This document shows positions 1 to 64,000 of a DNA stretch of 64,000 nt, piece by piece; within the stretch, counting starts at the first letter, position 1; every line of letters starts with the position of its first letter. The notes under the pieces are model-generated. The model had not been told where the DNA came from. It did not search any database and saw nothing but the letters and a program-made list of their open reading frames with translations. Source of the DNA: Zhongshania sp. (lineage in GTDB: Bacteria; Pseudomonadota; Gammaproteobacteria; Pseudomonadales; Spongiibacteraceae); NCBI GenBank assembly GCA_018066965.1, contig JAGPVP010000061.1, positions 43,416 through 107,415 of the forward strand. Direction: 5' to 3'. Position numbers and translations under genes: made by a program.

Positions 1-783
1 TAATTCGCCCTGCGCATCGCAGCGTGCATCTCGTCGCGACTCCTGTAAATACATCAGTGCCAGCAAGCCCGAAATCTCGGTATCGGCCGCCAGATCCGTA
101 TTTAACGTGAGCAGTAATTCTGCCAGACGAATCGCCTCGGCGGCTATGTCTGCACGGGTTAAACTAGCACCCGAAGAGGCCAAATAGCCCTCGTTATACA
201 TCAGATAAAGCACCTGCAACACCGCATTCATACGTTCAGGCAGGGCCGCCGCACTAGGGACTTGATAGGGGATATTGGCATCGCGGATTTTGGCTTTCGC
301 CCGCACGATTCGCTGTGCTATTGCCGTTGGCTTGCTGATATAGGCACTGGCAATTTCTTCCGTCGTCATACCACATACTTCGCGCAAGGTAAGCGCAATG
401 CGGCTGTCTTCGGCAAGCGCGGGGTGACAACAGGTAAAAATTAAGCGGAGGCGATCATCTTCAATATCATCATCTGCGAAGGCGGCAAAGTCTGGGGTAT
501 CGGCCTCTAGCTGATCGGCCAGTTCATCAATTCCGTGCACAAACCGCGATTGCCGCCGCAGCGCATCGATGGCTTTGAAGCGTCCGGTAGAGACCAACCA
601 CGCGCGAGGATTAGCCGGTACGCCATCATTAGGCCACTGCTTTAATGCTGCAATAAACGCGTCTTGCAATGCTTCTTCCGCTATTTGGAAATCGCCAAGC
701 AGACGCAGCAAGGTGGCAAATACTCGGCGTGATTCCAGCCGGTACACCTCCTCAATCAAATGATTTGCTAGCGCATCGGTCAT
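1..783 (-). CDS. RNA polymerase sigma factor, ECF family with DUF6596-type C-terminal region (SigJ/ECF42-like); truncated by window start
   Basis: My reverse-strand translation from ATG at 783: MTDALANHLIEEVYRLESRRVFATLLRLLGDFQIAEEALQDAFIAALKQWP...RLIFTCCHPALAEDSRIALTLREVCGMTTEEIA..., with hallmark FTCCHPAL. Open to position 1, so absent from the ORF track. Confidence 0.9.
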   Translation of the reverse strand, partial: MTDALANHLIEEVYRLESRRVFATLLRLLGDFQIAEEALQDAFIAALKQWPNDGVPANPRAWLVSTGRFKAIDALRRQSRFVHGIDELADQLEADTPDFAAFADDDIEDDRLRLIFTCCHPALAEDSRIALTLREVCGMTTEEIASAYISKPTAIAQRIVRAKAKIRDANIPYQVPSAAALPERMNAVLQVLYLMYNEGYLASSGASLTRADIAAEAIRLAELLLTLNTDLAADTEISGLLALMYLQESRRDARCDAQGEL

Positions 784-958
784 CGCCAAAACCACGTCTC
801 TGCATCATATTCGTTGCGACTAATATTAACCCAGCCATTTGAGGAAGGCAGCAGTAAGGGAAACGCTGGATTAAACGCTGGGTTTACGATGGATGGGGTA
901 CGGTTTGATACAGTAGGTGCGAGGCAGTCGTTGCAAAGCACCTGCGGATCAAGGCGGA

Positions 959-1078
959 TCAGGAAAAAGGCGAGTTTTTAGTTGTGCTGGATTTGTCCTT
1001 CTTAGCTGATTTTTTCTCCTTTTGCGTCAGCAACGGCTTCTTCTTAGTTTCTTTGTTACTTCGTTGTTCTTTACTCAT
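959..1078 (-). CDS. Small lysine-rich basic protein (39 aa)
   Basis: Reverse-strand ORF MSKEQRSNKETKKKPLLTQKEKKSAKKDKSSTTKNSPFS; compositionally like short conserved proteobacterial basic proteins of unknown function. Below the ORF-track length cut-off. Confidence 0.6.
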   Translation of the reverse strand: MSKEQRSNKETKKKPLLTQKEKKSAKKDKSSTTKNSPFS

Positions 1079-1362
1079 TAGTAGAACTCCATTCTGTGAG
1101 GCCATGACTTCATTTTGAAATAAGCAAGCAATAACGCGAATACATCTTTAGACATATCACCGCAGTGGCAGTGATCTTGCCAGAGTACGCCCTTTACCCG
1201 TATTAGCTATAGGCGATGACAATAATCAAAAAATAAATATTGATGACGGCAGCTAATCACCAAAAATAGCGGCCCGAGGTTAGCGAAGCGCTACCATTGC
1301 GCGGCTTTGCACCTTACAATTTACCTAGTAAAACCCGCCCGTAGACCACCCAAAGTTTTTGG

Positions 1363-2145
1363 ATGCCAATGTCTGAGCTTCATTATTATCAATACCTGCT
1401 GATTGGCCTAATATTTATCTGGAGCGGCTTTGTGCGCTCTGGTCTTGGCTTTGGCGGCGCGGTATTGTCGCTGCCCTTTTTGCTGTTGGTACACAATCAG
1501 CCACTGGTGTTTCTACCGCTAATTTCGGTACAACTCTTATTCTTCTCATCCATTACCTTGGTGCTGAATAATCGCAAATCAGAATCAGCCAAACGTACTC
1601 ATAAAAGTACCGTCGACTGGGCCTACCTCAGATACATGCTGGCGATTATGATAGTGCCTAAATTACTTGGGGTGTTTGGTCTAATCACCATGCCCGCCAA
1701 TGTTCTGAGTATTATTATTTTTGTGGTGGTATCGGTTTACGCCATCACCTATATTGCCAACAAGCCCTTCAAAAGTAATAGCAAATTTGTCGATGCGATA
1801 TTCTTAATGGCTGGCGGCTATATAAGTGGCACCTCGCTTATCGGCGCCCCCTTAATTATTGCGGTGGCCGCTCAACATGTCGCCCGCGAACGTCTGCGCG
1901 ACACCTTATTCGCGCTGTGGTTTATTTTGGTGAGTATAAAACTGGTGGCGTTTATTTACGCTGGCGTAAGCTTGCAGCTAATTCATCACCTGTGGCTATT
2001 ACCCTGCGCCGCCATCGGCCATTTTATTGGTTTACGTTTTCACGAGCGAATGTTGAAGGCAGAGACACCGGTGTTCTTTAGAGTATTGGGTATTACACTG
2101 CTGCTTATTAGCGCGCTTGGCTTATGGAAAGCGCTGGAAGGCTAG
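1363..2145 (+). CDS. TSUP family transporter (TauE/SafE-like sulfite exporter)
   Basis: Multi-TM protein with GFGGAVLSLPF and GGYISGTSLIGAPLI repeats typical of TauE/SafE. Start could be the second Met (1369). Confidence 0.85.
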   Translation: MPMSELHYYQYLLIGLIFIWSGFVRSGLGFGGAVLSLPFLLLVHNQPLVFLPLISVQLLFFSSITLVLNNRKSESAKRTHKSTVDWAYLRYMLAIMIVPKLLGVFGLITMPANVLSIIIFVVVSVYAITYIANKPFKSNSKFVDAIFLMAGGYISGTSLIGAPLIIAVAAQHVARERLRDTLFALWFILVSIKLVAFIYAGVSLQLIHHLWLLPCAAIGHFIGLRFHERMLKAETPVFFRVLGITLLLISALGLWKALEG

Positions 2146-2146
2146 G

Positions 2147-2623
2147 CTACTGGTAGCGTCGGCCCCGATATTCTAACCAACCATTTGCATGACGGCCCGC
2201 CGGATCATGGTGGGTCCAGTGCAGCACACCACCTAGCTTATTCCATTCGTACTCGCCGTAGAATTTAACGCTATCACCCGACCGCAGGCCATCAAGGCGG
2301 GGCGCTAAATCGATATTATGTGCCACCAAAAGCGTTTGGCCATTTGCCAGTTTAAGAATAAATTTTTGATGCCGACTGCCCTTGGTGTCATCTGCCAGTA
2401 TTTTAATAACGCGACCGCTGCCGCTCACTTGAACATCGCTGACTTGGTTTTGATAAGCCTCAGCTAATTGCCGCTCTCCGGCTACTTCAACACGACCACC
2501 CGCCGCATTGGGTGCTAAGCCTGTCGGTAAGACCGCCTGAACCTGTTCAGCAAACTGTGGATTCTGTTGGTAAACTTGGTACAGCGCCACCACAAGCAAT
2601 GCAGCAAAAATCGACTTCTTCAT
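2147..2623 (-). CDS. DUF3465 domain-containing secreted protein
   Basis: N-terminal signal/TM segment, then a small OB-like region (VQVSGSGRVIKILADDTKGSRHQKFILKL...GLRSGDSVKFYGEYEWNKLGGVLHWTHHDP) characteristic of DUF3465. Confidence 0.8.
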   Translation of the reverse strand: MKKSIFAALLVVALYQVYQQNPQFAEQVQAVLPTGLAPNAAGGRVEVAGERQLAEAYQNQVSDVQVSGSGRVIKILADDTKGSRHQKFILKLANGQTLLVAHNIDLAPRLDGLRSGDSVKFYGEYEWNKLGGVLHWTHHDPAGRHANGWLEYRGRRYQ

Positions 2624-2911
2624 AAGGACATAAACTCTACGCGACGTTTTACAGTGAGTTTATACCGCGCTAGTTATTCCACCCATTAATTTTGGGCGTT
2701 TTAATTCATAAATCGCTTATATTTATGCAAGCTATAACAACTTGCCCGCTGTCCGGTCGCGGGTATCAAACGCATTCGCTAGCGCGAAAAGTTAAGGTAG
2801 ATGCACAGTGAAAGCGCTACTGTATAGTAGCTGACATAGGAAATTGAGATGCCGTGCTAGTACTGTGATAGTACCGCGATATAAAAATTAACGAACTACG
2901 AAAAATTTCAC

Positions 2912-3007
2912 ATGAATATTAAATGGCTAACAATAGAAGATCGACGACGCTCCCTGAGATTAAATACCCTAGTCTCCAGCCTTATTAATCTGCGCAAAGG
3001 AGACTGA
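2912..3007 (+). CDS. Possible 31-aa leader peptide upstream of the DUF2254 gene
   Basis: ORF MNIKWLTIEDRRRSLRLNTLVSSLINLRKGD; its TGA (3005-3007) is one nt before the ATG at 3009. Confidence 0.3.
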   Translation: MNIKWLTIEDRRRSLRLNTLVSSLINLRKGD

Positions 3008-3008
3008 A

Positions 3009-4277
3009 ATGGCATTGTTCATGTCAACCGATCGCGCTAGGTTTTTCATCAATCGGCTTCGCGCCCGACTTTGGGTGAGGCCATTAACCGTTTGCCTGCT
3101 GTCAATCGCAGCGGCATTCGGCGCAAAACTTGCCGACGGCACTGCGTTTGCACAAATAGCGCCGGTCATTGCGGCGGACTCTATTGAAGCGCTGCTGTCC
3201 ATCATGGCCGCCAGCATGCTGGTCATTGCCACATTTTCGGTGGCATCGATGGTATCGGCCTACGCCTCAGCAGCTAGCACCGCCACGCCGCGATCATTCA
3301 CTTTAGTGGTTGCCGACGACGCATCACAAAACGCGCTGTCGACTTTTGTTGGTTCATTCATATTCAGCATCGTCGCTCTTACGGCAGTCAAGAACGACTA
3401 CTTCGAAACCGCCGGTCTCTTTATTCTCTTTGCCCTGACGGTGACCATATTCGGCACCGTTATTATTACATTTGTACGCTGGGTCGATGGCATCGCACGC
3501 CTTGGCCGCATGGGATCAACCATCGCTAAAGTCGAGAGTGCCACTGCGACCGCATTAAAGCAACGACGAGCTGCGCCACACCTTCGCGGCACCTCAGTGA
3601 GCTCCCAAGCACGCGGACATGCCGTGTTCGCAGCGGATGTCGGTTACATTCAACATGTGGATATCGCCGCTCTCCAAGCCTGGGCGGAGCAAGTCGATGT
3701 GCGGGTGGTAGTGGCTGCCTTACCTGGTATCTTAGCCGCACCAAACCGGCCATTAGCCTACGTTAGCGCCCACAGCGACATTGATTACACGCCACTTATC
3801 GAGTCATTTGAGATAGGTCCTATTCGTCGCTTCGACGACGATCCGCGATTTGGCTTGGTGGTTCTGTCGGAGATCGCGGGTCGCGCTCTGTCTCCCGCCG
3901 TCAATGATCCCGGTACCGCGATCCATATCACCGGAACACTGCTACGACTCTTTACGCTATGGAATGAACCCGCAACGGCTGAAGAGGAGCCGGCGCCAAG
4001 CTACGACCGCGTAGGAGTGCCCGCGCTATCGATTCAAGACATGTTCGATGACGCCTTTACTGCAATTGCTCGAGACGGTGCCGGTTTTGTTGAGGTGGCC
4101 CTGCGCTTACAAAAAGTACTGGATTCTCTTGCATCAATCGGCGATCCGGAAATGCGAAATGCCGCCGAATATCATGGCCGACTGGCACTGAAACGTGCGC
4201 GGCTGGCACTTAATGTAGAAGAGGACTTGAAGCTTGTTCAAGATGCTGCACAGTTCGCTGAACCCACTGCTTCATAA
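3009..4277 (+). CDS. DUF2254 domain-containing membrane protein
   Basis: TM segments, then a soluble region with YIQHVDIAAL and DDPRFGLVVLSEIAGRALSPAVNDPGTAIHI typical of DUF2254. Confidence 0.85.
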   Translation: MALFMSTDRARFFINRLRARLWVRPLTVCLLSIAAAFGAKLADGTAFAQIAPVIAADSIEALLSIMAASMLVIATFSVASMVSAYASAASTATPRSFTLVVADDASQNALSTFVGSFIFSIVALTAVKNDYFETAGLFILFALTVTIFGTVIITFVRWVDGIARLGRMGSTIAKVESATATALKQRRAAPHLRGTSVSSQARGHAVFAADVGYIQHVDIAALQAWAEQVDVRVVVAALPGILAAPNRPLAYVSAHSDIDYTPLIESFEIGPIRRFDDDPRFGLVVLSEIAGRALSPAVNDPGTAIHITGTLLRLFTLWNEPATAEEEPAPSYDRVGVPALSIQDMFDDAFTAIARDGAGFVEVALRLQKVLDSLASIGDPEMRNAAEYHGRLALKRARLALNVEEDLKLVQDAAQFAEPTAS

Positions 4278-4338
4278 CAAGATCGCGAGCTACATCATTG
4301 CCACTGTTCAACAAAAAATAACTTAATGAGAAAATAGT

Positions 4339-4509
4339 ATGACGAAAAAAATAGTGCAGTTTGAATACGAGAAAGAAACCAAAAATAGTGTTCGTTATAA
4401 AGAAGTTCCAGATGATGGAACTCCTCCCATTATTGGTTCTTTATATGTTCAGAAGTGGTTTGCTGGTAATACTAAATCACTTGCAATAACTATTGAGAAA
4501 AAAGACTAG
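4339..4509 (+). CDS. Small conserved hypothetical protein (56 aa)
   Basis: ORF MTKKIVQFEYEKETKNSVRYKEVPDDGTPPIIGSLYVQKWFAGNTKSLAITIEKKD; below ORF-track cut-off, no overlapping CDS. Confidence 0.6.
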   Translation: MTKKIVQFEYEKETKNSVRYKEVPDDGTPPIIGSLYVQKWFAGNTKSLAITIEKKD

Positions 4510-4568
4510 CCGCAGACCAATACGCCGTATTCAGCTTAAAATTTCTGCCCAATGTCTAGCAAAGCAGT

Positions 4569-4610
4569 CATAAACCATAAAATGGCCATGCTGCCATTTT
4601 ATGGTTTATG
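4569..4610. terminator. Perfect 18-bp inverted repeat with 6-nt loop; possible bidirectional terminator
   Basis: CATAAACCATAAAATGGC-catgct-GCCATTTTATGGTTTATG between convergent genes 4339..4509(+) and 4640..6061(-). Confidence 0.5.
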
Positions 4611-4639
4611 CAAAGTAATAACCGCACTTTAAATAATTT

Positions 4640-6061
4640 TTAAACCCCTGCAGTAGAGCCAGTCTTGTTAACAAAAGGCTTCGCTAACCAATACACCAAC
4701 ACCCCAGCAAAAATGCCCGGCAAGCCTTCGTACACCATATTGTGTAAATCAAAGTATCGCCATGCCAAGGCGGTTGCTATGCCCACACAACTCATTGCAA
4801 TGGCAACACCCTGACTTGGTCGGCCACCAAAAATCAGGACAGCTAGCATAGGAACAAAGGCGCTAGCCAAACCTGACCATGCCATCACCACCATCGCAAA
4901 AACACTCTGCGCACTGAGCAAGGCCCACCCCAAGGCCAGAATACACACCCCCAAAGTAGAGGCTTTAATCAAAAATGGGCGCTCAATATTATTGGGCATA
5001 AGGTCATGGGTAAATGCAGCAGACGAGCTAAGAATTAAAGAGTCGGCAGTAGATAATGTTGCGGCAAAAATACCCGCGAGAATAAGACCAACCAATACCG
5101 GAGGTAATAGAGTTTGCGCCATAGTAGGCAATGCTAACTCGGCATCAAAGCTACCTACCTCTGGCAAATACAAGCGTGATAACAAACCTACTGTTGTCGC
5201 CATTAAATAGAATGCGGTAAACCACAGGTAATACCACGCTCTTGCGCGGTTCATATCGTCGCCACTGCTCAGCGCCATAAAGCGCACCATCACATGGGGC
5301 TGACCAACCACCGAAAGGCCCGCAAACAGCCAACCCAATGCAAATAAGAAGGCTCCCGGTACGCCGGGGAAGGCGAGATCTTCTGGGAACCAATCCATGT
5401 AATTTGGTACATCTTGTAGCGCGCTAACTGTTGCTGATACGCCGCCTAAATTTGCGATGGCTACCCACATGAGTATGCCCATGGCGGTAATCATAACTAC
5501 TGACTGGGCCGCGTCCGTCCATATTGACGCCCGAATACCGCCGGCCAAGCAATACACGGCAACTAGCACTGCACCACACACCGCGCCTGCCCACGTCGGC
5601 CAATCAAACAAGACATGTAGCGCCTTGCTACCCGCCAATAATTGCGCCGCCGCGTAAGCGGTAAGTAGTAGCAAACAAATCAGCGCGGCAAGCCGTTGAT
5701 AGCCGGGCAATATGCTGCCATTCCAGTTTGCCAATACACCGAGATAACTTACTTCGCCGCTTTTCTCCGTCATGCCACGCAATTTTTTATGTACAAAGTG
5801 GGAGGCAAGGAAGTCACCAAAAATCCAACCGACCATTACCCAGAACGCCGACAGACCCACTGTGTAGGTATAGCCAATGACACCAATAAACATATACCCG
5901 CTGTTATTGGTTGCCACCGCCGACAAGCCAACTAACCAGGGCTTAACGGTATTGCTGGCAAGATAATAGTCTTTGCTTTGATGGGTATTAAAAAATAGCG
6001 ATGACAAGCCTATAAGCACAAAAATACTGAGAAAGGCGGCAAAACTCCAAGCAGTTATCAT
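4640..6061 (-). CDS. Sodium:solute symporter (SSS/PutP-like), possibly compatible-solute/ectoine uptake
   Basis: 473-aa multi-TM protein with SSS motifs (FALGWLFAGLSVVGQPHVMVRFMAL; LILAGIFAATLSTADSLILSSSAAFTHDL). Confidence 0.88.
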   Translation of the reverse strand: MITAWSFAAFLSIFVLIGLSSLFFNTHQSKDYYLASNTVKPWLVGLSAVATNNSGYMFIGVIGYTYTVGLSAFWVMVGWIFGDFLASHFVHKKLRGMTEKSGEVSYLGVLANWNGSILPGYQRLAALICLLLLTAYAAAQLLAGSKALHVLFDWPTWAGAVCGAVLVAVYCLAGGIRASIWTDAAQSVVMITAMGILMWVAIANLGGVSATVSALQDVPNYMDWFPEDLAFPGVPGAFLFALGWLFAGLSVVGQPHVMVRFMALSSGDDMNRARAWYYLWFTAFYLMATTVGLLSRLYLPEVGSFDAELALPTMAQTLLPPVLVGLILAGIFAATLSTADSLILSSSAAFTHDLMPNNIERPFLIKASTLGVCILALGWALLSAQSVFAMVVMAWSGLASAFVPMLAVLIFGGRPSQGVAIAMSCVGIATALAWRYFDLHNMVYEGLPGIFAGVLVYWLAKPFVNKTGSTAGV

Positions 6062-6106
6062 ATTTAATTCCGTGATGTTTGCTGGTCAGTGAATGTCGGT
6101 AATTGC

Positions 6107-7000
6107 TTAAGTGGTTATGACAGCGGGAGCCAATAATTCAATTAACAGGGGATGTTCGCGCAGTTCCGACAACGCAGGGTCGCGATGTAGTTCCTCGCGA
6201 TACGATTCTGACTGCGCCACCGCATGAGTAAAATAACGCGCAGCGTCATCTAAATTACCTTGGCAGGTATGTGCGCAGGCAAGCTGATAAAATGCGTGGG
6301 CATTGGCGTCGTCTAAGACTAGGGCTTGATGGCATAAATTAATTGCCCACTGGGGTTCATTTTGATCCAGTGCCGCATCTGCTTTATAGGTAATAGCTTC
6401 AATATCATCTTTTCGTAAAGCGAGAATTTGATCGTAGATCGAGATCTTGCCCGCCGGGCTAGTTTCCTGACTGGCACGCAGCCACAGCGAATGCATTTCT
6501 TGGGTGAGGGTGATTTCTTCCCGATTTGATTCTATATGTGCGGTTTCTTGTTTTAGTTGTTTTTCTATTGTGCGCAAACGTTTTTCGTATTCTTCAACCA
6601 ACTCAGCAACTTGCTCATTGGCAACTTTATGTACTTTGTCTTTAATATCACGAATTGAGTTCCAGCCGATTAACACCAGTGCCGAACTCACCGCCGCAAT
6701 AAGGTAGAAAAAATAGGTCACAGTACTGGTTGCGTAGGAAACCGCCTTGTCTGCCGCGCCCAGTTCGCGGTCAACGACTTCAGCCGCCATTTCTCGATGC
6801 GAACGCTCCATATCGATACGGAGGCTGCGGATTTCATCCAGCATGTAACGCTCAATAAATGGCGAGTAAAGCGGCTCGTTTAATTTATTAATAGACGCAT
6901 CTACTGCCTCATCGCTGGGGCTGCTGGCTGCTTCCGCTGACAAGGTCAGCGGAATACAAACACAGCATAATACGAAAAGCTTTTTAACTATGCTGCGCAT
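6107..7000 (-). CDS. TPR-repeat membrane-anchored protein, function unknown
   Basis: Signal peptide, internal TM (VTYFFYLIAAVSSALVLIGWNSI), coiled coil, C-terminal TPR units (AINLCHQALVLDDANAHAFYQLACAHTCQGNLDDAARYFTHAV). Start overlaps the end of the aspartokinase gene. Confidence 0.75.
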   Translation of the reverse strand: MRSIVKKLFVLCCVCIPLTLSAEAASSPSDEAVDASINKLNEPLYSPFIERYMLDEIRSLRIDMERSHREMAAEVVDRELGAADKAVSYATSTVTYFFYLIAAVSSALVLIGWNSIRDIKDKVHKVANEQVAELVEEYEKRLRTIEKQLKQETAHIESNREEITLTQEMHSLWLRASQETSPAGKISIYDQILALRKDDIEAITYKADAALDQNEPQWAINLCHQALVLDDANAHAFYQLACAHTCQGNLDDAARYFTHAVAQSESYREELHRDPALSELREHPLLIELLAPAVITT

Positions 7001-8424
7001 ATCGCTTCGCCGTGGTCATGTACTTCAACAAGACAACGGTGCAAGCTGGCGACGCCCATTTCGTAATCATCTTCGTTAACAACAAACTGCATATCAACTT
7101 GGCGCATAGACTGATGCATTGCCAGCACACTGATATTTGCAGCCGCTAATGCGGATACCGTTTTGGCCAGCATACCGGGCACTTGCATATCGCTGCCAAT
7201 CGCAGAAATAATCGCGACTTTACGGGTACTTACTTCAGCGCTAGGAAACAGTTCTTTTACTGCGCTAACAATACGCTTAACGGTTTTTAAATTAACACCA
7301 AGATAATTGGTGATCGTGTTGGCATTAATATCTTTGGTAATCACTGTGCCTTTAAAGCGTTCGATTGCCGCCAGTATTTTTTGCTCATACTGCCACAGCG
7401 CACCGACCATATCTTGGTCAAATACCTCTAAGGCATAGACTTGTTTACGGCCTGCAATAATTTCTACACAGGGCTTTTCACTACGATAATCACAGTCTAT
7501 TAAGGTACCCGCGTGATTCGGCTCAAAGGTATTTTTCACCCTTAATGCAATTTTTTGCTGGCGCAAACCTTTTGCGGCACGAGGGTGAATTGCCTCCATA
7601 CCCAGATTTGCAAGCTGATCAGCTACGTCGTAATTTGTGCGACCAATCGGCACTACTTTATCTGCACCTACCAAACGTGGATCTGCACTGCTAAGGTGAT
7701 ACTCCTTATGAATAACCGCCTCGCGTGCGCCACTAATAACTGCCATACGGCTAAATGTCATTTCGCTATAGCCACGATCAAAGCTGGCCATAAGGCCTTC
7801 TTTGCAATGCGCATAGCCGGTAACAATGGGCAGCGTATTAGTTAAATCTATGCCAGCAAGCGCTTCACTAATATGATCATCTAGGGGCAGGGCTTCGTCG
7901 GCGCGCCAACCGGAAAGATCAACATAGCGCGCATTCACACCGTCGCGATTTAGTAAGGCGGCGGTATTCCATGCGCTGTGCGCCTCGCCAATACTCGCAA
8001 GCATTTCACGCACGGTTAGCAAATGATCCTCAAGACCGAAGTGACCGTGCTGGCAGAGACGATGCAAATTATCCATACAGCGCTCGGCTTCGAAAAGACG
8101 GCCTTCAATATATTTATTCGCCTCGGTTAATTGTTCCACATCAGGGAACAAGCCTGCATTAATTTCTTTAAGCGTGTCACCGACTTTACTCAGGGCATCT
8201 CGCCAAAGTATTTCAGCGCCATCATCGGCAAATAAGGCATAAACGCCGGGGTGGCTATTGCGTTTATTTTCTAGCAATAGATCTGTTACGCCGCCGTAGG
8301 CAGAAACAACAAATATGCGCCCATAAATATTACCATCCTCACCGCCGGCGAGAATGATATTGTCTCTTACCGCCTCGTAGTTGGTCATCGAGGTGCCGCC
8401 GATTTTCTCTACACTGTGTGTCAT
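6988..8424 (-). CDS. ask_ect: Aspartate kinase, ectoine-cluster type (Ask_Ect)
   Basis: Starts MTHSVEKIGGTSMTNYEAVRDNI (kinase KIGGTSM motif); C-terminal ACT-like regions; directly downstream of ectC. Confidence 0.92.
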   Translation of the reverse strand: MTHSVEKIGGTSMTNYEAVRDNIILAGGEDGNIYGRIFVVSAYGGVTDLLLENKRNSHPGVYALFADDGAEILWRDALSKVGDTLKEINAGLFPDVEQLTEANKYIEGRLFEAERCMDNLHRLCQHGHFGLEDHLLTVREMLASIGEAHSAWNTAALLNRDGVNARYVDLSGWRADEALPLDDHISEALAGIDLTNTLPIVTGYAHCKEGLMASFDRGYSEMTFSRMAVISGAREAVIHKEYHLSSADPRLVGADKVVPIGRTNYDVADQLANLGMEAIHPRAAKGLRQQKIALRVKNTFEPNHAGTLIDCDYRSEKPCVEIIAGRKQVYALEVFDQDMVGALWQYEQKILAAIERFKGTVITKDINANTITNYLGVNLKTVKRIVSAVKELFPSAEVSTRKVAIISAIGSDMQVPGMLAKTVSALAAANISVLAMHQSMRQVDMQFVVNEDDYEMGVASLHRCLVEVHDHGEAICAA

Positions 8425-8471
8425 TTTTGTCTCCGTTGAATAACTGAAATTTACTTTCGGCCTTCAGCAGA

Positions 8472-8855
8472 TTAGTCGACAGGGTACACGCCATTTTCGT
8501 CGTGCACTTCTTTGCCACTTAATGGCGGATTAAACACACAGGCCATTTGCATATCTTCGCTACCGCCACGCAATAAATGTTTGTCGTGCTGATCTAAAAG
8601 ATAAATGGTGCCGGCTTCTAGTTTATAAATTTTACCGTCGCTCACGGTTTCAATTTCACCGTTGCCCGATATGCAATACACAGACTCAAGATGGTTTTGG
8701 TAATGGATCGGCGTTTCAGTATTGGCAAAAATGGTGGTGATATTGAACGAGAAACCCATATTGTCGGTTTTTAAAATCATGCGTACGCTTTGCCAAGTAT
8801 CGGTAGCTACACGACGCTCTGAGTTTTCACAATCTTTTAAGGTTCTAACAATCAT
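8472..8855 (-). CDS. ectC: L-ectoine synthase
   Basis: [69 protein letters not shown]; start placed at the internal Met by family knowledge (track ORF extends to 8930). Confidence 0.96.
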
Positions 8856-8880
8856 TGGACCTTCCTTTTTAAATAGAAAT

Positions 8881-8898
8881 TGCCGCACTCGTGCGGCA
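8881..8898. repeat. Perfect hairpin in the ectB-ectC intercistronic gap
   Basis: TGCCGCAC-TC-GTGCGGCA, perfect 8-bp arms. Confidence 0.7.
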
Positions 8899-8965
8899 GA
8901 AATAAATTCTAATACCCGCGACTTCCACAAATATATATTCGTAGAAGAAGCGCGTTATCAATCAA

Positions 8966-10246
8966 TTAAGATGCTTTTTTTTCGACCGCTTTGCCCAGTA
9001 CTTCAGCAATGGCTTCGGTAAGAATATCTAGGCCACGCATTAACTCAGCCTTCTCAATAGTAAGCGGACAAAATACTTTAACGACTTGGCCACGGTTACC
9101 ACAGGTTTCAATAATCAAACCTCGCTCAAAGCAGGCGCGGCCAATTTCATCGGCGGTTTCGCCATCGGTACATGCCAAGCCCTGCATCATGCCACGGCCT
9201 TTGGGCTGTAATTTTGTCACGCCATAGCGGTCAGATATTTTCTTGAAACGGTGGCTAACGATGGCTGATTTCTCAACAATCTCGGCTGCAAATTTCTCAT
9301 CAGTCCAGTAGTGGCGAATAGCCGCCGCCGCAGTGATGAAAGCGTGGTTATTACCACGGAAGGTGCCGTTATGCTCACCCGGCTCCCATACATCTAAATC
9401 GGGACGTAGCAATACAATCGCAAAGGGCAGACCATAGCCGCTTAATGATTTTGACATGGTGATAATGTCTGGCTTAATGCCGCTGGCTTCAAAACTAAAG
9501 AATGTACCAGTACGGCCGCAACCCGCTTGAATGTCATCGATAATTAATAATATATCGTGTTTGCGACACAGTTTTTCCAGACCGCGCAACCAATCATTAT
9601 TGGCAACGTTTAAGCCACCCTCGCCCTGCACTGGCTCAACAATCATAGCCGCAGGAAGATCAACACCAGATGACGGATCTGACAATAACTTATCCATCAT
9701 TTTAAGACTGTCGGCATCACGACCGTAGTAACCGCAATAGGGCATGCGGTTTACATCGCCGAGTGCAACACCTGCACCACCGCGATGATGGCTATTCCCC
9801 GTTGCCGCAACCGCGCCAAGGGTCACGCCGTGAAAACCATTGGTGAACGAAACTATCGACGTACGACCCGTCACTTTACGCGCTAATTTCAGCGCGGCTT
9901 CTACCGCATTTGTGCCGGTAGGGCCGGTGAACTGGAAGGTATATTCCATATCGCGCGGCGCCAATATATGTTCATTGAACGCCTGTAAGAAATCACCTTT
10001 CGCCAAAGTATGCATATCTAGGCCGTGGGTGATGCCGTCGCGCATGATGTAATCGACAAGCGCCTGCTTTAGTACTGGGTTGTTATGTCCGTAATTAAGT
10101 GTGCCGGCACCGGCGAGAAAGTCGATGTATTGCTTGCCGTTGGTGTCGTACAAATGCTCACCCTGCGCCTTATCAAAGGTCACGGGGAAAGATCGGGCAT
10201 AAGATTGTACTTCTGATTCGAGCCTGTCAAAGATAGTCATATTCAC
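8966..10246 (-). CDS. ectB: Diaminobutyrate--2-oxoglutarate transaminase
   Basis: Class III aminotransferase: [61 protein letters not shown]. Confidence 0.96.
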
Positions 10247-10301
10247 TCCTCCTAGTATCCCTTACTAAGTTAAATTTGCTTCTACGACGCCAGCCTTATG
10301 G

Positions 10302-10829
10302 CTATTTGGGCGCAGAAAATGGACCTATTCGCAGCAACGCTTCGCTGTCGTGCTGGCCACCAAAATGTGCATCTTTTTCAAACCAGATGCTGTGATTCAA
10401 TTCTGTATCTAGGTCGCGGGCAAAGCTGCGAAACAACGCCCACGACGCCTCGTTATCAGGTGTGATCGTGGTCTCTAAAAAGCTAACCCCTTCACAAGCA
10501 GGGCGCTTAACGATTTCCTTCAACATTCTTTTTGCCAAACCGCGACCGCGCTGAGATTTATCAACAACAACCTGCCAAACAAAAACGGTGTCATTTTTTT
10601 CGGGCGGACGGTGGGCTGAGATAAAACCAACCAACTGGCCATTCTCTTCAACCGCGACCGAGGTGGCCGCAAAATGCGTGCACTGCAGCAAATTGCAGTA
10701 AACAGAATTGGTATCTAGTGGGGGGCTGGCCGCCACTAATTGGTTTAGGGCATAGCCATCTTCCGCCGTTGGTTGGCGAAAACGAAGCGTGGCAGCGTCG
10801 GCGTGCATCGCGCTATTTGATTTCAACAC
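10302..10829 (-). CDS. ectA: L-2,4-diaminobutyrate acetyltransferase
   Basis: GNAT fold, RFRQPTAEDGYALNQLVAASPPLDTNSVYCNLLQCTHF. The 10829 start is GTG; ATG at 10808 (MHADAATLRF) is a plausible alternative. Confidence 0.95.
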   Translation of the reverse strand: MLKSNSAMHADAATLRFRQPTAEDGYALNQLVAASPPLDTNSVYCNLLQCTHFAATSVAVEENGQLVGFISAHRPPEKNDTVFVWQVVVDKSQRGRGLAKRMLKEIVKRPACEGVSFLETTITPDNEASWALFRSFARDLDTELNHSIWFEKDAHFGGQHDSEALLRIGPFSAPK

Positions 10830-10843
10830 AATATATTTGTGTT
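10825..10843. promoter_or_regulatory. Palindromic operator-like site at the 5' end of ectA (candidate EctR/MarR site)
   Basis: AACACAA-TATAT-TTGTGTT, perfect 7-5-7 dyad just upstream of the ectA ATG. Confidence 0.45.
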
Positions 10844-11079
10844 CATACTAATTTAATAAGCAAATAGTATATAAAGCACCGTTTTTATCGCTTTATATCT
10901 TATTTAATCACTAAATTGTGAACTCAACCTCCTGATTAATTGCTTAGTACACGAAGCATTATACGTGATTTTTGTAGCTAAGTTCAAGCCAAGGTATTGA
11001 CAACGACATAGTTTATCAGGTGCAAAATTGGCGCTAAGTCGCTACCATTGGGGCGCTTAAGGAATCCAAGAAAATTAAA

Positions 11080-11598
11080 ATGAACCGAATTGACGAAGTC
11101 CTCATCTCGCTGCGCCGGGTAACCCGCGCCATCGATCTGCATTCCAAGCACCTTATGAAAACCGCAGGCCTTACCGCTCCGCAGATGCTGATTCTGCAGA
11201 CCCTGCGTGATCAAGGCGATGCCATCATTAGCGATGTGGCTAATCACATTAGCCTTAGCCAAGCGACGGTAACGAGTATTCTCGATCGCTTAGAAAAGCG
11301 CGGTTTGGTAATGCGTGAGCGCTCGCAGCAAGATAAGCGCAAGGTTTACGCCTGCTTAACAGATGCCGGCAGCGAGCTAATCCGCAATGCGCCCATGCCG
11401 CTGCAAGATTATTTTATTCGCCAGTTCAGCGATTTACAGGACTGGGAGCAAACCCACATCATTAGCGCCCTGCAACGCGTTGCGCATATGATGGACGCCC
11501 AGCATATTGACGCGGCGCCACTGCTAGACGTTGGCGCGATTGACCGCCAAAGCGAGGACGAGAGCCGCACGTTCGGGTTTGACGGCGACGAACACTAA
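11080..11598 (+). CDS. ectR: MarR family transcriptional regulator, EctR-like
   Basis: LTAPQMLILQTLRDQGDAIISDVANHISLSQATVTSILDRLEKRGLVMRERSQQDKRKVYACLTDAG wHTH; divergent from ectABC. Confidence 0.88.
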   Translation: MNRIDEVLISLRRVTRAIDLHSKHLMKTAGLTAPQMLILQTLRDQGDAIISDVANHISLSQATVTSILDRLEKRGLVMRERSQQDKRKVYACLTDAGSELIRNAPMPLQDYFIRQFSDLQDWEQTHIISALQRVAHMMDAQHIDAAPLLDVGAIDRQSEDESRTFGFDGDEH

Positions 11599-11688
11599 GC
11601 CACCGTCGTCATATAAGCGCCACATTCCGTCTTTATAGTGTTCTATTACTCTCAGCGAAGCTCACCACGCCAAGGTTAAGGAACATGC

Positions 11689-12399
11689 ATGGAGTGCCCC
11701 AACTGCCGCAACACTAAATCGACTTTGTTCGGCAGTAAAAGCAGCCATACTTTATATAGCTGTCCCAGCTGCAGCCTGATCTATGTTCACCCCATGCCCG
11801 CCGCCGATGAACTCCTTCGTTACTATCAGGACTACCACAAAACGCCGCAGTACACTCGCAAGTTGAAATCCAAACAGCGTCGCGCAAAAAAACGGATATG
11901 GTCTTTACGACGTCTCGCCCCCGGCAAGAAATTTCTCGACATTGGCTGTAACGCGGGCTTTGCAGTAGAAGCTGCTCGCAATTTAGGTTTAGAGGCCTGC
12001 GGGATTGATCTAGACGAGGCCAGCGTTAAATTCGCTCGCCAACATTATCCAATGGGGGATTTTCGAATGATCAGCGCCGAAGCCTTGGCCACTAGCGATG
12101 AACGTTTTGATATCATCTATTGCTGCGAGGTAATTGAGCACTTGGCAGACCCTCACAGCTTTGTGAGCGCTCTGTATTCCCTTTTAAATACGGGCGGCGT
12201 GCTATTTTTAACCACCCCCGACATCGCCCACTTTTCAGTACAGCAAAATGTATTGGGCTGGACAGCGGTGCGGCCACCTGAGCACTTACTGTATTTCTCT
12301 AAACTATCTCTACAACAGTTATTGGCAAGCCATCACTTTGCCCACATTGGCTTTCGGCCCAATTTAAAGCCGACCGTGAAAGTGCTGGCACGTAAATAA
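11689..12399 (+). CDS. Class I SAM-dependent methyltransferase with N-terminal zinc-ribbon-like CxxC pair
   Basis: MECPNC...LYSCPSC then FLDIGCNAGFAVEAARNLGLEACGIDLDEASVKFARQ. Confidence 0.85.
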   Translation: MECPNCRNTKSTLFGSKSSHTLYSCPSCSLIYVHPMPAADELLRYYQDYHKTPQYTRKLKSKQRRAKKRIWSLRRLAPGKKFLDIGCNAGFAVEAARNLGLEACGIDLDEASVKFARQHYPMGDFRMISAEALATSDERFDIIYCCEVIEHLADPHSFVSALYSLLNTGGVLFLTTPDIAHFSVQQNVLGWTAVRPPEHLLYFSKLSLQQLLASHHFAHIGFRPNLKPTVKVLARK

Positions 12400-12502
12400 G
12401 GCCTCAAACGTTAATACCTGCGACGGTTTTGAAAGCAAAGACAACAGCGCATCGCCACAGGTAAACTGCTAACCTTACTTACACGAACGCGGACACCATC
12501 TT

Positions 12503-12895
12503 ATGCGCCGACGCCACCGTATTGATTGCAAACTTATCTTAGTCAGCGTGCTATTCATCAGCCTAGCTGCCTGTGGCCCCAACCCAAATTCCGCCAGCGA
12601 CAATTCAAGCACTGCGAATGCAGCGCCTTCCAGCCGCAGCCGGATGCCCGCCGACCCCGCCTTGAAGTCACTTTATATACAAAGCTGCTATGGTTGTCAC
12701 AGCGCCGGTGTGGCTAATGCACCACGCAGCGGTAATGACGCAGATTGGGCTCCGCGCCTGCAAAAAGGCATGGACGTATTGCTTCACAACACCATTAATG
12801 GCATTAGCAGTATGCCGCCCAAAGGCATGTGTATTGGCTGTAGTGACGAGGACTTTACGCAACTTATTTTATTCCTCTCTGGCCAAAGTGAGTAA
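12503..12895 (+). CDS. Cytochrome c5 family protein (c-type, single heme)
   Basis: Lipoprotein-like N-terminus (LAACG), CYGCH heme motif, ADWAPRLQKGMDVLL, SMPPKGMCIGCSDEDF. Confidence 0.88.
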   Translation: MRRRHRIDCKLILVSVLFISLAACGPNPNSASDNSSTANAAPSSRSRMPADPALKSLYIQSCYGCHSAGVANAPRSGNDADWAPRLQKGMDVLLHNTINGISSMPPKGMCIGCSDEDFTQLILFLSGQSE

Positions 12896-13014
12896 TGACA
12901 AAGTACCTGTGCCGCAGGCTGCAACGGCGAAGTTTCTGCCGACCATATTGATCCGTCACTAAGCTCGCTGCGTAGTATTTGCGCTAATGACATTGACCAA
13001 GGATGCACTGCTTT

Positions 13015-13965
13015 ATGAATGAAACGCCGGCTATACGTATTGGGATCAGCGCCTGCGTGCTTGGCGACCAAGTGCGCTACGACGGCGGTCACAAACGGCT
13101 GCCTTTCGCCTCTGATGAATTATCGCGGCACTTCGACTTTGTCAAAATCTGCCCTGAGCAAGCTATTGGCATGGGTGTACCAAGGCCCACCATTCGCCTT
13201 GTCGGCAATCCTGACAATCCACGTCTGATCGGCAGCACTGACAGCAGTCTAGATGTGACTGATAAAATGACGGCCTTCGCCCGCGACACCGCGGCAACAC
13301 TCGACTACATCAGCGGTTATATTTTATGTGCAAAATCGCCGAGTTGCGGAATGGAACGGGTGCCGGTGTATTCCGACAAGGGCGACGGACTTGGCAAGAT
13401 CGGCGTTGGGCTATTCGCCAAGCAACTTATGGCTGCCCAGCCTTTATTGCCGGTTGAGGAAAATGGCCGCTTGAACGATGTGCATTTACGCGAGAATTTT
13501 GTGTTGCGGGTGGTGGCTTACTCGCGCTGGCAAACCATGATGAGTGAAGGACTTACGGCAAAGCGCTTGCAAGATTTTCACCGTCGTCACAAATTTTTAC
13601 TACTGGCACACAATCAGGCTATTTACCGAGAACTTGGCCCCATCGTCGCCGAAGCCGGTGATGTAAACGACCTAGCCGACCGCTATATTCACAAATTTAT
13701 GCAGGCTATACGGCATCCGGCCAGTATTAAAAACCACACCAATACCTTAATGCATATTCAGGGTTTCTTTAAAGAGCACCTAGATGCAGACGACAAAGCA
13801 CAGCTAAGTGCGGTGATTAAAGATTACGCCGCCGGCCTGCTTCCGCTATTAGTGCCTGTGGAAATGCTCGGCATGTTTTTAAAAAAATATCAGATCGACT
13901 ACTTGCTGGATCAGTATTACTTTACGCCTTATCCGCGTGACTTAAAGCTGCGCATGGGCCTGTAA
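13015..13965 (+). CDS. DUF523 (TudS-like) and DUF1722 (YbgA-like) two-domain protein
   Basis: N-terminal IRIGISACVLGDQVRYDGGHKR and CAKSPSCGMERVPVY; C-terminal YbgA-like region HKFLLLAHNQAIYRELGPIVA... Confidence 0.9.
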   Translation: MNETPAIRIGISACVLGDQVRYDGGHKRLPFASDELSRHFDFVKICPEQAIGMGVPRPTIRLVGNPDNPRLIGSTDSSLDVTDKMTAFARDTAATLDYISGYILCAKSPSCGMERVPVYSDKGDGLGKIGVGLFAKQLMAAQPLLPVEENGRLNDVHLRENFVLRVVAYSRWQTMMSEGLTAKRLQDFHRRHKFLLLAHNQAIYRELGPIVAEAGDVNDLADRYIHKFMQAIRHPASIKNHTNTLMHIQGFFKEHLDADDKAQLSAVIKDYAAGLLPLLVPVEMLGMFLKKYQIDYLLDQYYFTPYPRDLKLRMGL

Positions 13966-13968
13966 AAC

Positions 13969-15348
13969 ATGTCTGCTCTTGTTTGGTTTCGCAACGACTT
14001 ACGCAGTTTGGATCACCCCGCGCTTACCACCGCCTGCACAGATCACCAGCAGGTTCGTGCCGTATACTTGCTTTGCCCACAACAGCTAGACGAACACGGT
14101 ATTGCGCCGATTCGACGACACTTTTTGCGCAGAGCCTTAAATGCGCTAAGTGAGCAACTTGCCGCCCTTGGCATTGCGCTAGACATCATCAACGCCGAGC
14201 ACTTCAAACACGTACCCAGCTACTTACACGACTATTGCCAAGAGCATGACATTCGCGACATTTACGCCCACAAAGAATGGCTAGTCGATGAAATACAACG
14301 CGATGCTCACTGCGCCGAGCAACTCGCCATACCCTTGCATTTGATTGACGACAGCCTGCTTAGCCCGCTCAGTATCGCCAAGGCCGACGGCCTACCGTAT
14401 AAAGTGTTTACGCCATTTTCACGGCGCTGCCGCGATGTCCTGATGGCACAATTCCCTCGCGTTGTACGCCGCCCAGCGGCTAAGCCCGCGCTAGAAAACA
14501 GCGCACGCACACCATGCCCGCATTTCGGCGAGGAAAAAGACTCTTCGACATGGCCCGTGCAAGAGGACGAGGTGTTACAGCAACTGCGCGAATTTTGCGC
14601 CGAACGCGCCAGTGATTATCAACAGCACCGTGATTTTCCGGCTCTGGACGGCACCTCTCGGCTTTCTGCCGCCTTGGCACTAGGTTTAATTAGCCCGCGC
14701 CAATGTTTAGCTCGCCTGCAACAGGAGTGCGGTGACGCAATATGGGATGCCAAAAGTGATGCGGGAACGTGGTTAAACGAATTGCTCTGGCGAGAATTCT
14801 ATCGTCACGTGGCCTACCATTTTCCGCGGGTGGTGAAAGGGCAGGCCTTTCAAACCTATACCGACGCCATACCGTGGCCAAACGGCCACGCACTGTTTAA
14901 CGCTTGGTGCGAAGGGCGCACCGGCTACCCCATTGTGGATGCCGCCATGCGGCAACTTAAAGAAACCGGCTGGATGCATAACCGGCTGCGAATGATCACC
15001 GCGTCATTCCTCTGCAAAGACTTACACATAGATTGGCGCTGGGGCGAACGCCACTTTTTAGAAAACTTGATCGACGCCGATTTTGCGTCAAACAATGGCG
15101 GCTGGCAGTGGGCAGCCTCTACCGGCACCGACGCAGCGCCTTATTTCCGCATTTTTAATCCCACTACCCAAGGGCAGCGGTTTGACGCCGACGGCGACTT
15201 TATACTGCGCTACCTGCCGGAGCTAAAAGGCTTACAGGGCAAGTATTTGCACCAACCGCCCGCGTCGGACAACTATCCACAGCCGGTGGTCGATCACAAA
15301 ACAAGCCGAAATATTACCCTCGCACTTTTTAAAGAAATAAGGGACTAA
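13969..15348 (+). CDS. phrB: Deoxyribodipyrimidine photolyase (class I CPD type)
   Basis: LVWFRNDLRSLDHPAL; ELLWREFYRHVAYHFPRV; TGYPIVDAAMRQLKETGWMHNRLRMITASFLCKDLHIDWRWGERHF; NNGGWQWAASTGTDAAPYFRIFNP. Confidence 0.96.
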   Translation: MSALVWFRNDLRSLDHPALTTACTDHQQVRAVYLLCPQQLDEHGIAPIRRHFLRRALNALSEQLAALGIALDIINAEHFKHVPSYLHDYCQEHDIRDIYAHKEWLVDEIQRDAHCAEQLAIPLHLIDDSLLSPLSIAKADGLPYKVFTPFSRRCRDVLMAQFPRVVRRPAAKPALENSARTPCPHFGEEKDSSTWPVQEDEVLQQLREFCAERASDYQQHRDFPALDGTSRLSAALALGLISPRQCLARLQQECGDAIWDAKSDAGTWLNELLWREFYRHVAYHFPRVVKGQAFQTYTDAIPWPNGHALFNAWCEGRTGYPIVDAAMRQLKETGWMHNRLRMITASFLCKDLHIDWRWGERHFLENLIDADFASNNGGWQWAASTGTDAAPYFRIFNPTTQGQRFDADGDFILRYLPELKGLQGKYLHQPPASDNYPQPVVDHKTSRNITLALFKEIRD

Positions 15349-15462
15349 AGCCACTCAGACATATTTATTGCTTCTCAAAGACACACGCGCTGGCTAACAA
15401 CACCTTAGCTGATCTATGCTATACAGGCGCTTGGGAGCACAATAAGACGAAAAGGAGAGACC

Positions 15463-16020
15463 GTGCGATTTGTTTTCTTAATATTACTGCTGACTAACAC
15501 CATTTTATTCACTACCGCCACCCATGCTGACGAAGGCTCTCACCAAATTTTTGGCTTGAGCGAATACGTTTATATCGAAGAATTAGGCGTTCTCTACAAA
15601 GCAAAAATTGATACCGGGGCAGAAAGCGCCTCAATCAATGCCATCAACGCAAAAGTCGAAAAGGGCAAGGGCGACGCCGATGACATCGTCCATTTTGACT
15701 TAGTATTACCCGATGAGACACTTAAGTCGGTAAGCCTACCGCTCAGCAAGCATATTCGTATTAAACGCCGCGCGTCTGACTACGACGAAGACGAAAAAGA
15801 TTATAGTCGGCGCCCTGTACTAGAGCTTACGCTGTGTATTGGCGGCGACTCGCACAAGGTCGAAGTGAACTTAGCTGACCGCAGGCAGTTCTCTAAGCCG
15901 ATGCTGGTCGGCTCAGAACCACTGACCGCATTTAATGCGTTCGTCGACCCCAGTAAAAAATACCTGCAGGACAAAACGCTCTGCACTAAACAAGATAAGT
16001 CCGAGGAGCAAAAAGAATGA
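15463..16020 (+). CDS. Retropepsin-like aspartic protease domain protein (annotated as 'ATP-dependent zinc protease', COG4067-type), exported
   Basis: Signal peptide; aspartic-protease-like motif YKAKIDTGAESASINA; RRPVLELTLCIGG; KPMLVGSEPL. Confidence 0.88.
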   Translation: MRFVFLILLLTNTILFTTATHADEGSHQIFGLSEYVYIEELGVLYKAKIDTGAESASINAINAKVEKGKGDADDIVHFDLVLPDETLKSVSLPLSKHIRIKRRASDYDEDEKDYSRRPVLELTLCIGGDSHKVEVNLADRRQFSKPMLVGSEPLTAFNAFVDPSKKYLQDKTLCTKQDKSEEQKE

Positions 16021-17549
16021 AGGGCGTAAAACTGCATGTCAGGGTACTGGCGCTGGCACTATTACTGATTGGTGCCGCCAGCACCGCATGGCAGATTTTT
16101 GTTCTCAATATTCCTGTTTCCTCGGAAACCACCGAACCGGTGTGGGTCATTGATGCCAAACTTAGCTTTAATGCTCGCGACAATAGCCCGGTAAAAGTAC
16201 AGATGTACCTGCCGCCGGTTTGGAGTAAGTTTATTACCCTGAACGAGAGCTTTATTTCTAAAAGCTACGGAGTGAATACCGATATTGTCGGCGACAATCG
16301 CCAAGCGGTGTGGTCGGCACGCCGCGCAGAGGGCAATCAACAACTGTTTTACCGCCTAATGCTCACCAAGCGCAGCAATTCGCGCTTTTCCGAGTCTGAA
16401 CCTGGCCCACAGTTTAGCGAAAGCCCTGAGTTAATCGGCGTAGAAAACGTCGCGGTAGATGCGCTGCTAAAACCTATCCGTGAGCATTCAGCAGACATCG
16501 AATCATTTATTCGCGAAGCGATTAAATTAATTAACGAGCCCAGCAACGATAACGCCCGCTTGCTACTGGGTAATGACTATACCCAAGACAATAAATCTCG
16601 CGTCCTTGAACTCTTGCTGTCTTCCGCTCACATTCCTGTTGAACGGGTTCATACCCTGCGTTTGGTCAGTAGCGTAGCGCAGGTATCAGAGCTGTGGATG
16701 CGCAGCTATAACGGTAAACGTTGGCTTTACTTCAACCCCGAAACCGGCGCCCAAGGGTTGCCCAATGACCGGGTCGTTTGGTGGACGGGCGATGAGCCCA
16801 TGGCCAAGGTTGATGGCGGCCGCAATCTAAAAATCGAAGTCACTGCCAATCAGAGAACCATGAATTCAATTATGCTCGCGCAATCTATCGCTGAGCGTAA
16901 AGAGAACAAGCTATGGGCCTTGTCGCTATACGACTTGCCTTTGCAGTCGCAACAGACCTTTGAAATCATTCTTATGATTCCCATCGGCGTTATGCTTATT
17001 TTGCTGCTGCGTAACGTGATCGGTTTGGAAACACTGGGCACATTTACACCGGTTCTAATTGGTCTCGCTTTCCGAGAAACCCAAGTTTTCTGGGGCGTTA
17101 TTCTATTTACGGTTATCACCGCACTGGGCTTGTCGCTGCGATCCTATCTCGAGCATCTGCATTTACAGCTGCTGTCGAGGCTGTCCGTGGTGCTCACCTT
17201 TGTGGTTATCGTTATGGCGCTAATCAGCGTGCTCGGACACCGCTTAGGCTTAGACCGCGGCCTGTCTATCGCCCTGTTCCCCATGGTTATTCTGACCATG
17301 TCGATTGAGCGTATGTCGATAGTGTGGGAAGAGCGCGGTGGCGTTCATGCTGGTAAAGTCGGTATTGGCACTCTGGTTGCGGCAACCTTGTCGCACTTAA
17401 TGATGACCTACGAGCCGTGGTCGTACTTCGTGTTTACCTTCCCTGGCATGCTGCTGGTCTTTATGTCTCTGATGCTAGCGCTGGGTCATTACCGCGGCTA
17501 TCGCTTAACCGAACTATTCCGCTTTAACGCCATGATTAAAGGCAAATAA
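16017..17549 (+). CDS. Inactive transglutaminase fused to 7 TM helices (UUP1/7TM_transglut family)
   Basis: N-terminal TM, periplasmic transglutaminase-like region, C-terminal TM block (GVMLILLLRNVIGLETLGTFTPVLIGLAFRETQ). ATGA overlap with the upstream gene. Confidence 0.88.
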   Translation: MKGVKLHVRVLALALLLIGAASTAWQIFVLNIPVSSETTEPVWVIDAKLSFNARDNSPVKVQMYLPPVWSKFITLNESFISKSYGVNTDIVGDNRQAVWSARRAEGNQQLFYRLMLTKRSNSRFSESEPGPQFSESPELIGVENVAVDALLKPIREHSADIESFIREAIKLINEPSNDNARLLLGNDYTQDNKSRVLELLLSSAHIPVERVHTLRLVSSVAQVSELWMRSYNGKRWLYFNPETGAQGLPNDRVVWWTGDEPMAKVDGGRNLKIEVTANQRTMNSIMLAQSIAERKENKLWALSLYDLPLQSQQTFEIILMIPIGVMLILLLRNVIGLETLGTFTPVLIGLAFRETQVFWGVILFTVITALGLSLRSYLEHLHLQLLSRLSVVLTFVVIVMALISVLGHRLGLDRGLSIALFPMVILTMSIERMSIVWEERGGVHAGKVGIGTLVAATLSHLMMTYEPWSYFVFTFPGMLLVFMSLMLALGHYRGYRLTELFRFNAMIKGK

Positions 17550-17550
17550 C

Positions 17551-18615
17551 ATGTCCTTATTCAGCACATGGAAAGAACTGCGCAAAAAAGGTGTGATGGG
17601 GATCAACCAGCGCAATGCAGACTATGTATTGCGCTACAACCAACGCCACCTTTACCCCTTGGTTGACGACAAGATCAAAACCAAAGAGCGCGCCGTGCAG
17701 GCAGGTATCCACGTACCGCCCATGTATGGCGTAATTGATTCAGACAAGCAAATTAGTCAGCTTACCGATATCGTCAAAGACCACCGCGATTTTGTTATCA
17801 AGCCTGCACAAGGGGCCGGTGGCGACGGTATTATCGTGATAGCTGACCAATTTGAAGGTTACTATCGCACCACCTCTGGTCGCTTATTAAGCCGCGATGA
17901 TATCGAGTTTCACCTGTCCGGTATTTTATCTGGTATCTACTCGCTGGGCGGTCACCGCGACCGCGCGCTCATTGAATTTCGAGTTACCCCCGATCCCATT
18001 TTTAGCGCTATCAGCTACGAAGGCGTGCCGGATATTCGTATTATCGTTTTGAAAGGCTACCCCTTGCTTGCAATGCTGCGCCTACCTACACGGCAATCAG
18101 GCGGCAAGGCCAACCTTCATCAAGGCGCAATAGGTGTTGGTGTCGATTTGGCAACAGGCATTACCCTAGATGGCACGTGGCTAAACAAATTCATTAACAG
18201 CCACCCTGACACCACCAACCCCGTGCGCGGTGTACAGCTGCCGTTCTGGGATGAGTTTATGTCACTAGCCACCCGCTGCTATGAGCTGACAGGCCTGGGT
18301 TACTTGGGCGTAGATATGGTGCTGGACAAAGATCGCGGCCCATTAATGCTAGAGCTAAATGCGCGGCCGGGGCTAAACATCCAGATCGCCAATGACGCTG
18401 GGCTAGCTGCTCGCTGCCGGAAAGTAGAAGATGAAATTGACCGGCTTGCGGCCAAAGGCATAAAGAAACCGTCACCGGCAAAGCGACTCGCTTTTTGTCA
18501 GCGTGAATTTGCCCAGCAATCATTAATTCCCAGCAACGAGCCCCTAGTTGCCGAGGTTCTATCTACGCTGAGTAATGACACTGGCAACGACTCTCAGCCA
18601 AGCAGTAACCTCTAG
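17551..18615 (+). CDS. Alpha-L-glutamate ligase-like (RimK-related) ATP-grasp protein
   Basis: MGINQRNADYVLRYNQRHLYPLVDDK; FVIKPAQGAGGDGIIVI; LGVDMVLDKDRGPLMLELNARPGLNIQIAN. Confidence 0.9.
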   Translation: MSLFSTWKELRKKGVMGINQRNADYVLRYNQRHLYPLVDDKIKTKERAVQAGIHVPPMYGVIDSDKQISQLTDIVKDHRDFVIKPAQGAGGDGIIVIADQFEGYYRTTSGRLLSRDDIEFHLSGILSGIYSLGGHRDRALIEFRVTPDPIFSAISYEGVPDIRIIVLKGYPLLAMLRLPTRQSGGKANLHQGAIGVGVDLATGITLDGTWLNKFINSHPDTTNPVRGVQLPFWDEFMSLATRCYELTGLGYLGVDMVLDKDRGPLMLELNARPGLNIQIANDAGLAARCRKVEDEIDRLAAKGIKKPSPAKRLAFCQREFAQQSLIPSNEPLVAEVLSTLSNDTGNDSQPSSNL

Positions 18616-18625
18616 TCTTTCAAAT

Positions 18626-18670
18626 ATAAAAAACCCCGCTTACCGTAATACGGTAAGCGGGGTTTTTTAT
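18626..18670. terminator. Strong bidirectional rho-independent terminator
   Basis: ATAAAAAACCCCGCTTACCG-taata-CGGTAAGCGGGGTTTTTTAT, perfect 20-bp dyad with A/T tracts, between convergent 17551..18615(+) and 18714..19418(-). Confidence 0.95.
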
Positions 18671-18713
18671 TCAGACTCAATGGCGGGCTATAACACCGCC
18701 ATATAAAATAGCC

Positions 18714-19418
18714 TTACTTTGCAGCGCGCTCTTTCTCAATCAGCTCTTGAGCAACCTGCAACATCTCAGCTTGGCCACCCGCAGAGCGACCTGTTATACG
18801 ATATTTTCCGTTAACAATCAGCTCTGGCGTGCCGGCAATGCCGTATGAACGAGCACGGGCATCGGCTTGTTTCACTTGGCTATTCACACCAAAAGAGTCA
18901 AAGGTTTTACGGAAGGTATCCTCATCAATACCCGCGTGCTCAGTAAACAGTTTTGCCAAGGCATCCGCATCACGCAAAGTGTTACGGTCTACATTAATAG
19001 CGTTAAAAATAGGCTCATGAACCTTATCCAAAACACCCAAGGTCAATGCGGTGTAGTACGCTTTGGCATGCACCACCATCAAGTCATTCCACATGGCGGG
19101 AGAGCGGTGAAAATCGACATCTGCTGGCAACTTTTTCTTCCAAGCCTCTAGCATCGGGTCAAAATGGAAGCAGTGACTGCAGCCATACCAAAACACTTCA
19201 ACAACTTCTATTTTATCTGGATTGGTCGTTCTTACCGGCTGGGCAATGCGAATAAAACGTTCGCCTTTATCGGCGCTGTCTGTGGGCTGAGCCTGAGCAG
19301 CACTTGCCGCCGCTGGCTGCGCCGATTTAACCGCCGCAGATTCCGCACCATCACTGCAAGCAGACACTAATAATAAAAAGCTGAATACACTGACCAACGA
19401 GAATATTTTCTTAACCAT
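18714..19418 (-). CDS. dsbA: Thiol:disulfide interchange protein DsbA/DsbL family
   Basis: Signal/lipobox-like N-terminus; FWYGCSHCFHFDP active site; GIAGTPELIVNGKYRIT cis-Pro region. Confidence 0.93.
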   Translation of the reverse strand: MVKKIFSLVSVFSFLLLVSACSDGAESAAVKSAQPAAASAAQAQPTDSADKGERFIRIAQPVRTTNPDKIEVVEVFWYGCSHCFHFDPMLEAWKKKLPADVDFHRSPAMWNDLMVVHAKAYYTALTLGVLDKVHEPIFNAINVDRNTLRDADALAKLFTEHAGIDEDTFRKTFDSFGVNSQVKQADARARSYGIAGTPELIVNGKYRITGRSAGGQAEMLQVAQELIEKERAAK

Positions 19419-19590
19419 GAAGCCCCCTCATTTAAAAACGTTTTACCATCACCTATCGGAAAATAGTAAGCGCAGTATAAATACATTGTTATAAGCTGTC
19501 TGAGACCACACTCAAACTTAATGATTCCGATTTTCCACTTTAACACGGCACTTTGTCGCAACGCGTTTGTATAGACCAAAATCAACAGAG

Positions 19591-19621
19591 ATAAAAAAAG
19601 CGGCCGAAGCCGCCTTTTTTA
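19591..19621 (-). terminator. Rho-independent terminator downstream of the cytochrome c4 gene
   Basis: ATAAAAAAAGCGGC-cgaa-GCCGCCTTTTTTA hairpin with U tract, just past the 19634 stop on the minus strand. Confidence 0.8.
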
Positions 19622-19633
19622 TCTGCTTGCACT

Positions 19634-20260
19634 TCAGTGGTGCAAACCTTGAATAAATGCAGCTACGGCTTCAATTTCCGAATCACTCATTTTAAAAGCA
19701 ACCGAACGCATAATTTGAGTATCGCCATCATTGCTACGACCTTCACGGCCATCTGCGGCTGCGCGGAACGCCTTCAATTGCGCTATGGTGTAATCCGCAT
19801 GCTGGCCAGCCAATGCCGGGAAGCCCGCCGCCGCCATACCGTGACCGGTTGGTGTATGGCATGCCGCACAAGCCGGAACATTACGGTCTGCAATACCACC
19901 ACGATAAATCGCGGCGCCTTTTTCTACCAAGGCAGGGTCGGCCTGACCGGTGCTAGCCGTTTTGCTAGCGTAAAAAGCGGCAATGTTGGCAATATCTTGA
20001 TCCGACAAATTTTCTGTTTGTCCCGCCATCATCGGCACAGAACGCGCACCAGATTTAATGTCATGAATTTGCTTGGCTAAGTAACGCTCGCCCTGACCCG
20101 CTAATTTTGGAAATGTTGGCGCGGCACTATTACCGTCTGCGCCATGACACGCCGCACAAGCCGCCGCTTTCATTTTACCGGCTCTCGCGTTGCCTTCTAA
20201 TGCCACGGCAGAACCGGCAAACATCAATGAGGCAACCATTACTAGTAGTGTTTTATTCAT
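19634..20260 (-). CDS. Di-heme cytochrome c4
   Basis: MNKTLLVMVASLMFAGSAVALEGNARAGKMKAAACAACHGADGNS and second motif CAACHTPTGHG. Track ORF extends to 20299. Confidence 0.92.
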   Translation of the reverse strand: MNKTLLVMVASLMFAGSAVALEGNARAGKMKAAACAACHGADGNSAAPTFPKLAGQGERYLAKQIHDIKSGARSVPMMAGQTENLSDQDIANIAAFYASKTASTGQADPALVEKGAAIYRGGIADRNVPACAACHTPTGHGMAAAGFPALAGQHADYTIAQLKAFRAAADGREGRSNDGDTQIMRSVAFKMSDSEIEAVAAFIQGLHH

Positions 20261-20302
20261 TGTCACGTACTCTTTAATCAAGATAATTCTGTCACACACC
20301 GC

Positions 20303-20605
20303 TTAAGATTGTGGCGTCGCCATAAACTCAATCAGTGCTTTAAATTCGTCTGCGCTACAGTTAAAACACAGGCCCTTTGGCGGCATAGTGTTAAAACCTT
20401 CATCTGCATGTTTCACCAAGGTTTCCATGCCTTTCTCTAGGCGAGGCGCCCAATCTGCTTCAACTCCGGTTTTTGGCGCACCATTCGCACCAAAACCATG
20501 ACAGGCATAGCAGGATGCCTGATAACGATCTACAATCGCCTGCTCGGCAGCGCCGGCTGACACGCTAGACACCAGAAATAGTACAGCTACAAGCCATTTA
20601 TGCAT
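20303..20605 (-). CDS. Cytochrome c5 family protein
   Basis: Signal peptide, CYACH, ADWAPRLEKGMETL, TMPPKGLCFNCSADEF. Confidence 0.9.
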   Translation of the reverse strand: MHKWLVAVLFLVSSVSAGAAEQAIVDRYQASCYACHGFGANGAPKTGVEADWAPRLEKGMETLVKHADEGFNTMPPKGLCFNCSADEFKALIEFMATPQS

Positions 20606-20778
20606 GATCTACGTCTCCGAGTTTCAGCAATCTAATACCGTTTTTCATGAAGCTGGGGGCTTAGTCAATGCTAAAGTGACCCCACACAAAAACTGCGGCA
20701 TTATACACAACTAGTCGGTATGGGGGCCAATTATTGCCCCAAAATGCCCCTGCATTTGCAATTTTTCTCGGACATATT

Positions 20779-21453
20779 ATGGATTCCTCCCCCGCATTAA
20801 ATTACCGCCGTGCCAGCTATTTAAAAAGCTCGCCCAACCTGATGCACTGCCCAGACGACTCAGGCGCCGAGGTTGCGTTTGCCGGCCGCTCTAATGCGGG
20901 AAAATCCAGCGCAATCAATCGCTTGACCGAGAACAAAAAGCTCGCCAAAACCAGTAAAACGCCAGGGCGCACTCAGCTGTTAAATTTTTTCATTTTAGAT
21001 GATAGCGCCCGCCAACGACTTGTCGATCTGCCAGGCTATGGCTTTGCGAAAGTCCCCTTAGCGGTAAAAAACGAATGGCAGCGCAACCTCGAAGCCTATC
21101 TGCAAAAGCGGGAATCGCTGCGCGGCATGGTTTTAATGATGGATATTCGCCATCCTTTGACAGATTTTGATCGCCAAATGGTAAATTGGGCGACCAAAAG
21201 CGCCATGCCCATGCACATATTACTCACCAAGTCGGACAAGCTTAAACGCGGCCCCGCATCCGCAACCTTGCTGTTAGTGCGCAAGGAACTAGCGGAATAT
21301 GGCGATCTAATCAGTGTGCAATTATTTTCTGCCCACAACGGCGATGGCTTACAAGAACTGCGCAACCAGTTAGATCAGTGGCTAGACACACGGGCATTTG
21401 ACGAAGCGGAGAGCGCCACGTTAACCGAGCCAGAGCCGGATATTGACGCTTAA
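20779..21453 (+). CDS. engB: Ribosome biogenesis GTPase EngB/YsxC/YihA
   Basis: [17 protein letters not shown] (P-loop), [28 protein letters not shown]. Track ORF begins at 20734. Confidence 0.95.
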
Positions 21454-21467
21454 TAAACTGGAGATGC

Positions 21468-21575
21468 AAAAAGGCCCGGCGCGCTGAACTCACCGGGCAA
21501 TCCTACTCCTTAGGAGTCAGGGGGAGACAAGTCTCCTAACGCGGGGCTGTTACATACGTTTAAGAGCAACAGCCT
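21468..21575 (-). ncRNA. Candidate small RNA in the polA-engB gap (positional analogue of Spot 42 / ErsA)
   Basis: Minus-strand hairpins: GGCTGTT/AACAGCC (21545-21574), GGAGAC/GTCTCC (21523-21536), ACTCC/GGAGT (21505-21517), and terminator GCCCGG/CCGGGC (21474-21498) followed by CTTTTT. Confidence 0.55.
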
Positions 21576-21609
21576 TTTAAAAGTAGACGCAGATTTGCAA
21601 TTACGCAAA

Positions 21610-24378
21610 TCAATGCGCTTCATCCCAATTGTCACCGGTGCCAATTCCCACCTCCAGCGGTACCGATAAATCAGCAGCAGCCATCATTAACGCCACCACT
21701 TCTTTTGTGACTGTATCCAGCGCTGCCGGTGAAACTTCTAGCACGAGTTCATCGTGAACTTGCATGATCATTTTCGCATCAACACCGCTGTCACTCAGGT
21801 AGCGATCCACAGAAATCATCGCACGCTTGATAATATCCGCTGCGGTACCCTGCATCGGCGCGTTAATCGCCGTGCGCTCCGCGGCCTGACGACGCATGCC
21901 GTTGCTGGCATTTATTTCAGGCAGGTATAAACGGCGGCCAAACAAGGTTTCGACGTAGCCTTTTTCTGACGCCAAAACACGGGTTTCGTCCATATAGCGA
22001 AGCACACCAGGATAACGCTTAAAATACAGGTCGATATATTCCTGCGCCTCTTTGCGACCAATATGTAACTGACGAGCCAAACCAAATGCCGACATACCAT
22101 AAATTAAGCCAAAATTAATCGCTTTGGCGTTGCGGCGCTGGTCATCACTAACCTCATCAAGTGCGACCCCAAATACCTCTGCTGCGGTGGCCTTGTGGAT
22201 ATCTTCTCCAGCGGCAAATGCATCGATCAAGCCGCGATCTCCAGATAAATGCGCCATTATTCGCAGTTCAATCTGAGAGTAATCCGCCGCTAAAATCACA
22301 TAGCCTGGCGGCGCAACAAACGCCTGCCGAATTCGTCGCCCCTCGACGCTGCGAATCGGGATGTTCTGCAAATTGGGATCTGATGACGACAAGCGACCGG
22401 TCGCGGCCACCGCTTGATGGTAGGAAGTATGAATACGACCCGTCGCCGGATCGATAAGTAGTGGTAACTTGTCAGTGTACGTAGACTTCAACTTCGCCAT
22501 GCCACGATGCTCAAGGATCACCTTGGGCAGGGGATAGTCGTGCGCCAGTTCTGCCAAGACCTCTTCAGCCGTGGACGGCGCACCTTTTGGGGTTTTCTTA
22601 ATGACTGGAATATTGAGGCGCTCGAACAAAATTTCGCCTAATTGCTTTGGCGAGGCCAAATTGAACTCTCCCCCCGCCAACTCGTAAGCCTCTTTCTCTA
22701 AGGCCTGCATTTTCAAGCCTAGCTCATGGCTTTGCTTACCGAGCAGCTCGCGGCTAACGAACGCGCCATTTCGCTCAATACGTGACAACACCGGCACCAA
22801 GGGAAGTTCTATGTCGCGATATACCGACATTAGCGCCGAACTGGCATTAAGTTGTGGCGACATAGCCTGATGTAGACGCAGGGTGATATCCGCATCCTCA
22901 GCCGCATAGGGTCCGGCCTGCTCTAATGCAATCTGGTTAAATGTAAGCTGTTTAGCGCCTTTACCGGCGATATCTTCAAAATGAATCGTGCTGTGATCTA
23001 AATACTTCAGGGCTAAAGTATCCATATCGTGGCGACTGCCAACTGAATCCAAGACGTAGGATTCCAGCATAGTGTCTTCGGCAATACCGCGTAGTGTAAT
23101 ACCGTGATTTACGAGCACATTGGCGTCGTATTTTAAATTCTGACCCAACTTAAGCTTACTAGCGTCTTCAAGGAGTGGCTTTAACGCAGCCAGCACAGCG
23201 GTTTCGTTAAGCTGATCCGGCGCATCTAAATAATCATGCCCGAAGGGCAGATACGCTGCTTGACCGGCTTTTACTGCAAAAGACACCCCAACCACCCGCG
23301 CCTGCATGTAATTGAGGCTGGTGGTTTCGGTATCAAACGCGAACAGTGGGGCGGCATTTAGCTTTTGTAACCACGCATCAAGCTGCGCCTGAGTGAGTAT
23401 TAGCTGATAGTCTGCCTCGCCCGTAAAAGCCGACTCGGCCACTTCGATCACAGCGTCACTGTCGCCACCCAGCAAATCGGCCTGCACCAAGGATTCGGCA
23501 CGCTCGGTTCGGCTTAATTCCTGCACCCACGTTTTAAATTCAAATTCGGTAAATAAACTGAGCAAACGGGCGTTGTCTGGCTCAGACGGTAGCAAATCTG
23601 GCACGGATACGTCCAAGGGCACATCGCACTTGATCGTTGCCAAGGTATAAGACAGAAAGGCCTGCTCGCGGCTGTCTTCAAGCTTTTTGGCAATCCCCTT
23701 GGCACCGCGTATTGGTAAATCTGGCACTTTGTCGAGGTTTTGATATATATCTTCTAGGCTACCCAAGGCTTGCAACAAGGCGAGGGCGGTTTTCTCACCA
23801 ACACCTGCAACACCGGGAATATTGTCGACTTTGTCGCCCATCAGCGCCAAAAAGTCGATAATTAGCTCTGGAGGAATACCAAATTTTTCATTTACGCCTG
23901 CAATATCCATTACCGTATCGGTCATGGTGTTAACCAAGGTCACATGCTCATTCACAAGCTGCGCCATGTCTTTATCGCCGGTAGATACCAATACCGGACG
24001 CGCCTTGCCGGCCTGAGCCGCCAAGGTGCCTATCACGTCATCTGCCTCGACACCCTCAATCACTAATCGCGGCAAGCCCATTGCATCGACAATGGCATTT
24101 ATGGGCTCAACCTGACTACGCAAGTCATCCGGCATGGGTGGGCGCTGCGCCTTGTACTGGGGATACATATCATCGCGGAAGGTTTTGCCTTTGGCATCAA
24201 ATACCACCGCGATTGGGCTATCGGGGTAATCCTTCTGCAGACGGCGCAGCATATTAATCACGCCCTTTATCGCGCCAGTGGGCTGACCCGTTGAGGTATT
24301 CAGCGGCGGCAGAGCATGAAAAGCGCGATACAGATAGGAGGAACCGTCAACTAATACAAGAGGCTTTATGGCTGTCAT
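21610..24378 (-). CDS. polA: DNA polymerase I
   Basis: 5' nuclease domain ([16 protein letters not shown]), 3'-5' exo ([10 protein letters not shown]), polymerase motifs ([48 protein letters not shown]). Confidence 0.98.
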
Positions 24379-24560
24379 GGGGGCAAATTGGCACGTCAGT
24401 TATTGGGAAACGGCAGTGTACCACGACCCAGACAAGCATCATTAGCCTATCGAAAGCCACCAAAGTGTTACCGTTTTTCACAAGAGCGATTACATGAGAG
24501 CTTGGTAATTTGCCACATTAACGGGAAATTACCAAAAGTTAAGCTGACACTCTTTTTATT

Positions 24561-24581
24561 TGTGTTACCTTACGTAACACA
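24561..24581. promoter_or_regulatory. Perfect palindromic operator-like site
   Basis: TGTGTTAC-CTTAC-GTAACACA, 8-5-8 dyad 58 bp upstream of the 24640 ATG; followed by a GGTAACC partial repeat. Confidence 0.6.
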
Positions 24582-24639
24582 AGGTAACCTTTTATCTTGT
24601 GCAGGGCCAAACATGCCCATCTTGAGAGGAGAAACTCAA

Positions 24640-24906
24640 ATGAACAAAACTATTAGCGCAATCCTTATCCTGGTTGCCAGCGCCGCAGCAACTGCCGCAG
24701 AACCCAATGCCGCAGCTTCTGAGCCAATGGTATTAGCATACAACCAGATTAGTAATAACCAGCCGCAAGAGCCCGCTATTGAGTACGCAAGCCCGTACTC
24801 TGCAGAGCGCTTCCTTGAGAGAAACTTGGATGTGGTTGCCGCAAGCCTAAATGTAGAGCTTGACGACAAAATTAGTAGCGCAATGACACCACGTTTCGAC
24901 GACTAA
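24640..24906 (+). CDS. Small exported hypothetical protein (88 aa)
   Basis: MNKTISAILILVASAAATAAEPNAAASEPMVLAYNQISNNQPQEPAIEYASPYSAERFLERNLDVVAASLNVELDDKISSAMTPRFDD; AGAGGAGA Shine-Dalgarno; clear signal peptide. Confidence 0.75.
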   Translation: MNKTISAILILVASAAATAAEPNAAASEPMVLAYNQISNNQPQEPAIEYASPYSAERFLERNLDVVAASLNVELDDKISSAMTPRFDD

Positions 24907-24939
24907 GCCTAAGTGCTTATGACACGTCGTAACTGGCCG

Positions 24940-25803
24940 CTAATGATCAAAACAGGCCAGAAATGCCTGCCCGAGCTGACGGTATAAACCCAAAAACCCG
25001 TCAGCACCTTCTTCCTTCCCCTTATTGGTACGTCTCGCGCTATCACTAGAACCCAGGGGATCTATCTCAATCACCGGAATATCCAAACCCGCAACCAATG
25101 CATTCAGCATTGCCGGCGCATACTGGGGCTCACGAAACACACAGGCAAATTCACCCGCTTGTAAGCGAGCGCGCAACTCAACAATATGCCTAGCCCCCGG
25201 CAAACGATCTGACCCCGACATCACCATTTCACCTGCTGGCAGTCCGTAATGGTGCTCAAAGCGGCTAAATCCATCATGCAGCAATAGGTAGGGGCGGCGC
25301 TCATGGCGCGCTATCTCTTCTTGCAGCTGTTTATCGTACTGCCGAAATTCTGTGCTAAAGCGCGCCGCATTGGCGTGAAAATAAGCACCACGGGACGGTA
25401 GGCGATCAGACAATAAGCGAGCCACACGACGCGCTATGCTTTGCACTTCTTCCGCATCCATCCACACATGCGGGTCTTCGTCATTTCTTAAATCGGGGTA
25501 GAGGGCAACCGCATTCTCTTGCTTGCGCAATAGCTTTTGCAGGTAGGTTTCTAACATTGGCCCCACCCACAGCACCAAGTCTGCAGAGTGCACCCGCTGC
25601 GCATCGGAGGGGCGCAACTGAAAATCATGAGGTGACACGGTTGCCGGTGCCAATAGCTCTGCGCTAATGGCATCACCACCAACATCTTGGACGATCATCT
25701 GCAAGGGCATAATACTGGACAGGACTACCGGCTTACTGCTGTCTGCCCACGCGATATTACTGAGCATCCAAGCCGTTAACACACCCCACATTACTGCTCT
25801 CAA
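24940..25803 (-). CDS. znuA: Zinc ABC transporter substrate-binding protein
   Basis: SSIMPLQMIVQDVGGDAISAELLAPATVSPHDFQLRPSD...; DPHVWMDAEEVQSIARRV. Start TTG at 25803 or ATG at 25791. Confidence 0.92.
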   Translation of the reverse strand: MRAVMWGVLTAWMLSNIAWADSSKPVVLSSIMPLQMIVQDVGGDAISAELLAPATVSPHDFQLRPSDAQRVHSADLVLWVGPMLETYLQKLLRKQENAVALYPDLRNDEDPHVWMDAEEVQSIARRVARLLSDRLPSRGAYFHANAARFSTEFRQYDKQLQEEIARHERRPYLLLHDGFSRFEHHYGLPAGEMVMSGSDRLPGARHIVELRARLQAGEFACVFREPQYAPAMLNALVAGLDIPVIEIDPLGSSDSARRTNKGKEEGADGFLGLYRQLGQAFLACFDH

Positions 25804-25832
25804 CTGTTCTTCCCCATTGTTTAATACCGTAC

Positions 25833-25853
25833 AAATGCAATATTATAACATTT
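25833..25853. promoter_or_regulatory. Zur box in the divergent znuA/zur promoter
   Basis: AAATGCAATA-T-TATAACATTT, 8/10 dyad match, close to the gammaproteobacterial Zur consensus GAAATGTTATAWTATAACATTTC. Confidence 0.8.
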
Positions 25854-25859
25854 TATTTT

Positions 25860-26363
25860 ATGCAGAACCGAACCCTAATGCACAATATAGCTGAACAGCA
25901 CAACCATCAGCGTTGCATTGATGACGCGATGACCCGCGCACGGGAGCTATGCCAGCACCGGCAAGTAAAATTCACCCGCATACGCGAGCAAGTCTTGGCC
26001 TGTGTATGGGCGAATCATCAGCCGGTAGGGGCTTATACCATTCTCGAAGAGCTGGCGAAAGATTCCAGCCGTCGACCCGCGCCGCCTACCGTATACCGTG
26101 CGCTGGATTTTTTACTCGACAATGGCCTAATACATCGCATTGCGTCACTGAACGCTTTTGTGGGCTGCAAAGACCCAAGCCACCATCACCAAGGGCACTT
26201 TTTAATTTGCCGCCAATGCCGCAATGCAACAGAGCTGGACACCGATATTATCAACACCGCCATTAAGACCGCCGCCAAACAACACGGCTTTACGGTCGAA
26301 GCCCCTTGCGTAGAGGTCGTTGGCTGCTGCGCCCACTGTCAGGCGGTCGGCGACAATGAATAA
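25860..26363 (+). CDS. zur: Fur family zinc uptake regulator
   Basis: FTRIREQVLACVWANHQPVGAYTILEELAKDSSRRPAPPTVYRALDFLLDNGLIHRI; HHHQGHFLICRQC; CCAHC. Start may be 25878. Confidence 0.92.
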   Translation: MQNRTLMHNIAEQHNHQRCIDDAMTRARELCQHRQVKFTRIREQVLACVWANHQPVGAYTILEELAKDSSRRPAPPTVYRALDFLLDNGLIHRIASLNAFVGCKDPSHHHQGHFLICRQCRNATELDTDIINTAIKTAAKQHGFTVEAPCVEVVGCCAHCQAVGDNE

Positions 26364-27111
26364 TTCTCCGCTACTCACGCTGAGCCACATTTCACTTAAG
26401 CACCAGCGACAAAGCCTGCTTACCGATGTCAGCCTCAGTCTCGCGCCACGTCAAATAATGACGATCATCGGCCCCAATGGCGCTGGCAAAAGCACCTTAA
26501 TCAAAATCGCCCTAGGTTTAATCAAACCTGACAGCGGCAGCGTATTTCGGCAGGCCAATCTGGGTATTGGCTATATGCCGCAGCGCCTGTCACTCAACCC
26601 CTTAATGCCCCTGAGTGTAGAACGCTTTTTAGCAATGGCTAATACCCGCAAGAAAAACATTGATACCGCACTCGGCCGTACCGGCATTGCTCATTTGCGC
26701 AGACGACCGCTACATGACATCTCCGGCGGAGAAACCCAACGCGTACTCCTTAGCCGAGCCCTGCTAAGTGAACCGGATTTATTAGTACTAGACGAGCCCG
26801 CACAAGGCGTTGATATTAGCGGCCAAACTGAGCTTTACGAGCTAATCAACAGCTTACGCGACACACTGGGCTGCGCGGTGCTGATGGTGTCACACGACTT
26901 GCACTGGGTAATGGCGCAAACCGATACCGTCATTTGCCTTAACCAACATATTTGCTGCCACGGTCATCCCGAACACGTCAGTAACGACCCAGCCTATTTG
27001 TCGCTATTTGGTCGTCGCCACGCCGAAGCCGTCGCGCTCTACCAACACGACCACGACCACCAACACGACATCCACGGCGATGTCGTGTGCGAGCACCACC
27101 ACCATGACTGA
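26356..27111 (+). CDS. znuC: Zinc ABC transporter ATP-binding protein
   Basis: GPNGAGKSTLIKIALGL Walker A, SGGETQRVLLSRALL signature, LLVLDEPAQGVD; His-rich C-terminus. Confidence 0.94.
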   Translation: MNNSPLLTLSHISLKHQRQSLLTDVSLSLAPRQIMTIIGPNGAGKSTLIKIALGLIKPDSGSVFRQANLGIGYMPQRLSLNPLMPLSVERFLAMANTRKKNIDTALGRTGIAHLRRRPLHDISGGETQRVLLSRALLSEPDLLVLDEPAQGVDISGQTELYELINSLRDTLGCAVLMVSHDLHWVMAQTDTVICLNQHICCHGHPEHVSNDPAYLSLFGRRHAEAVALYQHDHDHQHDIHGDVVCEHHHHD

Positions 27112-27895
27112 CATACTGTTAAATGCATTAATCGCCGGCCTACTCGTAGCCGCTTTGTGCGGCCCACTCGGCGCACTGGTAACATGGCAGCGCATGGCCT
27201 ATTACGGCGACACACTAGCCCACTCAGCGCTGCTGGGACTCGCCCTCGGCTTCGCGCTACAGGTTAATTTGCAGTACAGCGTACTCATCACGTGTTTGTT
27301 AATCGGCACAATTTTATTTGCATTGCAGTGGTGGCGAAATATTGCGCTGGATAGTCTGCTGGGCATCCTATCGCATAGCAGCCTAGCGCTGGGCTTAGTT
27401 TGCCTGTCTTTTTTAGATAATCAGCGATTGGATTTAAACGCGTTTTTATTCGGTGATTTATTAGCCATTGCGCAGGAAGACCTAGTCAGCCTTGCCGTCA
27501 TTTGCAGTCTGATATTTGCGCTCCTATTTCGCTATTGGCCCGCCTTAGTTGCCATTACCGCGCATTCAGAACTCGCCGAAATTGAAGGCCTACCCGTAAA
27601 AAGGTTACGTCTATTAATGATGCTAATGGTGGCCGCAACGGTGGCCGTGGCAATGAAAATAGTAGGCGTATTACTTATCACGGCGATGCTGATTATTCCC
27701 GCCTCAGCAGCGGGTCGCTTTGCCCGCAGCCCAGAGCAAGCCGCAGTTCTAGCGATAATCTGCGGCGCGATTGCCGTTGTTTGCGGGTTAGCAGGGGCTT
27801 GGTATTGGGATACCCCCGCAGGCCCAAGTATTGTACTTGGGGCTGGGAGTTTATTTGTACTGGGGCAATTGGCGCCGAGCTATCGGCGCAATTAA
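27104..27895 (+). CDS. znuB: Zinc ABC transporter permease
   Basis: MTDILLNALIAGLLVAALCGPLGALVTWQRMAYYGDTLAHSALLGLALGF; 8-nt overlap with znuC. Confidence 0.94.
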   Translation: MTDILLNALIAGLLVAALCGPLGALVTWQRMAYYGDTLAHSALLGLALGFALQVNLQYSVLITCLLIGTILFALQWWRNIALDSLLGILSHSSLALGLVCLSFLDNQRLDLNAFLFGDLLAIAQEDLVSLAVICSLIFALLFRYWPALVAITAHSELAEIEGLPVKRLRLLMMLMVAATVAVAMKIVGVLLITAMLIIPASAAGRFARSPEQAAVLAIICGAIAVVCGLAGAWYWDTPAGPSIVLGAGSLFVLGQLAPSYRRN

Positions 27896-27931
27896 TCTAA
27901 AGTAAACTTAGCGGGAGAGGGGATATTAAAA

Positions 27932-28600
27932 TTAATAATATTCCCGAATAGATAAGTAGGCCCGCTTCATTTTACTAATCTCTAAAGGCGCCTTAAAAAA
28001 ACCTACCGAATGCCCTTCTGGATTAACCAGGGCAACATTTGCGCTGTGCTCAACCAGATAATTACTGCCACCACCGGGAACCTTGGTGAACGGAATATTC
28101 AGCGACGTTGCAAAGCGATGGATTTCTAAAAAATCACCTGTAATACCGCGAAACGCCGGATGGAAAAAATCCAAATAACTATGTAATTGCTCTGGCGTAT
28201 CGCGAGCCGGATCAACGCTGGCTAGCCACACTTGAGTATTCGCCTGCACCTCAGGATCTAGCTCTTGGTAAAACGCTTTTAATTGCGCAAGTGTGGTCGG
28301 ACAAACATCTGGGCAATAGGTGAAACCGAAAAACACCAAGCTCCACTGTCCCTGAAATGTGGATGGCGTCACACGCTCCTTGCGATCATCTTCCAAGGTA
28401 AAGTTAGGCAGTAAGCGCGGATTTTCGTATAGATAAGCACCTTGAGATTTTAACTCTTCGGTCGTCATTACCCGCGCGCGCGTAAACGCATAGAAAAATC
28501 CGCCCACTAAAATAATCGCCACCGACACGATAGCCAGCACGGTTAAGCGTATGCCTCGATCACGCTTCGCGGTTGCGCTTTGCTGCGTTTCTTCTGTCAT
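27932..28600 (-). CDS. SCO family copper chaperone for cytochrome c oxidase
   Basis: [21 protein letters not shown] CxxxC motif; distal His region. Confidence 0.93.
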
Positions 28601-29511
28601 CTGTAATCAACCTCAAAAATGGTCATTGCCGGCAATAAATAATGATCCAATAGCATGATCATAAACAATGCCATCAAATAGATAATGGAATATTTAAACG
28701 TCGCCATTGGCGCTTTCGGATCGTTACCGCGCATCAATACAATCGCCCAATATAAAAACCCTGCACCCAGACACACCGCACCCAGTAAATACAAAGATCC
28801 ACTCATTCCCGTTGCAAACGGCAACAGCGTAACGACACATAGCAGTATTGTATAAAGCAGGGTATGCAATTTGGTGTAACCAATCCCGTGGGTTACTGGC
28901 AGCATCGGGATTTCTACTTTGGCATAATCATCACGACGGTGGATAGCCAAGGCCCAGAAATGCGGCGGCGTCCAAATGAAAATAATCAGCACAAGTAATA
29001 ATGCATGGCCGTCTACTTGATTAGTTACTGCGGTCCAGCCCAGCAACGGTGGCGCCGCACCTGCAATACCGCCAATCACAATATTTTGTGGGGTCGCGCG
29101 CTTAAGAAAAAGGGTATACACCACCGCATAACCTAACAGCGACGCCAAGGTCAGCCACGCGGTTAAGGCATTCACCTTAATCAGCAGAATCGCCATGCCC
29201 AAGCCACCGATCGCAGTAGCAAATATCGCTGCATCGCGGGTTTTAACTCGGCCCTGCGCAATAGGACGATTGTGGGTCCGCGCCATCACCAAGTCGATTC
29301 GACTATCGACCAAATGGTTTACCGCCGCTGCTGCACCCGCGCATAAGGCAATGCCAAGATTACCAAACACTAGCGGCTCCCAAGGCACCATACCCGGCAC
29401 CGACATAAACATACCGATAACCGAGGTTAGCAACATTAATAGCACGACGTTGGGTTTACACAGTTCGTAATAATCCCGCCAGTTTGCTGACTCGGCCCGT
29501 GGCTGCGTCAT
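28597..29511 (-). CDS. cyoE: Protoheme IX farnesyltransferase (heme o synthase)
   Basis: UbiA-family: [62 protein letters not shown]. Confidence 0.95.
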
Positions 29512-30557
29512 ACTCGAATTCCCCCGCGGTTTACCGCCGCTGTAAAGACCAAATAAGTGGTAGTGACCTGCGTAAGCAGCAGGAGTGCGCCTACTAGGTT
29601 ATGCGCTACAGCAACATCAATCGGAAAGCGAAACACAACGTTGCTGATACCCAAAGTGATCTGCACAGTGAGCACAGCCAAAATGGCATAAGATAATTTT
29701 TTAGCCGCAGGTAAGCTCAAACCACACAATTTTATACATAAAAATATGAGGTAGGCTGCAGTCACAATTGCGCCAACACGATGACTAAAATGAATAGCAA
29801 TTCGCGCTGCATTATCCATCGTGCCGCCCAAGTAATTTGGGCCGATATGCTGAGTAATATTAAAGCCGTCGGCAAAATTCATGGGCGGCAACCATGCACC
29901 TTGGCAAGTTGGAAAATCGGGACACGCAATATCTGCATAGTTCGATGTAGTCCAGCCGCCCAACGCTATTTGTGCAACAACAATTAGCAGACCAATGACC
30001 GCCAATGGTCGAATAGCATTTAATTTATTTTCGGCGATAGCTGGAATTTGCCAATGAAAATTATTAAGTCGCAACGTGAGCAGCCACAATAAACTAAGCG
30101 TGGTAAACCCGCCCAATAAATGGGCGGTCACCACTTGTGGCCACAGTTTTAAGGTAACTGTCCACATCCCGAACATGCCTTGCAAAATAATAAAAGCCAA
30201 CAGGAACATCGGCAATTTCACCGGCTGCTTCGGTGCTCGGCTGCGCAGCGAAAACACCAGTATGCCCATAGTGAATAAGCCCAAACTTGATGCGAGATAC
30301 CGGTGAATCATTTCCGGCCAAGTTTTATCGTGCTCAACAGGCGCATCCGGAAATGCTTCATTCGCCCGCGCCACATCATGATCATCGCTAGGCCACAACA
30401 CATGACCGTAGCAGGTCGGCCAATCTGGGCAGCCTAAGCCCGCATCGGCCAAACGGGTAAAAACTCCCATTCCCAAAACAATAACTGCGACGAGGCAGGC
30501 AATAAATGTTAAACGAAAACCCGCTTTACGTTGTTCTGGCGCGTTAAATAAAGCCAT
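29508..30557 (-). CDS. ctaA: Heme A synthase (COX15/CtaA)
   Basis: [55 protein letters not shown]. Confidence 0.94.
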
Positions 30558-30593
30558 TGCTAAGTACCGTATTCACTATATTTATTGCGCCGA

Positions 30594-31214
30594 TTACTTA
30601 ATCAGGCGCCCCATATCTTTGAGGACGTCCTTGCCTAAAGTTGTCAGCGTTTGCTGCTCAGTATCGCCTGCGCGGTAATACATCATTACCCAGCCTAAGG
30701 GATCGACCACGTAGAATGCACGGGGATCAAAAGGATCAATTTCCAAGTTCTTTAAGTTACTTAAAAATGCTGTTCCGTCGGCATACAACACCGTCATGTC
30801 GCTGTGCTCGGCTTCAATAAAGTCTCGCAAGTTTGCCGACAGCGGCCCGTCAACGGCGAGATAAATTCGCTCTACACGATCGACTTTTTTCCCGAGAGCA
30901 GTGTGAGTCTGACGCGTTAAATACAACATGCGTTCGCAGTCATCAACACAGTCCCGACCGCCCACAATCATAAACACCCAACGCGACTCAGCGCGGTCAA
31001 ACAAAAATTCACCGCCATCAATACGCTGTGGATGTAAATCACCAAGCTGCATGACCGGATTAATCAGCGTGCCGCGATTAACCGTACGGAAATTAATAAT
31101 ATTTTCCTTGGCCAAATAATATACCGCGCTGGACAATAAAATTACGGCAATTGGAATGCCCAGTATTAAACTAAGAAGGCGCTTGCCGCGCTTAGGATCT
31201 ACGGTTGTAGTCAT
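30594..31214 (-). CDS. Cytochrome oxidase cluster-associated thioredoxin-fold-like membrane protein, uncharacterised
   Basis: Single N-terminal TM; conserved position between SURF1 and ctaA; WVFMIVGGRDCVDDCERMLYLTRQTHTALGKK. Confidence 0.75.
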   Translation of the reverse strand: MTTTVDPKRGKRLLSLILGIPIAVILLSSAVYYLAKENIINFRTVNRGTLINPVMQLGDLHPQRIDGGEFLFDRAESRWVFMIVGGRDCVDDCERMLYLTRQTHTALGKKVDRVERIYLAVDGPLSANLRDFIEAEHSDMTVLYADGTAFLSNLKNLEIDPFDPRAFYVVDPLGWVMMYYRAGDTEQQTLTTLGKDVLKDMGRLIK

Positions 31215-31957
31215 AGTTCATTGTTCTCTTCATCTTTGCGGCGCTTAAGTAGCTCTGCTAGATTTGTGTTAAAAAAAATAAAAATAATGCCTAAAGCAAA
31301 AGCCATCGCAAACCACTGCACCGCGTATCCGGTGTGTTTTGCAGGTGTGACATTTACCACCAGCCGCTCTGTATGCAAGGCCCCAGTACTGCTTTCATCA
31401 AGACGCAGACTGACCGGCAACATGTTTTGAAACTCCTGCCTCGCTGTATCAATATCCAACCACTGCTGACGACGTGGCCACGCAGTCTGAACTTCGCTAC
31501 CCAAACTAAAATTCTTCTCGTCACTGCGATACAACTCGCCGCTAACTCTGACGACACCTTCGGGGATTGATACCCTCGGTAAGGTTCGACGAGAGGCATC
31601 TCCTTCAATCCAGCCGCGATTAACCAGCAATTTTTGCCCATCACTCAGGGTAAAAACCGCCATTATCTCATATCCGAATCGACCGTGAAAAATTCGATTA
31701 TCTAATAGCCAATATTGCTCGGCATCAAACTGACCCTCGGCATAAGCGGGGCGGTAATTGGGATAACTATCCAACACGGCTACATTTACTGCAGGTAATA
31801 GGCGACGCTCTTCAAAATCGGCAAGTAGAGCTTGCTTTTCATCTGCTCTGCGCAGCTGCCAACAACCAAGGCTCACCAGTATCGGCAGTATTAGGATGAT
31901 TGTCAGCGCCGACTTCCAATCGAGCTGCCATTGCAGTCTTGCCCGCTGGCTGGCCAT
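31211..31957 (-). CDS. SURF1 family cytochrome oxidase biogenesis protein
   Basis: LGCWQLRRADEKQALL; LLVNRGWIEGDASRRTLP; C-terminal TM (GYAVQWFAMAFALGIIFIFFN). Confidence 0.92.
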   Translation of the reverse strand: MASQRARLQWQLDWKSALTIILILPILVSLGCWQLRRADEKQALLADFEERRLLPAVNVAVLDSYPNYRPAYAEGQFDAEQYWLLDNRIFHGRFGYEIMAVFTLSDGQKLLVNRGWIEGDASRRTLPRVSIPEGVVRVSGELYRSDEKNFSLGSEVQTAWPRRQQWLDIDTARQEFQNMLPVSLRLDESSTGALHTERLVVNVTPAKHTGYAVQWFAMAFALGIIFIFFNTNLAELLKRRKDEENNEL

Positions 31958-32010
31958 TTATGAAATCCTATTGTGTATACTGCGGCAAACAATGAAGGAG
32001 GTTTACCGAT

Positions 32011-32262
32011 ATGTGGTTAAAGATTGTCATAGTCGTGCTGTTTATCGCACTTGTCATCAGCCTATTTAGTGGGCTGTTCTTTTTGATGCAAGACCGTGGC
32101 ACCACCATGCGAACTTGGCAATCACTAAAGGTTCGCTTGATGATTGCGGCATTACTGATGGGCTTCCTATTTTATGGCGTTTTCACTGGCAAACTTGGTT
32201 CTAACGCGCCCTGGGATCAGCGCTATTTAGATTCAGGGGAAGCCGTCCTACAAACACCATAG
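32011..32262 (+). CDS. Twin transmembrane protein (DUF2909)
   Basis: 83 aa with two TM segments, MWLKIVIVVLFIALVISLFSGLFFLMQDRG...TMRTWQSLKVRLMIAALLMGFLFYG; opposite strand to the cox cluster. Confidence 0.82.
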   Translation: MWLKIVIVVLFIALVISLFSGLFFLMQDRGTTMRTWQSLKVRLMIAALLMGFLFYGVFTGKLGSNAPWDQRYLDSGEAVLQTP

Positions 32263-32275
32263 GCGCTCAATAATG

Positions 32276-32328
32276 AATTTGGCCGGTAGCACCTGTTTAC
32301 CTAAGTAAACAGATGTACCGGCCAAATT
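32276..32328. terminator. Bidirectional hairpin terminator between DUF2909 and coxC
   Basis: AATTTGGCCGGTA ... TACCGGCCAAATT outer stem with inner CTGTTTAC/GTAAACAG stem. Confidence 0.75.
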
Positions 32329-32352
32329 TACTGAGCTGCTAGTAGTGTGCGC

Positions 32353-33333
32353 TTACAGAATGTAAACGAACAAGAACAAGAATACCCAGACTACGTCTAC
32401 AAAGTGCCAGTACCAAGAAGAGGCTTCAAAACCAAATTGGTCTTCTGCAGAGAAGTGACCTTTGGTTTTAGAGCGCAACCACTGCACCAACAACATGAAA
32501 GTACCCATCGCCACGTGGAAGCCATGGAAACCAGTCAACATAAAGAAGGTCGTACCGTACACACCGCTGTTTAGACGAATGCCATATTCAAAAAGTGCTT
32601 CGTGGTACTCCATGTACTGTAGGTACAGAAAGATACAGCCCAGAGCCACTGTAATAAACAACCACACGTTAAACTTCTTGCGGTCATTCTGTTTAATACC
32701 CATATGGGCAATATGGCAAGTAAAGCTCGATGCCAACAGAATTACTGTGTTGTAAAGCGGTAGCCAGTGAGCAATATTCGCAAAGCCTGGGAATGACAAG
32801 CTGTGCTCAGCACCAACGAATGCGCCATTGTTTGCCAAATGTCCGGCCGCTGCCTGGGCTTGAACACCGCCAATTGCGTCTTGTGGTGTTGTCAGCAATG
32901 GCCACGAGTACTCAAAACCAGGCCATAACAGGGTATTCATTGTTCCTGCACCTTCACCCGCCAACCAAGGCGCGGAAAGGTTACGGATGTAGAAGAGGGC
33001 GCCGAAGAAGGCACCAAAGAACATCACTTCTGAAAAGATGAACCACTGCATTCCAATCACATAGGATTGCTTAAGCTGCGCGCTGTTCATGCCCGCACGG
33101 TTTTCACGAATCGTCGTGCTAAACCATACAAACAAAGTAGCCGCTAACCAAAATAAACCAGCAAACAAAATAAAGCTGGAACTGGTTTCTTCGCCTGCAC
33201 GGTAACTACTATCATTGATGACACTGGCAGCGCCATAAACGATGGTTGTCATGCCAATAGATGCGCTGATAGCAAGCTTACTACTGTCGGGCACGTAGTA
33301 GGTTTCGTGCCCTGTATTGCTTTGACCCGCCAT
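32353..33333 (-). CDS. coxC: Cytochrome c oxidase subunit III
   Basis: MAGQSNTGHETYYVPDSSKLAI...; FIFSEVMFFGAFFGALFYIR; TGFHGFHVAMGTFMLLVQWLR; ASSWYWHFVDVVWVFLFLFVYIL. Track ORF extends to 33393. Confidence 0.96.
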   Translation of the reverse strand: MAGQSNTGHETYYVPDSSKLAISASIGMTTIVYGAASVINDSSYRAGEETSSSFILFAGLFWLAATLFVWFSTTIRENRAGMNSAQLKQSYVIGMQWFIFSEVMFFGAFFGALFYIRNLSAPWLAGEGAGTMNTLLWPGFEYSWPLLTTPQDAIGGVQAQAAAGHLANNGAFVGAEHSLSFPGFANIAHWLPLYNTVILLASSFTCHIAHMGIKQNDRKKFNVWLFITVALGCIFLYLQYMEYHEALFEYGIRLNSGVYGTTFFMLTGFHGFHVAMGTFMLLVQWLRSKTKGHFSAEDQFGFEASSWYWHFVDVVWVFLFLFVYIL

Positions 33334-33373
33334 TGTTAAATCTCCATTTTCTCGGGAGAGAAAAATCTCTTTT

Positions 33374-33943
33374 CTATTTCGATGACGCCGCAACAGAATC
33401 CTGTTTCGCCGCCATCTCGGTTACATCAAATATCGTGTACGACAAAGTAATTACATGGATATCTTTGGGTAAATCGCGATCGATAATAAATTGTAGTGCC
33501 AAATCTGCGTTTTTGCCTGCAGCCAATGGCTGCTGGTTAAAACAAAAACATTCCGTTTTATGAAAATACTCAGCCGCTCGGGACGGAACAATGCTGGGAA
33601 TAGCCTGCGACACCATATACCTATCTTGCGTGTTCTTTGCATAATAAGTGACATTATTAGATTCACCGGGGTGAACCTCTATCTGACTGGTGTTTGGCGC
33701 AAATTCCCAAGGCATCATTTCATTGTTTTGCGCGACAAATTGTACTTTTACAATACGATCTGTATCAATCTGGCTTTCTACAACGGTGTACTGTTGACCG
33801 GTCTTACCGTTAATGCCCAACGCTTCACACAACGCATCGTAAAGCGGAGGCATTACCCACATGGCAAAGGCAAACATAATAAACACCAAACCCAGCAGTT
33901 TAATGCTAATTTTCTTGATATTTTTGTCTGCCTGAGTCGCCAT
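33374..33943 (-). CDS. ctaG: Cytochrome c oxidase assembly protein CtaG/Cox11
   Basis: MPPLYDALCEALGINGKTG; CFCFNQQPLAAGK copper motif. Confidence 0.94.
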   Translation of the reverse strand: MATQADKNIKKISIKLLGLVFIMFAFAMWVMPPLYDALCEALGINGKTGQQYTVVESQIDTDRIVKVQFVAQNNEMMPWEFAPNTSQIEVHPGESNNVTYYAKNTQDRYMVSQAIPSIVPSRAAEYFHKTECFCFNQQPLAAGKNADLALQFIIDRDLPKDIHVITLSYTIFDVTEMAAKQDSVAASSK

Positions 33944-33958
33944 AATTACATCCAGCCC

Positions 33959-35518
33959 TTACTTCAGTTCAGGTGGAGTCGTAAAGGTGTGGTATGGCGC
34001 AGGCGTAGGCACTGTCCATTCCAAAGTAGTGCCACCTTCCCATACTTTCGGATCGCTGACTGGCTTGCCGTGAGTAATTGTTCTAACAATATTGAACAAG
34101 AACAGCAGCTGGCTAGTACCATAAATAAACGCACCGATGGATGACATCATATTGAAATCAGCAAACATCAGATTGTAGTCAGGAATACGACGCGGCATAC
34201 CCGCCAGACCCACAAAATGCTGCGGGAAGAAAGTCAGGTTGAAACCAATGAACGAGATCCAGAAATGGGCTTTACCCATAGACTCGTTGTACATTTTGCC
34301 GGTCCACTTTGGAATCCAGTAGTACACAGCAGAAGACAGCGCGAAGATCGCACCAGCAACCATGGTGTAGTGGAAGTGGGCAACAACAAAGTAGCTGTCG
34401 TGGTACTGGAAGTCAGCGGGCGCAATCGCCAGCATCAGACCAGAGAAACCACCAACGGTGAACAAGAACACCTTGGCAATCGCAAACAACATTGGCGTCT
34501 CAAGGGTAATAGAGCCCTTGTACATGGTGGTGATCCAGTTGAACACCTTGGCCGCTGTTGGCACCGCAATCAACATGGTGGCGTACATAAAGAACAGTTC
34601 GCCAGCAATCGGCATACCCACCGTGTACATATGGTGAGCCCATACGATAAACGACAAGAACGCGATTGACGATGTTGCGTAAACCATTGAGTCATAACCG
34701 AACAAAGGCTTGCGAGAGAAGGTAGGAATAACCTCTGACACCACACCAAATGCTGGCAGAATGATGATGTAAACTTCTGGGTGACCAAAGAACCAGAACA
34801 CATGCTGGAACAGTACTGGGTCACCACCACCAGCAGCAGAGAAGAAGCTGGTGCCAAAGTGAATATCCATCAACATCATGGTCACTGCACCCGCTAGTAC
34901 GGGCATTACAGCAACTAACAAGAACGCTGTGATCAACCAAGTCCATACAAACATCGGCATTTTCATATAGGTCATGCCTGGCGCGCGCATGTTCACTACA
35001 GTAGCGATGATGTTAATAGAGCCCATGATCGACGATATACCCATGGCGTGAACCGCGAATATAAAGAAGGTCACGCTTGGTGGCGCATACGTTGTAGACA
35101 ATGGCGCGTAGAACGTCCAACCAAAGTTAGGACCGCCACCTTCCATAAGGAGGGTAGATGCCAGCAACAAGAATGTTGGCGGCAGGATCCAGAACGACCA
35201 GTTGTTCATGCGCGGCAACGCCATATCTGGCGCACCGATCATCATCGGAATCATCCAGTTAGCGAGACCAACAAAGGCCGGCATAATGGCGCCGAAAACC
35301 ATAACGAGACCATGCATGGTCGTCATTTGGTTGAAGAACTCAGGCTGTACTATTTGTAGGCCTGGCTGAAATAGCTCAGCGCGAATAATCATGGCGAACG
35401 AGCCGCCAAGTAAGAACATCGCAAAGCTGAACCACAAATACATCGTACCGATGTCTTTGTGGTTGGTGGTAAATAGCCACCGCGTTAAACCTTTAGCAGG
35501 TCCGTGATGAGCACCCAT
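33959..35518 (-). CDS. coxA: Cytochrome c oxidase subunit I
   Basis: LTRWLFTTNHKDIGTMYLWFSF; HVFWFFGHPEVYIIILPAFG; DSYFVVAHFHYTMVAGAIFA. Confidence 0.98.
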   Translation of the reverse strand: MGAHHGPAKGLTRWLFTTNHKDIGTMYLWFSFAMFLLGGSFAMIIRAELFQPGLQIVQPEFFNQMTTMHGLVMVFGAIMPAFVGLANWMIPMMIGAPDMALPRMNNWSFWILPPTFLLLASTLLMEGGGPNFGWTFYAPLSTTYAPPSVTFFIFAVHAMGISSIMGSINIIATVVNMRAPGMTYMKMPMFVWTWLITAFLLVAVMPVLAGAVTMMLMDIHFGTSFFSAAGGGDPVLFQHVFWFFGHPEVYIIILPAFGVVSEVIPTFSRKPLFGYDSMVYATSSIAFLSFIVWAHHMYTVGMPIAGELFFMYATMLIAVPTAAKVFNWITTMYKGSITLETPMLFAIAKVFLFTVGGFSGLMLAIAPADFQYHDSYFVVAHFHYTMVAGAIFALSSAVYYWIPKWTGKMYNESMGKAHFWISFIGFNLTFFPQHFVGLAGMPRRIPDYNLMFADFNMMSSIGAFIYGTSQLLFLFNIVRTITHGKPVSDPKVWEGGTTLEWTVPTPAPYHTFTTPPELK

Positions 35519-35530
35519 GGTGTAATCCCC

Positions 35531-36688
35531 CTACTGACCTTTCTTGAATTTGTAAATGTCAACTGGCTGCAACATGTCACCCATGTTGTTACCAAAGGCG
35601 TTGCGCTGATAAGTAATTACAGCAGCAAGATCCACCTCATTTAATTGACTACCAAATGCTGGCATAGCTGTACCAGGTACGCCGTTCACGACGTGATCTG
35701 TGTGCACTTTTATCGCACCAGTCGCAATAGGGCTGCCGGCAATCGCCTTACCAACACCACCTTCGCCGTTTGCACCGTGACACGCCGCGCAGCTGCTGGT
35801 GTAAACCGACTTACCGCGTTCAACCAGCTCATCCAAGGAAAAGTCTTTCGCCATCAATTCTTTAATTTCAGCCGCGGCGGCTTGCTTCTTACCTAACCAC
35901 GCTTGATATTCAGGCTCTTCAACAACATTAACCACAATCGGCATAAAGCCGTGGTTACGACCACAAAGCTCAGCACACTGACCACGGAAAACGCCGGTTT
36001 CAGTTGCTTTGGTCCATGCTTCATTGATGAATCCAGGAATGGCATCGCGCTTCACCGCTAGTGCAGGCACCCACCAAGCGTGTAACACGTCGTTAGCAGT
36101 AACCAAGAAACGTACTTTCTTGTTCACTGGAATAACAACCGGCTCATCAACTTCTAGCAAATAGTTCGAACCCTTGTCTTCTGTGTTCGCAATTTCTGCG
36201 CCATCAGTCAACAAATTCGAAAAGAAACTAACGTTGTCGCCATTCGGATTGATGTATTCGTATTTCCACTTCCACTGGTAACCGGTGATCAAAATATCAA
36301 GATCAGCGTCATCGGTGTCGTAGATTTCGATGAGTGTTTTTGTGGCTGGGATAGCCATCAACAACAAAACTAGAAATGGAACTATCGTCCAAGCAATCTC
36401 CACGCGGGTATTTTCGTGAAAAGTTGCCGGTTCCTGATGACGTTCTTTACGGTATGCGAATACCGAGTAAAACATCACGCCAAAAACCACTATGCCTGTT
36501 ACGACACAAATGTAGAAAACCCACATATGCAAATCGTAAATTTGATGACCAACCTCGGTAATACCAGGGGTCATATTGGTTTGCCAACGTGCGCCTGCTT
36601 CGGCCCATGCGCCGGCACTAAACAGGCTTAGCAGCATTAGCACAGGACTAAGCGCCAGCTTAAGCAGCCGTTTCGCTTGTAAATACAT
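35531..36688 (-). CDS. coxB: Cytochrome c oxidase subunit II with C-terminal cytochrome c domain
   Basis: CuA motif FRGQCAELCGRNHGFMPIVVNVV; CAACHGANGEGG heme motif. Track ORF extends to 36775. Confidence 0.96.
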   Translation of the reverse strand: MYLQAKRLLKLALSPVLMLLSLFSAGAWAEAGARWQTNMTPGITEVGHQIYDLHMWVFYICVVTGIVVFGVMFYSVFAYRKERHQEPATFHENTRVEIAWTIVPFLVLLLMAIPATKTLIEIYDTDDADLDILITGYQWKWKYEYINPNGDNVSFFSNLLTDGAEIANTEDKGSNYLLEVDEPVVIPVNKKVRFLVTANDVLHAWWVPALAVKRDAIPGFINEAWTKATETGVFRGQCAELCGRNHGFMPIVVNVVEEPEYQAWLGKKQAAAAEIKELMAKDFSLDELVERGKSVYTSSCAACHGANGEGGVGKAIAGSPIATGAIKVHTDHVVNGVPGTAMPAFGSQLNEVDLAAVITYQRNAFGNNMGDMLQPVDIYKFKKGQ

Positions 36689-37146
36689 CTCCCGTGTCTC
36701 CATGTACAGTGAATTAAGACCCCAAGACCACGCAAAGAAATGCCATGCACAAGTTTTTATCTGCTGGGGGAACACAATCGTTAAATTGAACTCTTAAACA
36801 GACACAAACAAACCCCAGTGCGAATTTATTTTAAATTCGTATTGAGATTTATTCGTAATTCGTACATCGCAAACCCATTGACGCTGCTTTGGGTGCGACA
36901 AAACGCCGCAATTATAAACCCGTTAAATGCACCAGCGCTACTCCGCTGCAGTGGAATACATAGTGTCTTTCGTAGCAATTCCCCTGCTTTTATCATATCC
37001 ACACCAGTTAAAGGGTTAATTCCCCACGCAAACCACAAGATATAGGATAAAATCTAATTTATTTTTGATCGCAAGCTCAATTATATTCGCCCTATTTCTG
37101 TGCAAGCCTGTTGAAAACTAGGCTATCTAAGCGATATCCGTTAATC

Positions 37147-38469
37147 ATGGCCAAAAACCAACATATTCACCACCGAATCCGAGCACTGGCTTGGCCGATG
37201 ATTCTCGCGAATTTATCCGTCCCGCTATTAGGTGTAGTAGACACTGCGATTCTTGGCCACCTCGGTGATAGCCGTTATTTGAGCGCGGTCGCCATTAGCA
37301 GTAGCTTACTCGCGTTCTTATATTGGGGCTTTGGCTTTTTACGCATGGGCACTACCGGTGCCAGCGCGCAGGCACATGTCAACACCAATGCAAGTACGGG
37401 ATTGCTAATTAAGGCCCTCGCCTTAAGCACCCTTATCGCGCTTTTTGTCTTTCTCGCTGGATATCCCTTAAGCGACCTTGGCCTGTCGCTAATGAACGCC
37501 GACGATACCCTACAGCCCATTGCCCGCAGCTACCTCCATATTCGCCTATACAGCGCACCAGCGGTACTTGGCACCTATGTGGTTGTGGGTTGGCTTATTG
37601 GCCAACAACAAACCCGCTGGCCACTCGCGATCGCGGTGCTAACAAACGTCCTCAATATTGCCTTGGATTTTGTGCTGGTTATCAAACTAAATCTGCACAG
37701 CGACGGCGCGGCGATAGCCAGTGTAATTAGTGAGTATTGCGGCCTCGGCGTGGCACTGTGGTCTGTGCGCGCACCCATCCGGCAAGTGATTACACTAGGC
37801 CTCAGACATGCGTGGTCGTACGGCCCCAGTCTTAAACAATTACTCAGCAGTAACGTCCAGCTCTTTGTCCGCACTGCCGCATTACTATTTAGCTTCGCTT
37901 TTTTCACCGCCCAAAGTGCCGCCATAGGCCAAGATCAACTGGCCGCCAATGCCATATTGCTGCAACTTATGATGATTAGCGCATACGGTTTAGACGGTTT
38001 TGCCCACGCGGCCGAAGCGCTGGTAGGGGAGGCCTATAGCCGTAAAAATCGCGCTCTGCTTGTTTCTACCTGCCGCGCTTGCGCCAAATATTGCGCCGTT
38101 ACCGCGATATTGGTGAGCGCCGCACTATTTCTACTCAAATCACCCATCATCAGCCTCATGACTGATTTACCCGCTGTTCGCCTCTTAAGCAGCGAATATT
38201 ACACTTGGCTAATATGGCTACCACTGCTATGCGCACCCAGCTATTTGCTAGATGGCATTTACATTGGCGCACTCAAAACCCAGGCGATGCAATGGAGCAT
38301 GCTTTTCTGCGTCGGCCTTATTTATCTACCCCTGTGGGCTGCCACACAACACTGGGGCAACAACGGGCTCTGGTTTGCATTCAGCATGTTCAACCTTGCC
38401 CGCGGAATCAGTCTTGCACTGCTGCTGCCGCCGCGCTACGTTTTAAATGCCCCTCGGCACCAAGCGTAA
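37147..38469 (+). CDS. MATE family efflux transporter (DinF-like)
   Basis: RIRALAWPMILANLSVPLLGVVDTAILGHLGDSRYLSAVAISSSL; multi-TM MATE fold. Confidence 0.92.
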   Translation: MAKNQHIHHRIRALAWPMILANLSVPLLGVVDTAILGHLGDSRYLSAVAISSSLLAFLYWGFGFLRMGTTGASAQAHVNTNASTGLLIKALALSTLIALFVFLAGYPLSDLGLSLMNADDTLQPIARSYLHIRLYSAPAVLGTYVVVGWLIGQQQTRWPLAIAVLTNVLNIALDFVLVIKLNLHSDGAAIASVISEYCGLGVALWSVRAPIRQVITLGLRHAWSYGPSLKQLLSSNVQLFVRTAALLFSFAFFTAQSAAIGQDQLAANAILLQLMMISAYGLDGFAHAAEALVGEAYSRKNRALLVSTCRACAKYCAVTAILVSAALFLLKSPIISLMTDLPAVRLLSSEYYTWLIWLPLLCAPSYLLDGIYIGALKTQAMQWSMLFCVGLIYLPLWAATQHWGNNGLWFAFSMFNLARGISLALLLPPRYVLNAPRHQA

Positions 38470-38690
38470 AGTTCGCTACTACCGGTAACATATCAAGATG
38501 GCACCAACGGGATTCATTGCCATATATGTGACAAACAGCCGCTATCACCATATATAACAATCAAACCACCAATCTAATAACAATTGATTTAAGCGCGAAT
38601 TTCGGTAACAATGTTTGTGTATATAGGTATCAATACCTGTCCCTTGATCTCTCCACACCTTTCTATGTCATTTTCTAAGAGGTATGACTA

Positions 38691-39017
38691 ATGAAGAAGT
38701 CTACGTATTTACTCGCCAGTTTATTGCTGTGCCTGATCAGCACCAGCGTATTCGCCGACTGTGCTGCGCGCGCCGTTTACCGCGCCCCAGAAATTCCTGA
38801 ATTAAGTGAAACTAGCTATGAGCAGGTTGCCCAGCTAGAACAAGACGTGCAGTTTTACATTAAAGATGCCGACCAACGGCTGCTAGAGTGCGAAAACAAG
38901 TCTTCGCCACTTGCCTACAATTTTGCCATTGGTCGCATGGAAAGAGTCGCCAAGGCATACAACGAATTAGCCGAGTTTTATAATCGCGCTACGGTTGCGT
39001 CTATCTATGCTCGTTAA
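38691..39017 (+). CDS. Small exported hypothetical protein (108 aa)
   Basis: MKKSTYLLASLLLCLISTSVFADCAARAVYRAPEIPELSETSYEQVAQLEQDV; signal peptide then helical region with two Cys in the mature part. Confidence 0.75.
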   Translation: MKKSTYLLASLLLCLISTSVFADCAARAVYRAPEIPELSETSYEQVAQLEQDVQFYIKDADQRLLECENKSSPLAYNFAIGRMERVAKAYNELAEFYNRATVASIYAR

Positions 39018-39018
39018 T

Positions 39019-39588
39019 TTAGTCGACAACATTATCACTCTCTGCGCTGAGTGGTAGCTCCTCGATCCACAGTAATAAATCGGTAACACCCACATCCACA
39101 CCCTGCTGACTAAGCAGGGTGGTAACCTGCCCACGGTGATGGCTCTGATGATTAAAGAAGTGCTGTAGCACTAAGCCAAAGGGCTTACAAAAATTATGGC
39201 CCTTGCTGTTTTTATACCTCAACGGACGATCAAATCCCGCCTCATCTAAGGCCTCAGTCCACCGGCATATCTCTGCATCAAGTATGCGCCGAGCGCGAAA
39301 CAGGGCCGTAAAATCCTCGTATAGCACTTGATTCAAGGCCGTAGGGCTTGTCATTGTTGCAACCGCGGATAAACAGCCAGCCGCCGCAAACGGCCGCTTA
39401 GCAAAACGCTGCAGCCACATAGTGTCAGCCACATACACGTGATTTAGGGTTCCCAAAATCGACTGAAAAAACGCACCGACATTGCTCGCCAATTGCTCCT
39501 CACTCAAGCTTGCCGCCGCCGCATAAAGCCGCTGGTTCATATCTCGGTTATAACGCCCCATCAAAGCAAACTGCTGCTGACGCCCCAT
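39019..39588 (-). CDS. DinB family protein
   Basis: GRYNRDMNQRLYAAAASLSEEQLASNVGAFFQSILGTLNHVYVADTMWLQRF; LQHFFNHQSHHRGQVTTLLSQQGVDVGVTDLL. Confidence 0.93.
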   Translation of the reverse strand: MGRQQQFALMGRYNRDMNQRLYAAAASLSEEQLASNVGAFFQSILGTLNHVYVADTMWLQRFAKRPFAAAGCLSAVATMTSPTALNQVLYEDFTALFRARRILDAEICRWTEALDEAGFDRPLRYKNSKGHNFCKPFGLVLQHFFNHQSHHRGQVTTLLSQQGVDVGVTDLLLWIEELPLSAESDNVVD

Positions 39589-39657
39589 TCTTTCTACTCC
39601 ACACAGCCAATACACGGTCTACGCCGCTCCAGACCAGTCGCTAAACTGACCCGCCCT

Positions 39658-40554
39658 TTAACACACCAAATTTTCAGTTGCGGCTTTTATCAGCTGCTCA
39701 CAGCGTAGCGCCGCAGCGCCGGCAAGATCCCGGTTAGGCAAAATCAAAAACAAATCCGCGTAACGCGCACCCCCCTCAATCATGGGTAGCGGCACAATGT
39801 CACCACTATCTAATTCACGCCGCATCGCCATTTCCGGTAACCATGCGAAGCCTAGCCCTCTCGCCACCGCGCTGATCGATGTTTCCATGCGGCTCACCGT
39901 TAAACGCTGCGCGGCCTCTAACCAACCGGCATCACGTTGCCGACGCACGCCGGAGTCCCGAACAACAACCTGACGAAACGATCGCAAGTCACGATAGTCT
40001 AGCTCGCGATTTAACTTATGCAGGGGGTGGTCGCGATGGGCCACCGCAATAAACTTCACTCGCAAAATGTGATCTCCCAAAAAACCCGGCGGTACAATAC
40101 CGGTAACAGCAACGTCGCAGCGACGCTCTAAAAGGGCCTCTTCGGCACCGCTCAGTACTGTTTCAACGCATTCGATGCGGGTATCTGGACAGTTTTTGCT
40201 CAGATCGGCCAAGCAATCCAACATCAACTGGCTAGGAAATAGCGTATCGCATACTATGCGCAGCTGCGGCTCCCAGCCCGCGGCAACCGACTTGGCAGAC
40301 TTCTCTAAGCGCAGCGCCTCATCGATCAGCGCACGACCTCGGCGATAGAGCATTTGCCCCACCTCGGTTAATTCAGACTTTCGGCCACGTATCTCAAAAA
40401 CCTTGACCCCAAGCTGCTCCTCCATTTTTTGAATGGTATAGGTCACAGCCGACTGGCTTTTGTGCAAAACCTCAGCAGCGCGAGCATAACTACCCTCATC
40501 CACAACCGCCAAAAAACAGTACCACTGCTCAAGATTTGTCCTAGGGCCCGACAT
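39658..40554 (-). CDS. LysR family transcriptional regulator
   Basis: LEQWYCFLAVVDEGSYARAAEVLHKSQSAVTYTIQKMEEQLGVKVFEI wHTH. Confidence 0.95.
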   Translation of the reverse strand: MSGPRTNLEQWYCFLAVVDEGSYARAAEVLHKSQSAVTYTIQKMEEQLGVKVFEIRGRKSELTEVGQMLYRRGRALIDEALRLEKSAKSVAAGWEPQLRIVCDTLFPSQLMLDCLADLSKNCPDTRIECVETVLSGAEEALLERRCDVAVTGIVPPGFLGDHILRVKFIAVAHRDHPLHKLNRELDYRDLRSFRQVVVRDSGVRRQRDAGWLEAAQRLTVSRMETSISAVARGLGFAWLPEMAMRRELDSGDIVPLPMIEGGARYADLFLILPNRDLAGAAALRCEQLIKAATENLVC

Positions 40555-40658
40555 ATAGATCAACTTTACTGATTGTTAATGTCAATAAATTGCGCTTTTT
40601 AAACAATTTTATCAATAGTTTAATAACAACATCGACTACCGTAAATCAGGAGCACACC

Positions 40659-41261
40659 ATGACCAACATTCTTCATATTAATAGCAGCCTATTCGGAGAA
40701 GGCGGCAAATCCAGCCAGATGGCGAATGATTTTATTCAGGCATTGCGCAGCAAACTAGACAGCTCAGCGCTGGTATCCCGCGATTTACACGCCAACCCAC
40801 TGCCTCATTTAGACGGTGAGCGCTTTACCGCCTTTGTAACACCAGCGAACGATCGAAACGCTGCCCAAAAAAGTATTGTGGCGGAGTCAGATGTGCTGAT
40901 AAATGAATTGCGCGACGCCGATATCATCGTACTCGGCATACCGCTTTACAACCTTGGCGTGCCATCAACGTTTAAAGCTTATATCGATCATATCGCCCGC
41001 GCTGGCGAAACCTTTCGCTATACCGCTAATGGCCCAGAGGGCTTGTTAAGCAACAAAAAAGTGTACGTCTTTGCAGCCCGTGGTGGTCAATACAAAGACA
41101 CCCCACTGGACACGCAAACTCCGTATTTGCGCCACATTTTAGGCTTAATGGGTATCAGCGATATCGAGTTTGTTTACGCAGAAGGCTTGAATATGGGACC
41201 AGACGTTGCCGACAAAGCACTGGCTGACGCCCGTAAGCAACTGCTTGAAAAGGCTGCCTGA
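40659..41261 (+). CDS. azoR: FMN-dependent NADH-azoreductase / NAD(P)H quinone oxidoreductase
   Basis: MTNILHINSSLFGEGGKSSQMANDFIQAL; ADIIVLGIPLYNLGVPSTFKAYIDHIARAGETFRY. SD CAGGAG upstream of ATG 40659. Confidence 0.93.
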   Translation: MTNILHINSSLFGEGGKSSQMANDFIQALRSKLDSSALVSRDLHANPLPHLDGERFTAFVTPANDRNAAQKSIVAESDVLINELRDADIIVLGIPLYNLGVPSTFKAYIDHIARAGETFRYTANGPEGLLSNKKVYVFAARGGQYKDTPLDTQTPYLRHILGLMGISDIEFVYAEGLNMGPDVADKALADARKQLLEKAA

Positions 41262-41300
41262 AAACTCAGTAAACAACTTTCATTCAATGGGAGAACGATC

Positions 41301-42164
41301 ATGACGACTCGCACAGTGACACGTATTATTCCTGCCCAGGCAACGTCTGACGGTGCTGGCGTCAAACTAAAGCGCAGCTTGGGGCAATCCAATGCCGCTC
41401 GTCATGACCCATTTCTGATGCTAGACGAATTTTTTTCTGACCAGCCCGCGGACTATCTGGCCGGCTTTCCCTCGCATCCGCATCGCGGTTTTGAAACCGT
41501 GACCTATATGCTTGAAGGCCATATGCTCCACGAAGATCATCTTGGCAACAAAGGCCATCTTCGCGATGGTGGCGTACAGTGGATGACGGCCGGGCGAGGC
41601 GTTATTCACTCTGAAATGCCGCAGCAAGAAGCAGGGCGCATGCGCGGTTTTCAGCTGTGGATAAACCTGCCTGCCGCAGAAAAAATGCGGCCAGCGAGCT
41701 ACCAAGACATCTCTGCCGAGAGCATTCCCCGCTTAAAACTAAGCGAGCACAGCGAAGCCATATTGATCGCTGGACGAAGCAATATTAACGGCGCAGCAGC
41801 CATTGGCTACATCAACGGCAGTGACGGTCGGCCGCTAAGCACCGATCCCGTTTATATTGACTTGCGTTTAGCCGCAGGAGAGGGCGCCGAGATCAAGCTA
41901 CCGAAAGATCATAATGCTTTGGTGTATGTATACGAAGGCGACGCACTTATTGCCGATACGCAAATTGCCAACAATAGCAGCGCCTTACTTAGCCTTGGCG
42001 AGCGGCTAACCCTAACCTCACCGGCGGGGGCAAAGCTGCTTATTTTGGCGGCTAAGCCAATTGACGAACCCATCGTTCAATACGGACCCTTTGTTATGAA
42101 CACCAACGAAGAGATTGAACAAGCGCTGGTTGACTATCGCGACGGTGTTCTCACCAGCGCCTAA
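41301..42164 (+). CDS. Pirin family protein
   Basis: DPFLMLDEFFSDQPADYLAGFPSHPHRGFETVTYMLEGHMLHEDHLGNKGHLRDGGVQWMTAGRGVIHSEMP. Confidence 0.96.
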   Translation: MTTRTVTRIIPAQATSDGAGVKLKRSLGQSNAARHDPFLMLDEFFSDQPADYLAGFPSHPHRGFETVTYMLEGHMLHEDHLGNKGHLRDGGVQWMTAGRGVIHSEMPQQEAGRMRGFQLWINLPAAEKMRPASYQDISAESIPRLKLSEHSEAILIAGRSNINGAAAIGYINGSDGRPLSTDPVYIDLRLAAGEGAEIKLPKDHNALVYVYEGDALIADTQIANNSSALLSLGERLTLTSPAGAKLLILAAKPIDEPIVQYGPFVMNTNEEIEQALVDYRDGVLTSA

Positions 42165-42428
42165 GACCAGATCCTTCTCCAGCCCTAAGCACACTGACTC
42201 GCGTATTCGCGGCTCGGTGTGTTTACCTCGCCCACTGAACGTCTATTTGGCCAACACCAAATATCAACGCAGGCTTTCTTAGTAATCCGGTGTACTCTAG
42301 TAGATAGAACAAACTCACCAAGACAGCCACATCAATAGCTAAAACCTTCTGTTTTAATCAGGAACATTATATTTACGCTATAGATTCAAGCGCGATATAG
42401 TAAGGCATTGGCACTACCGGAGTAATGT

Positions 42429-42854
42429 ATGACGACATCAATGCTAGTGCGCGACGTAATGACCTCGCCGTCGCCGTTTGTAAAACAGGGCTCGGACCTG
42501 GGCGAAGTAGTAAAAACTCTACTTAAACATGGCGTTTTTGGCCTTCCCGTCATCGACAACCAACATCAATTAGTTGGCTTTGTATCCGAGCAAGACTGCA
42601 TTCACTCGGTACTCGTCAGCAGCTATCACTGCGAAGGATCGCCGGTCGTGGACGACGTCATGAGCAGAGACGTATTAGCCGTAGAAGCAGATTCATCTAT
42701 CATCGATCTCGCGCAAAAAATGGGTAAAAACAAACCCAAATCTTACCCCGTAACAGAGGACGGTAAATTGATCGGCCTTGTTACCCGCAGCGCGATCTTA
42801 GAATCTCTCTGGGAAAATCGCACCACCTGTGACGTGCCCAACGACAAACTGTAA
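42429..42854 (+). CDS. CBS domain protein (tandem CBS pair)
   Basis: VRDVMTSPSPFVKQGSDLGEVVKTLLKHGVFGLPVIDNQHQLVGFVSEQD ... VDDVMSRDVLAVEADSSIIDLAQKM...YPVTEDGKLIGLVTRSAI. Confidence 0.94.
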   Translation: MTTSMLVRDVMTSPSPFVKQGSDLGEVVKTLLKHGVFGLPVIDNQHQLVGFVSEQDCIHSVLVSSYHCEGSPVVDDVMSRDVLAVEADSSIIDLAQKMGKNKPKSYPVTEDGKLIGLVTRSAILESLWENRTTCDVPNDKL

Positions 42855-42926
42855 AACGCGACCTAACATCTGCCTACAAAATTTTGGCAGATGTTATCTG
42901 CATAACGATTTTAAAGGTATGCATCA

Positions 42927-43787
42927 ATGAAGCGCTCACCCCAAACGGGTTTGGTTTTCTGTATTTTTTTCTTCTGTCTCGTCTATGCAGCAACATCGCA
43001 CGCAAAAACCCTGACAGATATTTCTTACGGCGACACCAAAGAGCAGAAGTTCGATGTTTATCTACCCGACAAATCAGCAAGCAGCCCCATCCTGTTTATG
43101 GTTCACGGCGGCGCGTGGCGAATTGGCGACAAAGCTAATCGCAGCGTGGTTAACGCCAAAGTTGCTCGCTGGGTTAAAGCGGGGTGGATTTTCATTTCGG
43201 TTAACTACCGTATGCTGCCAAAATCCGAGCCCTATCAACAAGCAGGCGATGTCGCCAAAGCCTTGGCATATGTCCAAACCCATAGCGCCGAATGGGGTGG
43301 CGACAGCAGCAAAATAATCACTATGGGGCACTCCGCTGGCGCCCATCTATTATCGCTGGTATTAACTGATCCAAACCTGTCCGGCGCCGCTGTGTTTGCC
43401 AACATTAAAGGTGGCATTCTACTAGACAGCGCGGCCTTAGATGTCAGCCGTATTATGAATCAAAAGCATGCAAAACTTTACGACCGCGCCTTCGGCGACG
43501 CCCCCAATAATTGGCTTAAAAACTCCGCTATAGAACACCTCCACAGCAAAGTAAAACCACTTTTATTAGTATGCTCAACACGTCGTGAAGATAGCTGCTT
43601 ACAAACTAAAGCTTTTGCTGAAAAAGCACAGCGTTTAGGTGTAACCGCCCAGCAGCTCGGCGTAGATTTATCTCATCTGCAAATAAACGCCAATCTCGGT
43701 GACGATTCACTTTACACTTATCAAGTTGAAGATTTTATTCGCAGCTTAGATCCACGCTTCGAGCCATTTTTACCACCAGCACTTTAG
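42927..43787 (+). CDS. Alpha/beta hydrolase (BD-FAE/esterase-like), exported
   Basis: Signal peptide; LFMVHGGAWRIGDK (HGGxW); ITMGHSAGAHLLSLV nucleophile elbow. Confidence 0.92.
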   Translation: MKRSPQTGLVFCIFFFCLVYAATSHAKTLTDISYGDTKEQKFDVYLPDKSASSPILFMVHGGAWRIGDKANRSVVNAKVARWVKAGWIFISVNYRMLPKSEPYQQAGDVAKALAYVQTHSAEWGGDSSKIITMGHSAGAHLLSLVLTDPNLSGAAVFANIKGGILLDSAALDVSRIMNQKHAKLYDRAFGDAPNNWLKNSAIEHLHSKVKPLLLVCSTRREDSCLQTKAFAEKAQRLGVTAQQLGVDLSHLQINANLGDDSLYTYQVEDFIRSLDPRFEPFLPPAL

Positions 43788-43803
43788 GAAATAAAAATAA
43801 TAT

Positions 43804-44520
43804 ATGCACGGCATATTAAATATTATTCTACTCACCGCCGCAGCCGGTGCCTGCATTCCTATTGGCGGCCTTATTGCCAGCCAAACCCGAATTCAACGAC
43901 ACTGGTTAGATGAAGAATTCCGCCACTCTATTATTGCGTTAGGTGCCGGCATTTTACTCGGCGCGGTCGCGATTGTATTAGTGCCCGACGCACTAGAACA
44001 TATGCATCATTCACCTTGGGCCATTGGCTTGCTACTCAGTGGCGGCGTTATTTTTTATTGGCTGGAAAAATATTTAGATCTTCACCGCCACTCAGCCCCC
44101 CAGCTAACCGGCATGTTATTAGATTATGTACCCGAATCACTCGCGCTCGGCGGCATTGCTGCCAGCGGTGCCGATAGCACACTATTACTTGCGGTGCTCA
44201 TTGGTCTACAAAATTTACCGGAGGGCTTTAATGCATTTAAAGAACTCACCGACACCGGAAAATCGCCAAAAAAAGTTTTACTTCTCATGTTCGCACTAGT
44301 GCCACTTGGCCCACTTTTCGGTTTTGCCGGCTATAGCACCTTAGGTGATCAACACGGCGTTCTTGGCGGTATTATGTTGCTTGCCAGCGGCGGAATTTTA
44401 TACCTTATTTTTCAAGACATTGCGCCGCAAATACCCATTCGCAAACACCGTCGCCCAGCACTTGGGGCCGTTATCGGTTTTGCTATCGCCATGCTCGGTA
44501 CAGTACTTAGCCAATATTAA
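43804..44520 (+). CDS. ZIP family divalent metal transporter
   Basis: ALGAGILLGAVAIVLVPDALEHMHHS; YVPESLALGGIAASGAD; LQNLPEGFNAFKEL. Confidence 0.9.
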   Translation: MHGILNIILLTAAAGACIPIGGLIASQTRIQRHWLDEEFRHSIIALGAGILLGAVAIVLVPDALEHMHHSPWAIGLLLSGGVIFYWLEKYLDLHRHSAPQLTGMLLDYVPESLALGGIAASGADSTLLLAVLIGLQNLPEGFNAFKELTDTGKSPKKVLLLMFALVPLGPLFGFAGYSTLGDQHGVLGGIMLLASGGILYLIFQDIAPQIPIRKHRRPALGAVIGFAIAMLGTVLSQY

Positions 44521-44596
44521 GATGCTGCGTGCATACCCGCCAAGCGAGCCATCCGGTACACTTCGCCAGCCCAATCATTTTATAGGTCCTCTTTAT

Positions 44597-44755
44597 ATGC
44601 GCTTTTTACTTGTACTCACCCTCTCAAGCCTACTCTGCGCATGTGGAAGCTCTGCTTTTGATCAGTCTCGTGAGTGGCGCCTACAAGAGTGTGAAAAAAT
44701 CCTCGACACCGCTGACCGCGCCAACTGTAAAACCAACACCCCGTACTATAAATAG
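44597..44755 (+). CDS. Small lipoprotein (52 aa)
   Basis: MRFLLVLTLSSLLCACGSSAFDQSREWRLQECEKILDTADRANCKTNTPYYK; lipobox LCAC. The in-frame longer ORF in the track starts inside the ZIP gene. Confidence 0.7.
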   Translation: MRFLLVLTLSSLLCACGSSAFDQSREWRLQECEKILDTADRANCKTNTPYYK

Positions 44756-44903
44756 CCTCGTATAGTCTTCGGTGATATTCAGCATTCTCCAGATCAATGT
44801 TTACAGTGAACAAATAGTGCTAAGCTCCTGCCTTTAGAGATCATCGTTGGTCTAACTTGTAATCCCCCGCGTTACATTTAGACCCAATTAGAAGGATAGA
44901 GCT

Positions 44904-46121
44904 ATGACACAGAACAAATACGATATTGTGGTTTTTGGCGCCAGCAGCTTTGTCGGCGAAATCCTGTGTCAGTACTTGAGTAAAAATCGAGAAGAGCCTG
45001 CACTGCGCTGGGCAATTGCCGGCCGCTCTGCCAGCAAACTGGAAGCCGTTAAAGCCAAGCTCAACAAGGCGGATTTAGACATCATTATTGCCGATGCCGC
45101 AGATGAAGAGGCCCTGCGCACGCTGTGCGCCCAAACCAATGTGGTCACCACCACCGTCGGCCCTTATGCGCTTTACGGCGAATCGCTAGTTAAAATCTGT
45201 GCCGAGACCGGTACTGATTACTGCGACCTAACCGGCGAAGTACAGTGGATAAGCAAAATGGTGGCGCGCTACGACGCCACCGCCAAAGCCTCTGGGGCGC
45301 GGATTGTAAATTGCTGTGGTTTTGACTCTATTCCATCTGATTTGGGCGTGTATTACACCCAACAACAAAGCAAAGAACTCTTTGGTGAAAACTGTGACGC
45401 CGTCAGCATGCGTGTTAAAGCCGCCAAAGGTGGTTTATCTGGCGGCACCTTTGCCAGCCTAATCAATGTGATGAAGGAGGCGTCTAACGACCCCGCCCTG
45501 CGCAAAGAAATGGCCGACCCGTATTCGCTGTGTGTTGACGAGACCACTAAGACCCGCCAAGTTAATACCGGCCTAGCTCAATTCGATAGCATCTCCGGCA
45601 GCTGGACAACGCCCTTTATTATGGCCGCCATTAACACCCGCGTAGTACAGCGCTCGAATTCTTTGTTGAAGGAAAGTTACGCCAAGCCGTTTTTATATGA
45701 TGAAGCCATGATGGTGGGCAAAGGTTTTAGCGGCCGGCTGCGCGCCGGTGCTATTGGCGGAGGACTAGCGGCATTTATGCTAACCGCCAGCCTCAACCCA
45801 GGGCGCTGGCTTCTGTCCCGCGTGCTGCCATCGCCAGGTGAAGGCCCCAGCCCGCAAGAGCAAGAAAACGGCCACTACGATATTTTATTTTTTGGCAAAA
45901 CGCCCTCTGGTAAAAAACTACAATGCCGTGTGACCGGCGACCGCGACCCAGGTTATGGCTCAACCGCAAAAATGCTGGGCCAAGCGAGTATTTGTCTCGC
46001 TCGCGATATTAATAAAACAGAGATCGCAGGTGGCTTGCTTACCCCAGCAAGCTGCTTTGGCAATACCTTAATAGAGCGCTTAAAAGCCTATTCAGGCCTT
46101 ACCTTTAGTCTGGTCAAGTAG
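44904..46121 (+). CDS. Saccharopine dehydrogenase family / trans-acting enoyl reductase-like protein
   Basis: YDIVVFGASSFVGEILCQYL; VVTTTVGPYALYGESLVKICAETGTDYCDLTGEVQWISKM; VNCCGFDSIPSDLGVY. Confidence 0.93.
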   Translation: MTQNKYDIVVFGASSFVGEILCQYLSKNREEPALRWAIAGRSASKLEAVKAKLNKADLDIIIADAADEEALRTLCAQTNVVTTTVGPYALYGESLVKICAETGTDYCDLTGEVQWISKMVARYDATAKASGARIVNCCGFDSIPSDLGVYYTQQQSKELFGENCDAVSMRVKAAKGGLSGGTFASLINVMKEASNDPALRKEMADPYSLCVDETTKTRQVNTGLAQFDSISGSWTTPFIMAAINTRVVQRSNSLLKESYAKPFLYDEAMMVGKGFSGRLRAGAIGGGLAAFMLTASLNPGRWLLSRVLPSPGEGPSPQEQENGHYDILFFGKTPSGKKLQCRVTGDRDPGYGSTAKMLGQASICLARDINKTEIAGGLLTPASCFGNTLIERLKAYSGLTFSLVK

Positions 46122-46128
46122 GGAAGGG

Positions 46129-46170
46129 ATACCGCCAACAACAATATAAGGTGCTGGCGGTATTTGTTTT
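46129..46170 (+). terminator. Probable rho-independent terminator
   Basis: ATACCGCCA-(17 nt)-TGGCGGTAT followed by TTGTTTT, after 46121 stop. Confidence 0.6.
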
Positions 46171-46238
46171 CAAAATTGAAGGGGGTTTGATTCTTCTCAT
46201 CGCTAAACAAACCGTGAATCGACGCTACGATCAAAATC

Positions 46239-46619
46239 TTAACCCAGCGCCCCAACGTCACGCTCGCTAACCCAAATCAATGCTTCATCTTTTTGGATGG
46301 GCGTAAAATGATCAATTTCGATATTGGGAAAGACGCGAGTAATAAGCGCTGAACCACGATTAAACCAACGCGCTTCACCCAGAATAGCGGTGCGTGTAAA
46401 CCGATTTATATATTTCGCTAAAAACCGCATTTCTGTTAGCCAACCACGTACGGTAAAGCCTTCAAAATGATCGAGCTCAATAAAAATATTTAAATTCTCT
46501 TCATCAATCAGTTTGCGCTCAACCTCCTTCAAAATTATTTCAATATCCGTGTGATTAATCTTGCCAGAAACCCTAACACCTACAACGTGGGGGAAAGGAA
46601 GGGCCAACAATTCCAGCAT
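46239..46619 (-). CDS. STAS/SpoIIAA-like domain protein
   Basis: VVGVRVSGKINHTDIEIILKEVERKLIDEENLNIFIELDHFEGFTVRGWLTEMRFLAKY; FTPIQKDEALIWV. Confidence 0.85.
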   Translation of the reverse strand: MLELLALPFPHVVGVRVSGKINHTDIEIILKEVERKLIDEENLNIFIELDHFEGFTVRGWLTEMRFLAKYINRFTRTAILGEARWFNRGSALITRVFPNIEIDHFTPIQKDEALIWVSERDVGALG

Positions 46620-46706
46620 GGAATTTCCTCCGCAAATGCTTTATAGAAAGTATAGGCAAGATCACCGCAAATGCGTTCCCCATAAATTCAAAATCGGTAT
46701 TATTCC

Positions 46707-46997
46707 TCAATGATCGCTGCGATTTCTGCCATCACGAGGGTCGATCAACGACACAATATGAATTTCATCTTCATGCGAAAGCACTTCTTCACCCGGCCGC
46801 GGCTGATTAACCCGCGTTGTCGGTTCTTCAATTTTGCCGGTGTCGTCGCGAATCGATTCCTTAAAACCGCAGCGAACGCACTCGCGAATTTGCTCTAAAT
46901 CAGAAATACGGTACAACACCGTTTTATCCATTTCGGCGCACTTGGGACAAACCGCGCCAGCAATAAAACGACGTTGATTAAATACAGTCGCCACCAT
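46707..46997 (-). CDS. yheV: YheV family putative zinc ribbon protein
   Basis: RRFIAGAVCPKCAEMDKTVLYRISDLEQIRECVRCGFKES. Confidence 0.93.
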   Translation of the reverse strand: MVATVFNQRRFIAGAVCPKCAEMDKTVLYRISDLEQIRECVRCGFKESIRDDTGKIEEPTTRVNQPRPGEEVLSHEDEIHIVSLIDPRDGRNRSDH

Positions 46998-49030
46998 TAC
47001 GCTCCTTTCACCGCGGCAATACCTGCGTGACGTAGCAAAGCATCATTCGCTGGCGCTCGACCGCGGAAATTTTTAAATAACACTGCGGCGTCTTCGGAAC
47101 CACCACGCTCGAGAATTTCGGTACGGAATTTTTTGCCGACCTCTACGTTCATAACACCCTGTTCTTCAAACAGCGAAAACGCATCTGCCGACAGCACTTC
47201 GGCCCATTTATAACTGTAATAACCTGCCGCGTAGCCGCCGGCAAATATATGCGAAAAACTATTTTGAAAGCGATTAAACGCTGGCGGCTGGAATACAGCG
47301 ACATCATTTCGCACCGTATTTATTACCGCATCCACATCAGCCTCATCGGCCACCTCATGTTGCATATGCAATTTAAAATCAAATAAAGAAAATTCAATTT
47401 GCCGCAGCATTTGCATACCTGACTGAAAGTTTTTCGCTGCCAGTAATTTATTTAGCATGTCTGCTGGCAGCGGTTCACCTGTTTGATAATGCGCAGAAAT
47501 ATCAGGAATAACCGACTTTTCCCAACACCAGTTTTCTAAAAACTGACTGGGTAATTCCACCGCATCCCAAGCAACGCCACTAATACCCGCCACGCTTAGG
47601 CAATCAATTTTAGTCAGCATATGATGCAAGCCATGACCGAACTCATGGAATAAGGTCGTGACTTCATTATGCGTTAATAGAGAAGGGCGTTCGCTGGTTG
47701 GCGGTGAGAAATTACACACCAAAAATGCCACCGGCTGCTGCACGCCGCCATCGTCTAGCAATCGGCGACCACGGGCATTTGCCATCCACGCACCGCCACG
47801 TTTATTACTGCGGGCATATAAATCTAAATAAAAGTGCGCAAGAACATCGCCATGGCGAGAGATGCGGTAACACTGTGCGTCTTTGTGCCAAAAATCGACG
47901 TCATCTAGCGCGCTTATTTCAATATCAAATAATTGGCCGGTGATTTTGAATAAACCATTTATTACTTTTTCGGCAGGAAAATACGGGCGCAGCGCCTCTT
48001 GAGAAAGAGTAAATGACTCCTCTTTTAATTTCTCGCTAAAGTACGGCACATCCCACGCACTTAATTCTGTCACACCATGCTTAGCGGCAAACGCGCTTAA
48101 CTGCGCAAATTCTTGGCGTGCAACTGGCTGACTGGCCTGCACCAACTCTTCAAGAAATTCCGTTACCTGCGCGCTTGATTCAGCCATTTTACTGGCAAGT
48201 GAATAATCGGCGTAATGATCAAAACCCAATAGCTGAGCCATTTCTTGACGAAGCTGTGAAATTTCAACCATCAAGGGACCGTTGTCCCACTTGCCGGCCT
48301 GCGGCCCTTGCGCAGATGCCCGGGTCACGTAGGCGGTATACATTTCTTCGCGCAACTCACGGTTGTCGGCATACTGCATAATAGGTAAATACGTGGGAAT
48401 ATCTAAACTCAAACGGTAGCCGTCAACACCTTTGGCGCTTGCCGACTCATGTAAATTATCCAATACCGTAGCGGGTACACCAGCAAGCGCGTCTGCATCA
48501 GCGATAATTTTTTCCCAACCGTCTGTCGCATCCAACACATGATTTGAAAACGCAGTAGACAATTCGCTGAGCCGTTGCTGAATATCGGCAAAGCGGCTCG
48601 CTTGGTCGCCATCTAAGGCAACTCCAGAGAGAATAAAGTCTCGCAGCATATTGCGCACTGCTTGCTGACGCGGGCCATTCAAGCCCGCAAATTCCTCGCT
48701 GTTCGCAAAGGCCTGAACACGTTCGAACAGCGGGCGGTTTTGACCCATTTCACTGTTATACGCCGTAAGCATGGGTAGGCACTGACTGTAGGTTTCACGC
48801 CAAGCCTCGCCGCTAATCACGCTATGTAGATGACTCATTGGCGCCCAAAAGCGGCCAACGCTGTCATCTATCTCTTCAAGCGGGTTCATTAAATTAGACC
48901 AGCTAGGCGGGCTCGTTTCAGCAAGCACTGCCGCGACCCGACGCCGAGATTCTGCTAACAACATTTCACATTCTTTCGGCATTGCCTGCGGATCAAGTGT
49001 GGAAAACATGGGTAAACTGTTAGCCGTCAT
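46997..49030 (-). CDS. prlC: Oligopeptidase A (M3 family)
   Basis: LFHEFGHGLHHML HExxH motif; M3 family C-terminus SHIFAGGYAAGYYSYKWAEVLSADAF. Track ORF extends to 49111. Confidence 0.96.
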   Translation of the reverse strand: MTANSLPMFSTLDPQAMPKECEMLLAESRRRVAAVLAETSPPSWSNLMNPLEEIDDSVGRFWAPMSHLHSVISGEAWRETYSQCLPMLTAYNSEMGQNRPLFERVQAFANSEEFAGLNGPRQQAVRNMLRDFILSGVALDGDQASRFADIQQRLSELSTAFSNHVLDATDGWEKIIADADALAGVPATVLDNLHESASAKGVDGYRLSLDIPTYLPIMQYADNRELREEMYTAYVTRASAQGPQAGKWDNGPLMVEISQLRQEMAQLLGFDHYADYSLASKMAESSAQVTEFLEELVQASQPVARQEFAQLSAFAAKHGVTELSAWDVPYFSEKLKEESFTLSQEALRPYFPAEKVINGLFKITGQLFDIEISALDDVDFWHKDAQCYRISRHGDVLAHFYLDLYARSNKRGGAWMANARGRRLLDDGGVQQPVAFLVCNFSPPTSERPSLLTHNEVTTLFHEFGHGLHHMLTKIDCLSVAGISGVAWDAVELPSQFLENWCWEKSVIPDISAHYQTGEPLPADMLNKLLAAKNFQSGMQMLRQIEFSLFDFKLHMQHEVADEADVDAVINTVRNDVAVFQPPAFNRFQNSFSHIFAGGYAAGYYSYKWAEVLSADAFSLFEEQGVMNVEVGKKFRTEILERGGSEDAAVLFKNFRGRAPANDALLRHAGIAAVKGA

Positions 49031-49180
49031 AATGTAAGAAACCTTGTAAACTGAAAAACAACATTGCGCCCAGTGTATCAAATCTACAGGCCGCCCGAAG
49101 CCTGTTAACATGCATTTGCGATGACTAGGCCTAATTTAGCCCGACTTAAAACCGCATCAATTCAATACCGGAGATAAATA

Positions 49181-49738
49181 ATGAGCTACCAGCCCCAGCA
49201 ATTTGTTAGGACCTTTGAGGAACATTGTCCGACGCTAGGTGAGCGGGTTTTTATCGACCCGAGTGCGGCGGTGATAGGCGACGTTAGTATTGGCGACGAC
49301 AGCTCAATTTGGCCAAACACCACTGTGCGTGGCGATATGCATCGCATTCGCATTGGCGACCGCAGTAGCATTCAAGATAATAGCGTTTTGCATATTACCC
49401 ACGCTGGGCCATACAACCCCGACGGTTATCCGCTCACCATTGGCGACGAAGTCACCGTTGCACACAGCGTCACACTGCATGGCTGCACCATTGGCAATCG
49501 GGTACTGATTGGTATGGGAACGATAGTGATGGATGGAGCGGTAGTTGAAGACGATGTGGTGGTTGGCGCCAACTCGCTGGTGCCGCCCGGCAAACGTCTC
49601 GCTAGTGGTTGGTTATATGTGGGCAGCCCAGCTAAAGCGGTGAGAGAGCTAACGGAAGGGGAGTACAGCTACTTTAGCTACAGCGCCGCAAATTACGCCA
49701 AGCTGAAAGATCGGCATATTGCAGCGCTAAATTCTTAA
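49181..49738 (+). CDS. Gamma carbonic anhydrase family protein (YrdA-like)
   Basis: Left-handed beta helix: VFIDPSAAVIGDVSIGDDSSIWPNTTVRGDMHRIRIGDRSSIQDNSVLHITH. Confidence 0.95.
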   Translation: MSYQPQQFVRTFEEHCPTLGERVFIDPSAAVIGDVSIGDDSSIWPNTTVRGDMHRIRIGDRSSIQDNSVLHITHAGPYNPDGYPLTIGDEVTVAHSVTLHGCTIGNRVLIGMGTIVMDGAVVEDDVVVGANSLVPPGKRLASGWLYVGSPAKAVRELTEGEYSYFSYSAANYAKLKDRHIAALNS

Positions 49739-49751
49739 TAATACAGCGCGT

Positions 49752-50720
49752 TTAATACACGCCCGCGTCGTGTAACAGGTATAGGAGGTAGGCGACATAA
49801 ATTAATAGTAGCCCACCACCTTCTACTCTGGAGATTCGCCGCGCGCGGCGCGGCCCGCACGCCACCAAAAAGAATAGACCGGTTAGCATTAACATCACCG
49901 GATAATCACGCGTCATGACCTTGGGATCAATCGCACCCGGTGCGATCACCCCAGGTAGGGCCATCACACCTAGCAAGTTAAATAAGTTTGAACCCACCAC
50001 GTTACCAATCGCAATATCGTGTTCGTTCTTGCGAGCCGCCGCAAGTGAGGCCGCCAACTCCGGCAAACTGGTGCCCACGGCCACCACGGTCAAGCCGATA
50101 ACCAAATCGCTAAGGCCAAAGAAATGGGCAATCTCTACCGCCGACCATACCAAAACCCGCGCCGAGGCGAGCAATAACAAAAAGCCAAACAACAACCAGC
50201 CTAAGGCAACGGCCAAAGACATGTCGCGGGGTATTTCAGCTTCAAACTCGGCCTCAATGCTGTCGCCCTTGCTGTGTTTGGCTTCCCAAACTTGCCTAAG
50301 TACTACCAGCAAAAAACCACCCAGCAAAATGCTGCCGTCCATCACTCCAAGGTCATTGTCCAACAACAGAAAATAGCCCACCAACATAACTAGAATCAGC
50401 AGCGGGATCTCGCGGGTAATCAGTTTAGATTGGACTTTGAGGGGGATTAGCAGGGCAGTAAAGCCCAGAATTAAGGCGATATTGGTAATATTTGAGCCCA
50501 GCGCGTTACCGACCGCCAAACCTGGCTGGCCATCGACTGCAGCAATGGCAGACACCAACATTTCCGGTGCAGACGTGCCGATGCCCACCACCAAAATACC
50601 AATCACCAAAGGCGAAACACCCAAAATTGACGCGGTAGCCGACGCGCCAAGCACGAAGCGATCGGCACTCCACACGAGTAAAACTAAGCCCACGATCAAG
50701 GCGACAACGGTTAACAACAT
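49752..50720 (-). CDS. Calcium/sodium antiporter (YrbG-like)
   Basis: VGIGTSAPEMLVSAIAAVDGQPGLAVGNALGSNITNI and VAVGTSLPELAASLAAARKNEHDIAIGNVVGSNLFNLL paired alpha repeats. Confidence 0.95.
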   Translation of the reverse strand: MLLTVVALIVGLVLLVWSADRFVLGASATASILGVSPLVIGILVVGIGTSAPEMLVSAIAAVDGQPGLAVGNALGSNITNIALILGFTALLIPLKVQSKLITREIPLLILVMLVGYFLLLDNDLGVMDGSILLGGFLLVVLRQVWEAKHSKGDSIEAEFEAEIPRDMSLAVALGWLLFGFLLLLASARVLVWSAVEIAHFFGLSDLVIGLTVVAVGTSLPELAASLAAARKNEHDIAIGNVVGSNLFNLLGVMALPGVIAPGAIDPKVMTRDYPVMLMLTGLFFLVACGPRRARRISRVEGGGLLLIYVAYLLYLLHDAGVY

Positions 50721-50754
50721 ACATTTTTTTCCAACAAGACCGTCGGCATCACTT

Positions 50755-51588
50755 TTATGCCGACAAAGATTGACGAATAAATTCTATAACCGGCTTGGTA
50801 TCTGGACGCACGCCACGCCAAATACAAAACGACTCGGCCGCTTGCTCTACTAACATACCCAAACCATCCGACACTGCCCAGGCAGTTTCTGCCGCAGCCC
50901 AGCGCATAAAAGGTGTGGGCTCAGCGCCGTACATCATATCGTAAGCGCAGCCATCATTGCTCAGTATGTGATGGGGAAGCGGAGGTAAATCGCCACTCAT
51001 GCTCGCACTAGTGCCGTTAATAATAAGGTCAAACTGTCCGCTGGCCAGGCCGTCGTAACTGCAGCCCGCAACGTCACCCAAGGACGCAAAGTGCTTAGCC
51101 AAACTCTGCGCTTTAGCTACGGTGCGATTAGCTACCAGCACATGACTTGGCCCCTGTTTTAGCAGTGGGCCAAGAATACCGCGCACCGCGCCGCCGGCGC
51201 CTAATACTAAAATTCGGCGACCATTAAGCTCCCAGCCAAGATTGTCGTGAATATCGCGAACTAGCCCAACACCGTCGGTATTATCGCCGTATACGCTGCC
51301 ATCTTCTTGCAAAGCAAGGGTATTTACTGCACCGGCCCGACGTGCACGGCCACTAACTTGGTCGGCAAATTCGAAGGCATCTAGCTTAAACGGCACGGTA
51401 ATATTTAAACCCTTGCCGCCGTGACTGAAGAACTGGCCAGCAGCCTCAGCAAAGCGCTCTAACTCAACCTTGTGGGCGCGATAATGCAACTGCTGCCCAG
51501 TTTGCTCAGCAAACGCCGCGTGAATCTGGGGCGATTTACTGTGCTTAACGGGGTTTCCGTACACTGCGTACTGATCTTTATTTTCCAT
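50755..51588 (-). CDS. aroE: Shikimate dehydrogenase
   Basis: YAVYGNPVKHSKSPQIHAAFAEQTGQ; GLNITVPFKLDAFEFAD; LVLGAGGAVRGILGPLL; DGLGMLVEQAAESF. Confidence 0.96.
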   Translation of the reverse strand: MENKDQYAVYGNPVKHSKSPQIHAAFAEQTGQQLHYRAHKVELERFAEAAGQFFSHGGKGLNITVPFKLDAFEFADQVSGRARRAGAVNTLALQEDGSVYGDNTDGVGLVRDIHDNLGWELNGRRILVLGAGGAVRGILGPLLKQGPSHVLVANRTVAKAQSLAKHFASLGDVAGCSYDGLASGQFDLIINGTSASMSGDLPPLPHHILSNDGCAYDMMYGAEPTPFMRWAAAETAWAVSDGLGMLVEQAAESFCIWRGVRPDTKPVIEFIRQSLSA

Positions 51589-51609
51589 AACTAAGGAGTA
51601 CTGCCTTTA

Positions 51610-53117
<1,508 letters not shown>

Positions 53118-53287
53118 AAAAATATATCCGCACAATGATTAGCGAAAGCAGCAAAATGCGGCCAAAGTATACCCGCTTTTACGCAGCCATGAGCCGAAAA
53201 TTACATAAAGATAACCGTAAATTGCCGCCGCAAAGACAGATTCATTATGTGCGGTATTCTGTTATATAGATTTAACACTGCCGCACT

Positions 53288-54421
53288 TTAGCGGCTCCGC
53301 TGCCAACCGCCGCGCTGCTGCTCCACCCAGCCATCAACCTCTAATTCACTCAGCTCAGCTAGCGCTTCTGTGATTGTTAAACCACAGTGCTGAACCAATT
53401 CATCTAATGACAAGGGCTCGTAACCTAGCGCGTCATACACCTGCGACACGACTTCCGCTCCCGAACTTAGCTCACACGCTGGCTCAGCCAGATCGGTATT
53501 GGTCCACGCTGAAAACTCTTCAACAATGTCGGTGAGGGTCTCCACCAACTTGGCGCCTTGCTTAATGAGCGCATTGCAACCTCGACTGGCCGGATTATGA
53601 ATAGAACCGGGAATGGCGAATACCTCGCGGTTCTGTTCCAGCGCCTGCCTAGCGGTAATTAATGAGCCACTATGAATCGCCGCCTCTACCACTAGCACAC
53701 CTAAACTCATGCCACTAATTATGCGATTGCGACGCGGAAATTGGTGCCGCAGCGGCGGGCTACCCAAAGCATATTCACTCAGTAGTAATCCCTCTCGACC
53801 AATTTGCTCATAAAGCGTTGCATTGCTGCGCGGATAGCACAGATCCACCCCCGTGCCCAATACCGCAATAGTAGATGACGGTGTTGCTAAAGCGCCTACA
53901 TGCGCAGCGGCATCAACGCCAAGCGCCATGCCGCTCACGGTTGTAAATCCGGCCAGCCCCAAGGCCTTAGCAAAGGCTTGGGCATCGCTATAACCCATGC
54001 GGCTAGGGCGACGACTGCCCACCACCGCAAACAAAACCTGATTCAGCAGCTCTCGGCGGCCGCGGTAATACAGCAGAGATGGTGGATCGTGAATCTCTTT
54101 AAGAAGCGCGGGATAATCATCGTCGTGCACGCACAATACGTCAGCATTGGCCTTGGCAAGCTGCTCATCTACCGTGCCATGATTGGGCAGGGCCAGCTGT
54201 TTTTCTAATAAGCGCCGATGTGTCGGGCTAACACCAAATCGTATTTGCCAAGCAGAGGACATTTCAAGAATGGCCCGGGGATCATCACAGGCAGTCATCA
54301 CCCGACGTAGACCCGCCGGTGTTAATGCTAAAACTTGCTGGGCCTGAAGCCAGCGACGGGCAAGTATTTCCACATTCGCATCCTTGCGTGTTGTGGCTGG
54401 GTCGCGTTTAACGACCCGCAA
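53288..54421 (-). CDS. dprA: DNA processing protein DprA
   Basis: AVVGSRRPSRMGYSDAQAFAKALGLAGFTTVSGMALGVDAAAHVGAL Rossmann fold; GSLITARQALEQNREVFAIPGSIHNPASRGCNALIKQGA. Confidence 0.96.
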   Translation of the reverse strand: MRVVKRDPATTRKDANVEILARRWLQAQQVLALTPAGLRRVMTACDDPRAILEMSSAWQIRFGVSPTHRRLLEKQLALPNHGTVDEQLAKANADVLCVHDDDYPALLKEIHDPPSLLYYRGRRELLNQVLFAVVGSRRPSRMGYSDAQAFAKALGLAGFTTVSGMALGVDAAAHVGALATPSSTIAVLGTGVDLCYPRSNATLYEQIGREGLLLSEYALGSPPLRHQFPRRNRIISGMSLGVLVVEAAIHSGSLITARQALEQNREVFAIPGSIHNPASRGCNALIKQGAKLVETLTDIVEEFSAWTNTDLAEPACELSSGAEVVSQVYDALGYEPLSLDELVQHCGLTITEALAELSELEVDGWVEQQRGGWQRSR

Positions 54422-54427
54422 GTTACA

Positions 54428-55453
54428 TCAAGGGTTCTTAACTAAATCACCCACTTTTAGCGGTTGCTCTGCCTTTAATACCAAGGCATAGCTGACGCGT
54501 TCAAAACTACGAAAAACCATTAAAATACCCGCGCGCACATTCGGCGTTTTCACCCGTTCGTTGGTGATCGGGTCGGTCACTATCTCACCCGTGGTGTAAA
54601 TAGCCATTACATCACCGGGCTCAAGTTTATTACGCTCGCCCAGATTTAGTGTAACCACATCAAGACTGCCAATCTGCGTCAGGCCGCCCTCTACCGCAAT
54701 TATAAAACCATTACTATTTTCTACAGGCGCTTTAGGCTCAAAACGCGCATGAAGGTGACGCACTTCCATTGGCAGAAAGCGGTCAGCACGACGAATTTCT
54801 TGGGTACTGCGGTTTAATGTTAAGGTCGCCACGTCTTTTTCAGTGGCCAATAAATTAGCGGTGCCGATATCGGTGGCTTCTACGCCCAGAATTTCACCAG
54901 TAATCGGGTCTTTATAAACCTCACCGCGACGGTAAACACCGTAGGTTTCATCTTTACTGAAATCACCGCGACCTAATATTTGATCGCCCGCACCAGCAAC
55001 AATATTGCCGCGTTTACCGGCTAGCACATAAGGTGCTTGCGCCAGCTCAGCATCGCTAACTACACGGCTGCGCGTTAAGAACGGTGCAATGACATCCAAG
55101 GGAATCGCAGGAATCGCATCGGTAATATCGGAAATACGCATTTCTGGTGTTAATTTCACCACGCTATTGTCGGGCGCAGCGTTTCTTACCAGTACTGGCT
55201 TGCCATTCACCCACATCAGTTTTAAGACGTCGCCAGGGTAAATTAAATGCGGGTTTTTTACCTGTGGGTTGTAATACCACAGCTCTGGCCAATACCAAGG
55301 GTCATTTAAGAACATCCCAGAAATATCCCACAGGGTATCGCCTTTTTTAACGACATAGCTTTGCGGATGGCCGGCTTTCAACGAGAGCACATCGCCAGCC
55401 TGAGCAAATGCCATCATCAGCCCAAGGCAAAGCCCGAATACCGTTTTTTTCAT
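54428..55453 (-). CDS. LysM peptidoglycan-binding domain protein
   Basis: Signal peptide; SYVVKKGDTLWDISGMFLNDPWYWPELWYYNPQVKNPHLIYPGDVLKL. Confidence 0.94.
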   Translation of the reverse strand: MKKTVFGLCLGLMMAFAQAGDVLSLKAGHPQSYVVKKGDTLWDISGMFLNDPWYWPELWYYNPQVKNPHLIYPGDVLKLMWVNGKPVLVRNAAPDNSVVKLTPEMRISDITDAIPAIPLDVIAPFLTRSRVVSDAELAQAPYVLAGKRGNIVAGAGDQILGRGDFSKDETYGVYRRGEVYKDPITGEILGVEATDIGTANLLATEKDVATLTLNRSTQEIRRADRFLPMEVRHLHARFEPKAPVENSNGFIIAVEGGLTQIGSLDVVTLNLGERNKLEPGDVMAIYTTGEIVTDPITNERVKTPNVRAGILMVFRSFERVSYALVLKAEQPLKVGDLVKNP

Positions 55454-55640
55454 AATTAAATCCTACTACTCTTTAACGTGGCCGCCAGCAAATGGCAAGA
55501 ATCAGGCATTTCTTATACGCTCTCTGTATAATATAGAGGATACACGGTAACAGGCGAATAATTTGTAGGCCAAAATGTCTACTCAATCATTATCTTAGCA
55601 ATAGTTACACAACTTACACGATAATTGGTCACGAACAACT

Positions 55641-56150
55641 ATGGCTGTACTTGAAATCCTTGAGTTTCCAGACTCAAGACTGCGAACGGTGGCAAAACCA
55701 GTAACGACTGTCGATGAACGCGTCCGCAATTTAATCGACGACATGTTTGAAACCATGTACGACGCACCAGGCATCGGCCTTGCCGCAAGCCAAATCAACG
55801 TACACGAACAAATTGTGGTTATTGACGTAAGCGATGACCAAAGCCAACCACTGGTTTTTATTAATCCCGAGATCACCGTGATCGACGAGGAAACCTTCGA
55901 ATACGACGAAGGCTGTCTGTCAGTACCTGGCTTTTACGAAACCGTTGTGCGCCCACAGCATATTCGCGTTAAAGCGCTAGACCGCGATGGTAATGCCTTT
56001 GAAATGGAACCGGAAGGGCTGTTAGCGGTGTGTATTCAACATGAAAATGACCACCTCTTAGGCAAACTATTTGTCGATTATATTTCGCCGCTAAAGCGCA
56101 ATCGCATTCGCGGCAAAATGGAAAAACTCCATAAGCAACAATCTTCATGA
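55641..56150 (+). CDS. def: Peptide deformylase
   Basis: [44 protein letters not shown]. Confidence 0.97.
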
Positions 56151-57133
56151 GCACCACGCCGTTACGACTAATTTTTGCTGGCACACCTGACTTTGCAGCT
56201 CACCACCTGCAAGTGCTCATCGACGACGGTAGCCACCACATCGTCGCTGTATATAGCCAACCAGACCGACCCGCAGGTCGCGGCAAGAAGACCCTACCCA
56301 GCGCGGTAAAGCAGTGCGCTGAAGCGGCGGGTATCCCTGTTTTTCAACCGATTAATTTTAAAGACGCGGCCGACCGCGAACTACTCGCCAGCCACCAAGC
56401 AGATTTAATGATTGTGGTGGCCTACGGATTGCTGCTGCCACAAAGCGTACTAGATACGCCACGCCTAGGCTGTGTGAATGTACACGGTTCACTGCTGCCA
56501 CGCTGGCGCGGTGCGGCGCCGATCCAGCGCGCCATTGAAGCCGGCGACCCAAGCACCGGTGTCACCATTATGCAGATGGATGCGGGACTCGACACCGGCG
56601 CCATGCTCAGCAAAGTTTCTTGCGATATTCACGCCACTGACTCCGCAGCCGACCTCTTTACACGGCTGGCTGACATTGGCGGCCCCGCCTTGTTAGACGC
56701 CATTGCCACATTGGCGCAGGGCTGCGCTCAGCCTGAGGCCCAAGATGATACCTACACTAATTACGCAACAAAAATAGCCAAGGCAGAGGCCGAAATAGAT
56801 TGGCAGCAAGACGCAATCACACTGGATCGCAAAATCCGCGCCTTTAACCCATTCCCTATTTGCTATACCCGCTTTGCCGCAAGTCCACACGACGAACGTA
56901 TTAAGGTTTGGCGCGCAGAACCGCTTTCCGCCTTAAATCATAATGCCAAGGCCGGCGAAATTCTCAGCGCCGATAAAACTGGGATTACTGTGGCTTGCGG
57001 CCATGGCGCCTTGCGCCTACTCGACCTACAAATGCCCGGTGGTAAAGTGCTGGCCGTAGGTGACATTCTTAATTCCCGCGCCGCGCAATTTAGCCCCGGC
57101 ACCTTATTGGCTTCGCCATCAGGCACAATATGA
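56147..57133 (+). CDS. fmt: Methionyl-tRNA formyltransferase
   Basis: [64 protein letters not shown] overlap with def. Confidence 0.97.
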
Positions 57134-58425
57134 AATGTCCCCGCGTAGCCGCCGCGCGCTGCTTAGCAATGATAGAACAAGAGGGCAGTTCGCTGTCGCG
57201 GGTATTGCCACGCGGTGAGCAAGACCTAGATCCAAACCAGCGCTCACTATACCGGGAGCTTTGCTACGGCACCTTGCGCCATTATTGGAAGCTAGAAGCC
57301 GCCCTTAAACCCTTTTTTAGCAAACCCTTAAAAGCTAAAGATAGCGATGTAAAAATGCTAATTTACATCGGCGCCTACCAGCTTTTTTATACGCGTATTC
57401 CGCCCCACGCGGCAATTAACAGCAGTGTTGAAGGCTGCCGAACCCTAGGCAAAAAATGGGCGTCGGGAATGGCAAATGCGATTTTGCGTCGCTGCCAGCG
57501 TGAACAAGACAGCTTATTTACTTCACTAAAACCCGCCGCCGAGGCCGCGTTCCCAAGCTGGTTATTCGATGCCCTGCAAAGCGCATGGCCAGACCAGCTT
57601 GCCGAGATGGTCGCCGCCAGCAACGCTCACCCGCCGTTTTGCTTACGGGTTAACGCACTGCATCAAAGCCAAGCTGAATACCTAGCCGCACTCGCCAATA
57701 TCGACATTGCGGCGCAAGCCTGCGAGTTTGCCAGCAACGGCATTCGCCTAGAAAAGGCCTGCGGTGTCGATACCCTGCCGAGCTTTAACGACGGCCACGT
57801 GAGTGTGCAAGATGAAGCGGCCCAGCTGTGTACCGAACTCCTTGAACTTAAAGCGGGCCAGCGCGTGCTTGACGCCTGCGCCGCCCCCGGCGGTAAAACC
57901 GGCGCCATATTGGAATGCCAACCGGCGCTTGCCGAGCTTGTCGCGCTAGACATCGACGAGCAGCGGCTCAGCCGCATTCAAGATAATCTGGATCGCTTAC
58001 AACTCAGCGCAACACTCATCAGCGCCGACGCCGCGGACACCAGCGCCTGGTGGGACGGCCTTGAGTTTGATCGCATTCTGCTCGATGCCCCGTGTTCCGC
58101 AACGGGTGTCATTCGTCGCAACCCCGATATAAAGCTTAATCGCCTAGCCTCTGACATCGAGCCGCTGGCGCAGCTGCAAGCCAGCCTGCTTGATGCGCTT
58201 TGGGGCTGTCTCAAGTCTGACGGCATTTTTATTTACGCGACCTGCTCACTATTACCGGCTGAAAACGAACAGCAGGTAGTGGCATTTCTAACCCGCCACA
58301 GTGATGCCGAGTTAGTCCCTATCACCGCAAGCTGGGGCATCGACCGCGCGGGTTGTCGGCAGTTATTTCCTCAGGTCGACGGACACGATGGGTTTTTCTA
58401 CGCCAAAATTCGCAAAAAACTCTGA
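57130..58425 (+). CDS. rsmB: 16S rRNA (cytosine967-C5)-methyltransferase
   Basis: VSVQDEAAQLCTELLELKAGQRVLDACAAPGGKTGAILE; LLDAPCSATGVIRRNPDIK; YATCSLLPAENEQQV. Confidence 0.97.
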   Translation: MKCPRVAAARCLAMIEQEGSSLSRVLPRGEQDLDPNQRSLYRELCYGTLRHYWKLEAALKPFFSKPLKAKDSDVKMLIYIGAYQLFYTRIPPHAAINSSVEGCRTLGKKWASGMANAILRRCQREQDSLFTSLKPAAEAAFPSWLFDALQSAWPDQLAEMVAASNAHPPFCLRVNALHQSQAEYLAALANIDIAAQACEFASNGIRLEKACGVDTLPSFNDGHVSVQDEAAQLCTELLELKAGQRVLDACAAPGGKTGAILECQPALAELVALDIDEQRLSRIQDNLDRLQLSATLISADAADTSAWWDGLEFDRILLDAPCSATGVIRRNPDIKLNRLASDIEPLAQLQASLLDALWGCLKSDGIFIYATCSLLPAENEQQVVAFLTRHSDAELVPITASWGIDRAGCRQLFPQVDGHDGFFYAKIRKKL

Positions 58426-58569
58426 CCACGGCTATTGAGTGCCGCACCCCAGCGCCGCACAATGACAACCGTGACCAACTTTACACGTTCTCGCCGCAGT
58501 GATTTTAATAATTCTGCGGTATATCTCTAAGCACGAACCAATAACAGACAGCGCAGGCGACTTCGAACA

Positions 58570-59943
58570 ATGAAAATCATTATTCTCGGCGCAGGGCAGG
58601 TGGGTGGCACATTGGCCGCTAACCTCGCCAGTGAACACAATGACATTACCGTTGTGGACAAAGACCCCGACCGCCTCAGGGAGCTGCAAGATCGTCTCGA
58701 TATTGGCACCGTAACCGGTCAGGCATCACACCCCGACGTATTAGCCCGCGCTGGCGCAGCAGACGCCGACTTGCTGATTGCAGTCACCAACAGCGACGAA
58801 ATTAATATGATCGCCTGTCAGGTTGCCTACACCTTGTTTCGCACCCCCACAAAAATTTCTCGCATACGCTCCAACGCCTACACCAATGTAGAAAAACTAT
58901 TCGGCAACGACGCCATCCCCATCGATGTTTTTATCAGCCCCGAAGAATTAGTTACGCGCTACATTAAGCGCCTACTGCAATACCCGGGATCGCTGCAGGT
59001 CTTAGATTTTGCCGACGGCAAGGTGCAGCTAGTGGGTGTAAAGGCCTATTACGGTGGGCCAATGGTAGGCAACGAGCTGGCCGCCATCCGCGAGCACATG
59101 CCCACCGTCGACACCCGCGTTGCCGCTATTTTCCGGCGCGGTACCGCCATTCTGCCCAGCGGTGACACCGTCGTTGAGGCTGGCGATGAAGTATTTTTCA
59201 TTGCCGCAAAGAAAAACGTTATGCCAGTAATGAGCGAATTGCGCCGACTGGATACCCCGTATAAGCGCTTGGTTATTGCTGGCGGTGGGAATATTGGCGA
59301 GCGCCTAGCGCGGGCAGTAGAGAACCGGTATCACGTTAAGATTATTGAGCGCAGCTACGACCGCTGCCGAGCCCTGTCTGAACAATTATCTAAGGCGATA
59401 GTGTTGCATGGCAGCGCCTCAGACCACGACTTGCTCGCCCAAGAAAATATTGAAGAAACCGATGTGTTTCTAGCCCTCACCAATGACGACGAAGCAAATA
59501 TCATGTCGTCTTTGTTAGCCAAACGGATGGGCGCGAAGAAAGTCATTACCCTAATTACCAATCCCGCTTATGTGGATTTGGTTCAGGGCGGCGATATCGA
59601 TATTGCTATTTCGCCCCAGCAGATCACCATCGGCAGTTTACTCACTCACGTTCGGCGCGGCGATATTTACAATGTTCACTCCCTGCGTCGCGGTGCGGCA
59701 GAAGCCCTAGAAATTATCGCCCACGGCGACAACCGCTCGTCTAAAGTGGTTGGCCGCAGGCTGGATGAAATCACGCTACCAGAAGGGGTCAGCATCGGCG
59801 CATTAGTCAGGGGCGAGGAAGTAATGATCGCCCATAGCCATTTATTAGTAGAGTCCGAAGATCATTTGATTTTATTCTTGGTTGATAAGAGCAAAATTAA
59901 AATGGTCGAAAAATTATTTCAAGTTGGATTCACCTTCTTCTAA
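58570..59943 (+). CDS. trkA: Trk system potassium transporter NAD-binding subunit
   Basis: Two Rossmann/TrkA-N domains: [33 protein letters not shown] and [27 protein letters not shown]. Confidence 0.97.
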
Positions 59944-59980
59944 TGGCAAATAACTTCCCCGCTCTTTGGGGCGCTTATTT

Positions 59981-61429
59981 ATGCACCTAAGAATCATCTG
60001 CCGCATCATCGGCATGCTGTTAATGATCTTCAGCCTGACTATGGCCTTGCCGGCCATACTCTCCTTATGGCTAAGCGACGGCGCGCTGCAGGCATTTTCC
60101 ACCGCCTTTGTTTTAACTTTTGGCAGTGGTTTAACACTGTGGCTGAGTAATTTAAAACAGCATCATGAGCTAAGTATTCGCGATGGCTTCTTAGTAGTAT
60201 CACTATTCTGGACGGTGCTCGGCCTATTCGGGGCACTGCCATTTTACCTAGCAGATAACCCCGGCTTATCCGTTAGCGACGCGGTGTTTGAGTCTATATC
60301 TGGCCTGACCACCACCGGCGCCACGGTCATTACTGGCCTAGATGAGCTGCCCATTTCAATACTGTTTTACCGCCAGTTTTTGCAGTGGTTAGGCGGCATC
60401 GGGATCATCGTTATCGCGGTGGCTATTCTCCCCATACTTGGCATCGGCGGCATGCAGTTATACCGCGCCGAAACCCCCGGCCCGGTAAAAGACAATAAAC
60501 TCACACCGCGCATTACCGGCACCGCCAAAGTCCTGTTCCTTATGTATGTATCGCTGACACTGGTCTGTACATTAGCGTATTGGGCGGCGGGCATGAGCTT
60601 TTTTGATGCCATTACTCACTCATTTTCTACCGTCGCCATCGGTGGGTTTTCAACCCACGACGCCAGCATGGGCTACTTTCAAAGCCCCTTAATCCTCATG
60701 ATTTGCAGCGGTTTTATGTTGTTCGCCGCCTTAAGTTTTACCATTCACTTCCACGCTTGGCGGTCGCGCTCAATTCGGCATTATTTAAATGACGCAGAAA
60801 CCGGCTTTTATTTAAGCATCATTGCTATTTCCACACTGACTATCTCGGTGTATCTGTATTTCAGCGGCACCTATTCGCTACAAAACAGTTTTATTCACGG
60901 CATTTTCCACACTATCTCAGTAGTGACTACGTCCGGCTTCGGCGCCGAAGACTTTTCTATATGGCCGAGCTTTTTACCGGTTGCCGTTATTATGCTGTCG
61001 TTTATTGGTGGCTGCGCAGGGTCTACCGGTGGCGGTATGAAGGCCGTGCGAGTCATGCTCGTTGCCAAGCAAGGCCTTCGAGAAATGAAGCAACTTATTC
61101 ACCCTAACGCCGTTATTCCACTAAAGATTGGTCGCCACCGAGTAGAAGCCAAAATCGTCAGTGCGGTATGGAGCTTTGTGGGCGTTTACATGATCTCCTT
61201 CATTCTCATCACCTTAGCAATGATGGCCTGTGGTCTTGATTCACTCAGTGCCTTTTCTGCCACCGCCGCGGCCATTAATAATATGGGACCCGGACTCGGT
61301 GAAGTAGCGGCAAGTTATCGCAGCGTTAGCGACGCCGGAAAATGGATACTATGCTACGCCATGCTATTAGGACGTTTAGAAATTTTCACTTTACTGGTAC
61401 TGCTCATGCCTTCGTTTTGGCGCCGCTAA
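59981..61429 (+). CDS. trkH: Trk potassium uptake system membrane protein
   Basis: SISGLTTTGATVITGLDELP; FIGGCAGSTGGGMKAVRV; multi-TM. Track ORF begins at 59966. Confidence 0.96.
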   Translation: MHLRIICRIIGMLLMIFSLTMALPAILSLWLSDGALQAFSTAFVLTFGSGLTLWLSNLKQHHELSIRDGFLVVSLFWTVLGLFGALPFYLADNPGLSVSDAVFESISGLTTTGATVITGLDELPISILFYRQFLQWLGGIGIIVIAVAILPILGIGGMQLYRAETPGPVKDNKLTPRITGTAKVLFLMYVSLTLVCTLAYWAAGMSFFDAITHSFSTVAIGGFSTHDASMGYFQSPLILMICSGFMLFAALSFTIHFHAWRSRSIRHYLNDAETGFYLSIIAISTLTISVYLYFSGTYSLQNSFIHGIFHTISVVTTSGFGAEDFSIWPSFLPVAVIMLSFIGGCAGSTGGGMKAVRVMLVAKQGLREMKQLIHPNAVIPLKIGRHRVEAKIVSAVWSFVGVYMISFILITLAMMACGLDSLSAFSATAAAINNMGPGLGEVAASYRSVSDAGKWILCYAMLLGRLEIFTLLVLLMPSFWRR

Positions 61430-61432
61430 GTT

Positions 61433-62041
61433 ATGAGCGCATTCGATGCCATTGCTAGCCGCAACAAATGGAATCAACGTCATGGCGGGCGAGAACTGGG
61501 CACGCCTGCCTGCGAGGTCTTGCAAACACATCTATCGCTATTGCCCGCGCAGGGCAGGGCACTAGACTTAGCCTGCGGCTTAGGCAGAAACGCCATACTG
61601 CTCGCTCAACACGGCTTGCAGTGCGACGCGATGGATATATCGGATGTCGCACTCGCGCGCTTAGCCAGCTATGCCAATGAACACAACTTAAGCATTAACA
61701 CCCTATGCACAGACATTGAGCGCGACGGTATTGGCGACCAGCAATACGATGTTATCGTGGTAAGTTATTTTTTGTATCGACCACTGCTAAACGCGATCAA
61801 TCTTGCGCTTAAACTTGGGGGATTACTTTTTTATCAAACCTTTGTCAGGTCGGCCTCCGCGACTAACCTCAATAAAGCTCAGACCAAGCTTGGCAATCCC
61901 GATTTTTACTTGGCAGAAAACGAACTTCAAGCACAGTTCAACGATCTCGAAATACGCTATTATCATGAGACAGTGCCAGACCAACTAAGCGATACGGCTG
62001 CTGTCGCGATGTTAGTCGCCAGCAAAACAACGCCGCACTAG
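61433..62041 (+). CDS. Class I SAM-dependent methyltransferase (TehB/UbiE-like)
   Basis: GRALDLACGLGRNAILLAQHGLQCDAMDISDVALARL; YDVIVVSYFLYRPLL. Confidence 0.9.
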   Translation: MSAFDAIASRNKWNQRHGGRELGTPACEVLQTHLSLLPAQGRALDLACGLGRNAILLAQHGLQCDAMDISDVALARLASYANEHNLSINTLCTDIERDGIGDQQYDVIVVSYFLYRPLLNAINLALKLGGLLFYQTFVRSASATNLNKAQTKLGNPDFYLAENELQAQFNDLEIRYYHETVPDQLSDTAAVAMLVASKTTPH

Positions 62042-62119
62042 CTTGCAGCACTGACTAGACATCGGCAATATGCTTACAATCTAGTTTTTACTTCGGTGTA
62101 ATACTAAAAAGAGCGATCA

Positions 62120-64000
62120 ATGGCACACCTTTTCCTCGCCATAGCATTTATCGTATCTGCTGCACTATCAGCAGTGGCTTACTTTGTTCTAAAAACGCCA
62201 TACGACCCAGCACTGCTCATGCTGGCAACTTTAACGGGCTGCATCAGCCTAGTCGCCCTATGTTTTAGCAATGTGCTTGACCGCCAAAGTAAACTCCGCA
62301 AACAGCTTGAACTAAAAAATGAGCAGCAGCGTATTCTTCTAGAACACGACTCATCTGCGCTGATGCTATTAGATAAATACTTTAATTTAGAACTTCTTAA
62401 CATCCACCACGCATCGATCGCTAAATTTCAAAACAATAGCTCAAGCGACAACTTGCTCGTCAATATTTGGCGAGACAATGTGCCAGAGGAAACACGTAAA
62501 TTAATCCGTCAGACTCTGAGCGATAAGCGAACATGGCGTGGAGAATTACGTTTTGGCGATTTACACAAAGACGAATATATTGCCGCTACGATCACGCCAA
62601 TTCTTGATGACGACGGCGAGCTCTCAAGAATCGCAATCTGTGCAGAAGATATTTCTGAGCACAAGGCCATCGTAGACCGACTATTTATTCGCGAACACTA
62701 CAATGTGCTCACTGGCCTGCCCAATCGCCACTTTGCTCTGCGCGCACTGCAATCCTCTATTAAAGATGTAGAAAGTGCCGATCACGGCTTTATTCTCATC
62801 CATATAGACCTAGATCGCATACGCTATATTAACGACTCATTGGGTCATCAAGTTGTTGATAAAATTTTTATTGAAACAAGCGAACGACTACGACGCAGCG
62901 TGCACGACGATCAAATTCTTGCTCATTTAGGTGCCGATGAATTTCTTATTATTTTAAATACTGAAAACTGCACTAACGAAGCAGAAATTCTTGCTGAGAC
63001 CCTGCTTGATCGATGCCGTGAACCGTTTTATATAAATCATCACGAAGTAAATATTTCCGCCAGCTTAGGGCTCTGTAAATATCCTGATGATGGCGCCGAT
63101 GGTGCCATACTCATGCGGCGCGCCGAGGCCGCCATGTTCAACGCCAAAGAAAAAGGTGGTGACCGCTTCAGCTTTTTCGAAGAGGGTATGAGTAGCGAAA
63201 CCGAACGTAGGCTTGAGATGGAAAACCATTTACGCCACGCCATAGAACGCGATGAATTTAAACTTTATTACCAACCCGTCATCGACCTTGCAAGTAATAA
63301 ACTACGGGGCGTAGAGGTATTGTTGCGCTGGCAAAATGTCGAATTAAACAACCCTGGGCCAGATCAATTTATTGCTGTTGCCGAGCAAAGTGGTCTCATT
63401 GTTGGTATTGGCAAATGGGTTCTTGAACACGCCTGCAAACAAATTGTAACGTGGTCTCAAGCGGGCATGCCACCACTGAGCGTTGCCGTAAATATTTCAG
63501 CCAAACAATTTATTGATGGCGATATTGTTGAAAATGTCCGCTATGCCCTGCTGCAAAGTGGCTTGCCCGCATCGCAGTTAGAACTCGAAATTACCGAAGG
63601 TCTGCTAATCAACGATACCCCAGAAATTCGCGACACATTTGCGCAGCTTAAAGCACTCGGTATTCATTTATCACTAGATGACTTCGGCACAGGCTATGCG
63701 TCTTTAAGTTATTTAAAACGCTACCCTTTCGATACCCTAAAAATTGACCGCAGTTTTGTGCACGACATCGATAAATGCAACGACAGCGTGACACTGACCA
63801 ACGCAATTATCGCTATGGGTCACAGCTTCAATATGACGGTAATTGCCGAGGGGGTAGAAAACCTGCACCAGCGTCGTATTTTGCGCGAACGCCACTGCGA
63901 TATGGTGCAAGGCTTTTTATATTCTCCGCCGCTTCCCGCCGACCAATTTGTCGCTTGGGCTAAACGCTATGCCGAAATGCAAATCAGCCAGCATGTCTAA
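62120..64000 (+). CDS. Membrane-anchored PAS/GGDEF/EAL protein (cyclic-di-GMP metabolism, probable phosphodiesterase)
   Basis: Two N-terminal TMs; PAS-like region; VLTGLPNRHFALRAL...HLGADEFLIIL; EVLLRWQ and LDDFGTGYASLSYLKRYPFDTLKIDRSFV. Ends with TAA at 64000. Confidence 0.95.
   Translation: MAHLFLAIAFIVSAALSAVAYFVLKTPYDPALLMLATLTGCISLVALCFSNVLDRQSKLRKQLELKNEQQRILLEHDSSALMLLDKYFNLELLNIHHASIAKFQNNSSSDNLLVNIWRDNVPEETRKLIRQTLSDKRTWRGELRFGDLHKDEYIAATITPILDDDGELSRIAICAEDISEHKAIVDRLFIREHYNVLTGLPNRHFALRALQSSIKDVESADHGFILIHIDLDRIRYINDSLGHQVVDKIFIETSERLRRSVHDDQILAHLGADEFLIILNTENCTNEAEILAETLLDRCREPFYINHHEVNISASLGLCKYPDDGADGAILMRRAEAAMFNAKEKGGDRFSFFEEGMSSETERRLEMENHLRHAIERDEFKLYYQPVIDLASNKLRGVEVLLRWQNVELNNPGPDQFIAVAEQSGLIVGIGKWVLEHACKQIVTWSQAGMPPLSVAVNISAKQFIDGDIVENVRYALLQSGLPASQLELEITEGLLINDTPEIRDTFAQLKALGIHLSLDDFGTGYASLSYLKRYPFDTLKIDRSFVHDIDKCNDSVTLTNAIIAMGHSFNMTVIAEGVENLHQRRILRERHCDMVQGFLYSPPLPADQFVAWAKRYAEMQISQHV

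Follow-up and report, generated by a model that had tools for sequence, protein, structure and literature searches.

Small RNA (sRNA) genes at the polA locus have so far been known singly, as Spot 42, ErsA, sX13 and the alpha-r7 RNAs. ErsA is located in the polA-engB intergenic region of Pseudomonas aeruginosa (PMC8575079). The C-rich motifs of sX13, an RNA of the Xanthomonadaceae, repress mRNAs that have G-rich motifs near the start codon, and the alpha-r7 sRNAs of alphaproteobacteria lie at the polA locus and form stem-loops with C-rich motifs (PMC3771888). The authors of the sX13 study asked in 2013 whether other bacteria have polA-locus sRNAs (PMC3771888). The RNA considered here adds one from Zhongshania, a genus for which a search of the literature found no sRNA work.

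We analysed a stretch of 64,000 nt from a Zhongshania sp. genome, referred to below as the window. Within it, polA on the minus strand (ending at 21610) and engB on the plus strand (ending at 21453) converge on a gap of 156 bp; the engB ATG at 20779 lies inside a longer open frame starting at 20734. Orthologues of polA were found by protein search in 21 of 21 genomes of the family, and orthologues of engB in 18 of 18 congeners. A preliminary description had held that this space, put at about 155 bp, is not plain spacer but encodes four hairpins and a terminator on the minus strand, and all of these elements are found on the polA strand where it had placed them. The transcript length of about 105 nt that it proposed also holds, at approximately 107 nt from the putative start to the T-run. 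The genes are arranged and oriented as in E. coli polA-spf-yihA, and the window RNA sits at the polA-engB intergenic locus, as does ErsA (PMC8575079), in agreement with the two positional parallels drawn earlier. The features, in window coordinates, are as follows.

20779 to 21453, plus strand: engB/yihA (ribosome-biogenesis GTPase), the convergent neighbour, from the list of open reading frames
21610 to 24378, minus strand: polA (DNA polymerase I), an open reading frame of 922 aa, upstream neighbour of the sRNA and in the same direction
21580 to 21608, minus strand: putative promoter, TTGCGT (21608-21603), a 17-nt spacer and TACTTT (21585-21580), placed from conserved columns
21468 to 21574, minus strand: predicted sRNA of about 107 nt, its start placed from the putative -10 and its end at the terminator T-run
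21545 to 21574, minus strand: hairpin 1, GGCUGUU/AACAGCC, replaced by GCCGUC/GAUGGC in the second clade; three of six pairs are changed on both sides
21537 to 21543, minus strand: unpaired linker (C)CGCGUU(A), nearly invariant, a candidate accessible seed
21523 to 21536, minus strand: hairpin 2, GGAGAC-TT-GTCTCC, the 14-nt palindrome GGAGACUUGUCUCC with a CUUG loop, invariant in all aligned sequences
21502 to 21522, minus strand: hairpin 3, CCCUGACUCC(UAA)GGAGUAGG, with 100% of cells paired
21468 to 21498, minus strand: hairpin 4 and T-run, an intrinsic terminator, GCCCGGUG...CGCCGGGCCUUUUU (GCCCGG..CCGGGC, CTTTTT), with 97% of cells paired

We consider it likely that the gap holds a real sRNA gene in the polA direction, encoding a noncoding RNA of about 107 nt that is transcribed independently, from a promoter of its own directly downstream of polA to a terminator of its own, that this RNA is the Zhongshania version of a polA-engB sRNA found in most genera of the order (ErsA of Pseudomonas is the one that has been studied), and that it most likely acts by base-pairing in trans. 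The promoter would start an independent noncoding RNA immediately downstream of polA, and the terminator would end it.

The fold of this region is considerably more stable than its composition would give. A 181-nt region folds at -63.5 kcal/mol, compared with -45.7 ± 4.1 kcal/mol for dinucleotide shuffles (z = -4.3), and none of 200 such shuffles of the region did as well. The ACTCC/GGAGT pairing described earlier belongs to a longer CCCTGACTCC..GGAGTAGG helix of hairpin 3, and the C-run of this hairpin continues that of hairpin 2, the two together forming UCUCCCCC. One earlier assignment has to be revised: the C-rich CCCCCTG had been taken as single-stranded, whereas the predicted fold assigns it jointly to hairpin 2 and hairpin 3 and leaves the linker CCGCGUU open instead. 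In the predicted fold of nine sequences, the mean unpaired probability of UCUCCCCC is 0.16-0.27 (that is, 73-84% paired), and that of the linker is 0.82-1.00. The longest open stretches predicted for the Zhongshania RNA are a 12-nt loop and an 8-nt linker, neither of them U-rich.

The same fold bears on the idea that the RNA is a protein-binding decoy, for example for CsrA/RsmA, instead of a base-pairing RNA. Three GGA motifs (UUAGGAG, AAGGAGU and UAGGAUU) occur within about 107 nt and are kept in all aligned sequences, which would favour a decoy, but they sit in stems and not in the apical loops in which CsrA prefers GGA, and we regard a decoy as highly improbable.

The RNA is present in 10 of 18 Zhongshania genomes, each time between polA and engB, and the recurrence in sister genomes that real hairpins should display is thus found. 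A covariance model (R1) built from nine sequences gives the ten Zhongshania genomes 100.8-133.4 bits and the next best sequence among 397 genomes of the order 28.2 bits; its calibration was shortened and its E-values are rough, and it is the difference between 101 and 28 bits that decides. A core pattern of 21 bases (GGAGACTTGTCTCCCCC and CTCC, separated by a gap of 2-5) matches six records in a search of 85,488 species genomes, all of them Zhongshania. The RNA in its present sequence is restricted to the polA-engB locus and to this genus. In the eight congeners without it (loci L043-L046, L048, L199 and L041, L042, L047), the polA-engB gap is 7-17 bp or the two genes are unlinked, and loss of the sRNA accompanies loss of the gap or of the polA/engB neighbourhood.

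Between the window and G010, a member of clade B, 72 of 83 alignment columns of the RNA core are identical (87%), compared with 49% of polA third positions over the last 300 codons. This difference in sequence identity shows strong purifying selection on the Zhongshania RNA. The sequence of hairpin 1 differs between the clades, its pairing being kept (94% of cells paired) by compensatory changes. Hairpin 3 has a single varying pair, changed on one side, and hairpin 4 has one-sided changes, with T5-T6 retained in all ten genomes. Since hairpins 2 and 3 are nearly invariant, covariation neither supports nor contradicts their pairing.

This pattern of conservation is difficult to reconcile with hairpins that are merely the polA 3' UTR and terminator, or polA and engB terminators placed back to back. 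Hairpin 4 would indeed make a good terminator for polA read-through, and hairpin 1, read on the plus strand, precedes TTTT in the window in the manner of an engB terminator. A terminator, however, does not need some 80 nt of near-invariant upstream sequence (the 87% as against 49% given above), the conservation reaches upstream of hairpin 1 into the TTGC-N17-TA block, and eight congeners need no more than a 7-17 bp gap or have the two genes unlinked. The plus-strand T-run after hairpin 1 is not retained in other genomes, which rules out hairpin 1 as an engB terminator. We therefore think it unlikely that termination accounts for the hairpins.

There is hardly any chance, in our view, that the conserved sequence belongs to a dual-function RNA with a small protein as a further product. 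E. coli spf carries the annotated SpfP, and in the window an SD-like AAGGAG precedes a UUG codon by 5 nt, but the UUG frame is closed after five codons in clade B and, in clade A, continues into the terminator. No frame of at least 8 codons is common to the ten sequences, and a small ORF in the RNA is ruled out on this ground.

The block TTGC-N17-TAnnnT recurs in both clades of the ten genomes, with TACTTT in clade A and TAAAGT in clade B, and TTGC and GTCTA are conserved columns of the 10-genome alignment. It looks like a weak sigma-70 promoter, which would place the RNA start near 21574; a consensus scanner returned no site above its sigma-70 threshold in the window gap. We infer transcription, and the class of its promoter, from these sequences, and place the RNA end at the T-run, 21472-21468. 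An sRNA derived from the polA 3' UTR, with no promoter of its own, released by RNase from polA mRNA and then acting in trans, would fit the failure of the putative promoter in the consensus scan and its overlap with the polA stop region. We nonetheless find this origin quite unlikely, as Zhongshania conserves a block at the appropriate upstream distance and, in most of the order, the RNA at this locus clearly has its own promoter, of the sigma-E type.

The evidence for this last point comes from 104 further polA 3' regions of the order, 58 of which have a convergent engB, giving 49 gaps of at least 100 bp (two genomes of a sister genus included). A sigma-E/AlgU-type promoter pattern (GGAACTT, 14-17 nt, TCnnA and close variants) occurs in the polA direction, leading away from polA, in 33 of the 49 gaps, as against three on the opposite strand and a mean of 1.2 in dinucleotide-shuffled sequence; the genomes are related and the counts are not independent events, while the strand comparison controls for base composition. 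A terminator lies downstream in 32 of the 33, and 29 of these 32 RNA bodies contain UCUCC or UCCCC (dinucleotide shuffles: mean 15.2, maximum 23), with a mean unpaired probability of 0.80 for the motifs compared with 0.42 for all positions. TTCCCC is found in 22 of 44 bodies where 1.9 are expected, and its complement in one. None of the 20 sigma-E-type polA-engB loci scanned matches an Rfam family. We take this as evidence that a sigma-E-type C-rich sRNA is encoded in the majority of polA-engB gaps across the order to which Pseudomonas belongs, and ErsA is probably one case; in most of the order, a sigma-E/AlgU-type promoter would start an RNA with exposed C-rich loops. Six gaps from other genera (L070, L073, L119, L125, L144 and L154) each contain two sigma-E-type promoters approximately 190-210 bp apart, followed by similar sequence, a tandem duplication of the polA-locus sRNA.

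The Zhongshania RNA shares with this series a discrete structured RNA, a terminator, the polA direction and the polA-engB gap, and a motif of the UCUCC/UCCCC type is present in all ten sequences as UCUCCCCC. It departs from the series in its promoter. The sigma-E -35 (GGAACTT, and also GAACTT) is absent from all ten Zhongshania gaps, in which the -10-like GTCTA is still present. The window genome encodes an rpoE orthologue above the family cut-off and has a promoter-like site, GAACTT-N16-TCTAT, directly upstream of rpoE. Because the polA-engB gap carries the sigma-E form in the nearest other genus of the family (g2, G018-G020), the most economical reading of these sequences is that the Zhongshania ancestor lost the sigma-E -35; on the same reading, the eight RNA-less congeners lost the RNA. 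The preliminary description had proposed that this lineage carries its own sRNA, and conservation and the lack of an Rfam match support that proposal; it had not seen the order-wide sigma-E-type C-rich series or the departure of Zhongshania from it.

Whether the Zhongshania RNA and the others descend from one gene can be approached through what little sequence they share. Local alignment of the window RNA with that of L078, from another family, scores 31 over approximately 65 nt, with a reverse-complement maximum of 22. For L078 and L115, this best score is reached by 0-1 of 500 shuffles against a reverse-complement maximum of 22-24, in a comparison of about 49 gaps, and of five Zhongshania sequences one reaches no more than 24. 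In L061, L065, L066, L078, L117 and L132, GUCUCC follows one hairpin and precedes another, which is C-rich or a terminator. These resemblances are no more than suggestive of common descent.

The C-run that is exposed elsewhere in the order is, in the predicted Zhongshania fold, paired against GGAGAC to give the invariant palindrome GGAGACUUGUCUCC, a hairpin that would mask it. With the sigma-E -35 lost and the C-run covered by this hairpin, the model suggests that both control and seed accessibility were rewired in Zhongshania. A broader possibility, which we put forward tentatively and would not yet bet on, is that polA-engB is an old, selectively held sRNA seat, occupied by a single orthologous sRNA, sigma-E-driven and C-rich, most of whose sequence is rewritten between genera. 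In Zhongshania the copy would then be a derived one that changed promoter class and placed a self-masking palindrome over the seed (GUCUCC), so that a seed once constitutively exposed became gated. The locus offers a testable case of an sRNA gene that keeps its seat and promoter during sequence turnover, with one lineage in which the promoter was replaced.

As to function, the C-rich and linker segments would base-pair in trans with the ribosome-binding regions of mRNAs and so lower their translation. By analogy with sX13, pairing with G-rich ribosome sites would be the likeliest action (PMC3771888). A query for such sites (GGGGGAGA-N3..10-ATG) in four genomes returned a single cluster of orthologues, that of an OmpA/OprF-like gene adjacent to hda. 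In the window genome, AGGGGGAGA precedes the start of this gene and is perfectly complementary to UCUCCCCCU over 9 nt. Sigma-E sRNAs classically target outer-membrane proteins. However, congeners that lack the RNA (G001, G006, G011 and G014) have the AGGGGGAG site too, and it is weaker in the RNA-bearing clade B; for this reason we conclude that it does not co-vary with the sRNA. It may simply be a strong Shine-Dalgarno sequence, and we treat the gene as an unproven candidate target and do not count it as evidence. In most of the family, the OmpA/OprF-like gene near hda has this unusually G-rich ribosome site (L308-L328, approximately 15 nt upstream of the start codon), which is complementary to C-rich sRNAs in general.

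Two 3' UTRs came up in the same connection. Among ten genomes searched for the exact 10-nt complement AGGGGGAGAC, only one site recurs in three or more genomes, that in the nirBD 3' UTR, and it is ruled out as a target because the transcript there has the same sense as the sRNA. In five to six Zhongshania genomes, GUCUCCCCC stands there, just before an intrinsic terminator (L212:1430-1500, window genome contig C31:83691-83735, plus strand; also L211, L223, L227 and L228), and the nirBD 3' UTR is possibly a further C-rich RNA sharing this seed. The amtB stop codon is immediately followed by GUCUCCCCCGUUUGGUGAUU and then by a terminator (L237, ~1450-1552; window genome contig C30:19654-19704, minus strand); the motif is kept in eight Zhongshania genomes and also in congeners that lack the polA-locus RNA. 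Its presence in the latter rules out a link between the UCUCCCCC motif of the amtB 3' UTR and the sRNA; this UTR is a possible nitrogen-linked 3'-UTR sRNA.

Among named families, none in Rfam matches the window RNA at the gathering threshold. The Spot_42 model (RF00021) gives no match to it even at E up to 10 and recovers E. coli spf, as a positive control, at 122.8 bits, in keeping with the earlier remark that the RNA is not obviously Spot 42. Sub-threshold matches (a Betaproteobacteria toxic sRNA at 22.8 bits, where the cut-off is 50, anti-hemB and SorX) rest on the terminator and on CUCC stretches, and we therefore take them as chance.

The RNA nonetheless resembles Spot 42 of the Enterobacterales and Vibrionaceae in its place between polA and yihA/engB, its polA direction, its length (about 109 nt in Spot 42) and its terminal terminator; the two differ in that the window RNA does not match the Rfam model and no peptide is common to them. 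With ErsA it shares the polA-engB place. The ErsA promoter is of the sigma-22/AlgU class, and the sigma-E-like promoter of the order is of the same kind. ErsA, however, is 132 nt long and has four domains, including a 34-nt U-rich unstructured domain II between stem-loops, whereas the Zhongshania RNA has about 107 nt, is almost fully folded, and lacks both a long U-rich open region and a sigma-E -35. Like sX13, which is about 115 nt long, it lies downstream of polA, is highly structured and has C-rich motifs; sX13 presents CCCC or CCCCC in the apical loops of three stems, while the Zhongshania RNA has four hairpins with its C-run in paired strands. The alpha-r7 RNAs form a different class, compared in sequence with the Zhongshania RNA through the Rfam scan only. 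The order's other sigma-E-type polA-engB RNAs (e.g. L063, L066, L078 and L201) occupy the same gap in the same direction, are C-rich, and end in a CCCGGTG..CACCGGG terminator, with GUCUCC and then a C-rich hairpin in L066 and L078. These differ in their GGAACTT promoters and exposed C-rich loops, and their overall sequence is not reliably alignable to that of the Zhongshania RNA. The Zhongshania RNA has its place, direction and size class in common with Spot 42, ErsA and sX13, and probably its working mode as well.
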